DNA from: Sordaria brevicollis
Lineage: Eukaryota; Ascomycota; Sordariomycetes; Sordariales; Sordariaceae
Length of the DNA: 64,000 nucleotides
Direction of reading: 5' to 3'
Assembly (NCBI GenBank): GCA_033439795.1
Contig: JAUTDP010000010.1
Coordinates: forward strand, 1,736,001-1,800,000
Both the position numbers and the translations under genes were made by a program. The notes beneath the pieces are model-generated. The model saw only the letters and a program-made list of their open reading frames with translations, was not told the origin of the DNA and did not search any database. Below, piece by piece: positions 1-64,000 of the stretch. Every line of letters starts with the position of its first letter. Position 1 is the first letter of the stretch.

Positions 1-278
1 CACCCGCTCTCACACGACGACGCTGCTGCTGCCGCCGCCGCTCACTCCTTGTTTCCATTCCGAACCGACCTACCCCCCGCCCGCAGAAACCAAGAACTTG
101 TGATACCACCAGCCACCATTCGCACACAACAGCGCCTGCTTTCGTTTCCCGATTCCCTTCTTCCTTGTAATAACCACTTTTATTACCTTGCGTCAATTCA
201 TATGCCGGTTGCCATCTAGAGAACGACATCATACGAGAGTACTGGTAGTCGAATTCCTGCAGCAGTAAAGTAGCAGCC
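1..278 (+). promoter_or_regulatory. 5' leader of the SLA1 gene
   Basis: GC-rich, pyrimidine-rich sequence directly upstream of the SLA1 start codon, with CTG/CCG trinucleotide stretches near position 20-40 and no competing long reading frame. It is most likely transcribed 5' UTR plus the proximal promoter; the start of the promoter may lie outside the window. I see no clear TATA box. Confidence 0.5.
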
Positions 279-3200
279 ATGGGCTTCCTCGGCGTCTACA
301 GGGCCATCTACGATTACACGCCCCAGGGCGAGGGCGAGTTGACAATCTCCGAGGGCGACATTCTCTACGTGTTGGAAAAGAGCACGGACGACGATTGGTG
401 GAAGGCAAAGAAGAAGGCCAATGCCGCCGACGACGACGAGCCCGTCGGTTTGATCCCGAATAACTACATTGAGGAGGTATGTGTGTGATGTGATGATGTG
501 ATGTGGTCTGATGGAGAGGAAGTCTTGGATTGCGCTGCGGTGTTCACTGTCGTTCTGGATACCTACACCTACACCTACACCTTAACTGGAGGATAGCAAG
601 CTGGCCTGCCTGGCTGCGCCTTGGCATCATTAGATGAGGATCAAGTTGAGCTGACCGCGCAACCACCTTGAAATCCAGGCGAAACCCGTATCATACGCTC
701 GCGCCCTCTACGAGTATACGCGTCAGACCGATGAAGAGCTCTCCTTTCCCGAAGATGCGCAGCTTTCAGTCTTCGACACTTCCGACCCCGATTGGATCCT
801 AGTGGGCCACGATGGCGACTACGGCTTCGCGCCCGCCAACTACATCGAATTGGGCGATGGCCAGGCTGCTGGTCAGGTCGCGGAGGAGGAAGAAGCTGCT
901 CCCCCTCCGCCTCTTCCGCAGAGGACACCAAGCGTCAGCGTTGATGTAGCCAGCCCGCCCCTGCCCGCCAGGAGCGTGCCCTCCGAGCCCAGCACCCCCG
1001 TCGCTGCTTCCAACCCTGCTGCCGCCATCGCCGGTGTTATGGCCAACCGCTCGTCGTTCCAGCCCCCAGCGCCCATCAGTGTTCCTCAGCCCCAGCCGCA
1101 ATCATATGCTGAGCAAGACTACGAAGAGGAGGTCAGGTCTCCGCCGCTTCCGAGCCGCCCGCGCGGTGATTCGCAAATCTCCCCGCAGCAAAAGTCCTAT
1201 AGACCAGTTCCGCCGCCCGCCCAGTCGGTATCGCACGACACCGACGACTATGGTATTAGCCCGCGAACTTCCCAGGCGCCTCCTCCTCAGACTGCCGCGC
1301 TTACCCCTGGCGGTTTCCACATGTACAACATCAACGAGATGACGTCGGTAATGGGCAAGAAGAAGAAGATGCCGACCACGCTGGGCATCAACCTTCGGAC
1401 AGGAATGATTCTGATAGCGCCGGAACACTCCCACGACGGCCCTTCGCAGGAATGGCGAGCTGATTGCATGACGCACTACTCTCGGGAGGGCAAGCACGTG
1501 TTTATGGAGCTTGTGCGACCAAGCAAGAGCGTTGACTTTCACGCGGGCGCCAAGGACACCGCTGAAGAGATCGTCGCTATGCTGGGTGACATGGCCGGAA
1601 CCGTGCGCATGGAGGGTCTCAAGGAGATTATTGCTGCCGGATCAGGACAGAAGAAGAAGAAGGGTACCGTGCTGTATGATTTTATGGCTCAGGGCGAAGA
1701 TGAGGTCACTGTCGGCGTTGGCGATGAGGTTGTTATTCTCGACGATACTAAGAGCGACGAGTGGTGGATGGTTCGTCGTGTCAAGAACGGCAAGGAGGGT
1801 GTGGTGCCCAGCAGCTACATTGAGATTAGCGGTGTATGGGAAGAGCCGGAGACGGCCATTAGTGGTATTGCCGTGGGCATGTCGGAAGTCGAGAAGAACC
1901 GTTTGGAGGAGGCGCGCCTGACCAAGGAGGCTATCAAGGCTGCCCAGCGCGAGGAGGAGAAGGAGAAGCAGAAGAGGAACTCTGAGGTAGGCCCAGGATT
2001 GAGATTGCAAGAGCGAAGAAGTAGTTTGCCGGCCAGCGATGATAACAGAAGAGGAAAACAGCGAAGCAGTAGGCGCGAAAACGGTCAGAGCACCAGCTCC
2101 AAGTCGTCGAGCAAGTCAAGTGAGTATCCCCGCTGTCTGATGTTTGGAGGGTTTGCAGAAACTGACTATGTACGACAGAGCCCGATCCTTCCAAGGTACG
2201 AACGTGGACCGACCGATCCAAGTCCTTCAGCGTAGAGGCCCAGTTCCTCGGTGTCAAGGATGGCAAGATCAGGCTGCACAAGATGAACGGCGTCCAGATC
2301 GCCGTACCCGTCTCAAAGATGTCTATTGAGGATCTCGAGTACGTGGAGCGCGTGACAGGCGAATCCCTCGACGAAGACAAGCCCCTATCCGACCTCAAGA
2401 ACAAGCGATCTGCCGGCGAATCTTCGAGATCTAGTCGATCCACACGCGACAGGGAAAGAGAAAGAGACCGCGGTTCGAGCTCTCGGGTTGGCGCTACCAT
2501 CGACACCTCCAAGAAGCCCGACTACGACTGGTTCAACTTCTTCCTTGGATGCGACGTTCAGGTTGGTTTGTGCGAGCGCTATTCGCAGGCTTTCCTACGG
2601 GAGGCTATCGACGAGAGTGTCTTGCCAGATGTCGATGCTACTGTGCTGAGGAACTTGGGCTTGCGTGAAGGTGATATTATCAAGGTCATGCGGTACCTGG
2701 ACAACAAGTACATGCGGAACAAGAAGGGTGAGGAAGGCGAAGGCGGACTCTTCTCTGGGCCAGGAGGTGCGCTCCGCAACAACACGAAGAAGGGCAGGCC
2801 AGCGCCCCCTGTTGAGGTCAGCAACACTGTCGATCCCAACGCTTTCTCGAAGGACTCTGGTGGCGCCAAGGCTTCGTCCCCTACGGCTGCGGCTACGCCA
2901 ACGTCCTCTACCTCCAAGCCTTCCAGAAGCGGATTCGACGATGATGCTTGGGATGTCAAGCCTGCCAAGACGAAAACTCCTGAGCCGGCTGCGCCAGCTG
3001 TTGCTCCCGCTCCTGCAGCGGCACCCGCTCCGGCCCCTGCCCCTGCTGCTCCGGCTTTGGTTGATGCCCCAGCACCACCTCCTCCAGCGGCTCTTACCAA
3101 GTCGATGCAGGAGTTGTCGTTGCTCACCCAGCCTCTGGAGCCCGAGAAGGTCGCTCCTCCTCCAGTTGTGCAGCCAGCCATTACGTTGCCCCCGCCCTCC

Positions 3201-4113
3201 GCGGCTCCGGCTCCGGTTGCTGCTCCTGCGCAGGTTCCTCAGCTTACCGGCGCCACTCCCGGCTTCTTCACCGGTATGCAACCTCCTGCTGTTGGCGGAC
3301 AGATTCTTCCCCAGAATATTGCCCGCCAAAGGCCCGTTGCGCCTCAGTACACTGCGGCTCCGGGTGGTCTGGTCGCTCCTCCACCTCCATCTCGCCCTCT
3401 CTCGGCGCCTCAGTCCGCTCAGCCCAGCTCTTTCACACCACCCCCTATCCAGCCTCAGATGACTGGCTTCCAGCCACCCCAGATTGCTCCTCCCGGTCAG
3501 AGCCTCAACGACCTCGCCCAGCAGCGTCTCCAGCAACAATACACGGCTCAGATGCAGGCTCAGCAACAACAGATGCAGCAGCCTATGATGACGGGTATGC
3601 AACCCATGATGACCGGAATGCAGCCCCAGCAAACCGGCTTCGGCCAGTTCCCTCCTCAACAACAGCCCTTCATCCCTCAACCCACCGGCTTCGGCATGCC
3701 GCCACAACAGCAACAGCCCATGATGACGGGCATGCAGCCCCAGCCCACCGGCTTTGGGCAATTTCCCCCTCAGCAACAACCATTCATCCCTCAACAGCCT
3801 ACCGGCTACGTCGGCGGTATGGGTGGCGGGCTCCCGCCTCCTCTTCAGCCTCAGGCTACGGGCATGAGCTTCACTCACGGCTTTGGTAACGGACCCCAGC
3901 AGCCGCCTCAGCAACCGTTGGTTCCGCAGCAGACTGGCCCCGCGCCGCCTGTCAGGTTTGGTATCAGTGGTGATGCGAAGAAGTTGGCGCCGCAGGCGAC
4001 GGGGAGGAGGGCGAACTTGGCTGCTGCTAGTAAGTATTTCCGAGAAACATATGGACTTGATGGACATATGCTAACCATGCGATGCAGCTCCCGATAACCC
4101 GTTCGGTTTCTAA
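279..4113 (+). CDS. sla1: SLA1-type actin cytoskeleton / endocytosis adaptor, 4 exons, 1171 aa
   Basis: Exons 279-476, 679-2119, 2179-4029 and 4088-4113 splice in phase with GT/AG ends and give 1171 residues. Domains in order: SH3-1 (residues about 5-63), SH3-2 (about 70-125), an acidic/proline-rich linker, SH3-3 (about 393-450, with ALYDF/EWW-like signatures), SLA1 homology domain 1 (about 549-615) and SAM-like homology domain 2 (about 660-725). A long Pro/Gln tail follows with repeated TGF/TGM-QP units, ending in NPFGF. In yeast SLA1 couples cargo and clathrin to Arp2/3-driven actin at endocytic patches; homology domain 1 reads NPFxD sorting signals and the tail repeats are Pan1/End3 docking sites. 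The last exon is only 26 nt and carries the NPF motif, so its splicing decides the C-terminus. Intron 1 is unusually long here (202 nt) and holds a short CCTACA repeat at about 560-583. Family assignment is firm. Confidence 0.95.
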
Positions 4114-6254
4114 GTCCTTCCAAGGCGTAACGTATCCGTGTGGGCTTTGTCGAACTAGTGTGGTAGTTGTTGGTTGAGTTAGGATCTATGAAATTGGGCT
4201 AGGTTGGACGGAAACTGTTGTTGATAGACTGTGTGGGCTATCATTACCGGGTGATGTGGTTGCTGGAAGAGGCGTGTGACTCTGGACTGAAATGGATGGG
4301 AATGGACATGGAGTAGGTGGAGTAGAAGATGATGAAGAAGAAGGGGAAGCACAGCAGCAGCAGCAGATCGCATAGCATCGTCTTGCATTTTTTATAAGAA
4401 CGATACTTTTTAATATGATAATTACTAGGATGGATTGTCACAGTTTTGGAACTTCGGCGCATTGTGCGTGAAGGTGACTGAGGTTATGATATGTTGTATT
4501 CAGGACTGGGCTGGCGATATAATAGGGCGGTATGGAGATGAAAGGGAGCACAAAAAGCCGCCTTTCAAAGGGCATAGAAGTTCTTGTATGGATCCTGGTG
4601 AGAAAAGAATCCAATAATCATGCAGTAACATACTACCACATACCATCCAAACAGCCTGATATCAAACATCCTCTTCGAGTCTGACTGGGGTTTCTCCCTT
4701 TAACAACAACAAAAAAGAAAATAAACAGAAAGGAAAGAAAAGAAACCATCATCCACACATCCGCCACCATAGCCGGAAACTCCGCAATACCTTGGATTAC
4801 CATCACTCTCTTGTTTTCATAGCTGTCAAGTGGAGATCTCAAACCCAAAGCCTGGATCTAAAACAAAAAAAAGACACTCCATCCACCTTCGTTCAGTATC
4901 CTTGCGTTTAAATTGCCAAAACCATGCTCCCTAAGATAAACTCCGCGCCATTTCAAAGCTCGATGCTACTTCTTGTGCTACCTGTTGGCTCAACTCCTGC
5001 TCCTGGTCGTCGACTTCTTTTGCCCTTTTGGTTCGAAATTCTCTTGATTAGTGTCGCGAAACGCTCCCGGGATCCTGTTTTTTTTTTTTTTTTTTTTTTC
5101 CTTGTCGTTGGCGTCCCTTATTACGGAGGATCCGGGACCGGGAACAGAGGAAATGGCTTCGATCCAACCTCTCTTGCTTGGGTTGAGAGAGTCGGCCCTC
5201 CCTTTGGATCAAAATCTTTCAGGGGGTGTTTCCTAGACTTTTCATATCCTGGGCGTTAGCAGTCCGCCGCTTTTGGATGGATTGGATAAGAGCGAAGAGG
5301 GAAGTCATGAGAAGAAATGCCCGTAGTACCTCTAAGCTTCGCTCGCTCGTTTTTGGTGGTTTAAACTCTTTAACTGACACAGAGGCCTCTTCGAACCTGT
5401 GGAGGCAGTTCTCAACTGGGTTTTTTTGACGCAGTATGTTATGTAAAAGGAGATCCCAGAGATGTCATTTGTCATAAGGAGAGCGTTCCGCTATGGTCTC
5501 TTACACGTTTCATAATCGTAGATTACCTATTCCTATTAACCATACCATCCGTCCTTTAATCCCTTCCCTACAAAGCCAGTACAAAACGCTGACAAAAATG
5601 ATATATAGCGACCTCCTCCCATATCAACTGGCCAAAATATTCTATGTATCCAAAGAGATACGACAAATGAGCCCCATAGATAATAACCAGGTACCAATGA
5701 AGACGCCTAGCCCATGTCTCTCTAACCACTTTCTGGTCCTTCTCCTCTACCTGTCAACCATAAAACTCCGCGCTACGTCAAGTCACATCGAACTCCAATT
5801 CCTAAGTCTGTCTTTCCTCCTATGTTGATTTATTTGCTTAATGATAGGCCCACAAGGTTTGGAAACGAATAATCCCCCGCCATCACGTCCCTCAAGAGAG
5901 ATACATCTTGTTCTTCTCGTTCCTGTCCTCTTTCTCTTCTGGTCGCTGCAAATGCAACAAAGCCAACGGGTTCAGCAGCCTCTGGAGTCCATTATGGCCA
6001 TCAGCGGTGAAGATGTTCTCGACGACACGCGCAATCGCCCAAAGTGTAATGGATCCTTGCCATCGTTTTCCTGATGGATGATCGTGGCGCTTCTGCTGCT
6101 GTGGATAGCCCATGCCTCCGCCTCCGTTCAGGCACAGGCACAGAGCACAGATACGGGTACAGAACAAGTGAGTATGGCGGCGAAAGACCCTTCGTCGTAG
6201 AAGAACAAGGACGAGAACATGAACCAGAACCAGAACATCACAGGCGCTCTAGTC
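4114..6254. other. Intergenic region between convergent SLA1 and TLC gene
   Basis: About 2.1 kb with only short unrelated reading frames. It must contain the 3' UTRs of both flanking genes. It includes a run of 22 T at 5078-5099. No RNA gene or mobile element is recognisable, and base composition is ordinary, not RIP-like. Confidence 0.6.
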
Positions 6255-7416
6255 CTACTGGATCGTGCCATCACGAAGCTCCTCATTGTCGGGGACAAAG
6301 TCCTCGATCGAGTTGGTGCGACGGTTCCTGTTGATGGTGACAGGGCGCTTAGGCTGTTCCGTAGCGGTAGTGCTGGCCTTCTCCTTCTCGGCAGAAGAGG
6401 CAACGGTCTCCAACTTCTCCTTCTTAGTCGTGGTCTCGTCCTTGGGCACGAACCTCTTCCTCACGGCCGTGACCATCTTGAAGAACCAGTACCAGTTGAG
6501 CGTGTTGAGGGTCAGGTTGCTGGCGACGTAAAGACCGGCAAGCCACTTGGGCACGGGCTCGGGATTGGCGGCGAAGAGCATCACGTTCTCGGCGTCGACG
6601 ATGGAGGCGGTAGTGTTGTAGTAAGACGCGATGTACTCGGCGGTGGGCGCGGTGTGGATGGCGCGCCACATGTCCTTGTAGACGACGGCGGATTGCCAGG
6701 TGCCCCAGATCAGGCGACAGCAGAAGAATGTGACGAGGAGGGCGACGCCGTTGTACAGCTGGACGCGAGAGCCCGTCATGTTGAGCTTGTCGCAGAACCA
6801 GTGGATGTTGAGGAAGGGGGTCGAGAGCTCGTAGAGGATGAAGGTCGTAGAGTAGAAGTTGAGGAAGGGTCTCTGTGGACGGAATTGGTTAGCATTGGCC
6901 ATATGACGCTGTTGAGGGTGTCAAGGAACGTACGAATCCGAAGGAGTAGACCACAAGAGCGCTGACAGCGTGGGCGAGCAGGCCGAACCCGAAGATATCA
7001 AAGTTCAGCAGAGTGACGCCCAAGTCCCAGACGAAGTAGCCGCAGGCCAGAGCCTGGATCATGCCCGAGGCACCGGTATAACCCCAGACGCGCTGCTCGA
7101 AGTCCATGGCGGAGCGCTCCTTGTCGGCGTACATAACCCATAGTGCCAGGGCGTTGATAAGAGTGCTCTGGACGAGCGAGACGACGTGAGTGTCCCAGTT
7201 GGCCTTCTTGGAGCGCGAGTGCTTGGGGTAGTACTTGGAGAAGAACAGGTTGGACAGCACGGGTGAGACGACGACGTGGACAAAGGTGTAAAAGGCGGCA
7301 GCGCCAACGACCTCGTGGACATGGAGCGGCAAGGTCGGGAACGACAGACGGTCGGCCCATGGCTGGCTGGCTTTGGCCAGAGCCGGAATCGGGGGGAACG
7401 GGAAGGGGTCCCGCAT
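6255..7416 (-). CDS. TLC-domain (TRAM-LAG1-CLN8) multi-pass membrane protein, 366 aa
   Basis: Two exons, 7416-6934 and 6872-6255, join in phase 0 across a 61-nt intron (donor GTACGT, acceptor CCACAG) to give 366 residues. The protein has a short Pro-rich N-terminus and several hydrophobic segments: around residues 32-55, 80-97, 110-125, 135-160, 165-185, 200-220 and 270-295. It ends in a hydrophilic Lys/Glu/Thr tail of about 70 residues. The spacing and the pattern 'HE..GAAAFYTFVH', 'W..HVVSLVQS', 'GYFVWDL' and 'LYELSTPFLNIHWF' match TLC proteins of the TMEM56/TLCD4 type rather than ceramide synthases, because the LAG motif double His is absent. Related proteins sit in the ER or plasma membrane and influence lipid composition. 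The exact substrate is unknown, and the role here is inferred from family only. Confidence 0.85.
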
Positions 7417-8803
7417 GTCGACGGCGGGGAGGGTTGCGAGGCGCTGGTTTCGGGAATGTGATGTTCAGCTTCTGTCGGCGACAGTGTGGGAAGAAGCTTA
7501 AGCTATAAGTAGCTTATGTGGCAGGTTAAGTTGGCCAGCAGAGGACGACGAAAAGGGTCAAGACTCGTAGAAGGGTCGAGGTGGCTCTCTGGTGGAGGCA
7601 GAGGCGGAGATAAATAGTGAGCACCGAGGTAGGGTTCTCCTTGACAATGGAGCCGGCCGCGAATCTGGCAGGTGGAGGGTCTAGAGCTTCCACGAAGACG
7701 TCAGGTCGACAAGCTGCAACCGTCAACGTGCAGCAGCGAACAGCAGTCCGCAGCCCAGTGCCTGGACAGCTGAATGTAGGCGCTTGGGTGCCTTGTGAGA
7801 TGCACTGAGATGGTTCCTTGCGGTTTCGAGACCGGCACGGGACGAATCTCAGGCGGATAGCTGGATCACTGTCTTTCAAGGTCAGGTACCAGTATAAAGC
7901 CGCCCTCGTCTAGATGGGATGGATGGATCTCGACTTATATAATTCAAGACTGAAGGTCATGCATAAAAATTGAGGAGTTGGGACAAAATCAGAGAAATGG
8001 AATAGTTCCTCCTCTTTATTTTACACTTCACAATAACCGTTGGGACCACCAAACGAGGGCTGTGGCGCCATGTGCAATCTTGTCATTCGTTCTTTCAGAG
8101 TGTCGAGTATCTTTCGCTCTTTTGTCGAGCTGCCCGTGGACAACAATGATCGACTGGGCTGACGTTGGGAGGCATCCATGGCCATCCAGACCAGGAAAGT
8201 CAAAGAAACGGGGCCCTGTCAGCTCCTGTCACTTTGCGTTTTGTTGGGATCTTGGACTTCTTGGCGTTGTGCCGCTAGGTACCTTTGGTGCTGTCTCTTA
8301 TCTTATCAGCTCTTAGGTGCTCCAAATCACATGCGTTCGAGTGTCACAAGCTTGGTTGAAGCCTACGATGCCATTTTGACACTTTGACTTCTCCATGAAG
8401 ACACTCCCATACAAACCTCAACTCCCGTGGGGATGTCATGGGAGAAAGCCGCAGAAGGCATTTGAACAAGTCAAGTGTTAGATCCCCTTGTCGAAAGCTA
8501 CCCAACAGATGGGCATGCCCCGCAATCTTTGCTGCAAGGGCAGGTCATATGTGGTTGACCCCCTGACCATAAAAGCCGAGGCACAGAAATGGTGATTTAC
8601 AGGAAGAGAGGGTTAGGGATCTTTCTGTATGACAATTTGACTTATTACCCGAGAAGTACTAGTAGAAGTGCATTTGTAGACATCGGAAGAAGAAAGATAT
8701 ACCCAAAAAAATTTCGGAATAATATGAGATTCTAACACTATGAAATGAGCATTTCGTGCGTGAACTTTGAGGTCGGCTGCTGACATCCAGCCCTGATCCA
8801 TCA
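7417..8803. other. Intergenic: promoter of the TLC gene and 3' end of the next gene
   Basis: Both flanking genes lie on the minus strand, so this stretch is the promoter and leader of the TLC gene (from 7417 upward) plus the 3' UTR of the large gene ending at 8804. A TATA-like stretch (reverse strand of about 7930-7945, tatataattc) lies roughly 520 bp upstream of the TLC start codon. No long frame is conserved-looking and I found no RNA gene. Confidence 0.45.
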
Positions 8804-11800
8804 TCATTGAGGTGTAAATGGATTGGCCCCGTGCTCTCCGCCTGTAGGGTCCATGTTAGCATTTTCATTCAATATGACTGTTGCGCATCCGCGGACGAGT
8901 CCTTTGCACCACTCACCTGAAACTCTCTGGCTAGATCTAGCCTTCTCATCACTACTGTCCTCGTCGGTATCGTCCTGAACTGTCGGGCGTCGCGAAGGCG
9001 GTTTCGGAACCTCTTGCATCCTGTTCATATTCGCCAAGTCATCGTCATCATCAACGAAATTACCACCAGGAGCATCTGATTCGCGCATGCTCTCTACCGA
9101 AAAGATGTCATCGAAATCGTTGTCGTCGTCGCCTTCTTCCACAACAACTGCTTCTTCGTTGGAAGCTATCGTGGCTCTCGTGTCCGAGTTTCTCCGTCTT
9201 GGCTGTCGTCCGCCACCACTCGAATCTGCGTTCAGCTCGTTCAGGGCCTTTTCGGAGAGTTGCGAGTTGCTCTTGGTTTCCCTTTTGGTGGTATTAGCAG
9301 GCCGCTGCATCTCATCCCCTTCCTCCGCGTCGACCGTCGGCCACTCGTTTTCCTTCTTTCCGCCTTTCCCTGTAGGTTCGGTAGGTCTGCTCGTCCTGCT
9401 CTCCCTGCTTGCTCTGCTGGAGCGACTTCCTGGCCGGGCTTGCGATCTGAGGGTACTCCTGGCCAAGTGCTGTTTCTTCTTTGGTAAATACGTGGCCGGA
9501 TTTGCTTCAGTGTCATCTGTTGCATTACTGTGATTTGACGTCGACGTATCTTGAGAGGGCTCAGGATTGTTGTTTTGGTCGAGTGGTGTATCATCATCCA
9601 TTGCTTGAGATTGGGAAGGAATAGGTACCGAAGAAGCATTAGTAGGTGGAGCGCGCGCTTGCCGAGAAGATGGATCTTCTTCCGCTATGGACTCTGTATT
9701 CAAGTCTTGCTGATCATGGAAGCCTGAGACTTTCCTGGCGGTGGATGTATTGGCTTCCGTGGTGTCCAAAATACCCGTGGCTTCAATTTCGTATGTTGCC
9801 ACCTTCTCCGGCTCCCTTTTGTTCCGCACGGATACCGTGACGGTGTTTTCCTTAAGGATCTTGGATGAGAAAAGTAGCTCCGATTTGTCATCGTTGACTT
9901 TCACGGACTTGGGAATTTCTGTACTGTACCCGATTTCACCACATCGATCATCGGAGCTCCTGATGGTGTCATTGGGCCGCTGCTTGGTGGCTGTTTCAGA
10001 ATTGAAGGGTGGCAGTTCCACGATCTTGACATTGTGCTTTATTCGGTCGTCGATTGTTTCCATGCGGTCCTCATTATCATCTTGCCCTTGATTCACACGA
10101 TCAGGATCATCTTGTTTTGGATATCCCTCGCGATACCCGTCTTTCCAAAACTTGATTTTCGATTCAAGAAACTCACGTTGCCCTTTCTTGTCCCCATACG
10201 TGAACCTTTGACGAGTGTGACTTCCAAAACGTCCAGTGGCAGACAAGCTCCGTGGTCGATTTCTGAATGGGGGACTCCAATCGTTAGTGGAAGAGGACCC
10301 TGATCTAACGGAGCCGGAAGGCAGGCTATGACCGTCATAATGAATTTTGATCTTTCTCCCCCTTCCTGGGAGTTCGGGAGGCTTATCGTCCTTGCAAGGG
10401 GCTGTTTCACAGCGCTCTCGGATTCTTTCAGGATTTTTAGGTCGCCGAATCTGATCATACCTGCTGGGGGGCGGGGAATATTCTCTAACGGGTTTGCTGG
10501 TACGGCCAGTGAACGGCAACTGAATGCGATCAGCATAGCCATAACGCTCCTCAGGTGCCAAGTTATCGCCATTAGGCTGTTCCTCTATAGCGACAATGTC
10601 ACCTTCTTTTTCACCTCCTCTGTCCCCATCGTCATTGTCGTCCACACCTTGTACCGACCGCTGGTCTTCCCATAGATCTGGAACCTCATCCACAGGTTCT
10701 GCGAACGAAACTCGAGTCGGCAGAGGAACTTCGAGGTGGTAGTTCTCTGTGATGAAATCCGCGATGTATTGGGGGAGGTCTCGCCCATAGTTCTGAAGTA
10801 CATCCTTGCAGTCAGGACCATGCGGTTCAGTGCCGCTGACGCTCGCCACAAGATGTTCTCCAATTACATCTTTGGCCCACTCCAGCGAGGGATTGGTCAT
10901 GTGGTTCGTTTTTGAGCTGTATACAAGTTTTGTGGGTTTTGAGAGCGCTTCCAGTAATGCCTCATGCTCGATACTGCTGTCTGTTACGAGGTACTTCGCC
11001 AAACAAGTGCCCAGGAACCCATTTAAGTCGCCCTGTGTCGACAGCTGCAAAGTGGAAAGGGTGTCCATAAGATTTGACGGCTCCTGAGACTGTAGGCACA
11101 GAATCTTCAACGCCAGCGCTTGCATATGGAAGTCGTCTGCTCGTATTGCAGCACCTAAGGCTACCTCAACTGCAGCTCGTTGTGCCGGATTAGAACGGAC
11201 AGAAACCATTCCCCACCCTGGCTTCGAGGAGTGCAATATAGGTACGAAAACTGGTAGTTGTATATCATCCCCTTGGTCCAAGAGAAGTCCCATGAAATTT
11301 TGTAAAGTAACCCCATCTGGACGATTGGGCACTTGGGACATTTCAGTCACTGTCTTGGCCAGAATCCACTGAACAAATGGGCGGGTGTTCATATTATCCG
11401 GATTGCTTTTTTGAGCAATCTCGGCGAGAAACCGGGCATGGTCGGCAAAGGATGACAACAAAGGCCGACGAGTAGCATCGAAAGGACGACCCTGTAAGAT
11501 GAGAGACGTGAATGTGTCCAGCAGGCCTAGCACGGTCGCTTCGTCATACTCTGCCTGAAGCCAGTCTCGATGAATGATATCCAACACCTGATTCAACGGT
11601 CTGGGACCAAACAGCAGGCGACTGGTCTCCTCCCATCCAAATACGGAGGCTGCGCTGACGAGAAGATCCCTGAAGTCCCAGATACGGGATTCACCCAGTA
11701 GACGCGAGTAGAGTGATTTCCATTCGAAGACCGTCTTTGCGTCAATAATTGCCTGGCTTATAAGGTCCTCGTGGACAGCCGATTTCAGATAGCATGTGAC

Positions 11801-13019
11801 TTGGAGGCAAAGAGAGAATATTTGAATCTGTAACCACGTAATGTAAGCGAATCTGACCTTAAAAATAACACAAGAAAGCACAGCATACTTCTGTTGATCC
11901 TACCAGTTGTGCTCCCTTCAAGGAGTGCATGACTGACAGGACTGTCTTCACGGCTTGTGCGCCAAATCCGTACACATCTGAGCGTGCGACCAATCTCAAC
12001 AGCGCAAAGTTCTTTTCCAGGTCTTGATCGGCCGCGCTTGCTGTCACTTCAGGGTAGGTAAGTTCACAAAAGCCTTTGTAGTCACCAGAAACCACTAGCA
12101 TCTCGGCATATTGTACCAGAATGTATGGAACGGTGCTATGCTGAACGAGCTTGGCCATGAAAACATTCCTAGCCTCTTTAAATTGTCCTAAACGCCTCAG
12201 TCGACAGAACGTCTCCAGGTCCACAGTTGTATCCTGTTCAATAGGGAGACCTATTCGTATTGTGATGTCCTTGGTTGACAGAGATGGATCGTGGACAACA
12301 TCGAACACCCTGTTGTCCGACTGATTATTTGAGGGGTGGGCTTCTGCGGGTTGCTCGTGGTTCCGTGCAGGTGGTTGCTTGGGTGCGTCGTCTCCTGAGC
12401 TGAACGGGCGGTTGAAGTCGTGATATCCATCATATGGAGTGAAAGGATTGGAATATGGGTTGAAAGGATTGTCACATCGAGCGAAGTGTCGTTGAATTGG
12501 TGCAGTTTGTTTGTTGTTCCGTTGCTGCCCTTGCTGGGCTATATGATCGGACGAACCATTGTAACGGGGGAAGGATGAAATAGGATCGCCAGTTTCTTTG
12601 TACCCGCCCTTTTGCTTGTTTGGGTTGACTTTCGTGTGTGAGCCCGTCTTAGAGGCAACATTCTTGTGGAGGCGCGTTGGGACATGTCCATCCGCATGCT
12701 CGTCCCAGCCCGAATTGTCTTGTAGGCCGTTAGTGCCTCTACGGTCTCTACCTGACCAGTAAGCAGCCCGAGGAACGAGATCTCTGTCCACGGGTCGCGA
12801 GTTTGCGCGGTCCAGCTTGGTGAAGATGTCGACTGTTTCCTCGACCAGCCGCCCAGAAAAGCGATCCCTTAAATGATCTACATCACGGCTGTAGCCACTA
12901 TAAGTCGGCCTTCGAACAGTGGGATCAAATCCGGGGCTCCGAGGTCTGGTTTTCCCGGAGCGGGAATAGATGCGGTGATGTTCCAATTCGTCATTTGCTA
13001 AGTCTGCGCGTCGGTGCAT
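8804..13019 (-). CDS. Uncharacterised large ascomycete protein, 3 exons, 1359 aa
   Basis: Exons 13019-11889, 11827-8917 and 8841-8804 join in phase. The first intron is 61 nt. The last (75 nt, GTGAGT...CTACAG) is a multiple of three, so retaining it would add 25 codons and leave the same C-terminal residues. The start is the first in-frame ATG (13019), with G at -3; the frame upstream has no ATG. Residues 1-260 are polar and disordered (His/Arg/Asn/Gly-rich). Residues 270-750 look like an all-helical repeat region, beginning with a TPR/solenoid-like 'RRLGQFKEARNVF...VQYAEMLVVSGDYKGF' pattern. Residues 750-1340 are charged and disordered, and the tail contains NPF. I do not recognise a named domain. 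The order disorder-solenoid-disorder suggests a scaffold or adaptor, which is inference only. It shares a divergent promoter with the gene at 13589. Confidence 0.8.
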
Positions 13020-13588
13020 GTCGCAATGAATATGGCTGTTGTTCCAAAGAGATGTGAAAGCAATAATCAAGTACGATGGGGTTGAAAACAATGATTGACA
13101 TCGCCAACGATACAATCATGCAGCTTTTGATGACAGCGGTCTACAATCGCTGAAGCTTTACTGAACATGTACTCGATATGAAAACGACTGAAAGCTGAAT
13201 TAAGTCTTGAAGACACTTGGCTTGGGAAGGAAGGAGAGCAGATAGGCATAACATGCATACGAAACAGTTCGACGCACTCCGAAGCGCCGTAAGGTCGTCC
13301 GGATGGTTGCATTCGGGGCTGAGACGACTTCCCCCGCATGTTGAGCTTGACGCGCCCACGTTTTATTGGGTGGCTCAGCTGCGTAAGGCAAACCGCGAGG
13401 TTTTCGCATGGATAGGCAATGAGGCTGGAGACCAATTTGGAGGTGCGGCCACAGCTCGAGTTGCAGTTGGTCTTCCTCACAAATAGCCGCCGTCGCGCTG
13501 TGGCGATTATCGTATGTGATTTCCGTCTTGATTTTCTCAATTGCACCCTCCGATCACGAACGACTTCGTCCCATCAAATTCCAGCCAA
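13020..13588. promoter_or_regulatory. Divergent intergenic promoter region
   Basis: This 569-bp stretch separates two start codons pointing outward, the minus-strand gene at 13019 and the plus-strand gene at 13589, and must carry both promoters. It contains no convincing coding frame. A frame running leftward from 13115 and another running rightward from 13541 extend the two genes, but both begin at TTG and not ATG, so I assign this DNA to leader and promoter. Confidence 0.6.
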
Positions 13589-15271
13589 ATGACACAACAA
13601 ATACGGCCAGAGCTGTTCAAGGGAGTGACCAAGAAATCCAAGTACACGCGGTTTGACTATCAAAGGTACTCTGATAGCGTCCCGTCCGTGGTGCCTGTGG
13701 GACATGGGTCAATTGGGAAGGTTGAGGTCGATTGCCGATTCCTGTTCTCCAAGTCGAAATGGGGACACATGGGGTTGGACATGGGAAACGACTTGGCGAA
13801 ATTCCCGGCCGGAATCCTCTATCTTGATATGGTTTTCCGGCAACCTCAAGACTGCAAACTTCAGTCAGCAACAGTAGCTGTGACGTTGGGGAAGGACGAG
13901 GACGGAGCTGGGCAAGAGGAGATACCTATATCAATGACCGAATTTTATGGCCCAGGGCAACTGCGTGGACCCAGACAATCGGTACAAAGTAAGCGCGTGA
14001 GACAGTTTATGCCACACGTGGAGGTCCTCGGCTACGGAGCTGGCGGCGCCGGTATCTCGACAGAAGAAACCCGACACATCACCGACAGATGGGGATTTTC
14101 CGGCCATCTCCGGTGTGCTCCTGGCTCCCTCACTTATAACCGACTTGAGTGGGATCTCGATGAGAGCTTTCTTGAGGAGCGGCCATCGCATGGCAACGTC
14201 TTCCATACAGCGTTCGCTATCGGTCACAATGCTAAAGCCTTCCACATGACGGTGGAAGTCAAAGGCAAGCTGGCAAGGAAAAGGGACCAATTCAAACATA
14301 CCATGAACAGGCTCAAATTTGGCGGTGTTAGAGCAAGGCCTCATGATACTGCGGCTGTCAAGTTTCAATGGAGCCACGGATACTCGCCATCCATGTGGCT
14401 CGACAGCATAGCCCAGGGACTTCCGTACGCTATGGAGGAGGAAAACATGCGCAGCGTTCCAATCGAAGTCCCGGAGCCACAACCAGCTTTCTTCCGTCCA
14501 GTCATGAATTCCGACCCAACAACCAACCCGACAACTAGCGCTATATCACCTCAGCGTCAAAACGACGAAGCTGCACCGGCGACCCATGACGGCACTAGCG
14601 ATCACATGATGTTTTCGCAACTGCAGACAACGGCACGGCCGCAGCTGACGGGACTTTCCCGTGCCCTCCCACACCTAACCCCGTCGACACCTGAAAATAT
14701 GGCCAGGGCGGCTGGATTCGAGCTGGACTTGACTTCCGCAACGCCCCAGCAGTTAGAGAGCCCTTTAAGCCTCCAAAGATCGGAGATCTCGAGTGGCACA
14801 ACACTGGTCGAGAGCAGCCAAGAAAGTGAGAGCGGGGAGGAATCCGGTCCGACTCATAGAATGACAAGCAGGAGTATGTGTACTCAGCTTGAGCGATTGA
14901 GAACGGGAGACTGCTCAAGCAAGGGAATCAAGAGGAAGGAAGTGAAGTTCTCAAATAGTGAGCCAACGATGAAGGCAGGATTTATCGTGGGTCTCATTTG
15001 TTGGCTGCAGGGTGGTCTCACGGTGTGGGATCTCTTCGCAGCAATGCTTGGATTTGTTGCCTACCCGGATCCTTCAGCATGGCCTCGAGACCAGCGTGGT
15101 TCAGAGACCCCGGAAGTTCTAGCAAGAGGCGAAGACCGGAAGATAGAAGCCCCCGCTTGGAGCAAAAAGCCGTGGTTGGAAGATCTCGACGGAGATACAG
15201 CCGTCATGGTCCAAAATGGAACAGAGCAAACATTTGGGGGGAAGAAGGATGAGTGGGAATGCAGGTACTGA
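13589..15271 (+). CDS. Uncharacterised ascomycete protein with C-terminal hydrophobic segment, 560 aa
   Basis: Single exon. The first ATG of the frame is 13589 (protein begins MTQQIRPELF); the open frame extends 16 codons further upstream but without an ATG. Residues about 1-280 look folded: a mixed alpha/beta pattern rich in Trp, Gly and aromatic residues, with segments such as 'CRFLFSKSKWGHMGLDMG', 'GILYLDMVFRQP' and 'KFQWSHGYSPSMW'. Residues about 300-460 are Ser/Thr/Pro/Gln-rich and probably disordered. A hydrophobic stretch at about 472-500 (GFIVGLICWL...AAMLGFVAY) could be a membrane anchor, followed by about 60 polar residues. I do not recognise the family. The pattern resembles fungus-specific proteins found near secondary metabolism or heterokaryon loci, but nothing here proves that. 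The downstream flank is transposon. Confidence 0.75.
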   Translation: MTQQIRPELFKGVTKKSKYTRFDYQRYSDSVPSVVPVGHGSIGKVEVDCRFLFSKSKWGHMGLDMGNDLAKFPAGILYLDMVFRQPQDCKLQSATVAVTLGKDEDGAGQEEIPISMTEFYGPGQLRGPRQSVQSKRVRQFMPHVEVLGYGAGGAGISTEETRHITDRWGFSGHLRCAPGSLTYNRLEWDLDESFLEERPSHGNVFHTAFAIGHNAKAFHMTVEVKGKLARKRDQFKHTMNRLKFGGVRARPHDTAAVKFQWSHGYSPSMWLDSIAQGLPYAMEEENMRSVPIEVPEPQPAFFRPVMNSDPTTNPTTSAISPQRQNDEAAPATHDGTSDHMMFSQLQTTARPQLTGLSRALPHLTPSTPENMARAAGFELDLTSATPQQLESPLSLQRSEISSGTTLVESSQESESGEESGPTHRMTSRSMCTQLERLRTGDCSSKGIKRKEVKFSNSEPTMKAGFIVGLICWLQGGLTVWDLFAAMLGFVAYPDPSAWPRDQRGSETPEVLARGEDRKIEAPAWSKKPWLEDLDGDTAVMVQNGTEQTFGGKKDEWECRY

Positions 15272-15449
15272 AGGTCATGGGATATGAGCGGCAGAAAAAA
15301 AAAGAGGACAGGCGTTTTGGTGAGTTTAAGTGAAGGCAACGGCATAAGCCGTTAAGGAAAAGCAGATAGGCTCAATTTTGTGGAATGGAGCTGCGGTGAG
15401 AGGGGGCCAAAATGTGATGAACTTGTCGTTCCCTTCGTTTGTCTGAATA

Positions 15450-15536
15450 CTCGTCAGGTCTGCAAAACCGACCCCATGACTAGCGGGGAGCCCCCTAGTC
15501 AGGGACAGCGAATCGTACATGACCAGCGATTCGTAC
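15450..15536 (+). repeat. Left terminal inverted repeat of Fot1-type element 1
   Basis: 87 bp starting CTCGTCAGGTCTGCAAAACC, adjacent to a TA. It matches the reverse complement of 18665-18751 with four differences. In each, this copy has C where the reverse complement of the right copy has T, and three of the four sit in CpA, the RIP context. The sequence is GC-rich and essentially unmutated. Confidence 0.92.
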
Positions 15537-16899
15537 CGAACGGGGTACATCCCCTGCCCGCAATTTAACTAATACATACAAGTAGTCCATGCGGAGCCAA
15601 TAATTTTTTATAATAATATATCCGTTTTTTTTAGGCGTATGCAAAATCGCTGAAGGGAGCTATATATACAATAATATATAAAAATATTATTATTTTCAAT
15701 ATATATAACTCTAACGTTATTACTATAATTGTTCAACCTCTTTATATTTAAAATCCTTATATCCGTCAATATTATTACCTTTACTCCTATTTCCCTCCTC
15801 CTCCTCTTCCTCCTCTTCCTCCTCCTCTTCCTCCTTTTCGTCGTCGTCGTTAGGAATAACCTCATCCTCGTAGTTAATATATTATTAATCTTCCTTATTA
15901 ATTTATACTATACGCCTATCGTTAGGATATTATTAATTTAAATTTTATTATAAATTAATATATTTATTATCCTTAACTACTTTAACCTCTTATTCCTTAT
16001 CCTTTATTAACGGTATACCCTTATTAATTAGCCAAAATATAATAATATCGTTGGCTACCTTCTTTCTTACTTTATTAAATACCTATAGAATACGAAGTTT
16101 AGGTAGATTATTAAGTAATTATTAATATAAAGGCAATATAACGTTATATATAATACGACTATAGTCTATTATAAATTTAGACTATAATCTTTTTACTTCG
16201 TTATTTATAACCTTTTACTATTTAATTTAATAGTAATTCTAACGCTTTACCCTCTCTTTACGATATTTACTAACAAATTAATTAAAATTTATAAAACGCT
16301 TAATATAAAATTTAATATACTCTTATATCTATTTATATAGAGTCTTTAATAAATATAATCGTAAACGTTTATTAATTATTTATACCTTTTAAATAATAAT
16401 AAAGCCGCTAATCTATTTACGTAAAGTACTTTATTCTTATTAGAATTTACAATTATAAATATACTCCTCCTCCTTTTTATTAAGCGTTAAACGCTAATAT
16501 TTATTAATAATAGTACGTAAACGACCGTTATTAATAATAATTATACTATTACGTTATAATAAACGGTTAATATTATAAAAATTGTATAATACTTCCTCAA
16601 TTGCATTATCCTTCCGTTTACGCTTAAATTCGATTTTATATATTATTAATAAGGTTAATATTCTATTAGCCTTATCCCGTTTAATAAATACGTATATAAA
16701 TATTAATAATAATGGATAATTACTTTTAATTACCGACGAAAGTCGTTAATTAATATAATTATTATATTTTTAAATAGTTAGTAAATTTAACGTGGGTATT
16801 ATTATATTACTTTAATTTGCAATGGGTTGGTTGGAGCGTTTAAGAATAGAGGGTATTATAATAATAGGGAGTTTACGAGTAGGTTAGGGATTAGTAAAT

Positions 16900-18350
16900 A
16901 AAAATGGATTATTTAAATTAATATTAAGTATACGAAAATTAAATTCGTTATCCAATTCTAAATTAATCTCTTCCTATTTAATAAAACGCGTAATATAACC
17001 GCGCTACTATATTATATATTCTTCGTTAATTAATAAAGTTAACGGATTACGAAGGTTTAAAAGAATTAATTCGGGGTTAAATAGGAATAGGCTTATTCTT
17101 TTCTAAATAAACTTAATATTCTTAACTTTAAATACTTTTCTACGTACCTATTTTAAGCTATTAAAAAAATCTAGCTTATTATAATCTATATTATTAAATA
17201 ATATCCTTTTACGAATATTAACCTAATAAAAATACTTATATATTTAGAAAATACTAATATCGAAAGGCTATAAGAAATACGTTAAATATAGGGGTAGTAA
17301 AAATAGAATAACGTTATTTTATTAATAAAATTCGTAAAATTTAATTATATAATAGCTATTATAATTATCCAATATTAAAATTCGCTTCTCTTCCTTATTA
17401 ATAGGTTATAAATACTCTTCCTAGTATTTAAACTAATTTAACGTATATAAATTATTAATATACCTTCGTAGGGAGGCGGCGATTACTATTTTATCGTCGA
17501 GGGAATTATCGATATACTTATACGTAATATTGACGTTAGGAAGTAAAACGAATAGAAGTATAATTCGATTAAATATTAATATAGCCTCCAAAATAATAAT
17601 TAAAATTCGCTAATTTAAATTAACGGACTATATTTCTAATATCTCCTTATAAATCTATACTATATAGACTTTATTAGAAATTCCAACCCTAAATCCAAAC
17701 TCATCCCTATTCTATATATTATCCGGCTTAATTTAGTACTTTTTAAAGGTTTTATAAAATAATTAAAAAATTTCCTCTATATTTATACGAATTTATAATG
17801 CCTTTCGAACCTATACTATGGATTTAATACGTACGGTATAAAATTCTCCCCTCTTAAAGTAGCGCCGAATTTATTTAATAAAGGTTCGAGGTATAAGGGT
17901 ATTTTCATTATTATTATCGCGGTTTATACGTATTAAAGCAATAGTAATTAACGTTAAACGTTGGGGATTTATTTCGATTCCTATAGAATATTATTATTAT
18001 ATATAATAAAGAGACTATATTATTAGTATTAACTAACGGATATTTGTACATTCATCCAAATATATATAGCGAAATCCTCTTCTTTAATAAATAGGGTATT
18101 TAACCCCCTATTACTCTCTTATAATTACGCGCCCTTATAACGATTAATTACCCTTCTATATAGCGTATAGAATACTTTCGCTACGTTTACTATACTTTTG
18201 TATATCCTTTATTTGAACGTACGTACAGTAATTAGAATTCTATTCTCTATAGGTAATGCTTCCTATACGTTATTAATAATATCTTTAATATTAGAAGGGA
18301 TTTTATCGAAGTACGGATTAGGGTTTAAATAAGTAGTAGCGGATACGCTA
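16900..18350 (-). pseudogene. RIP-destroyed Fot1/pogo transposase of element 1
   Basis: Read on the minus strand, a continuous but stop-riddled frame shows the Fot1/pogo DDE landmarks. An N-terminal helix-turn-helix-like segment lies near 18130-18300. The second catalytic block is near 17335-17385 (LILDNYNSYYIIKF, where intact relatives have D-x-H-x-S-H). Just downstream come 'LPLYLTYFL.PFDISIF...KYFY', matching the family's LPPHTSH-LQPLDVxxFxPLK block, and 'LFNPELIL' at about 17036-17093. Most stops fall where relatives have Gln or Trp, as RIP predicts. The product cannot be functional. Limits are approximate because I read the frame by eye. Confidence 0.8.
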
Positions 18351-18664
18351 GGCGAAGGAGATATAATAACGTTAATAGAGGTTACAATGCAATATAGCGT
18401 TTAAAAAATAGGGCGGTAATAAAAGAGGTTACGCAAAATTATTTAAATTCGATTAAAGTTAATTGAACGTAAAAATAAAATAATAATCAATTATTATTAT
18501 TAATATAATAGAATTGAATAGGTTAGTATAAAAGTGTAATATACTAGGTAGTGCGGGGAAGCGGTGTAAAAAAGGCGGCTTACATTTAAAAAAATATGCA
18601 ATTATTTTGGAATACTATGAAATGCTAGCAAATTTGCGGGTGTAGGATATACCCTAAGATTTTA

Positions 18665-18751
18665 GTACGAATCGCTGGTCATATACGATTCGCTATCCCT
18701 GACTAGGGGGCTCCCCGCTAGTCATGGGGTCGGTTTTGCAAACCTAACGAG
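18665..18751 (-). repeat. Right terminal inverted repeat of Fot1-type element 1
   Basis: Reverse complement partner of 15450-15536, followed immediately by the TA duplication at 18752-18753. It carries three CpA-to-TpA changes relative to the left copy, so it was lightly touched by RIP, unlike the DNA just inside it. Confidence 0.92.
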
Positions 18752-18753
18752 TA

Positions 18754-18770
18754 CTCGTCAGGTTTGCAAA
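18754..18770 (+). repeat. 17-bp remnant of a second element-1 terminus
   Basis: Directly after the TA that ends element 1, the sequence CTCGTCAGGTTTGCAAA repeats the first 17 bases of the element's left TIR (one C/T difference) and then diverges. It is either the broken end of an older copy or a footprint. Its TA is shared with element 1's target duplication. Confidence 0.7.
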
Positions 18771-18936
18771 TTCAGTGCTTTACCCAGGTTCAACGCTGAC
18801 CTCGTGACCACAGCACCTGATTCTACTGTACGTGCACTGACCATCCCAGACATGATAGTACGCATTACCCTAACCCTGCAACTCTATTCATGAGCCGGCT
18901 TGGCCTCAACTTATCGTGAACGATAGGAGGCACTGC
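18771..18936. other. Short non-RIP spacer between two DNA transposons
   Basis: About 166 bp of ordinary-composition DNA with intact CpA sites and no coding potential. It is probably original host DNA left between the two insertions. Confidence 0.6.
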
Positions 18937-18938
18937 TA

Positions 18939-19032
18939 CCCGTGCCACGCCCCCACTTTTTTGGGCACTCGAAACTCGCACCCCCTAAAGTGGGTGCTCA
19001 CGGCCAGTACGGCCAACCCACCACAACGGCCA
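18939..19032 (+). repeat. Left TIR of Fot1-type element 2
   Basis: 94 bp, GC-rich, with many intact CpA dinucleotides, adjacent to TA. Its mirror copy is 20976-21069 with one C/T difference. Confidence 0.93.
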
Positions 19033-19130
19033 GATCGTAACAATTTCGAATTTCCTAACAACCTCTTTTTTTTTATATTATTAATAATAATACTACAACC
19101 TCGTTTTCAATTAATAATTATTAGATTTAC

Positions 19131-20870
19131 AATGGAAGCACGTTTATAACGAGCGTTCGATTTCTACGAAGAAAATCCCAACGTTCCGGTAATTATATTG
19201 TATAAAATATTCGAAGTGCCCCGCAAGCGCCTCCGCAATTATATTTAAGGTATCCCTCCTAAAAAAGGCCTCTCTACGTATAATATTAAATTTACGGCTA
19301 GTAAAGAGAAGACTTTATACAATTATATCGACCGTTTCGATAGAATTAATTTCGTTATATAGCTAAAATATATTTAAAACGCTATAAATTATTTACTTTA
19401 ATTTAAACTTTTTAAATAGGAGTTCGAAATTATAGGTAATAACTTACCCCGTATTAATTACAATTAAGCGTCCCGATGTATTAAACGTTACGAATATTCT
19501 AAAATTAAATAGAAAAAAATAAATAATATTAAAAAGAATAACGAAAACGTAATAAAAGTAAACCGCCTTTTTAATATCGTTTTTAAGCAAAATCGCTAAT
19601 AATTAATATAATAGGTAGCGGTATACTTCGAAAAATTTTATAACGTTATTTAATAAAAAGGCTTCTTCCCGTTGAATATTTAGAATATAAACGAAATAAG
19701 TTTCTATATTAATATAAGAAAAGATTAAATCGTTATTACTAAGCGGAAATGTATATACTACTTCGCTATCTTAGAAAATCGAAAATTAATTACCTATATT
19801 AAAGTTATTTTAGCGTTTAGAGAATATTACTTTATTTTTATAATTTTTATTAATTAATTATATATATTAAATTAATATGAAATATTAAAATTAAATTTAC
19901 GTATAATTATCGCAATAGTATTAATAGGGTATTCGAACGATTAATTATCTTTTAAATAATTAAAGTATTAGGACGAATATTTTAAAAAGCTTTAATAAAG
20001 TAAGAAACGGTTATTTATATTCAATAATTATAACTCCTACTATATTGAAGAATTTCTTTAATATTATAATAACCGTAATATTATAATATTTAATCTATTT
20101 CCCTACCTTATTTATTTATTTCAACTTCTCGATATAGTAGTCTTTTAACCTCTTAAATACTATTACTCTTAAATATTTAATATATTAATTCGTAATAATT
20201 ATATTAATATTACTAAATTGGATTTCCTAAGTATTATAGAGGGTATAAAGAATAACGCATTCAAATAATCGATAATTAAATTTGGATTTAAAAAAACAAA
20301 TATTTATCTATTTAATCTACAAATAAATAAGCACCCCCCTCTCTAGCTATCTAATACCTTTTTTAATATATATTTAATAATTTATATAATAATAATAAAT
20401 TATATTCGGACCGCTTTAAGATTATATAACGTAATATATACCCTCCCCCCTATTAGGACCTTCGACTTCTTTTACGCCGTTTTAAATACTAAATAACCTT
20501 CGCTAAATAAATAAAGCGGCTAATAAACTATATAATATTATAAAAGAACGAGATTTATCCTTATTATTCAAAAAGATGGTATTAAATTTTATTAAGGGTA
20601 GTAAGGTTATTACCGCGGAATTAATATAAATTAAACGCGACCTAGGTAGAACCTAATATATTAAAGCCGTAAAACGTCGGCGCAAAATATACGGTGGTCG
20701 ATTAATACAATTTGGTAGTATTTTAAAAGTTTTTGATAGCCGAATTATAATATTTAAACGAATTGATAATAACCTTTGTACTACTTATAAGAAAGTCGAT
20801 AAAGCGAATTAATAATATTAAAATAAGGTAAAAAAATAGGGATTTAAAGCGGTAAAATTATTTAGAAAGT
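19131..20870 (+). pseudogene. RIP-destroyed Fot1/pogo transposase of element 2
   Basis: The frame opens at an ATG (19131, protein MEARL) and continues with a recognisable N-terminal helix-turn-helix: 'RAFDFYEENPNVP', 'LYKIFEVPRKRLRNYI', then 'ASKEKTLYNYIDRFDRI'. This matches the psq/CENP-B-type start of Fot1 transposases. Further down come 'NINEISFYINIRKD', the relic of the first catalytic block (near 19690), 'FNNYNSYYIEEF' for the second (near 20020) and 'LFPYLIYLFQLLDIVVF.PLKYYYS' for the LPPHTSH/LQPLD block. More than twenty in-frame stops, mostly TAA/TAG at expected Gln or Trp, make it inactive. The end is approximate. Confidence 0.82.
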
Positions 20871-20975
20871 GGCGGAAGGAGGGTAAGCTAAAGCCTTTTG
20901 AAGTATTCAAACCGGGCTATCGAATTTATGGAATCTAATTAGATTGATTAATATAACCTCATTTTTATTAGAATG

Positions 20976-21069
20976 TGGCCGTTGTAGTGGGTTGGCCGTA
21001 CTGGCCGTGAGCACCCACTTTAGGGGGTGCGAGTTTCGAGTGCCCAAAAAAGTGGGGGCGTGGCACGGG
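20976..21069 (-). repeat. Right TIR of Fot1-type element 2
   Basis: Reverse complement partner of 18939-19032, ending at the TA 21070-21071. It lies only about 420 bp upstream of the COG8 start codon. Confidence 0.93.
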
Positions 21070-21071
21070 TA

Positions 21072-21487
21072 ACACTCTTACAAACCTCTTGTCGCCGACA
21101 AGCCTACTACCAACCCAACATATCACTTTTTTAAGGGGAAAAAAAAAGGAAAAGAAAGAAGGAACTACATTAGACAATACTGGCTGCTTGCACTCAGTTG
21201 TTGATTAATTTTGAGTCGAGGTTAGGACCTCATGTATGGAATTCTCAAACCATTGCTAACACCCGACTCTTTTGAGGTTGTTTGACCGTATCTCACATCC
21301 ACATCTTTACAGGGGGCTCGCAGCACCGTTCTTGAGTGGCCGACCGTCATCCCTACGAGGTTCCTACATATCCAAACGACCACCAAAAAAGAAACTGTGA
21401 AGTCGCGCGAGCGTGCGACATGGGAGAGAGCCACTTATCCTGAAAACCCATCCTCAGAGATCCAATTGCGCGTCAAACCAGTCAGAT
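21072..21487 (+). promoter_or_regulatory. Promoter and leader of COG8
   Basis: All the unique DNA left between the transposon end and the COG8 start is about 416 bp. It holds a purine-rich stretch (21135-21165) and an in-frame upstream ATG at 21413 that would add 25 Arg/Pro/Ser-rich residues. The composition returns to normal immediately after the TIR. Confidence 0.5.
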
Positions 21488-22801
21488 ATGGCAGACCTCC
21501 TTTACGACCTGCTGTGCCCTCCCTCAGGGGACCCATCTTCGAGGCCGGCCCCCGATCCAAGCTCACTCGAGTATCTCACCAGTCTCTCATCACAACCTCT
21601 CACAGCACTGGAGACAACAGAACCACAGGCCCTCGCCCAGACATCACATGGTCTTCTGCTCTCAATCCAGGCTCTTTCCAAAAAGTCTCACAAACAAGTT
21701 ATCGAGTCGGCAACCCACCACTCGACCCTCCGTACCAGCCTACCGGCCCTTGCCGCCAGCACCGCCGATCTACGACATTCCATCCCCAGACTCGATCATG
21801 AAGCCGTCCGCTTTTCAACCAACTACAGCAAGTCCAGCGAGAGTGATGTCCTTCTCCGGCGGAAAAAGGCGCTCTTGCTTTCTCGAAATGTTGAGCGGCT
21901 CGTCGACGTGCTGGAGCTACCCAACCTTCTCTCAACAGCCATCTCCACCGCTCCCGTCAACTACTCATCTGCCCTCGACTTGAACGGCCACATCAGACGT
22001 TTGCATTCCCTCTATCCAGACTCACCACTCGTCACATCCATTGCCGCACAGGCCGATGAGGCCATGCGCACCATGGCCGCCAATCTGATCCAAAGTCTCA
22101 AGTCGCCAGGCCTCAAACTGGCTGCTTCGCTACGCACAATCAGCTGGCTCCGCCGCGTCTTACCCGACCTAGAAGCTGCCGGCACGAGCAAGGGACATGA
22201 CTCTCAGGAAAGGGTATTGGGCGCCCTCTTCTTGGTCTGCCGACTAGCGACGTTGGTCAATATGCTCGATGCCCTTGAACCACTACGGGACTTGGCCGAC
22301 CAGGAGAAGGCACGGCAAAAGGCGATTGGAAGCGGAAACGCATGGTCAGGCGGACAGCAAACGGAGCGGTACCTCAAACGGTACATCGAGATCTTCCGTG
22401 AGCAGAGTTTCGCGATTGTGAGTATGTTTAGGAGCATATTCCCTCCTGCTGCCACACCTGGGAATGGAAATGAGGGTTCGGATGATCCATCGAAGCTACA
22501 AGATGCGTTGGAGCCAATGCCGGCTGCGTTGGCGACGTTTCCGCTGCATCTGGTGGATATGCTGTTGGAGACGCTGAGGTTGTATCTGCCAACGGTGAAA
22601 GACCAGGCATCAAGGGATAGTCTTCTGACCCAAGTACTATACTGTGCCGGCAGCTTGGGACGACTTGGAGGTGACTTTGGGTTGTTCTTGGCGAATTTGG
22701 ATCTTGGGCCGGAAGCGGAGGAGGAGTGGGTGGAAGTTGTCAAGAGACATCGGGCTCTAGCTGGGAGACTGGAGTCGATCGTTGGCGACCAGAAGAAGTA
22801 A
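21488..22801 (+). CDS. cog8: Conserved oligomeric Golgi complex subunit 8 (Dor1 family), 437 aa
   Basis: Single exon. I chose ATG 21488 (MADLLYDLL) over the in-frame ATG at 21413 because relatives begin close to this motif. The N-terminal 330 residues match the Dor1-like domain: an 'EYLTSLSSQPLTAL' segment, helices with 'ALLLSRNVERLVDVLELPNLL', 'LNGHIRRLHSLYPDSPLV', and the very typical 'GALFLVCRLATLVNMLDALEPLRDLADQEK' and 'TERYLKRYIEIFREQSFAIVSMFRSIFP'. COG8 is a lobe B subunit of the COG tether, which captures recycling vesicles inside the Golgi and so maintains glycosylation enzymes. At 437 residues it is shorter than yeast or human COG8 (about 600); the missing part would be the variable C-terminus. 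Its promoter abuts a RIP-degraded transposon. Confidence 0.9.
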   Translation: MADLLYDLLCPPSGDPSSRPAPDPSSLEYLTSLSSQPLTALETTEPQALAQTSHGLLLSIQALSKKSHKQVIESATHHSTLRTSLPALAASTADLRHSIPRLDHEAVRFSTNYSKSSESDVLLRRKKALLLSRNVERLVDVLELPNLLSTAISTAPVNYSSALDLNGHIRRLHSLYPDSPLVTSIAAQADEAMRTMAANLIQSLKSPGLKLAASLRTISWLRRVLPDLEAAGTSKGHDSQERVLGALFLVCRLATLVNMLDALEPLRDLADQEKARQKAIGSGNAWSGGQQTERYLKRYIEIFREQSFAIVSMFRSIFPPAATPGNGNEGSDDPSKLQDALEPMPAALATFPLHLVDMLLETLRLYLPTVKDQASRDSLLTQVLYCAGSLGRLGGDFGLFLANLDLGPEAEEEWVEVVKRHRALAGRLESIVGDQKK

Positions 22802-23489
22802 GGAGAAACATCGAGCTAGAGACACGCCTCATTTGCTGTTCACCAGCGAAGCCGCCGCATTTCATTCACCATACTTATACCTAATACAACTAATCAAGAT
22901 CTGGTATTCAGCGTCTTCCAAGAGCAGGATATCGAATGGGCGCATACGGCTAACAAGCAAGGCTCGATGTAGAAATATTCTGGACCTCACAGATTATGTC
23001 CTTCTTGAAGCCCCCCTTACCTTTTTCTCTTAACCGGCTTTGAGTTCTCTAATTTCTTTCATCCCGTCCTTTCAGGTCAACAGTGGGCCTAACTGGAGGC
23101 CGGGGCCCCGGCCTGTTTCGGTCTTAGAGTGGAGTCAGTTAGCGGCCCCGCAGCGGAAGGGTGGAGACTGTTCCCGAACGGCGGGGCAGGCCCGAGAAAA
23201 AAAATAATCGGTGACTCCAATGCCGTCATAGTTCCTTGTCCCTGCCATCCGATAACAGCACTCTTCCTGGTAGTTTCTTTCCCTCAACAGCCACGGCAAG
23301 TCCACCACAATACAGAAACTCGGTCACGATGCTCTTTTGCCTATAGTTTGAATTCGTTTCTCTCATTCTCCCAAGCGGAACCATCATACGGCCATGGTCG
23401 GTTTGCGCCACGCTTAAACCCTCTCTTTCAACTTCTCGACCACCGAGCAAAGGAGAGCTCCAAGCTCGCCAGCCAACCCTTGCGCAACC
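22802..23489. other. Intergenic: COG8 3' UTR and HEM25 promoter
   Basis: 688 bp between co-directional genes. No conserved frame is seen. The part from about 23300 to 23489 is pyrimidine-rich in the manner of a fungal transcription start region. Confidence 0.5.
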
Positions 23490-24611
23490 ATGTCCGATGG
23501 TTCCCGTAAAAAGGGCACGAAGTCCAGTATGTTTGCCAATCCGAATGCGCTGGCGACGCTTGTTCCATTTATAATATTTGTTCGCTAACTCAATCCTCTC
23601 GCGACAGCCTTCCACTTCGTAGCCGGCCTCGGCTCTGGCGTCCTCTCCGCCATCCTCCTCCAACCGATCGACCTCCTCAAGACCCGCGTCCAACAGTCCG
23701 GCAAACATTCCCTCCGCGCCGCCCTCTCCGAACTGCGCTCGTCCGAACAAGGTCTCCTCCCCTCCCTCTGGCGCGGCACCCTCCCCTCCGCTCTACGCAC
23801 CGGCTTCGGCTCCGCCATCTACTTCACAACCCTCAACTCAATCCGCGAGAATGCCGCGCGCCACTTGCCCTCACTGGCAGCCGCCACGGCCGTCGGGCCC
23901 ACCATAGCCGCCGCCTCCGGCATCGTCACCCCTTCAAAAACAGTAGCAGCCACAAACCAAACCTCATCCTCGCTCCCGAAGCTCTCCAACACCGGCAACC
24001 TCCTCGCAGGCGCCGTCGCCCGCTCCTTCGCCGGATTCATCCTCATGCCGCTCACCGTCCTCAAAGTCCGCTACGAAAGCTCCTTTTACAAGTACACCTC
24101 CCTCGCTGGCGCCGCGCGCGATATCGCCCGAACGGAAGGCGCCCGCGGCTTCTTCGCCGGATTCGGCGCGACCGCAATCCGCGATGCTCCCTACGCCGGT
24201 CTCTACGTTCTGTTTTATGAACAATCGAAGCGATACCTCAGCAAAGCTTTTCCTCAACCATCCACATCACTACAAGACGGACAACAAGACGGGCGAATGA
24301 CCCAATCCCGCGCCGCCTCCATAAACTTTGCCTCTGGTGTCTTTTCGGCAGTCATCTGCTCGATTATTTCCAACCCGTTTGATGCGGTCAAGACGCGCAT
24401 TCAGTTGCAACCAAAGAAATACAGGAATATGGTACAAGCGTCGAAAAAGATGTTGGCGGAGGAAGGGGTGAGGAGCATGATGGATGGGTTGGCGCTGAGG
24501 ATGAGCAGGAAGGCGATGAGCTCGGCGCTGGCGTGGACGGTTTATGAGGAGCTGATTAGAAGGGCGGAGGGGGCGTGGAGGAAGGGTGGGCAGGAGGAGG
24601 TTAAGCTATAG
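23490..24611 (+). CDS. hem25: Mitochondrial glycine carrier, SLC25A38/Hem25 type, 346 aa
   Basis: Exons 23490-23526 and 23608-24611 join in phase (donor GTATGT, acceptor GCGACAG). The first exon encodes just 12 residues, so the ATG is only found by splicing. The protein has the three tandem repeats of mitochondrial carriers with signature motifs [11 protein letters not shown] (repeat 1), [12 protein letters not shown] (repeat 2) and [11 protein letters not shown] (repeat 3), and six predicted membrane helices. The start [15 protein letters not shown] and the motif FGSAIYF point to the SLC25A38/Hem25 branch, which imports glycine for 5-aminolevulinate synthesis, the first step of haem production. 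Repeat 2 lacks the acidic residue of the Px[DE]xx[KR] motif (PLTVLK), as is common in this branch. An Ala/Thr/Ser-rich insertion lies between repeats 1 and 2 (about residues 95-130). Confidence 0.93.
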
Positions 24612-25233
24612 ACTTGGCGGTTGAAGAAGGGGACAAGAGGGTGTTGATCACCTGGAAGGATGGGATGAAAGGTACGAGGGTCATAGAAACTTAGAAAGAA
24701 GGGCCTGGGAAGAAGACCAAAGGCCCATGGCTACGGAGCAAAGGAAGGACATGGAAAGAAGTATCACGGTGAATTGGGAAATGGTAAAAGTCACTGCGGG
24801 CGGTAGATATGGGTACGGGAACGCATTTTGGTTTTCATCATGAAAGGTGTTTTGGTGGTTGTCGGGGCTTTGTATCACCATCATAGATATCCCTCTGCTC
24901 AGCGATTTACGACGTTGTACAATTAGCGATCAAAGACTTTGTAAGATAGGGTAGATACAGCTCTCATAGTTAAGGTGGGACAAGGTTCAATGGGAATTGG
25001 CATTCAGGTTCGAAGAGTACGTATGAAAAGCGCAAGTGGTGGCAAGACTGTCATGGTTGTTGTCTATCATGAAGTGTGGGCATAATGATTATCTTCCGAC
25101 TCCCATGTGCTTATGGTACTTGGTTAGTCTTCATGACCCATACACATCAACATCATACTTCATTAAACTATTTTACCTAAACCATAATATCTACGCTGTA
25201 TGCAAGAATCACCACCTCCCCTCACCGGGGGCA
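24612..25233. other. Convergent 3' intergenic region
   Basis: 622 bp between the stop codons of HEM25 (plus) and the TMF1-like gene (minus). It should hold both 3' UTRs. No gene, RNA or repeat is recognisable. Confidence 0.55.
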
Positions 25234-28068
25234 CTACTTCATAGTCCGCTCCACCAACTCCCTATACATATCCTTCAAATCTTGCACATCCGCTTTCAGC
25301 TCATCCACCTCCTCGCTCTTCTCACCCAGCAGCTCCAGCGTCGTTTCGTACCGCTCATTCACTTCAGCAACCTGCCTCTCCAGCTCGGCGACCTTCTCAG
25401 CCGCCTTTTTCTGGTTCTCCACCTCGCCCATGAGCGCAACAATCTCCGCCCGCGCCTCATCGCGCTGCTTCGAGATGCGCGCCAGCTCCTCGCGCACCGT
25501 CACTTTTTCGCTTTCGAGCTGCCGAATCTTGGCGCTCATGCGCTCGACCAGCTGCACAGAGGGACCCGCGGCGATGGTGGATACCGAGACCATGTCTTGC
25601 ATCACGTTATGTGGAGAGGAGGAGGTGTCGATACTGTCGAAACCAGTGTCGGAGCGGTGGAGCTCACCGCGAGGGAGCTGGATTTCTGGGGCGCCGGCGC
25701 CGCCTGCGTCTGATGGTGGGTGGATGGCGGATAGGGGGGTGACGGGAGGCATGGACTCCGCCGTGGGACTGAAGAGGGAGGTGCTTCCTGGTTGGGTGCT
25801 ACCAGAGGCGACGGATGTGCGGATCATGCCGGGCTGGGCAGAGGGTCGGCGGCTTGCGATAGCCCCTACGGCGGCATCGCCGTTGCTTGATGGGGCTGAG
25901 GCCTTGCGGACCTTGTTTGAGAGGCCTTGGATGCCGAGGAAATCGGTGCTGTAGGTCCTTTGCGCGTTTGACAGCTGGGGTGAACCGGGCCCGCTCCCTT
26001 CGTTCTTCAAGAATGGGCCGCCTGGGAGACCTTCTAGCCAGGACCGCGGGCGGTTTCCTTGTGATTGAAGTTCTCTTTCTCTTTCTTCTTTGAGCGTGTC
26101 CTTCTCGGCTTCCCATGCCTGCTTTTGCTTCTCGAAATCGGTGCGTGCTTGTGCGAGAGCCGCTTCGGCTTCCTTGGCGCGTTTCTCAAGAGATTCGAGC
26201 TGTGAACGGTGGGATTCGACGTCTTCCTGGTTAGGAAGCTTGGTCTTGGCTTCTTCCAGCTCTTCTTCGTTGCGTCTTGCTCGAAGGGCCTTAGATTTGT
26301 CAGTATCAAAACCTGCAGAAGTATATCTTGTAGATAGACTTACAGCTTCGCGAGCCTTTCTGCGCATATCAGACTCCCGTTGCAACGCTTCATCACGCTC
26401 CTTCTCAAGGTTGACTATCCTCGACCGGAGGGTGGTCTCAATGCCTTGCCAGTTCTCACTCGCAATCGAGTATTGACTCTGCAGGGTTTCCACCTGTCTA
26501 AGCAACTTGGCTTGCGAGTCTCCGATAACACCAGACGAAGCCTCTTCAGCGCGGGTACGCATAGCTTCCAGCTTACCCTCCATGACCTGGACTTCGGCCT
26601 TCAACTCCAACTCGAGAGCCTTTGCCTTTTCACTGGCTCTTTCGGCTTCTCTTCGGAGCTCGTCGGCTTGCGCCTTGGCACGGTCAGCCATAAGGTTCTT
26701 CTCGATCTTGAGAGCTTCCACGGACTCCTCCAGTTCCGCTATCCGCCGCTGATCTTGCTCCCTCGCCTTGTCGTTGACCTTTGCCGACATGGCATCCGCC
26801 TGTTCAGTGGCCTTTTGAAGCTGCGATCGCAGTTCAGCAATGATAGCATCCTTGGACTTGACTTCCGGTCGTAAGTTGTTGAGTTCTCGTTGCGACTGAT
26901 CCAACCGTCTCTGGAGGTCATTCTTGCTCTTTTCGAGCTCGTCCGAGTGTCGAGCACGCTTGCGCAAGTTGTCCATTTCCCTGTCCGCCTTTTCCTTCGC
27001 CGCTTTGAGATTGCCAATTTCCTTCTCATCTTCGGCTTGCTTCTTGCGCAGGTTTTTCAAAATCGTCCGCAGTTTTTGTTCGTTGCTGGCAAGGTTTTTT
27101 CCTTCTTCCATCAGCTGTGCTATTTGTTGGTCCTTCTCCGCAAGTTTCTTTTCAGCACTCCCGGAAGGTGCCGCCAAAGCCTCCTTGCGCGCCGCTGCAG
27201 ATGCCTCCCTTGCCAGGTACTGAAGCTTGGCCTCCAAAGCATCGATGCGCTCAATGTAGGTATGGATCTCGTCTTGGTTTTGTGGTCGCGTTTCGTCCGG
27301 CTTAGGTGTTTGGCCATTCGGCTGCTCCTTCTCGGTGACCTCGACGCTCTTCTTGGGTTCGGCTTCGGCGACTATTTCGGCCGGTGCTTCCAGCTTGGTT
27401 TCGGTGTTTGGAGCGTCATCTTCGGTCGTGGCATCCGGACGTGGCTGGTCCACCGATGCTCTCACACTCTCGGTTTTTTCAGAACCTGCCTGTGTTTCCA
27501 CCTCTTTGGTCACATCCACCGAGTCCTGTGATGTTGATGAACGTTCCTGGGTCGTATCTTGCGACGTTCTGGACACGTCTACGGATGCTCGAGGCGAGGA
27601 GACTGTCTTCGGGCTATCCTTGGCTGAGATGGTCGGCCTATCTACGCTGTCGGTCGAGGCTCGACTTGGCGCATCCATACTCTGGCGTGGGCTCGCTTGT
27701 GTCGAGGATGATGTTCGGTCAATGTTCTTGCCGGCGGCCTTGGCGGCCATGGCTCTTGCCAACCGTTCCTGAAGGCGATCATTGGTACGTGTTGACGCTG
27801 TCCTCGAAGGAGCTGCAAGTAGGAAGTAGAGTTAGCCATGCCTTTTGGGCAAATGGACCAGTCTGGTTGAGGAAATCATACTTGGGCTGGCCTTTGCCGG
27901 AGATGGCGCCGGCGGAGGAGTGGCTGCCGGCTTAGACTCCTTGCTCTGTTGAGCAGCATCATCATAGTCATCGGCGAGGATGGTGTCTAGCTTGGCCTCG
28001 ACTCCAGCGACGGCTTGGGATAGAAAGGAGCCCCATCTCGACGAGGCTTGCTTAGCGGGTGCTGCCAT
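25234..28068 (-). CDS. TMF1/Sgm1-like Golgi coiled-coil protein, 903 aa
   Basis: Exons 28068-27882, 27812-26344 and 26289-25234. The 69-nt first intron shifts phase and is required. The 54-nt second intron (GTAAGT...CTGAC...AAG) keeps frame even if retained; removal gives 'REAALRARR'. After an N-terminal 'SRWGSFLSQAVAGVEAKLD' comes 'NDRLQERLARAMA', a TMF family hallmark, then a Ser/Thr/Glu-rich region to about residue 220. A long heptad-rich coiled coil follows (about 225-640), then a Ser/Pro-rich break, and finally the conserved C-terminal TATA-binding/Rab6-binding coiled coil (about 790-903). Animal TMF1 and yeast Sgm1 are Golgi-localised tethers that bind Rab6/Ypt6. The name refers to an old DNA-binding claim, so a Golgi trafficking role is the better inference. 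Confidence 0.88.
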
Positions 28069-29889
28069 GTGATGGTGTGGCCATCCAATGATGGCGGGTG
28101 TAGGATGGTGTCTGAAGTTGGTCAGGTACCGGTAGTTCGGCTGTCACATGGATCCGTCGTTGCAATGGTTATCGCCAGGGATTGTTGACTTGGTGAACAA
28201 ATGGTTTGGAATTCCCTTGACGCGATTGTCGTTGCTTGTGCTAGGCTCGATGGTCTGTGTATCCGCAATGGTTCGCTTGTCTACGACTGTCTCGTCCTGG
28301 GCTGCCTTGGGTCAATGAGGTGTCTCTGTCGGAATCTCGAGGATGTTGTTGCCTACGTCGGAGGAAGCGCCGAGTTCCTTGGCATGCCCAACGCGCTTCG
28401 GCGGTTCTTAAATGCCCCTGCAAGGTACCTCTTTGTCGACTTGGCTTATCGCTGTCAGCAACCGTTGGTGGCCTTTTCTTGTTGCCCGAGTGTGAAAGTT
28501 TCAATTCGTTTCCTGGTTCCTGGTTGGTATCGTGGATTGCGACAACTTGACAGTTTGATGAATGCAATGGCAGTCAACTCAGAAGGTGCCACCCCAACCA
28601 AAGCCACTGTGGCATGCTGTGATCTTCTGCTTGCAAAGCCAGCAGCTGTACGTCCACGTTGCCCGTGGTGTACTTGAGGCATGCACGGGCCATTCGGAGC
28701 CGGGCCGAGCGGGGCCGTTGCCGGGACGGAGACAAGCCCCACCGGCGTAGTGGGGCTTATGGTCCCGCTTTTCCAGTTCCGCCTTTTCCAGGCACATGTG
28801 ACAGGAACCATCTTGCCGGTGTCTTCCTTGTTCATGTTTTGGTTTTACCCTGTCTGTTGATGATCAACACATTGATCGCTCGGCCGCCAACGCTTGGAGA
28901 GGTTCAGCTGGTCTTTTTTTCTCAACTGTCATTGAGAATGGTAGATGTGTATTTCTTCATGGGCCGAGGCATCATGGTCTTCTTTATGGTCCAACATCAG
29001 CCCTTCACAGACCATGCAACTGCAAGCAAAAGCGACTTGCTGCTTATGCCTTGATAAAGTGTTCGTGGTGATAGTGTTGCGCCAGGCCCAACAGATTGAT
29101 CCAGGATCCTCGTCCGGACTTGTTCTTTGAAATCAAAGTTGCGCTCGGTTGCTGGGTTGTTGCGAACTGCCACCAACATCAACATTTTTGGTGGATCCTG
29201 GTCTCCAAGACATTCGACTTTTCCATTGATTTTCTCGAAGTTCTATGCTTTTTCAGACTTGTTGTGGGAGCTCCAGCAAAAACTTGCCTTCTTATATGAG
29301 TTCAGTTGTTATATGTTGAAGCTCCTTTTTTTGAGGAAAGAACAACCCATTTCCTAGCTTGCATGGTTTGCGCTACTTTCTGTTTTCGTCGATTTTCGTA
29401 CTGTTCCGAGATATCCGGTACCTTCTTGGTTCACAAGATTTCACCGAAGCCAAGCCGAGTTTCTTTTCCTGATTGTTAATATCTTGGATCTCATTGCTTT
29501 GAGGTTTTCACCTTCTCACTGTTCGTTACGTTTCGCCAACGCAGGACATCAGAGACCCTATCCGTGCCACATCACACATTGTCTTGCACATACTGACCTT
29601 GGGGTGTGGCTTATACGACTCGACGAATAAGACGGATATACGCGAAAAGTCCACCGAGGAGATCCGCTTCAACTGTAGCAACGATTGTTCACAGCCACGA
29701 TTCTCATCTGCAAGCTTCGAACAGCTCAATTTGTTCTTTGGTTCCAAAACCAGCCAGCGATTCAAACGGTCCAGACCACCCTTTCCGGTTGGCCTTGGCA
29801 CCATTCACAGGACGGGAGTTTTGTGTGGTAGCAGTGCGTCTATACGACGGGAAAGGAAAGCTACGCTATTAGTTTAGCCACAAGTCAGG
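28069..29889. other. Long divergent intergenic region (TMF1-like / ceramidase)
   Basis: 1.8 kb separates the start codons of two outward-pointing genes. Several reading frames over 60 codons occur on both strands, but none has domain-like composition, consistent splicing or a homologous feel. Long promoters and leaders of this kind are common in filamentous fungi. A small orphan gene cannot be excluded by eye. Confidence 0.5.
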
Positions 29890-31082
29890 ATGTCGATACT
29901 TCAGATTCCCTATCGGGAAGCCCGTGATGGCTTCTGGGGAGAGCAAACATCAACCTTGAACTGGTGTGAAGAGGTACCGAAAACTCACCAGTGTTACATC
30001 CCGGTTTGGCCCAAGAGACTCATCATGATTTTACGTAGGACTATAACATCACATATTACTGTGCCGAGTTGGTCAATACATTGACTAACTTGATGTTTAT
30101 GTGGCTTGGTATCAAGGGAATCCGAAATGTTCTCGAGTATCACCACTCGCCCATCTTCCTCCTGGCTTATGTTGGCTACATGGTGGTCGGCCTCGGCTCT
30201 ATGGCGTTCCACGCAACTCTTAAGTGTAAGTGAGCCATCGTTCAGTGATAGTCTCGAGGAAAGTATACTAACATACTATTCAGATGAGATGCAACTCGCC
30301 GATGAGCTGCCCATGATCTACACTGTCTTCATCATGTGTTATGCCACTTTCTCATATAAGAGATCCCCGAGGACCCAACTTCTGATTGCCGCGGTCATGA
30401 TTGGACTTGGTATCTTTATCACTGTGAGTGAAAACTAAGTTGAAATCTCTGAATAACGGAGTAACTAACTGAACGATGCCAGGTCTACTATCTTTATGCA
30501 AAGAACCCAGTCTTCCACCAAGTCGCATTTGCTGCCATCACCGCCACCACCGTCTTCCGCGGCTTTTACGTCATGGAATATCAGCTGAGGCCGCAGCTCA
30601 GGGAGAGAAACCCTACGGCGTGCAGCCGGATCATGCGTGAGATGTGGACGTTGGCCTTGGTTTGTAAGTGATCACTAGCCGATGCTTTTCAATAAGGACG
30701 ACACTAACAACAGGGACGAACTAGCCATCATTACCTTTGTTGGTGGTTTCTTCATCTGGAACATGGACAACATCTTCTGCAGACATCTTACTACTGCGAA
30801 GAACCAGCTGCAGCTCCCTTGGTCGATTGTGCTTGAAGGTCATGGATGGTGGCATATCCTTACTGGCCTCGGTGGTAAGTGCATTCCACAATACATCGTC
30901 TATCCAATTTTCGTTTCTTGATAACTGACTTCCAAATAGCATATGAGATGATCCTCTGGCGCATCTGGCTGGTTCGTTGCCTTGACGGCGAGGAAGAGAA
31001 GTTCATGCTTGACTGGCGGCCTTGGAGCTCCATCCCTCAGGTCGTTCCCAGAACCCACAAGGGCGCAACTAAGAGCAGCTGA
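29890..31082 (+). CDS. Alkaline ceramidase (YPC1/YDC1/ACER family), 6 exons, 294 aa
   Basis: Exons 29890-29973, 30039-30225, 30284-30423, 30483-30663, 30725-30874 and 30940-31082 splice in phase to 294 residues. Family signatures are present in order: GFWGEQTSTLNWCEEDY near the N-terminus, AELVNTLTN, the SMAFHATL segment with a metal-ligand His, a DELPMIY block, and the C-terminal GHGWWHILTGLG with the two further zinc-ligand His residues. About seven membrane helices are expected. The enzyme hydrolyses ceramide (phytoceramide or dihydroceramide in yeast) to a long-chain base and fatty acid in the ER/Golgi membrane. The fifth exon could use an earlier AG, but that would create an immediate stop, so the AG at 30723-30724 is chosen. 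The C-terminus ends with Lys/Ser. Confidence 0.93.
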
Positions 31083-31769
31083 GAAGTTGGACGGATGTGC
31101 TTCTCCCAGAGATCCAGGTCGGAATGCGACTCCAGAGAACATGACGGTAAAAGGTGCAGCCTCCTGACGCGGACATCCAAGCCATGAGGCAGATCGCTCA
31201 TGATCAACCGATGAAAGTTACCCATCCTTATAATCAGTTTATCCCCAGCTCCAGCAGGACGAGTGCCCCGAGTTACTGTCGAGATGATCGTCGAAGGGCA
31301 TACTCAGTGCAGTGAATCCTGTACTGATGTGAGGGAGCCACTGCGGCCATGAGGGTGGGATGCTGCATTGGAAAATATGAAGAAAATAACACCTGCAATC
31401 GAAGCAGGAAGATGACTAAGTATATAACTATAATTGCATATAGACAATGTTAATAATGAATCTTCAATATGGTCATTGCAAGTTGCGTTGTGAAGACAAA
31501 CGACCTCGGAGCGTCTCGCCTCAAATCATTGTTCAATCACAGCCATGTGCGAAAATGTGACAGACATACTGTGTCTCCTCACCACCAAAGGACGGTCCGT
31601 CGCCGCCATTGAACGTTTCCACCACCGACAGCTGCCCGCTATCTGTTCCCCTTTTCGGACTTCTTCAGATATCAAAACACCAAGACAACAACGAACCATT
31701 TCAACTTGACGGCTAAACTCATACTCTGACATCATATCCCACCTAATTTCTCGCACAAAAATCCCAATC
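31083..31769. other. Intergenic: ceramidase 3' UTR and PFD1 promoter
   Basis: 687 bp between co-directional genes, with an A+T-richer stretch at 31375-31460. No coding feature is supported. Confidence 0.5.
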
Positions 31770-32327
31770 ATGTCGATTTCCAACGAAGCTCTCCAAAAGG
31801 TAAGTCGAGCACCAACCAGCCCACCATCCTCTACCGAGCCGCAGTGAAGGTCTCTCTAACACCAACCCCCCATGACATATAGCTGGTCCATGAGATCGAA
31901 GCTCAGTCGATCGCGGCTCAGCAACAAATCGGTCTGGTCCGCACCCAGCAGGCGTCCAAGCAGCGTGAGATGCGTCTGGCCCAGCTCACACGGAACGAGC
32001 TCGCCACGTTGCCGGAGAGCACTGCCGTTTATGAGGGCGTTGGGAAGATGTACGTATCACCTTTCCCATCATGGCTGTTCCCAATTCAACGACCACCAGT
32101 TTCTGTGACGGAAGGAATGGGTACACCCTGGCAAGATACTCACCGAAAAACAACACAGGTTTGTCTCAGTCCCCGTCCCAACACTGAAGGACAGGCTGGG
32201 CACCGAGATGAAGGAGATGGAGACCGAGGTGGAGAACCTGGGCAAGAGGCTGCACTACCTCGAGACGACGGCGAAGAACAGCCAGGAGCATATCGAGAAG
32301 ATGCTCAAGGGTGCCGGACAGGCTTGA
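31770..32327 (+). CDS. Prefoldin subunit 1, 121 aa
   Basis: Exons 31770-31799, 31883-32049 and 32159-32327 join in phase to 121 residues, the usual size for this beta-type prefoldin subunit (human 122, yeast 109). The sequence has the two-helix coiled-coil layout: an N-terminal helix with EIEAQSIAAQQQIGLVRTQQASKQREMRL, a beta-hairpin region around 'VYEGVGKMFVSVP', and a C-terminal helix 'LKDRLGTEMKEMETEVENLGKRLHYLE'. Prefoldin is a cytosolic hexamer that holds nascent actin and tubulin and passes them to the CCT chaperonin. The first exon is just 10 codons. A second prefoldin subunit lies 16 kb away at 48411-49581. Confidence 0.92.
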
Positions 32328-34774
32328 TGGATCATGGACTGGACTTGAGTGTCGTTCAAGGATTTAAGCGCGAGAAAGGAGGGGACGGGAGCTTTGGCTA
32401 GGGAGCTGGTTAGGTTGCTTGAAGCGCTGATGAGCTTGGCGCCATGGAAACTTTTTATATGTTGATGTCCCCGGAAATAACATTTTTCAGGTGCGCAAAT
32501 GGCACCGTGTTTTATCACGTTCAGCGGTCAAAACCCGCAACACCAATTTTTGAAGCTCCAGCTTGGGAGATCCAGTTGTGTCGTTGTCATGAGAAAGATG
32601 AAACGGGATGGCCCGCCAACCGAACGGAAACGCGGCTGTGTCCCTGGGTACACATTGCGGAGTTCTCACAAGGGCACCCGGGGATAGCTACATACGTACC
32701 TAGTAGCTGGCGCTTAATTCAGCGCTGAATGGATGGATGGCGGCCCAAGTCCCGGCCGAGCTCGGCAAACAGCACGGTGCCCAAGCTCCCGTCTCAAGCT
32801 CCCAAGCCCCAAAGGATTCCAGTGTGAGGTGTTGACCGTGTGTCACGATGACAGAAACAAATTTCAAGTGTTGGGGGATACAACATACGGTTGCCTATCA
32901 TGACAGCATATCCAGTGTTACAGGCGCGCCTTGCCTTGTTGTTTTCGTTCTCACATGCGGATGAATCCCTTTTCATCAGAGAAGCGGCGGCTACAAATCA
33001 CCATGGCTGATTCATGAGTTCAACCTCTGGTGGGGCAACTTTTCAGCGGGAAACAGCAGCCATTTTCCTCCAACAGTCGGAATGCCCTCAACCGTTTTCC
33101 AAGCATCAGCTCAACGAACGCCTCATTCTTCTGTTTGCACATTGATCTCGATTTCTTACTCTAATGTAACACCCGGCTGACAGCTAAGCACAGGGTTCCT
33201 TGGAAAACCACAGACATCTGAAAAAAAAAGCCACAAACCTGCCAGGGGCACACAAGCTTCTGTTGTTGATGCCTGGCAGTGAGATATCGATGTCCCTTCC
33301 CAAGGTCATTCCGCTGCCAAGACCGGTTACTGCACGCTTCATGCAACCTGGGTACAGCCCCTCACTTAGCCCTATGCATGGCGACTTTTCACCGTCGCCA
33401 ACGACGGCATTCCCGAGTTTCGGGTTGATAACAGCATGCGGATGAGAGAATGACATTCTTCACAAGCGAAAGTCGACGATGAAGAAGTAGAGGTTCGAGA
33501 TTCAGTTGAACCTCTAGACAATCAAATGTCTGAGTTTGTTTACGGACTGTAAGAGTATCACACCTACACAAACACACAACATCTCTGATACACCCGATGC
33601 GGAAGATACCAGCCACAGCAGCTAACAATTGTTAGTGTAGCACCCTTCCAGGCTTCCAGCTCCAGAAGACCCTCCAGTTATACCCACCCTCGATCGTCAG
33701 GGTCGCTGGCGAGAACTGAGAGGCTCAGCTCACTCAGAACCCAACCACAGCCCGTGAAACCCCTCCTTTGCGGGTCGGTATTGTCGCAGACTCTTTTTCC
33801 ACTTTCTCAGTTGCGCGACTTGTGTTCATCCGTTACTCGGCAATTCGCCAGAGTGGCTTTGCTGAAGAGAGGTGGAAGGGCATCTGGATCTTGGGATCTT
33901 CACTGTCCACATTCCACAAACATCCTCCACCGACTCGTCCAGATCACGTTCTGAGACCTTTTCCTACTCGTCAACACCTTGCCTATCGCCCGCCCATCTC
34001 TGGATACCCGTTCACTGGCCCGACTGGCAAAAAGACTGGCTCATCATGCCGCCTCTGGGCGCCTGCGACATATGCAACCGCTAGGATGTTGTTGCTTTCT
34101 GCCACCACACCCCACCGGACCACCCTCCGCTTTTGGACCAACCACAGCGAGGGCACCGTGAGAAACGAGTGAGAAGGCGTGATCAACCGTTGCTAGCAGG
34201 TTGCTAGCCCCTCTTGTATCTTTGGGCCTTCTCGTCGGTTCCTTGGCTCGGCGGCTGTGTGGCACATGCCGCTTCAGCCATCGTGTTTTGGACCGTCAGT
34301 ACCGTCTGCCAATCTGGGAATACCTGCTTGCCTACCAAAACTGGAAAGTGAGAACCCTCGTACACACTGTGCCGTTAACAGAATGTGTGTCTGGCCGGGG
34401 GCCGAGCTGACCATCCAGCATCCCAACCTTCGTGCCTCATGGGTCCCTTGAGACCTCCCCTCCTGATGCTCTCCCATGCTGCCTCCCATCCATGCCATGC
34501 CTTCTTCCTATGCCCCCCTGCGCTAGACCAGCAGAATAAGTGGTGGGTCACACCCCGCCCTCAAGTGAGACTGGGCTTATATTCCTCTTGACCCCTCCTC
34601 GTGCCGCTTTTCTCTCACTCGAGCCTGATCTCTTTTGTGACAAACACACCCAGAGAGCCTTTCCTCCAAGATCTGTCTCACTGCCCTCTGTTGTCAGTGT
34701 CCAGTCTGGCTCCGGTCATCTCACCACCAAACAAAAAACACCAATTTAGACATACCCAGATCAGTCTCGACAAG
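32328..34774. other. Long intergenic region before the DUF8035-like gene
   Basis: 2.4 kb holding the PFD1 3' UTR and the promoter and leader of the next gene. The last 700 bp are strongly pyrimidine-rich, and an upstream in-frame frame continues from 34601, but the first Met with good context and family-like sequence is 34775. Short frames such as 33768-34172 have no domain character. No RNA gene was recognised. Confidence 0.5.
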
Positions 34775-37115
34775 ATGAGCCGTGCCGGTAGTCGTCATTA
34801 CCGCGACTATAGCGACGACGAGTCGCTGGCGTCCACGGGCATCGATATCCGTGTCCATCGGGCGCCGCCTCCCGGCATGCACCGTCCTGCTCCCAGGTCG
34901 CCTTCACCCGATCATCAACGTGGCCCTACCTACATCCAGTCGGTCTCCCGCTCCGAGTTTGGTGGCGGATCCAGGGAACGTCCCTACTGGGAGCAGCGTG
35001 GCCCCTCCGTGGTCAATGAGCGCACTCTCGTGGCTACTCACACCCATAGCCGCTCGCGGTCGCGTGCAGGATCCCGTGAGCGCCGCTCTACTCCTCCCGG
35101 CATGGTTGTCCCACAACCGCCGTCTCCTTCTGTCGCCAAGGGACCGGTTGTTGTTCAAAACATCATCCGCCGCGGCCATCACAGCTCCTCCGACTCATCG
35201 TCTGACTCAGAGTCTGAGTACCATCTCCATGCCGGTATCAGCAAGCGGAAGCAAAAGTCTCGCAGCCGTGGACACAGCCGTGCCCGTAGCCGCGCTTCAT
35301 CGAGCGGCGAAAGCAACTTTGATGATGCCCACACCAAGTGGGAGCTGGAGAGGATGAAGGCCGAGCTCGAGGCCGTGAAGTCTGCCAATGAGCAAAAGAA
35401 GCAGAGTCTCACCCAGGAAAAGTACCACGAAGAGGAGATCGAGCTCATCAAGGCTCGGGAGAAGCTGGCCCAAATTAGGTTCGAGGAGGAGCGGAGCCGC
35501 TCCGCTCATGACACCGAAAAGTCACTCCGCCTGCGCGATGCCGAGTCCAAGCTCGCGCGCCTCGAGCGTGACGCTGAGGAGAGGCGCTTCCAGGCCGACC
35601 ACGACAAGGATATCGACTACCACCAGACCAAGTTCCAGCTCGAGCTGGTCCGGCGCAAAGAGGACGACGAGCGCCAGCAGAGCCACCTCCGGGAGCAGCA
35701 ATCCTTACATGAGGCCAAGTTCCAGCTGGATCTCATCAAGCGTAAAGAGGAGGAGCGTCGTCTCCAGGAGCAGCACGAGGAGCATGACAAGCTCTACGAG
35801 GCCAAGGTGCAGCTCGACCTCTTGAAGCGCAAGGAGCAGGAGGCTCGCGAGCGCGACAAGTACAGGGAGCACGACGAGCTGGTGCACACCAAGTTGCAGC
35901 TTGAACTCGTCAAGCGCAAGGAGGAAGAGGTGCGCCACCTGGAAGAGGAGCGCAAGAAGGAGGCCACGTTCGAGAAGCAGCAGCAGCTCGCGCAGGCCAA
36001 GTACGAGCTCGAGATGATCAAGCGCCGCGATGAGGAGCGTCGCCGCGAGGAAGAGGAGCACCGTCGCGAGATGGAGTACGAGAAGCAGCACCAGCTGCAC
36101 GAGGCCAAGTTCCACCTGGACATGATCCGCCGCCAAGAAGAGGAGCGTCGCCGCGCGGCAGCCCGCGAGGAGGAGGAGAAGCTTCTTCGCGCTAAGGAGA
36201 AGCTTGAGAGACTAGAGCGCGAGGAGGAAGAGGAGCGCAGGCAAAAGAAGCTCCAGGAGGAGTTGGAGTTGCGCAAGGCCAAGGAGGAGCTTGATCGCAT
36301 CCGCAAGGAGAAGGAGAAGAAGGAGGAAGAGGAGCGCTTGCGTCGCGAGTACGAGCTCAAGCGTCTCGAAGAGGAGCGCAAGGCGGAAGAGGAACGCAAG
36401 CGTAAGCAAGCGGAGGAAGAAGCGGCCGTGGCGCGCTGGAAGGCCAAGGAGGCCGAGCGCCTGGCCAAAGAGAAGGAGGAGAAGGAGCGTATGGAGAAGG
36501 AGTACCAGCGCCGTCTGCAGGAGGATCTGATTAACTCCGGCTTGGACGAGAAGGCCATCGCTGCCATTCTCAAGAGGGAGAAGATCAAGAAGGGCAAGAA
36601 GGGCAGCGATAGCGACAGCGACAGCGAGAAGGACGATAAGAACAAGGGGCAGATTGCTCGTCCTACTTACACTCGCATGTCGCTGCGCCATCTCGACGTC
36701 GAGACCCTTTACCACTTCAAGATTGACTTTGAGTATGATCAGGTACGTATTGTCTCCCCTTTACCCCCTTTCCCTGACAATTTCACTAACAACCAAACAG
36801 GAACCAGGCTACGTCCTCATCAAGCGTTGGGTGCCCGAATGGGAACAGCAGCAACTCTGGGATCACACTCGCCAGATCCGCACCGTCGTCACCAAGGAGG
36901 TGTCCGAGACGCTCGTCATCAAGGACAAGCGTGACAAGCACCGCGACCGCTCGCACTCGCGCCATCATAGCCACAGCCACAGTCACAGCAGCCATCACAG
37001 ACACAGCAGCAGGGACGATGACCAGTTCGAGTTTGTGCGCAAGAAGAGCAGCACGAGACATCGCAGCAAGAGTCCCAGTTTGTTGATGTACTTGGCTGGT
37101 GGACGTCCGTCATAA
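34775..37115 (+). CDS. Charged coiled-coil protein with a conserved C-terminal (DUF8035-like) domain, 760 aa
   Basis: Exons 34775-36742 and 36801-37115 join in phase 0. I start at ATG 34775 (MSRAGSRHYRDYSDDE); the frame is open further upstream but that part looks like leader. Residues 1-180 are an Arg/Ser/Pro-rich, RS-like region. From about 190 to 625 there is an uninterrupted, highly charged helix made of repeated units of about 32-37 residues with the core '(E)AKFQLDLIKRKEEERR', seen at least six times with substitutions. A folded block, 'RPTYTRMSLRHLDVETL...YVLIKRWVPEWEQQQLW', crosses the intron at about residues 635-695, and the tail is His/Ser/Arg-rich. The conserved block matches what I know as a fungal domain of unknown function (DUF8035). 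Function is unknown. The RS/His tail suggests RNA or nuclear association, and the long helix suggests a structural spacer. Confidence 0.82.
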
Positions 37116-37834
37116 GCAGTTTTTGAGGAGTGAGGGATGAGGGATGATGTTATGACTGTATCGGAATTGGATGGATGTGGGACGACTTGGATGTGTTTTC
37201 CCTTTTGGATATCATGAAATGAATTGCATTGCTTGTTACATTTTCTTCTTCTTTTTGCTGGTTGATGGAAAGGCTCGGGTAGTAACAAAGATATCCTATC
37301 ACTTGTGTGGTTTCTTCTCGATACGATACCCTTTACTCCTAGAAAGATTGGATGAGAACCAGACACACGTGGAGGGAAGGAGAATGATTTTTACGTTTTA
37401 GGTCTTCAGATAGGAGAAAATCGGACCTTTGTTCTTTACCACTGTCGCATCTCGTGTGGAAGATTTGTGTGTTTTGCAAAACTCAATCCCCAATTTTAAG
37501 GTAGCCGTAACTTTCCTTAAAGAGCCTGCTAGACATGATGTATTTGCACGATTTCACGTGTGCGGAGACGAAGATTGTTTCAAAGTACTTGTCTCGGAAA
37601 TCTTACATTTGGTTATTGCTGGGAAACACCTTGCGATTAATAGAAAAAGGTAGGATGGTAACAAAGATATTATCAACCCAATACACTGTCACACCCAGTA
37701 CTTTCTTAACGTATCTTCTCCATTTACTGAGAGACTCCCTCGGTCCTTCTCGAGACTTAACAATTTCCTCAAAATGAACGCTCATCATTTTCTTCATTCT
37801 CATCGATCTCATGCCCCACTCCCGCTCAGCAACC
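37116..37834. other. Convergent 3' intergenic region
   Basis: 719 bp between two stop codons facing each other. It contains two similar AACAAAGATAT-type stretches (about 37286 and 37659), probably chance or part of 3' UTRs. No coding feature is supported. Confidence 0.5.
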
Positions 37835-38719
37835 CTACAGCTCAATCCCCTCCCTCTCCGCCTCCCGTTCAATAAACCTCCTCACATCCTTATCCGGCGC
37901 CAGCTCCAGCGCCAAATACCCATCCACATCCTTCTTATCCGTCTCCGCTCCGGCTTTTAAGAGTGCAACAGCCGCATCCCCATGTCCCTCCGCCACCGCA
38001 TGATGCAAGGGAGTGTAACCAGCATTATCGGTCGCGTTCAGCGGGGACTTATGTTCCAGTAACAGTTTAATCATGGGCACCGACCCAATAGCCGCGGCGC
38101 GGTGGATCGGGTACTGGCCTCTCTTATCCTTGACTCGCACAGAAGCGGGCTTGGGTTTCGTGTCGGGTGAGAGGAGCTTGCGGGCTAGATCCAAGTTGTT
38201 TTTGGAGGCGATAAAGTGCAGGGCGGTTTGGGATTGGTGGTTGGTTTGGTTGATGTCTGCTTCTTTGGAGAGGAGGAGGTCGATGATGGGGTCGGAGTCT
38301 TTGACGGAGCAGGCGATCATTAGGGGGGTCCAGCCCATGTCGTCTTCGACATCCGGGTCGAATCCTTTTTGGTTGATTAGAAGCTCAACGATCTCTTTGC
38401 GGTTGTAGGAGCAGGCCCAGTGGATGGGAAGGCGGCCGTCGTCATCTTTGCGGAGGGCGAGTTTGGGGTTGGCCTGTTAGGTGTTAGTCATATACAAGTA
38501 TTTGTTTTAGTGTGATGATGTTTAACGTACATTGAGGAGAGACTCGACTACGGAGACTGTGATTGTGGAACGTCAGTATTATTTCGTGATCCCATCGATA
38601 GCTCGTTGAGTGTCTTCAACAGCTTCAAAGTTCAGATGTTCTGGAGCTTTCCATGCTCACTCACCTCTACCGTCACGGGCAGCAGCGTGAATCGCGAACT
38701 TGTCTTCCGCCTCAGCCAT
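37835..38719 (-). CDS. nas6: Ankyrin-repeat proteasome chaperone NAS6/gankyrin (PSMD10), 239 aa
   Basis: Exons 38719-38665, 38556-38531 and 38473-37835. The middle exon is only 26 nt, yet both junctions have canonical GT/AG and phase fits (55, 26 and 639 nt give 240 codons). The protein begins MAEAEDKFAIHAAARDGR and is almost entirely ankyrin repeats, about seven, with typical motifs 'DGRLPIHWACSYNRKEIVELLI', 'MGWTPLMIACSV', 'QTALHFIASKNN', 'YPIHRAAAIGSVPMIKLLLEH' and 'AGYTPLHHAVAEGHGDAAVALLKAGAE'. Length (yeast Nas6 228, human gankyrin 226) and repeat number fit the chaperone that binds the Rpt3 C-domain during assembly of the 19S regulatory particle. Other ankyrin proteins cannot be fully excluded. 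It shares a short divergent promoter with PRP46. Confidence 0.85.
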
Positions 38720-39198
38720 TGTGATTGTTCAAATGAATGGACGAGTAGGTAAAGAACAATTTGGTTAATAAAGAAGTCAAGATTGACGGCTATGAGCAGC
38801 TTGATATATGATGGTGTTGTTGGAAGAGTTGAACGTCATGTAAGTGATGCCTTCCCCGGGAGCTTCGATGAGGTGAATGTCCGAAAGAGGCACACCGTGT
38901 GAGGTTCACTGTCCTTGCCAAGACGCTAAATCCGCTAAAATGTGGCCCAAGCTCCCTGAAACCCAGACGTCAGCAAAAATTCCCAGCCGCGTCCAGGCCG
39001 CGCCCGGTGGCACATTCATGGCACACTGTATCACTTTCATCACTGCATCTTCAACTTTGGCATCAAGTCAACAACTGCGATCCTCACCTCCATCAAACAG
39101 ACAACTACCAATTGCCGACATCTAATCCGACCGAATCGCGAATCTACAAACGATTTATATACCGACGACGAGTCAATCCCATTTCAAATTTCTTCACA
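38720..39198. promoter_or_regulatory. Bidirectional promoter NAS6 / PRP46
   Basis: 479 bp between two outward-pointing start codons; it must drive both genes. The sequence CCGGTGGCACATT at about 39004 resembles, but does not equal, the yeast proteasome element GGTGGCAAA. No TATA box is clear. Confidence 0.6.
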
Positions 39199-40775
39199 AT
39201 GGCGGCCGAGGTTGCCAACGGCGCCGCCAATGGCACTGACGCCAACCCGCTCGAGATCATGATCCGCGAAAACGCCAGGAAAACGAAACTCATATACGCC
39301 GCCACAACCACAACCACAGACGCCTCTGGCACCTCCGGGAGAAAGCGCCTAAAACTCGATCCCGGTCTTGCGTCAGAGGATCCCGACATCACCAAGACCG
39401 GCCTTTCTCTCCGCCTCCACGCCGAGTACAGCGACGTCCAGACCCTTCCCGAATCCATTGCCTCCAAGTTACCCGCCGCCGGACCACGGAAGAAGAAGGC
39501 TGCAAAGCAAGCCATCGAAGAGGCTCCCTCAAAATCCGAAGAACACGCCCGCAAACTCATCGAGGGCATCCCGCCTAGCAAGTCTGTCCCCGGTGGCGCC
39601 AACTCAAATGCCCTGGTCCTCTCACGCGCGAAGCCTGGCGCTGGCGCGTCATCAACCAGACCAAATGCGCAACAAAACGAGCCACAAGGGAACAGCCTGG
39701 CGCGGCGATCCGACGTTTTGGCGCAGCCCAGGCCAGATTGGCACCCACCTTGGAAGCTTCTCAAGGTGCTTTCGGGCCATCTGGGTTGGGTGCGTGCCTT
39801 GGCAGTAGAGCCAGACAACAAGTGGTTTGCCTCGGGCGCGGGCGATCGCACCATCAAGATCTGGGACTTGGCATCAGGAGCGTTGAAGTTAACACTTACC
39901 GGACATATCTCGACAGTGCGCGGACTGGCTGTGTCACCGAGACACCCATACCTGTTCTCGTGCGGTGAGGATAAGATGGTGAAATGCTGGGATTTGGAAA
40001 CGAACAAGGTTATCCGACATTATCACGGCCATCTGAGCGGTGTCTATACCCTTGCGCTGCACCCTACACTCGATGTGCTGGTAACTGGTGGACGCGACGG
40101 TGTGGCTCGCGTGTGGGATATGCGAACAAGGAGCAACATCCACGTTCTGTCCGGGCATACGGGCACGGTAGCAGATCTTGTCTGCCAAGAAGCCGACCCT
40201 CAGGTCATCACGGGCAGTTTGGACTCGACTGTTCGCATGTGGGATCTGGCGGCCGGCAAGACGATGGGCGTCTTGACACATCACAAGAAGGGTGTGCGAG
40301 CGTTGACGACGCATCCGACCGAGTTCACGTTTGCTACGGGTAGCACGGGCAGCATCAAGCAGTGGAAGTGCCCTGAGGGTGCGTTCATGCAGAATTTTGA
40401 GGGACACAACGCTATTATCAACACGCTATCCGTAAACGACCAGAACGTCATGTTCTCCGGTGGTGATAACGGTTCGATGAGCTTCTGGGATTGGAAGTCT
40501 GGCCATCGGTTCCAGGCTCTGGATACGACTGCTCAGCCTGGTTCGCTTGATGCCGAGTCGGGGATCATGAGCTCGACTTTCGATAAGTCTGGTGCCCGCT
40601 TGATTTGTGGTGAAGCGGACAAGACCAGTAAGTTTGCCTTGTCATCGTGGTTTCTTTGTAGGGTAATGTGGCTAACTCGTAATCTCTAGTCAAAATCTGG
40701 GGCGAGGACCTCAGCGCGACACCAGAGTCGCATCCCCTCGAGTGGAAGCCAACATTTGCCAAGCGGAAGTTCTGA
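39199..40775 (+). CDS. prp46: Pre-mRNA-splicing factor PRP46 (PLRG1), WD40 protein, 504 aa
   Basis: Exons 39199-40627 and 40690-40775 join in phase (A|TC across a 62-nt intron). The start MAAEVANG follows a short leader ending CTTCACA. Residues 1-190 are the variable N-terminal region with a basic KKKAAK stretch and '[12 protein letters not shown]', close to the Prp46/PLRG1 linker. Residues about 195-500 form seven WD40 repeats, with phrases such as '[39 protein letters not shown]', '[12 protein letters not shown]', '[15 protein letters not shown]' and '[12 protein letters not shown]'. The C-terminus '[14 protein letters not shown]' is diagnostic. PRP46 is a core member of the Prp19-associated complex, needed for spliceosome activation. 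It converges on ORC1, with 209 bp between the stop codons. Confidence 0.96.
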
Positions 40776-40984
40776 GAATGGTGAACAAAGAGGAGATGGA
40801 GATTATGTCATGTCATAAAAATACAGCATAGAGCTGAGCAGGCCCCAGTGATATAATGGATAGACTGTAGGCTGGGATTACATTGTTAATCAAACGAAAC
40901 GAATTTTGTCTCCAACGAACAGTAACCAACGTCTTGGCTCATATGCACATTCTATCTCTAGGGTATCATTACTATCGTCATATC

Positions 40985-43355
40985 TCAAAGAAGTACGCCC
41001 AGCGCTTTGATCTCAGGGTCATCACGGAAAGCCAACCTGACCTCCTCATCTCCAACAGCCAGCCGGATCTTGCTCGGCCGCTCAGCTTTGTGAGCCTCCA
41101 AATTGATAACCCCCGCTCCGGTCAGGTCGACCGCCGCGATGGTCAGCCCTCCAGGTCGCATCTGCCTGGTATCGGGTTTCGATCTACCCATGATACCGTC
41201 CCCATAATCTGCCGTGCTCACTCCGGCCGTGGCCATCAAAGCATTCAACGGCCGACTATTGCCACCAGTCGCCAACTTGATCATCTTCTGCATTTCCTCC
41301 AATACGTCTCCAAACGTGCTCTCCGCCAACCCCGTCCTTTGAGTTCGCAGCAGCAACGCCGTAAGCAACAACCTCGACGCAAAGGGTAGGCCCCTCAGGT
41401 ACTGCTGCAGCGGATTACTCGTAGCCTCATTGATCGCCCTTCTGACCGTCTCAATCGTGACTCTACCCGCTGAGCCTTTCTTCTTCTTTGGACTCTCCTC
41501 TGCCGCATCCTTCTTTCTTTTACTCGGCGTCTGCGGTTCATTAGCCTCCGCAACCTGCTTCGCATCCGCCTCCGCCAACTCCACCGCCCTCCTACAAATA
41601 TCCAACGCCCGTCTCGCATCACCACTAACCGCCGCCACCTTTCTCGCCGCAAATTGCACCGCGTCCGCATCCACGATATTGCCCGGTACACCCTCAAGTC
41701 GGGACTGCACGATCCGCATCAGCTGCTCATGGTTATACCCCGGGAACGTAATTCTCGTCAGTCCTAACCTGGAACTAATCTTGTTACTCAACGTCCGCTC
41801 GGGAAGATCCATGGTATTGGCCACAGCCAACACAATCAACCGACTATGTCTCAACCCAGGCCAATTGAAAAAGTTATACATCACCCCCTGGTTTTTTGTC
41901 ACCAGCTGGTCTAGCTCATCCATCAACACCACGCAGGGGACGCGGCGTGGGGAAGGGTGGCTGAATTCGCGCTCTAGCAGGTCTAAAGCCTGGGAAGGGC
42001 TGACGCGTTGGCCCTTCAAAGCTTCCCATAGCAGGGAATAAGATTGATGCGGGTCCGTGATTTTCATGCCGTTGATTTCGACAAAGATGAAATCGTCGAG
42101 CTCGTCGGAGCGAACGGCGGCGTCGAGGTGCGAAACGACTTCGCGCACCGTGGCGGTTTTGCCGGTGCCGGGGGTGCCGGAGATGTAAATGCAGGTGCCG
42201 CTGCCGTCGGTGATGGCTGCTTCGAGGTGGGAGTAGACTAAGGAAAACTCGGCTTCGCGGCAGGGGAGGGAGGTCGGGACGGAGGCGACGTGCAGCTGCG
42301 TGCGGGCGAGTTGGTAGGGCGAGTTGTGGATGTGCATGGGCGAGAGGACGCGGGTGGCTAGGGGAGTGAATTCGAGGTGTTTCTTGATCATGATTTTGCG
42401 GTGCGAAGTAGGTGTAACGGCGGCGCTGAGGGCAGCGGCTTTGGTGCCCTTCCGTCGGCTGGTTGGCGTGGCGGCGGCGCTGCGGGCTTTCAGTTTGCGA
42501 GGGGTGCGAGGAACTTTGGCGGCGGGCTCGGCGTCGACGTCGTCGTCACCACCGGAGGCATATTCGGGTTCGGGGGATTCGGCTTTGGGTTGGCGTTTTC
42601 GTCGGGTGGCTTTGGTGCGTTTGAGGACGAAGTCGAGAAGGGAGTCGATGTCCTCCTTGCCCTTGTAGATGTCTTCCCATTTGAACTCGTCGGTGTAGGT
42701 ACATGTTCTCGTGTTGCAACCTCGGCGGCAGATGAAGACTTTGCCAAACTCTTTGGATTTTCGTGGGACTTTGCCGGTTGGGTACTGTTTCATGAAGGTC
42801 TCTTGGGATAGGACTATGGCTTTGCCGTTGATGGTAGTCAGGGGGTTGAAGTCGAAACTCGGCGTTATGTATAGTTCGTTCTGTTCCTCCAAGTTAGCAA
42901 GTTGAAACTTGGAATCCTTACTGAACTGTATCAGGATATACCTCCACAAAATCCGTCCTCTTCTTGGGCCCATTTCGAATCTCCTTCTCCGAAGAGAACC
43001 ACATGAACTTTGCTGACTTTTCTCCGTCATCTTCCAAGAACTCCGTCGCAATCCCAACCCAGGCTTCGTTAGAGCCTTCGGCCTTGAGAAGTAGAGTGTC
43101 TCCCACATAGCAGTCAAAGTCTCCCATCTGCGCGCCGATAACCTTGCGCTCTGGCTGTGTTGCTCGCTTCCGTTTCCTCGATCCAGGTCCGCTTGCTGGT
43201 ATTACCTCAGCTTCTCCTTCGTCTTCCTCCCGGTCGTAGATCCATTCCCATGGCAAATCATCTGTTCCAAGCTCATCGTCCGAATCTTCTCTGGTTACGC
43301 CTGGCAGACGAAACTCTTGCGCTCGAGACGAACGCCGTCCGGGGGTGGTAGGCAT
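40985..43355 (-). CDS. orc1: Origin recognition complex subunit 1, 769 aa
   Basis: Exons 43355-42942 and 42880-40985 join in phase 0 across a 61-nt intron with a TTGCTAAC branch site. The N-terminal part (about residues 60-215) is a BAH domain, split by the intron at 'TDFVE|NELYITPSFDF'. A basic, Ala/Thr/Arg-rich linker follows (about 225-310). The AAA+ ATPase has Walker A GTPGTGKT at 373-380, Walker B with the acidic pair DE (459-460) within VVLMDELDQL, and sensor region 'VLAVANTMDLPERTLSNKISSRLGL'. A winged-helix end follows (about 630-769). ORC1 is the ATP-binding subunit that loads MCM helicases onto origins, and its BAH domain contacts nucleosomes or Sir-type silencers. A Lys-rich insert (KRKKDAAEESPKKKKG) sits between the AAA+ lid and the winged helix. 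A palindrome containing an MCB box lies 171 bp upstream. Confidence 0.95.
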
Positions 43356-43525
43356 GGTGGCGAGCTGTCGAGGTGTTGAGTCGTGAAATTGGTATGACGG
43401 TAAAATCGTTTCAATATTAGAGCATCGATTTTATGAGTATGGCGGCCCCTGTACTGGATCTTGTGCGTTTCGAGAGGGACCTGTCAAAGTTGAAGATCGA
43501 AGACAGCAGGACCGATGGTTGTCGC

Positions 43526-43537
43526 AAGACGCGTCTT
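43526..43537. promoter_or_regulatory. MCB-like palindrome upstream of ORC1
   Basis: AAGACGCGTCTT is a perfect 12-bp palindrome centred on ACGCGT, the MluI cell-cycle box bound by MBF (Mbp1-Swi6) in yeasts to drive G1/S genes. It lies 171-182 bp upstream of the ORC1 start. The link to ORC1 control is inferred from position. Confidence 0.45.
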
Positions 43538-46162
43538 GGAAGCTTTAGCGCGTTCAAGCACTTAACATCCCTGCAGGACCCGCTGACCCCCACAGTTCTG
43601 TTGACATTGCCAAGAAAGAACCCCTGAAGGCGGCTGCCTCTTAGGGCTACCAATCAGATTCCTCGGTTCTCCCGTCGACAACCTCCTCAAGACCTCAACA
43701 ACGACGTCCACTTCGCTCAAGAACCTCAATCAAGTTGCCTTCGAGGTATCTCTCATTCATTCATTATGCCTGTATCTAGAGAAATGACATTTTTCTGGGC
43801 TTAGAGTTCTAGTCTTGTCCATGAGACTCTATCATAACTCAGTCCTCCGAACATCACGACGAAATCCAAACAACACGAGAGTCAAACACCATCATTCATC
43901 TTCAAGAAAGCGACGGAATCGGTCATAGTCTGACAGATGAAAGCTATGGCGCTTACGCATGTTGGCAGGCCTTTGATCTGAAGCCAACGACATTCTATCC
44001 TGGTGTTTTCGATTTCTGCCTACTTCCATCCCAGCAGCAGCAGTTCTCCAGGTCCTTTTGACTGTAAGGAAAGGGAGTCACTTGCGCTCCCAAAGGGTCC
44101 GTCTTGCAAATTATATGAGTCTTGTAAGCCATTTGACTATGTTGGCGTACCTCATTATCTCACCCCATTACGAGATGTTGCCCTGCTGGTTTTTCCAGAT
44201 GATTATCTTGAACGTTGGTTGAAGTGATGTCCAAATACGACTTCTTCCCTCCCCATATGCAAGGCCATCTGGTATTTTATCCCGTGTATCTGCTCATCCG
44301 TTTGAAACTTATCGGATTAAAGGGCTGACATTGACCACTACGCTGCAAGTTTGAGAGTTAAGCGGTTGCACTGTTTAGAAGTGACGAGTGTCCTTAGGCC
44401 TACAATCGGGCGGGTTTGAGCTGAATCAGAAGACCAAAATTCTGCGTGGGAGAGGCTCAAGGGCTAAATCAGAATGCAGAGCAACGAAATCCTGCGCTTC
44501 GTCATAACTTTACCCTGATTCACAAACAAACCAACAGTATTTGTAGTCAAGCGATGGAGCCAGCCATATATAAGGCTTGTGTGTAACGTTCTGGTGTGCT
44601 TGAGACCGAAGTGAAGGACAGATATATCTCGCAACACCATTTTCATATCGCATGTCAGATTCGAGACACGTAAACATTATTTTCAACCAAGTTTCTCTTT
44701 TGTGCACGTATCTCGATACTTGAATGTCCAAACGCTCACGACAGAGGTTTGGAACACCTCTTTGCTGTGTTCCTCTGGGTAAAGACATCCATAGCAACTA
44801 TACGCTTTTGTCTTCTAACACTCCAACTCGCTATAGCGCAGAGTCACAACACCGGTGACCGGAGACTTTCAATACAAGACGGAATACCGTGGGCTTCACC
44901 CTCTCCTGCTGTTGAGGTTGTTTCTCGTTTTTGATGCCGTTTGATCCGTCTTCCGTTCAAATGGGCGGTCAGTTCCCTTCTTTCAAACGAGACAATTCAA
45001 TCTCACAGGGCCAACGGAAGTTGTGGATCTTAGAGAGGGTTATTGTTGAATATATAAACAAGTCTTCGGGCCTGCCAATTTTTATTTCCATCTTCCACAT
45101 CTCCCTTTGAAGCGAGCAGTCCTGCCCCGGGCAGTTCCCATTACCTCTAGAACTGTTTCGATCCCCACCACTCCAATTCGAAGTCTCAACTACCTTTTCC
45201 GAGTTCCACGCTCCTGTCACTTCTGGATCTAGACGAGGGCTGGTTTGCAGTTCTCAAACCAATGAACTTCTTTACAACCCACAAATACCAGCCATCACCA
45301 CAAGATCAATGTGCCTGAAACCTGGAGGCGGCCTTGCGCGGTACTACGGAAAGCGCTAAGCTCCCCTCGAGTATCGCGCCGCTGTTCCTCATTTTATCAC
45401 AAAAATTCAAGAGGTAAGCCGCACTTCTTTCCTACATCTTCTCCTTTCTGGTGACGCCTTTCATTTTCATGGACAATGACGACTCTTTCCCGTCTTGGTT
45501 TGGGCAATCCTGGCTGGAGAGTGGACTTGCCAAGTTTTCCTGGTCATTCGCTCCATCAACAGACCTGGTCTGATCTTACAAATTTCCGTTTGTCCAGAAC
45601 GTTTGAGTCCGCTCTTGCAATCGAAGTATCTGACCTCATGACGTCAAGTCTCGATATTTGAAATTCGTTGCTATAAGGGCTCATGATCTGGACAGAATTA
45701 CGAATAACGGCTCCAGATGGCTGGATCTTGGACATTCGATCAGCAATACCGCCGCCCTGAAATGGAAATCACAAAATGACAGAACTCACATTGTCCGTTT
45801 GGGAGTGGCTCTTGGGGTGAGAAAAGCCCGTCTTCTCACGGTCAAATCGTCCCGTGTCCATGCTTCGGTACCTCAAGCAGTCACTACTTCGCTCCTTCCC
45901 TAATTGTCCAGACCGCCCTCTCAACGCGGCTGCCACACCAACCAACGAGCCTGCCGTAGTTGCCCCCGGCTGGCACAACCAGTTCGGGACCGAGTATTTC
46001 GTGTCGAATTTGTGCGTTTGCTACTTGGGTCGGACACGGGATCAAAGCCGCGCCCTGTCGCGTTTTAAAAAGGCCCCCTCCCCCACCTCTCGTTGCCTCT
46101 CCCTCTTCTTCCACTTCTTCCTGTTCTCCTCCTCTCATTCTCATCACTCCACGGTGACTTTC

Positions 46163-46204
46163 TACCATCACCATCACCATCACCACCCCCATCACCACCA
46201 CCAC
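46163..46204 (+). repeat. ATC/ACC trinucleotide microsatellite
   Basis: An imperfect CACCAT/CACCAC run in the presumed 5' leader of the gene at 46444. It is probably transcribed and could vary in length among strains. Confidence 0.85.
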
Positions 46205-46222
46205 TAACTATCTGACCTTTTC

Positions 46223-46250
46223 ATCGTCGTCGTCGTCGTCGTCGTCGTCA
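46223..46250 (+). repeat. CGT trinucleotide microsatellite
   Basis: About nine tandem CGT units just downstream of the previous repeat, also in the presumed leader. Confidence 0.9.
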
Positions 46251-46443
46251 TCGTATTCGTCTCTACCATCCGGAGACTTTCTTCTTCCTACTTCTCTCAC
46301 CTTCCTCTTTCTCCATAACATTTCGCTGTCAACTCGCACACTACGCGCTTGACCATCGTCGCATTCTCTCAACTTGATCTCACCAGTACATTTTGCAGAT
46401 CTGCGTCGCACCACTTACCAGTGCACTACACTCGCAAGTCACC

Positions 46444-48149
46444 ATGTCCCATACCACGAGAGATCGACAGCTCAAATCTTGTTCGGGCACCTCTTTGTCG
46501 TCCCAGCCCAGGGGCCAGGCGCCTGAAGCTTTGTGCATTCAGGTGAGTAGTGCTCACGCCGCCTTGCCGCCAAGCAACGCCGTTCCACATCCCTTGCTGT
46601 TGGTTTAACACTCATACCACTTGTACTAACATGATCTTCCTCAGGTGGACTTGTTGATTCCAACCCGTGGTTTTCGCATCATAGACGACCAGGACCGAGA
46701 GCTCAAGACGATCCTGGAGCAGATTGAACATCAGCATGGTGTCAGGATTCGCATCAGCGCACCTGAAGATCCTCTCCAGATCTCCGCTGCTTCTCCCAAG
46801 AACGCGAAGGAGGCTATTGCAAGCATCCTCAAGAGCCTAGTTCTTCGTGAAGGCCATGCGACAGTCTGGAACAACACAGTACTGGTCGCCCCGCCCAGCT
46901 TTGAAAACAAGAATGCTATCCAGATCCTCCTCCAGGAGAATCCTGGAACTACCTGGTTTCGACCATCCGTGGTAGTCAACACCTCTGCCAAAGCAGTCGA
47001 CTCCTCGGCCGCTCAGGCTTACAAGGGTGATCTCAAGGCCGCGATGGTCCGCGTGGGCGATGGCCTGCGTTATTCACCTAACAGAATGCGCATGCGCATT
47101 GCTTTCGGAAAGTTGCTTTTCAAAGAACGCAAGAGGGAAACCGCGAGCTATACGCTCGAGCAGTTCGCTAGACTTGCTCGCAGGGTGAGCAAGAGAGGAA
47201 CTTCCCACATGGAGATGAGGTAAGTGTACATCTTCCTTTCACATTTGCTCTTTCTTCCTGTGGTTTCTTCCCTTCTCGTCTTTCACCTTTTGGTCTTTTG
47301 TCCTCTCGATCTCACTTGTTCTGGGTGTTTCTTCTGGCGGCCATGTTCTGACATCTCATAGACTGGGTGGTGAATCCATGTGCGAGAAGATTCAGCAAGC
47401 TCTCTGCCTCGACCCGGATTTTGGACGGCCCACAGTCACGAATAACTCTATCATCGTCACAACAAAGAACTTCAATCTTGAGTTGAGCGTTGATGGAAAG
47501 CATCAAGGTGGCTTTGTGTTCGGTGCACTGAACGCCTTCCATCGAGAGAAGACCCATCGTAGTGTCGAAATCGCCTCGGTTTGCCCGGAAAAGTAAGTCT
47601 TGCATCCTTCTTTTCCTACATCGTTGCCATACTAACATAGCACGTCTTAGGACTCACGACTGGGTCCTGACAATCGAGTCTCCAATCGATGCCAATCAGA
47701 CTGGCTGTAAGCTTCCGCTTAATTACAGTACACTCACCAAGGGCATCAAAGCCCGCAACAACACCAAGGCCGATTGTATCGAGCCGTACGTTGCGGCGTC
47801 TTTCGCCGAAGCTCATGCGATCGAAGCCTTGATCAGCAAGACAAGCTCGTCCTATTACGTTAACGGTGACTACGTGGTGGAGGTTTCCAAGTACAAGCAG
47901 TGGAGCACCAGCAAAAGACAGGCTCAGGAGCCGGTCATCGGTGTGAGCCTGAGCATGTACAGGCCGGAGTGGGACGACGCCATGGTCCATGCCAACGTCT
48001 CCAACGGCCCGCGTCCCTGGGCCGCGTTTCCGGAGGAGTTCTTCAAGTCATCCATGGCCCCAGGTGATCCGACGAAGGACCTTGACCCGGTTGATGCCTT
48101 GCTGTACTGGATTGGAAAGATCCAGGCTGTGCTGGACATTGTTGCGTAG
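46444..48149 (+). CDS. Uncharacterised fungal protein with possible KH-like N-terminal region, 467 aa
   Basis: Exons 46444-46542, 46645-47219, 47362-47592 and 47651-48149 all splice in phase with GTGAGT/GTAAGT donors. After a 33-residue Ser/Gln-rich first exon comes 'VDLLIPTRGFRIIDDQDRE...ILEQIEHQHGVRIRIS', then a helix 'SPKNAKEAIASILKSLV'. This beta-alpha-alpha-beta-type stretch resembles a KH or similar RNA-binding fold, though the GXXG loop is not evident. The middle has a basic segment (FGKLLFKERKRETASYTLEQFARLARRVSKRGTSHMEMRLGGES), the rest a mixed alpha/beta pattern with several conserved-looking Trp and Pro. No signal peptide or membrane helix is visible. I do not recognise the family. 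It converges on prefoldin 5, with 261 bp between stop codons. Confidence 0.78.
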
Positions 48150-48410
48150 GCAGACATTGACTTAAAGACGGGCATGGATTGGAGCGTGCAGCGGTATGGC
48201 CGCCCCAGGAGGAGTTGTATAGGGCCGAACTTTGGTGCTGGAATGGTTCTTGAAATAGTTTGGTGTGTCGCTGTAATCGATAGTTGTCAATGGGTTCAGT
48301 TCGAGTCCAAGTAGCCCCAGGTCAATAGGAGTCAAATCAGTGGTCGTTTCTTAACTTCGTACTGTTTTGCTGCTTCCCCTAATTGCACAATAACAAAGCC
48401 AGATCAACCC

Positions 48411-49581
48411 TTATGCTTGTGCCGGTGCAGCTCCCGCTCCTTGTGCCAGCACCTTCTGTCTCAGAACTGCAAGTTGAATTTTGTTAGTTACTACGCCAGT
48501 GCTGCTTCAAACTAGCGGCCATCTAAGGAAAAGTATGGAATTGGCGTACCTTCTTCAACCACGCGGAGGTTGTTAGTCTTGCCCTGAACAATAGACTCCA
48601 GGCCCTGAATGTTTGTGCCAAGCTCCTTGACCTTGGCATCATAGAACTCGGTGGCACTTTTGGTGTCCTAGAAGCTTGCCGTCAGTGGCATGTACGCCGA
48701 GTTTCATCAAGGCAGACGTACCTTTTCGACATAGAAGCCTGTGCCAACATCAACAATTACGCGGTCAGGGTTGGAAAGCTTGCCCTTAACATAGAGGGAG
48801 TTGGTGAGAGGGACGAGGATGTCTTTGTTGTCTGGTGAGTCGATTCTGTTGTTAGCGGTGACGTTACTGACTAAGGTGTGTTTGCCTTTGGCTCAAGACC
48901 CCATGAGATGAAGAGATGAGTTCTCGTCTTGATGGTGAGATGAACTGTCAAGTGTAAGGGTTCCATGAGCATGTTCCATGCACATGCCCAGCTTCCATCT
49001 CCTTCAGCATCGCTCCATGTCCATCCCCATTATCCTGTTCCCTAAACTTCAGACATCTAACCCTGCGCCCTTCCTAGATATCCCCAAAACTTCATCCCCA
49101 TTTACCACCACCACCAAGTTGAAAGAACCATGTAGGAATGCAGGGGGGAAAGGGGTGTAATAGGTAAAACTAAACGTACCATCAAAAGAACTGCTCCCCG
49201 TCTGCACAATCCGCAAGCACTCCTTGAACTTGGCCTGGGCGGCGGCCAGCTGCGTGTACGAGGCTGTGAGGTGCTCGACTTCCTCGTCGAGCTGCTTCTT
49301 GACGGCGGTGAGTTGTTGAGCGCTGAGGCTCGCGATGTCGACTGATGATGTGTTAGTGTCTTGTTGTCACCATCGTGTCAAGTATGAAAAGGGTTGGGCG
49401 AGTGGTGGTGGTGATAAAGGGGGTGGACGTCAAGGGGGTGAGTGTGTGAGGTAGCTTGAGGACCTGGGGGCGAAGCTTAAGCTTTCAAGGGGAGCATGAA
49501 AAGCTCAAAGCTCGGTGCTCGAAGCTCTGTGGAACGATGCGGTGGGAGGAAACGCATACCTCCTTCTTGCTTGCCGGACAT
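48411..49581 (-). CDS. Prefoldin subunit 5 (GIM5), 5 exons, 155 aa
   Basis: Exons 49581-49560, 49341-49180, 48831-48722, 48667-48550 and 48466-48411 total 468 nt and join in phase. The gene is unusually fragmented: the first exon has 22 nt, and introns 1 and 2 are long (218 and 348 nt). The protein reads MSGKQEGVDIASLSAQQLTAVKKQLDEEVEHL (N-terminal helix), then 'SYTQLAAAQAKFKECLRIV', the beta-hairpin region 'DILVPLTNSLYVKGKL...VIVDVGTGFYVEK', which is diagnostic for the alpha-type prefoldin 5, and the C-terminal helix to VLRQKVLAQGAGAAPAQA. For exon 3, the acceptor CACCAG at 48832-48837 keeps frame, whereas the CAACAG 15 nt upstream is rejected. It acts in the prefoldin hexamer with subunit 1. 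The start codon is only about 190 bp from a RIP-degraded transposon. Confidence 0.93.
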
Positions 49582-49770
49582 TTTTGTGACTTGTGACTCG
49601 TTTCTTTCGTTGTTGGATATCGAAGAGTCGGTAAGGGGTGAAAAGTCAATGAGTGTCAATAGGTTCAATCAGATGTGAAGTCGTTGCTTGATTGAGGTTC
49701 CAATTGATCGGGCGGCCACGATGGAGGTTGCTGCCCCGCTATAAGAGCAGCACTGTGGGGCAGAATTTTG
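49582..49770 (-). promoter_or_regulatory. Short promoter of prefoldin 5 beside the repeat nest
   Basis: 189 bp of unique, normal-composition DNA lies between the prefoldin 5 start codon and the first inverted repeat of the transposon nest. All proximal promoter elements must fit here or lie inside the repeat. Confidence 0.6.
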
Positions 49771-49826
49771 CGCTGTGTGTTGAAAACGAGGTGTCAGTCC
49801 CCACTTTGTACGGGCACCCCCCTTTA
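49771..49826 (+). repeat. Left inverted repeat of the mariner-type unit
   Basis: 56 bp, GC-rich with intact CpA sites, matching the reverse complement of 61428-61483 with one C/T difference. RIP-type composition begins about 25 bp further in. Confidence 0.9.
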
Positions 49827-49859
49827 CACAATACCACATTAAAACAAACATCGTAAATC

Positions 49860-51000
49860 GTAAAAGTTGAATATCTCCGCGGTTTTACTACTAAATCTAT
49901 TAGTTTTAATCGGATTTTGAAGCTCTCGCGATATATAATCGGTATAGCTATAAGAATACGTAGTAATAAGAGGCAGCGTTAAAGTATCTATATAATATTA
50001 ACGGTTAGCGAGTATTTATGTAAAATCGTGTAATTTATTAGTATAAATAAGTGCTAAATTTAGAGGTTAAAACGAAATTTCGATACTACTAGTAAATTAT
50101 ACTTTTAGAGTAATTCGAAATATAATGTAATAATATTAACGCTAGCGGTTATAGAGGTGAGTAATAATTATAAATTTTGAGTACCCTAATAGAGTATTTA
50201 ATTATTAGTCGTATAAAAAGTTCTCGAATTCCTTTACTATAAGCCCAATTTATACTTCGATAAGATATAATATTATTTAATTATTAAAATAAATATATAT
50301 ATATTAACGAATGTTATATTAAAGTAATTGAAAACTTCCGAATAGATTAATAAGAGGATGGCGTATAAAGTTTTTTAGCGTAATGAATTATTACGGTTAA
50401 ATTAATTAAAAAAGGTTTTTATATTTTTAACGGAAATATTCGTATTTTATAATAAATTTAATATTAATAAGAAGGATAGCGTTCGTCGTATTAGATAAGT
50501 ACTAAAAAGTATAGTATTAATTATAGAAAGTACATTTACTAAGGGGAAACGGTTTTATTTATTATTAATAATAACCGTAAATAGCTTTATTAATATATTA
50601 TATTATAAAGGAATAATAAATACGATTAATTTTATTATTTAATTAGAGGAAGAAGTATTATTTAAAATAAATCCGTTCTTTAGTCGTTATAATATATTAG
50701 TGATAGATAACGTATTATAGTATAAGAACCCCTTTATTAAGATTGTATACAATCATAAAGGTATATTATTATAATTCTTACTATTATATTTTCTAAATTT
50801 TAATTTTATCGAAGTATATTTCAATAATATAAAGGCCTATATACGACGGTAGTATTAGTACGTTAATAGTAATACGCTAAGTAATAAAAAGTTTAAAAAT
50901 TTTTTAGAGAAGGTCGCGTAAGAGGTAGGGCAACGGGTCGATATTATATACGGGTATTACCGCTAAGTAAACGTACCCTTCTATAACGACGTTAATAATA
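49860..51000 (+). pseudogene. RIP-destroyed Tc1/mariner (IS630-type) transposase
   Basis: The plus-strand frame, broken by many stops, shows the catalytic landmarks of Tc1/mariner enzymes. 'LVIDNVL.YKNPFI' near 50697-50740 corresponds to the second Asp block (DNxxxH). 'LLLYFLNFNFIEVYFNNIKAYIRR' near 50775-50860 corresponds to the LPPYSPDFNPIE-xxFxxLK block. The upstream part, with 'ALAIYNRYSY' and later 'GWRIKFFSVMNYYG', is compatible with the DNA-binding and first catalytic parts. Substitutions fit C-to-T change on both strands. Non-functional. Confidence 0.75.
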
Positions 51001-51171
51001 ATAAAAATTATATTACATTATATAGGAATTAATTATACGAATTAATAATAATGGGAATAATCGTATAAAGATATTGTTTTATATAGTAGATATACCGTTT
51101 TAAATATATTCGAAATCGACTATTATCGAATTACGAAAAAAAAATCCCGTAAGGTATAAAATGTATTAAAC

Positions 51172-51176
51172 GTACT
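51172..51176 (+). repeat. 5-bp target duplication (GTACT), left of gypsy
   Basis: GTACT immediately before LTR 51177. The same five bases follow the other LTR at 58433-58437. A 5-bp duplication is standard for LTR retrotransposon integration. Confidence 0.85.
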
Positions 51177-51483
51177 TATCACAGGGATAGTTAACGCAAG
51201 GGTAGGTAGTAGATATAAATATATATAATTGCATAGAGGAAGAAAGAGGAAAAGGAAGAAAGTGTGCGTAGGAGGCCCGCCCTTTATAGGGCGCGATAGG
51301 AACGCGTTGGTCACGCGCGGTTAGGTGACCCTAACCGTATAGGCGGTAAATAGTAACGTAATATCCTATACGGGCGGGACTATCCTAAATATAATAATAC
51401 ATTTTAGGAAGCGACTACTATACGAGTATAAATACGTAATAGTAATATACCAATTACGTATAATTATAATTAGGCCTATAATA
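51177..51483 (-). repeat. 3' LTR of the gypsy element
   Basis: 307 bp. Its left, outer end keeps C and G at the 16 sites in the first 92 bp where the other LTR has T or A. Its right, inner end carries T or A at all 27 differing sites in about the last 135 bp. Confidence 0.95.
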
Positions 51484-51799
51484 TTACTTCCCTTTAAAAA
51501 AAGCTATATAATTAATTATTATTATATAAAATAATCGAAATCTTTATTAAAAAAGTTTTTATAGCTATTATTTTTAAACGCGGTAACCTTTTCCTCCTAT
51601 TATACTCCTCTTATTATATTTCCGTCTCCGTTTCCGGGGCCTTCTTTAGCGCTATAATTATATCCTCCCGTATTCCTCCCGTTTTCTGGGCTTCCCGTAC
51701 CTTTTACTTCCTCCGCTTCTTTTTTTCTTCGAATTATTACAATAGTATTAGGGTATTTAGGTTTTCTTCGTAAAATCGGCGTATATATTTTAAATATAT

Positions 51800-54700
51800 C
51801 GAAACGTTACTCTTTAATTACTAATTAAGGGCGTAAAGGGGTATTTATATAACGTAATACTTTTAGAAGCAGCCCTCTTTCCTATAGCCGTTAATTTTAA
51901 TAAATTCCTATTTAATTTACTCTTTACTATCGTTAATACGCTTTAAAATCCGATTATAATTTACTTATATATTTTTATTCAATTATAATTATCTTAATAA
52001 TTTATTATTTAATTAACGTTTAATTTTATTAACGTAAAAAGTAGGGTTATATTTTATATTATTAAGGAATTCGAATGTAATAATATAGGTATTGGTGCCG
52101 GTAATTATAAAAGGTCCTTTAAAAAGCGGTATTAATTTAATATAAGGGCGGCCGGAATTGAGATTAATAATATCGAATAAAACCCGGTCCTCCGGTTTAT
52201 ATATTAAAGCGTCCGATTATTGGGTATTAGTATTATTTTTATAATATTATTAGGTTTTTCGGGCGTTCGTTATAATATAGTCGAATATTTCTTTAAAACG
52301 ATTAACGATTTTATAGGTTTTAAAATATTCCTTTTATTATATTACCGAAATTTTAGGGGGATAAGGTACTGTTAATTTAACGCTTATATAGGGGTTAAAA
52401 TTATAATTAATAAAAAAGGGGGAAACGTTAATTATTTTGGAAATTTAATTATTATTAACGAATTCCGTAAATAGTAATTAATTAACCTAATTATCCTATA
52501 TTTAAATAATATATATCTTTAAATACTATTCTATTTCTACGTTAATACGTTCGGTTTAACCGTTTATTATTAAATAAAAAGCGGAGGATAATTTTAATAT
52601 AATTTTTAATTATATTAATAGAGCGCGTTAAAATATCGAAATAAATTAAATATTATAATTAGAAATAATAGAATCGGGGAGGTTATATAAATTATATACC
52701 CGCTTAATAAAACGTTCGGCCAATTTTTCGGTAATAAAAGTCTCGTAAAGGATATAATAGCGTATTTTAATAAAATAGTTAATTATTATAATAATATATT
52801 TAAATTCTTAGCCGCAATATAAATATAGGGTAAGAAGGGTAATATAATTAATAAAAATTTCCTTCTAAGCGGTAAAAAGGACGCTTAATAATTTTAATAA
52901 TTTATAGGGGGAATAGCGTAATAATTTAGTTTTAACGTATTAAAAATATATTTTATAATAAATACGAATCGATTAATATATTTTTAATTAAAAGTATAAA
53001 CGAAATAATAAATAGAAAGTTTTTTCGCGATTTAGGTAATTAATAAAGGGGGCGTTGTAAATACGGCGGATTAATTAGAATTATAATTCTATATCTTTTA
53101 AATTAATAATAATAGTACTATAATAATAAATTCGCCCTTATACTATTTAATATTTTATAAACGCGGTCCTTATTATTTATTTTCGTACTTCCTTAAATTA
53201 AACGTAGCGTTTAGAATTTTAAAAATAGGTTAAAAGGTTTATAAAAAAGACGGATTTTTTATAAAATTCGGTAATAAAATTATTTATAGACTTTTTATTA
53301 AAAATTTCCAAATTGTAAAAATAATACGTACTTACGTTAATTTCGGAATCCACTTCCGCTTTTATATCGTTTAATATTTAAACCTTATTAACGAATATAT
53401 TCTAATCGAAAAATACTTTATTATAAGCGAATAAATATTTATTTCTTTCGTAGGGAATATCCTTTAATTTATAACTAAGGGCGTTAAATCGGATTTAGAA
53501 GGAACCCGGTCGATATTTAATTATAAAATTAAATTATAATAAAAATTAGAATTATTATATATACCGAAGAGAGAATTATTTATTGACGGTAAACGTTTTT
53601 AAAGTTTTATAATTTATTAATACTTCGAAAAGTTATTATACGCTTTTAAATTTTAATCTCTATTCCTTTAATATTTTAATAATAACGAATAATTTTTTAT
53701 TATAAATATTATAATTACTTTCGGCCGTTATATATTATTAATTAAAGTAAATAATTAGGCGTAAAATATTTTCGTTATTATATTGCGAGAGAGTATTATT
53801 ATATATTTAATTAGAAGCGTTAATTTCGATAATTATTTATTTAGATTAATCGTAAATTCGTAGAACGGGATTTATAGTAAATACTTTTTTAAAGGCGTTA
53901 AACGATTTTTAATATTATTCGGTTTATATTTACATTATTTTATTTATATCTTTCTTTATAAATTTATATAATAGTCCTACAATAATAGAGAAGTATTTAA
54001 TAAATCGTCGGTAAAAGTTTATAAAATTTAGGAAATATTAGAAGGAGCGTTTAGAGTCCGGGGCTTTTTAAACGATAATTATAATAATTTTTTCGGGGTC
54101 TATTTCGAAATTATTAGGAATAATAATTAAATTTAAATATTTCGTATAAATAATATAAAATTCGTATTTATTAACGTCGAATTGGAAGCTTATTTTAATT
54201 ATATAATTTAAAATTTCTATAATATAATAAATATAATCTTTTTCGTTATTAAAATATATTAGGATATTATTTAAATAAACAGTAATATAAACGTCTAAAA
54301 TATCGTAAAATATATTATTAATATAATTTTAAAATATCCTTAATACGCCCTATAAATTGAACGGGTAGATTATTAATTCGAAAAGGCCGAAACGGGTAAT
54401 AAACGCTATAAATTATTCGTATCCCTCTTTAATCCGAATACGATTAAACGTAATAATAACGTCGAATTTAGTAAAGATTTTTACCTTATAAATAATATCA
54501 AATATTTTTTTAATTAATAATAATAGGTAATAGGATTTTATAATAACGTTATTAATATTATAGTAATCGATATAAATGCGGACTCCGCCGCTAAATTTCT
54601 TAACGAAGAAAATAGGGGCTATAATAGCGGATTAAAAAAGTCGGATAAATTTCTTTTAAAAATTAATATTAATTTATTTTTTAATTACGGCCGCTTCGAT

Positions 54701-57700
54701 AGGCGTAATATATCGGGGCTTTATATTAAACGGTTATTATTTTAATAATAATTCGATTTTATAATCGTAAAAATAATACAGCGGGATTTCTTTTATTAAG
54801 CGGGGAAGGAAAGCTTTAATATTCTTATAATATTTAATTAGGATTTTAATTTTAATTTCGTCGTCGAATTTAATAAATTTATCGTTTTTTTTTAGAAAAA
54901 TTTTTATATCCTCTTTAATAATTTTAGCAACGTAAACCTATTTAAAGATCTCTTTATATACGGGAATATCCTAATTAAAATCCTTTATTAAATTTAATAC
55001 TCTTATTAAAGCGGCGGCTTCCTTATCCTTATTGGAATTAATATTATTAATTATTATATCAACGAACGGATAAATAAACGGCGGTAAAAAGTATTTATAT
55101 TATTCCCCTTTATTATTTATAATATTATTTATTATATCCTTTATAAATTCTTCGACGTCCGTCAATTTCGAAATTATAAATAGCCGTTTTAATGTAACGT
55201 AGTTAGTAATTAAGGGTTTAAAGTTTTATTTCTTATATATATAATTAAATATAATAGCGTTAAATTTTTTAATATCGGCTATATTAAATGCGTTATTAAT
55301 ACGTATAAAACGTTATAATTATATTGGGCGTACCGTTTTAATAAAAATACGGCGGTTATTTAAGCGAATATATAATTCGTAAATTGTAGGGCTTTTAATT
55401 TTAACGAAAAGGGCGGCCGTACTAAAAATTCCTTATATTTTAATTCTAGTTCGATTAATAATTAAAACCTTTATAGGGTTATTAATATAATATAGAGAAT
55501 TATTATATTATTTAATTTTAAAAATCGAAAAAAGAATTAAAGTAAATTTATTTTTAAAAATTAAGGAAGAGGGTAATAATTTAAGGATTAATATTATTCG
55601 CGGGGTAATTTAAAAAGTAAATTCTGGTTGTAAGGTTATTTTAAAGGGTTTAAGGAGCGGAGGCGGCGGCGGGGTTAAAATCGGGGTATTTAATTATAAT
55701 AGTAGGCGAATAATTACTACTGTAACGCAATTAATAAAGCTTTTAAATATAGTAATTTATTTATCGGAAAAATTTGAAGGGAAGTAACGGCTACGGTATT
55801 GGGTAAAGCGGACGGTATAATTATTATAATTAATTTTAAATTAATAATATTATATTTATAAAAAGCCGAAAATAATAGGGTAATTTTTAGAAATATCGTA
55901 AACGAAGAAGGTAATAGTCTCCGTATAAAAATTAATGCGAAATCGAACGCGGACTCCTTTAAAAATAATACCTTTAACGATTCTATTAGTAAGGACTAAT
56001 TTCTTTAATCGTAAAAGTTTAAAATGCAGGAAATTATTCTTTTTTATAAATAAAGAATTTAAAAAAGCGTAAGTAGAATAACCGTTATTTATTAAAATAA
56101 TATAATAATTTTTACGCGATTCGGTATATATATAAAATAATAAGAATATTAAATTTAAAGATACGGAATTATTTAAAAATTAAATTCGTATTTCTTCTAA
56201 ATCCTTTAATTTATAATTTAAAATTTACTTCTTTAATAATATTAATTCGGGCTTTTATACGCAATTATATATAGAAGTTAAGTATTTCTTTAATCGTTAT
56301 AATATTCGCCGTTAATAATTTATTCGGCGGGTTAAACGGGAGCTGGGTTAATAACCGAAGCGGGAGCCGGGTTAATAGCGAGGGTATTAGCGCTACGAAC
56401 GTTAATAATATTATTATTATTACTATTATTATTCCTATTACGATTATAGTTACCGTTACGACGGTTATTCTTATTAATAAGGCCCTAAGGACTATAATTA
56501 ACGGAATAAAGGTAATCTTTAACTAAATAACCGGATTAACCGTAGTAACGATAAAGGTTATTACGTATACGTTAATCCAATATATTAGGGTAAATAATAT
56601 TAATAAAATTAATAGCGTTGAAATTTATTTTATTACCGCTTTAATTAATAATATAATTATTAAAATTAAAAGTAGAATTAGAATTATTAATAATAGAATT
56701 AGAATTACTACCGGAATTAATATTAATATTATTATTAAGGGCGTTATTAAAAATATTACGGGTTATATAGGCGTAGTAATCGGTATCGTCTTAAATATAG
56801 GCAATTTTATAATATATTTCTAATTATTTATCCTAAACGTCGTTAGCGGGGGCTTATAATAGGCGCCGGCGTTATAAATACATTTAAAAACTTTATTCTT
56901 TAAATATTCGACCTTTTAAACTTTAATTAAGCCGTAAACGGTTATTAAAAACGTTAATTTTATTTCGAAATTAGTAAAATTCTTATTAAATTAATAATAT
57001 TTAATTAAACGACGTTAAATATCCTACTTAATATTAATTATTTCGAAATATTTAATTAAATATTATATAAATTCGGTACCCGTTTTTTATTCTTAAACGT
57101 CTTTATTATTTTTAATTATAATAATTTTAATAAAATTATTAATACCGGATTTAAAATCGGGGCTAAATAATATAATTATACATAGAATTTTCTAACGTTC
57201 GTCCTAAAATAATATTAAATTATAAATTTATTAAATCTAAATAATTATATATTAAGAATAGAAAATACGAATATATTTAGTAGAATCCTTTTTAAAATTA
57301 ATAAAAACGGGGGGGTCGGTAATTATTTATTTATAAATATTATTAATATTTAAAGCGGCGGGGTTAGGGTTATTAAAATTGGAAAATATAATAGCGGTTT
57401 AGGTATTAAATTTATTATATTAAATTTTAAAATCGGAATATTCTTTTTAAAGAACGGCGTATAACGTTTAAAGGTTTTTAAAATCGATAAAAATTATATC
57501 GAACTAATTAATAAAATTATTATTCTAATCGCGGATAAATATATAATCGTTACGAAAGTGCTAATAAACGCGGCCGAATAATTAAACAATAAACGCAAAG
57601 GCGGCTTCTCTAATAATTAAGGAAGTATAATCGAAATAATTATAAGGGATAAAGCGGGGCTCTTCATCGTTATTAAAATTTATAAGGATTTCCTTAATAT

Positions 57701-57923
57701 CTTCGTCGGAAGTAAATTTATAGAGGGTAATACGGACGATATTAATGTTAAGAATTAAATTATTATTATTATTAATAATATTATATAAAATTTTTAAAAT
57801 AACGGCGTTATTAAGATTAATAAAATTAATATTAAAAACCGGAACGTTAGGGAGAATATTCGACGTATTATTAAGGGAAAAAACTATAGGGTCGCTATCG
57901 CCGTCGTAAAATATAAAGAACAA
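51800..57923 (-). pseudogene. RIP-destroyed gag-pol of the gypsy element
   Basis: Minus-strand relics by eye: a 113-codon open piece at 57582-57923 near the gag start; a CCHC zinc-knuckle relic near 56520-56575 (pattern LYRYYG.SGYLVKDY, where the intact form has Cys, Cys, His, Cys); the reverse transcriptase block 'APIFFVKKFSGGVRIYIDY' near 54550-54620; the catalytic block 'YLNNILIYFNNEKDY' near 54230-54300 (YLDD or YVDD in active relatives, D changed to N by RIP); and the integrase C-terminal GPF region 'GRPYIKLIPLFKGPFIITG' near 52080-52160. Dozens of stops; no function remains. Confidence 0.88.
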
Positions 57924-58125
57924 TATAATTAAAATCGCTTAATCGTTATAAATCTTTTTATCTATTAAATATAAAAACCCTCCTTTATTTAATTAAATAA
58001 AGGGATTTAATAATAAAGGAAATATATTAATTCGACGGCTCGTATATAGCGAATAGGAAACAAGCGACTTATTTTGAATAAAATAAAATTACACGTAAAC
58101 GTATTATTTTAAAAGTGTAATTAAT

Positions 58126-58432
58126 TATTATAAAGATAATTAACGTAAAGGTAAATAATAAATATAAATATATATAATTATATAGAGGAAGAAAGAGGAA
58201 AAGGAAGAAAGTATACATAGGAGGCCCGCCCTTTATAGGGCGCGATAGGAACGCGCTAGTTACGCGCGGTCAAGTAACCCTAACCGTATAGGCGGTGAGT
58301 AGTAACGTAATATCCCGTACGGGCGGGACTATCCCGAGTATAGTAGTACGTCTTAGGAAGCGACTACTATACGAGCACAAGTACGTGATGGCAATATGCC
58401 AATCACGTGCAGTCACGGCTAGGCCTATAATA
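58126..58432 (-). repeat. 5' LTR of the gypsy element
   Basis: 307 bp. Its inner (left) end is RIP-mutated and its outer (right) end preserved, the mirror image of the other LTR. The duplication GTACT follows at 58433-58437. Confidence 0.95.
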
Positions 58433-58437
58433 GTACT

Positions 58438-61427
58438 AAAAGTATTAAATTTGCTATTAGAAGTATAAAAATATTATTATTTATAATAATAGATTGAAGT
58501 ATAGAATTCCCCTTTTATATAAAAAAAATCCCTTATAATTCGTTATCCTCCTCTTCGTTAACTTTAATCGCGGTCTCATCTTTATCGTAATTAGTATACG
58601 GGCTATTATTTAAATTAGTCTCTTTATCGTCGTTAATAAAGCTAATATAAACGGTATCGTTATTATTTTCTTATTTTTAATTAAAGTTCTAATCGATAGG
58701 GGGTAGGCCGTAGTAATTATAAACGTTTTGCTAAAGCGAATTTTAAGGGATAAACGAATTTAGTAAATACGATGGTTAGTAAAATATAGTTATAAAAAAA
58801 TAATAAACGGATAGGATTTACTTTATAATAAGAACTTAGGGTCTATAATTTAAAGTATTGGAATAACTTCACATTACGGTGGTAAGGGAGTTAGTGCCGC
58901 CCGCGGTAATAGTAATAATAGTAGTAGTAATAGTAGTAACGACGACCGCTATATATAATCCTTTTCGAAATAGAAAAATTCTTTAATCCCCTTTTTAATT
59001 ACTATATAAATACCCTTATTAACCCTATAAGTAAAGTACTACTACTTAGGGAAGTCGCGCGTATAGTAGAGGGAAAGCCGATTGGATATGAGGGATTTTT
59101 AAATACTAAATAGCGTATTACGTAAACCTTGGTTTTCGTTGGTTTTAGGCGCGTATTGAAATATTAATTACTTTATAAAATCGATAATAAAGGATTCTAA
59201 TAATTTATTTAACAATAATAAAAGTAAAGGGGAAGAGGGTAAAGGGTCGTTATTACTAATTCGATTACTATTAACGCGGGAACTAATTACAATTATAGTC
59301 GTAATAAATAAAGTAAATAAAGTAAATTTAATTATTATATTTATATTACCTATATTTATATTACTAACGTTAATAAAAATTATAAGGGCCGTAATTAGTA
59401 TCGTATTATTATTATTACTATTTTAATAACCGTTTTAAAGAGAAATATTAAAAATTTAAAGTATAAGTATATATTTTACCCCGCCGCTACTATACTTCGA
59501 CTCTAATACGCTATATAATAGAAATTATTAAAATAATTATAAATTTAATTATTAAATTATTTATATACCGGAGGAAAAAGATTCGTACTTAAAATCGAAT
59601 TAACGTCCCGTAATAAAGGTTGGAGGTTAATTTATAATAGCGCGCTTTTAAATAATAACGTATACCCAATTAATAAAATCTCTTAATATTAATAAATAAT
59701 AATATTTAAAATTAGAAAAAAGAAAATACTAATAATATTCGTTACCTTTACAATAATTTTTATACTCGCAACCCTTATTACATCCTTATACCTTACCTAA
59801 ATCCTTATATATTAGGGTAACCTATTCTTTATTTTAGCGCGCCTCTTTATAATCGCGTGCGTAGCGCGCTATAAGCTCCTCTACTATCGAATTAGTCGTA
59901 GTCTTTTTCTTATTCGATTTAATAGACTATTTAAAAATACTAGTAAATATAACCAATTATTTAGAAATATTAATAAGAATATTAAAGCCGGCGAGGGTAA
60001 ACGTAACGGGTATAAAGGACTAACGTAAAGAGGAGGGTTAGCGGGATTAGGATTATAATTATAATTACGCGAGCTTTTTAATAAAAAAGGTAATTCTAAA
60101 AAATATTAATATACTTATAATAAATATAATATTTTATTATTATTAAAATCCCCCAATTATACGAAGGTAAATAATAATTGTAATAAAATACCGTTTAGCG
60201 GGCTTTTTAAATAGGTTGCGTAATATTTTAATAATATTATAAAACCCAAACGGTATAATTGGATTATCCTTTTTAAATAAAACGCGTAATTAGAATAACG
60301 TTGTACCTTTCTTATTTTTAATTATTTTTAATATATTAGCCGATTAATTTATATATTATATAAAAATAATAGAATTTATACCTAAAAGTTTATACTCGTT
60401 GCGGGCAATATTTATAATACTATTCTCGACTTCTTATATTTAACCTAATAAAATAAAGCTAAGGGTATTAAAATCGTTATTGGTATTAATAATACTATTA
60501 GGATTTCTCTTAATAAGGACCCGGTCGTTTAAAACGAAAGTAAATAGTTTACTAGGTATAATCGATAGGCGGTTAAATTATATATCCATTACTTACTAAA
60601 TATTATATATAAATAAAATATTTAGAAAATTTAAAATCGGTAGCGGCGTTAAGGGAACCGAAATTAATTTACGCGATTTTCTAATAATATAAAAGGACCG
60701 AAGAGAGGGCGCGGCGCGAAATATCATTTTAATAATTTTAATTTCGTTTTATTAATTTTTTTACTATTTATCGTAATCCTCCTCCTCTATTATATTATTA
60801 ATTATATTTACGTTTATATTAAAGGCTAATCGAAAATAACGAAGTTAAAATTGTAATCGAAGAAAGGGGGCGGTCGAAAAGGAAAGTACTTTAAATTTAA
60901 TTTTTAAATTAAAAGTAATACGTTAAGTAGGTTATTTACTAATAATAAAACTCCTTTTTAATTTAATAGTCGTTTTTTTATTCTTATTATTATTTTTGAA
61001 AATAATATGGGGGGTTTGAATAAGTATTAGTCTTCTTAGAATCCTCTTATTATCCCTATCCCTGTCCCTATTATTTCGCTTTTATTTTCTTCTACTTTCA
61101 AATTCGGTATTAATTTCTTTTAAATAGGCGCTAGGCTATAATAACCGCTTTAAACGTTGGCGATTATTATCGTTATTATTATTATTGTCGGCGGTACGTT
61201 TTTTAGGAAGTATAGCGGGAGCGGGGGTAACGGTACTAAATATAAAACGGATTCTAAATAAATTAGTAGATTAACTAGGATCCCTTAGTATTAATCTTAA
61301 ACGACGCGGGGTATTTATACGAGTTTAGAGCAGTAATTAAAATGTAAATACCCTCAAATTTGGTAATAATATAGGAGTTTGAAGGTTTGGGGTTATCACG
61401 TATAAATAGATTTTACGTATGTGTCTA
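58438..61427 (-). pseudogene. Unidentified RIP-destroyed gene in the right arm of the mariner-type unit
   Basis: On the minus strand a single frame can be followed from about 60730 down to about 60160 for some 190 codons. Its interruptions are TAA or TAG and could be former Gln or Trp codons. Readable pieces include 'MIFRAAPSLRSFYIIRKSRK', 'KLFTFVLNDRVLIKRNP' and 'LFKKDNPIIPFGFYNIIKIL'. Near 58540-58680 another acidic piece (FINDDKETN...NEEEDNEL) ends in a stop and looks like a C-terminus. A basic, Asn/Arg/Asp-rich piece lies near 61000-61170. I do not recognise the product; it is not the transposase found in the left arm. It may be a second gene of the element, a captured host gene, or part of another element. 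Limits are approximate. Confidence 0.5.
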
Positions 61428-61483
61428 TAAAGGGGGGTGCCCGTGCAAAGTGGGGACTGACACCTCGTTTTCAACACACAGCG
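61428..61483 (-). repeat. Right inverted repeat of the mariner-type unit
   Basis: Reverse complement partner of 49771-49826, 55/56 identical by eye and unmutated, directly followed by GC-rich DNA of the next element. Confidence 0.9.
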
Positions 61484-64000
61484 GGCACTGCTACGTGCTT
61501 CCAAGGGTTCACTTTCCGTTCGCTGTAGGCGGGGTGCATCCTATTACGGCGCTGGCGGACAGGGTCCCTGTTAGGGCCCTGTTTGGCGGATCGGTTGTCG
61601 CTTGGGCGGTTACCCTGATAAAGGTTAACCGCACTAGCGCACGTGACTGCGTACCACCTTCGTAGGTCGCCTACGCCCAGGTATAAACCCTAGCGCGGGG
61701 CGCGCCCTTTATTCGTTTTCTTCTTTTCTTCTTTATTTTATAATTCTATAATAGACTTAGATTCAACGTATTAAATTTATCTCTCGTAATTATATCGCTC
61801 GTAATAATTACAAAATTATTTTTAATATACTAGGGAGGTATTTAAATATCCTAAATTTATTTACCGATTAAAGTAATTATAGTATATACCCTTATAATTA
61901 ATTACGATAGCGTATACCCCCGACGAAAAGGCTACCGCGGTTAAGACCGCTAAATTATTTATTACCGAGAACGCTTAAATAAACGAAGTTTAGAAGAAGA
62001 ATATATCCGATAAACTTATAATCGAATAAATTAAATTTAATATTACGGACGTATTTATTATTTTTAATATAATTATTTAGTAAAATAATATTTTTAAACG
62101 TCGCTCGTTTAGTAATATTACAATTAATACCCTTAAAGAGAAATAGGATACCTAATTACATAATATCGATAAATTTAATTTAAAGGATTATAATATTCCG
62201 GAGAATATAAATAAAGTTATTATATTTTTTAATTAAGAAGTTATTAATAAATTCGCCAACGTTTATTATACGTTTAATATAAAAGACTTATTCGGCTTTT
62301 TATATACGAAAATTAACGCAATTACGAAATATTAGGCCTAATATAATAAAGGTTACTTAACCTTTACCTTTAAAATTCTAACGGCTATAAATTAAAATTA
62401 TTAAGAATAGAATAATAATAATATTTTATTAATAAATTTCGATACTTTTAAATTTATTATCGAAGATTCCGAGGGCGTACGTATTATTTTCGAAGAAATT
62501 AAATTGCGAACTATTTTAATTAAAATTATTCTTTTTTAATAATAGGGATATTAAATTATTATTATTAATTTAAATATTAATTTAAAATAAATATATAAAT
62601 ATACTACTAACCTATTAAAGTATTAAAAGGGCGTCGAAATAAATAACGAACGTTTCTGTAAAGATTTACGTAAAGAATAAAATAAAAATATATTCTTAAC
62701 GCGTTAATTATTAAAAGCCTACGGGAATAAGGATCCCGACCTCGAATTGGACAATTACGAAACTTTACGTTATAAAAACGCCGTATTGTACAAAAAGAAC
62801 TATAAATTCCAAACCCAATTTATTACGCTACGTTAAATTACTAATTATTTTAATAAGGGAATTTAAAATAATACCCCGTTTAACGACGGTTAAAACGACG
62901 ACCTATTTAACGACGGAGAAATTTAGAACGATACCCCGTTTAATAATAATTATATTAATAAATAAAGTACCCCTTACGAATAAAAAAATAATTCTTCGAT
63001 TAAAGGTTACCCTTCCTATCCCTACTTCCTTATTAAATAGAATAAAACCCGTCGCAATTTAATTAAAAAAGAGAAAGAATTCGTTAAAATTAAAAATAAT
63101 TTAATAATTATAAAGGTTTAAGCCGAAGAATTAGGAGGAATAATAATTACCCGGAACGGCGATATAGCCGATTTATATACTATAATCGCTACTTTAATTA
63201 AAGAGAATATTGACCTCTATAAAGAAAATATTAATTTCCGTAAAAAGAAAGTCGCTTTCTTAATTCCTAAGAACTTCGAACGTTATAATTATATTAATTA
63301 TATTAATTATAACGAAAATAGTAACGAAGGAAGCCGTTATAAGGAAACCCTTACTATTAATTTCTTTATAATTAATTATAAACGTTTATTAATTAAAGAA
63401 AAGGATTTACCTTATTTTTATAACGAAAAGGATAAGGATATTATTACCTTCGACGTTTAATATTATTATATTTTCAATAAATTTAAATTAAACGCCGACT
63501 ACTTTTTTAATAACGAAGTTAAAAAAATATATATCGAAAATTATATTATTAATAAAGTTACTTAAAACTTCGAACCTTATTTCGCCGACGGCCTTTATAA
63601 TATTAAAATTTCTAATAAACTATTAACCTATTTGCGTACCGAATATTACGATTACGATCGCAAGGAGAAAACTATTTACAAATTTAACGATTTAAAATTC
63701 GAAATAAATAATAACTTTTAAAAATTCTATAATAAATTCGTTCGCTTAGCCGGAGAATATAATCGCCCGCCCAATTTATAGAAATAAGAATTCAATTAGA
63801 AACTCCCCAATAATATTTAGAATATACTTTTCTAAAAATACGGATAGGAAAATATAACCTTTAATTAATATACTTTAATAATTAAAAAGGCAATCGAAAT
63901 TAATTAACGCATTTTCTACAATAATAAGGCTAAGAAGGATAATAAAGATAAGGATAAGAATATTTCCTCTTCTTCAAATTTATTTAATAAAATTAAGGGT
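61484..64000 (+). mobile_element. 5' part of a second LTR retrotransposon, cut by the window edge
   Basis: A GC-rich, unmutated stretch (61484-61720) passes gradually into A+T-saturated DNA that carries a decayed gag on the plus strand up to the window end. A TATA box (TATAAA at 61682-61687) followed by a GC-rich and then pyrimidine-rich stretch looks like the promoter part of an LTR. A possible LTR runs from TGTTAGGG at 61569 to about TTACA at 61812, but without the second LTR this is a guess. Gag before pol fits either Ty3/gypsy or copia; the gag style favours gypsy. Confidence 0.65.
61900..64000 (+). pseudogene. RIP-destroyed gag of the second retrotransposon (partial)
   Basis: Near 63570-63760 the plus-strand frame reads 'PYFADGLYNIKISNKLLTYL', then 'RTEYYDYDRKEKTIYKFNDL' and 'KFYNKFVRLAGEYNRPPNL'. 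This is the helical capsid core typical of fungal gypsy gag proteins, followed by a Lys/Asp/Asn-rich stretch (KAKKDNKDKDKN) where a zinc knuckle would be expected next, beyond the edge. The upstream 1.5 kb shows Asn/Asp/Glu-rich frame pieces that may be a long gag N-terminus. Stops at expected Gln and Trp positions indicate RIP. Confidence 0.7.

Follow-up and report, generated by a model that had tools for sequence, protein, structure and literature searches.

RIP mutation tapers toward the ends of transposable elements in three families of the Sordaria brevicollis genome

In this study, we found that RIP tapers toward the element ends in three transposon families of the genome of Sordaria brevicollis. 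In the LTR family, the mutation pressure at the very end of the element was about 10% of the inner value, and parity was reached near the centre of the LTR. It has long been asked how RIP senses homology without recombination, and the question has been studied mostly with engineered repeats. LTR pairs offer a ready-made control, as every copy of an element carries the same sequence at the end and inside one homologous unit.

The DNA analysed here (the window) is a stretch of 64,000 nucleotides, C2:1736001-1800000, of the 53-Mb genome. The features used in this study are listed below in window coordinates; no strand is assigned to them.

18934..21074, no strand: member of a third transposon family, with 110-bp inverted ends that are 95% alike; ends spared
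49773..51176, no strand: host TIR transposon, left arm, mutated; its own outer end at 49773 spared
51172..51176, no strand: target-site duplication (TSD) GTACT, left copy
51177..51483, no strand: left LTR, 307 bp; outer half (about 51177-51327) spared and inner half mutated, from the alignment and the family-wide pairs
51484..58125, no strand: internal region of the LTR element, about 21-26% GC across the inner kilobases
58126..58432, no strand: right LTR, 307 bp; outer half (about 58282-58432) spared and inner half mutated, from the alignment and the family-wide pairs
58433..58437, no strand: target-site duplication GTACT, right copy
58433..61481, no strand: host TIR transposon, right arm; its own outer end near 61481 spared

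The longest stop-free piece among those listed for the internal region of the LTR element was 118 aa. Four unmended frame pieces of this region gave no Pfam match, and its short minus-strand pieces carry what we take, judging by eye, to be reverse-transcriptase-like motifs. Elsewhere in the window, a further inverted-repeat element lies at 15445-18756 (170-bp arms at 77%, with GC-richer tips), and GC-rich DNA with imperfect direct repeats was seen at 35541-36316.

The original prediction was that the two LTRs of this element carry mirror-image RIP footprints with the outer edges spared, and this observation is confirmed. The alignment of 51177-51483 with 58126-58432 was gapless over 307 bp and showed 49 differences, all of which were transitions. 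At LTR positions 1-92, the unmutated base was in the outer copy at 51177 for all 16 differences, while at positions 172-294 it was in the outer copy at 58432 for all 27. The mixed zone in between (131-151) held six differences, four unmutated on the left and two on the right.

The LTR family was collected across the genome by two LTR searches, each represented by the best 40 of 93 candidates, which with the stretches around these LTRs gave 86 LTRs and 42 left-right pairs. Paired LTRs with a 5-bp TSD, exact in 36 of the 42 pairs and differing by one transition in four more, are as expected of an LTR retrotransposon. Two pairs, each with a truncated LTR, were left out, and 40 clean pairs were kept. 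These contained 2071 differences, 2058 of them transitions, of which 1720 had the unmutated base in the outer LTR, 333 had it in the inner LTR and 5 fell at the central column. It had been predicted that other copies of the family would show the same edge zone, and the outer halves were indeed spared in 40/40 clean pairs, the lowest outer share being 0.65; chance is excluded, because the same sign recurs in every one of them. When only the outermost 51 bp at the two ends were counted, there were 922 outer-spared transitions against 25 inner-spared ones. The pattern was not produced by searching with the LTRs of the window: a query from the element interior (best 40 of 178 candidates) returned 40 elements with 38 clean pairs, and 38/38 agreed.

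The LTR insertions are independent. Segmental duplication was rejected, as there were 35 distinct TSDs among the 40 elements and the left LTRs differed pairwise at 21-70 sites; the 300-bp flanks shared only two similarities longer than 80 bp, both at about 78%. Three copies, C4:12361-19617, C6:12764-20019 and C13:19044-26306, are found 12-26 kb from contig starts and differ in their TSDs, and perhaps they reflect a subtelomeric preference. Beside one LTR element, C3:1266153-1266652 (in L005) is a 500-bp stretch with about 5% GC. The left terminus of the LTR (positions 1-2) was TA in all 76 copies, both outer and inner, while at the right terminus (306-307) 23/40 right LTRs had CA and the others a mutated TA.

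The inner LTR ends were mutated at 0.60-0.97 in their last 20-bp bins. LTR-LTR pairing within one element predicts four spared LTR ends and was therefore rejected as the main driver; we infer from these inner edges that RIP recognises the element as a whole rather than its 307-bp LTR pair. Protection intrinsic to the sequence, or by a nucleosome that the LTR sequence positions, was likewise rejected, because the identical sequence is mutated at the inner position but spared at the outer one.

The shape of the ramp was described by a hazard model with a free hazard for each site, fitted to 76 copies, in which d is the distance from the element end. At d 1-17, the outer/inner hazard ratio was 0.116 on the left and 0.102 on the right. 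It rose to 0.23 at either end by d 35-51, and the left and right values were then 0.38 and 0.54 (d 86-102) and finally 1.00 and 0.78 (d 137-153). The AIC was 9130 for a logistic curve, 9134 for a linear ramp, 9238 for a step and 10587 for a flat profile. Thus, the claim that the outer 90-130 bp escaped holds as to the sparing, but a protected zone of fixed width, being 108 AIC units worse than the logistic curve, gives way to a gradient. Nor is the outer edge untouched: at the 10 polymorphic C/G sites of LTR positions 1-20 in 36 left and 40 right LTRs, 27% of the outer cells were mutated, compared with 70% of the inner ones. The linear ramp of this family reaches 1 at 274-277 bp, a figure to be read with the fact that only the ratios g(d)/g(308-d) are identified, and therefore the plateau must come from other families. 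A profile of polymorphic columns beyond 307 bp was uneven because fully mutated columns drop out, and it was set aside.

The AT-rich flanks of the LTR element in the window proved to be a second family, a 4.46-kb transposon with a DDE transposase and inverted ends, which is split by the LTR element. Its DDE_3 match (1.6e-28) and its inverted ends of about 57 bp mark it as a DDE transposon, which we take to be IS630/Tc1-like. The 200-bp end of this transposon occurs with 100% identity at 25 places, namely L090 (C4:1374009-1380582) and 24 others, beside 17 heavily mutated copies, and one pair compared at length was 99.9% identical over 4404 bp. Because of these identical ends and this pair, an unmutated natural copy could be used as the reference. 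It seems that the 25 identical places are a recent burst untouched by RIP. A second open frame in the young transposon (L090:469-2649, plus strand; 726 aa) had no Pfam match. About eight copies, with some 55-60 transversions against the reference, form a subfamily.

Measured against this reference, C>T/G>A changes were far above T>C/A>G in 18/18 copies, as RIP produces. At end A of the transposon, the six 50-bp bins of d 501-800 showed the CpA preference of RIP, with 0.88-0.92 of CpA mutated against 0.53-0.78 of CpT, 0.24-0.51 of CpC and 0.12-0.65 of CpG. Two C5-methyltransferase genes were detected in the genome. The RID relative, a 904-aa open frame on C6, is identical to 'RIP defective [Sordaria brevicollis]' and has 59-67% identity to five named Neurospora proteins of 760-850 aa. 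The other encodes a BAH domain, and its 561-aa piece matches PDB chain 9bap (1456 aa, E 4e-233); from the architecture, we presume it to be a DIM-2 relative.

The taper was also found in the TIR family. End A was analysed in 16 of 17 fetched mutated copies and the window copy, one of them without its first 48 bp, and end B in 13 of 16 copies and the window copy, one of which stops short of the edge. The CpA sites of end A were mutated at 10% in d 1-50, then at 31%, 56%, 69%, 68% and 77%, and at about 90% beyond 300 bp; at end B, the proportions were 0.14, 0.50, 0.73, 0.81 and 0.88 in successive bins. In linear ramps with context and site variation, the plateau began at 430 bp for end A and at 300 bp for end B, and alternative ramp fits gave 410-449 and 219-340 bp; the ramp extends well past the 57-bp inverted repeat. 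The plateau of mutation pressure thus lies at roughly 220-450 bp, varying with the family and the model.

For the third family, pairwise transitions per site were counted among the window member and six copies. They were 0.006 and 0.016 in the last 50 bp, 0.06-0.07 at d 51-100, 0.06 and 0.15 at d 101-150, and 0.09-0.20 further in. These counts are taken as supportive only, because the family has no unmutated reference copy. The self-comparison of the window gave no match between the third and the second family.

The sparing follows the boundary of the LTR element itself, as had been proposed, and this is seen in 40/40 pairs. A flank-driven effect was rejected, since the mutation of the outer edge was independent of the flank GC (Spearman 0.05, p 0.66, n=84). 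In the copy at C23:2732811-2740065, both flanks had 0.40-0.60 GC from the first 50 bp and the interior was mutated; its outer ends were mutated at 12% and 21% and its inner ends at 73% and 92%. The confinement of RIP to the repeat is clear only in this copy, most others sitting in AT-rich DNA. In the window, the flanks are AT-rich as originally described, but their heavy mutation does not serve as an argument for the rule, as they are a separate mutated transposon. Within 100 bp of the LTR insertion, the CpA sites of the host transposon were mutated at 10/14 and 11/12, and at 100-200 bp at 14/15 and 7/12, whereas in the last 100 bp of its own left end only 4/20 were mutated; near the right end, it was partly spared (8/15). 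As the host is not clearly spared at the insertion but is spared at its left end, RIP most likely acted on it before the LTR element inserted. The flank mutation is therefore probably an older, separate event, which has no bearing on the boundary rule.

A strand offset was also observed. In the LTR family, cytosines on the strand with its 5' end at the edge stay spared farther in, and the balance point between left and right LTR was 178 for C sites and 135 for G sites. When labels were permuted within 30-bp bins, 0/1000 permutations reached the strand term; bootstrapping over elements gave it an interval of 0.26-0.62, and 30/40 elements agreed. Its sign was alike in both LTR halves (reached by 0 and 10 of 1000 permutations), a result that unequal site hazards would not produce. 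At the TIR ends, the fitted offset was +32 and +24 bp in edge coordinates, with the same sign, which would be reversed at one end if the polarity followed the orientation of the element. When permuted within end, 40-bp bin and context, the likelihood gain at the TIR ends was reached by 0/60 permutations (largest 15.3 vs 16.2), and an offset as large occurred in 9/60. A rigid shift of the ramp in the LTR family amounted to only 8 bp, with a gain reached by 5/200 permutations, and within 50 bp of the left edge the two strands were nearly alike (0.153 and 0.164). Raw TIR bins of opposite sign were found at end A (d 51-100, 0.33 vs 0.26) and end B (d 201-300, 0.90 vs 0.83), and the offset fits one of the six mixed-zone sites in the window. 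We consider it possible to probable that the strand offset, 8 to 32 bp in the fits, is real, and it suggests a directional mutator. That RIP is spatially polarised, with the mutated cytosine some 10-30 nt 3', on its own strand, of the licensing paired homology, is put forward here as a tentative idea.

The most likely explanation of the taper is poor licensing of RIP at the ends of shared homology. We think it probable that RIP acts after insertion through homology over the whole element, with a strength that tapers to the homology end. RIP would strike each element following its insertion, and a base would be mutated only inside a paired-duplex stretch of a few hundred bp. Because such a stretch must fit within the homologous region, the terminal bases would be covered less often. 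The mutations may then fall slightly 3' of the licensing homology on the mutated strand, by the 10-30 nt which the strand offset indicates. On the other hand, heterochromatin or a mutator might nucleate inside the element and decay endward regardless of pairing homology, an alternative that we regard as unlikely. A DIM-2 relative is present in the genome, which fits this alternative. Of five truncated, fragmentary or interrupted copies, none was spared nearest the break, as distance from an internal nucleation zone would have it, and farther from the break two of the five were mildly under-mutated (ranks 5 and 3 of 43). None of these copies supports the earlier suggestion that a base needs homology on both of its sides. 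These breaks are undatable and may post-date RIP; if they predate it, the reading of the taper as a homology end fails and the chromatin explanation gains. However, the sparing was equal in AT-rich and GC-rich flanks, and in elements of 2.1, 4.46 and 7.26 kb alike the mutation fades within a few hundred bp of either end, contrary to what decay from a single internal centre would predict.

The strand offset has the right sign, in the LTR family and at both fitted TIR ends, for a mutator that loads in homologous duplex and runs 5' to 3' on the target strand, so that the edges, with few loading sites upstream of them, are spared. About 91.9% of the mutation clusters of N. crassa were reported to be one-stranded (PMC7296669), which also favours a directional tract and is the background required for an edge strand offset; the part of this rate study available to us describes no edge profile or directionality. 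Nevertheless, such a tract is improbable as the cause of the taper, as both strands ramp, whereas in its pure form the strand that ends 3' at the edge would not be spared, and the offset is small beside the ramp. Selection for mobility, by which only copies with good ends transposed, is conceivable in the TIR families, whose ends are required for transposition. It is refuted in the case of the LTR family, as a single inserted copy there carries one sequence that is spared at its outer position and mutated at its inner one, and the TIR ramp passes the inverted repeat to about 300 bp, so we judge it very improbable overall. An artefact of assembly or base calling is the least credible of all: the assembly-based data gave no sign of it, and the 40 clean pairs, the TSDs, the strongly directional excess of transitions (2058/2071), the smooth gradient and the recurrence in three families stand against it. 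The preferred reading remains homology over the whole element that licenses RIP poorly at its ends.

Gladyshev and Kleckner (2016) likewise studied C-to-T mutation in repeats by RIP in N. crassa (PMC4858203). As far as their paper was available, RIP was triggered by as few as 155 bp of homology and was substantial at 220 bp, and a distal stretch of about 130 bp in a synthetic construct escaped RIP (PMC4858203). These figures agree in scale with the Sordaria ramp. The portions at hand describe neither a systematic taper at natural element ends nor a strand offset. In Zymoseptoria tritici, RIP was also counted along transposons, and the accessible text, which does not separate outer from inner LTRs, reports the reverse pattern: 35% of the de novo TE mutations lay in the most distal 5% of the TE length, mainly in LTR elements, and RIP leakage into the flanks was not found (PMC10294615). 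The passages seen on the crapaud LTRs of Podospora (PMC10787394) hold no comparison of outer with inner LTR within an element. A literature search over titles and abstract openings, with key RIP papers partly covered, returned no report of an edge taper. We regard the end taper as a new feature of a known process, RIP.

The taper would explain why transposon tips outlast the genes between them. It also means that the dating of elements by LTR divergence is biased in species with RIP. If the ramp holds in other fungi, the length scale of the machinery, and perhaps its direction, could be read from existing assemblies. If the proposed polarity is true, each repeat end would be a natural ruler from which both the direction of the mutator and the size of the homology-sensing unit, a few hundred bp, could be read.
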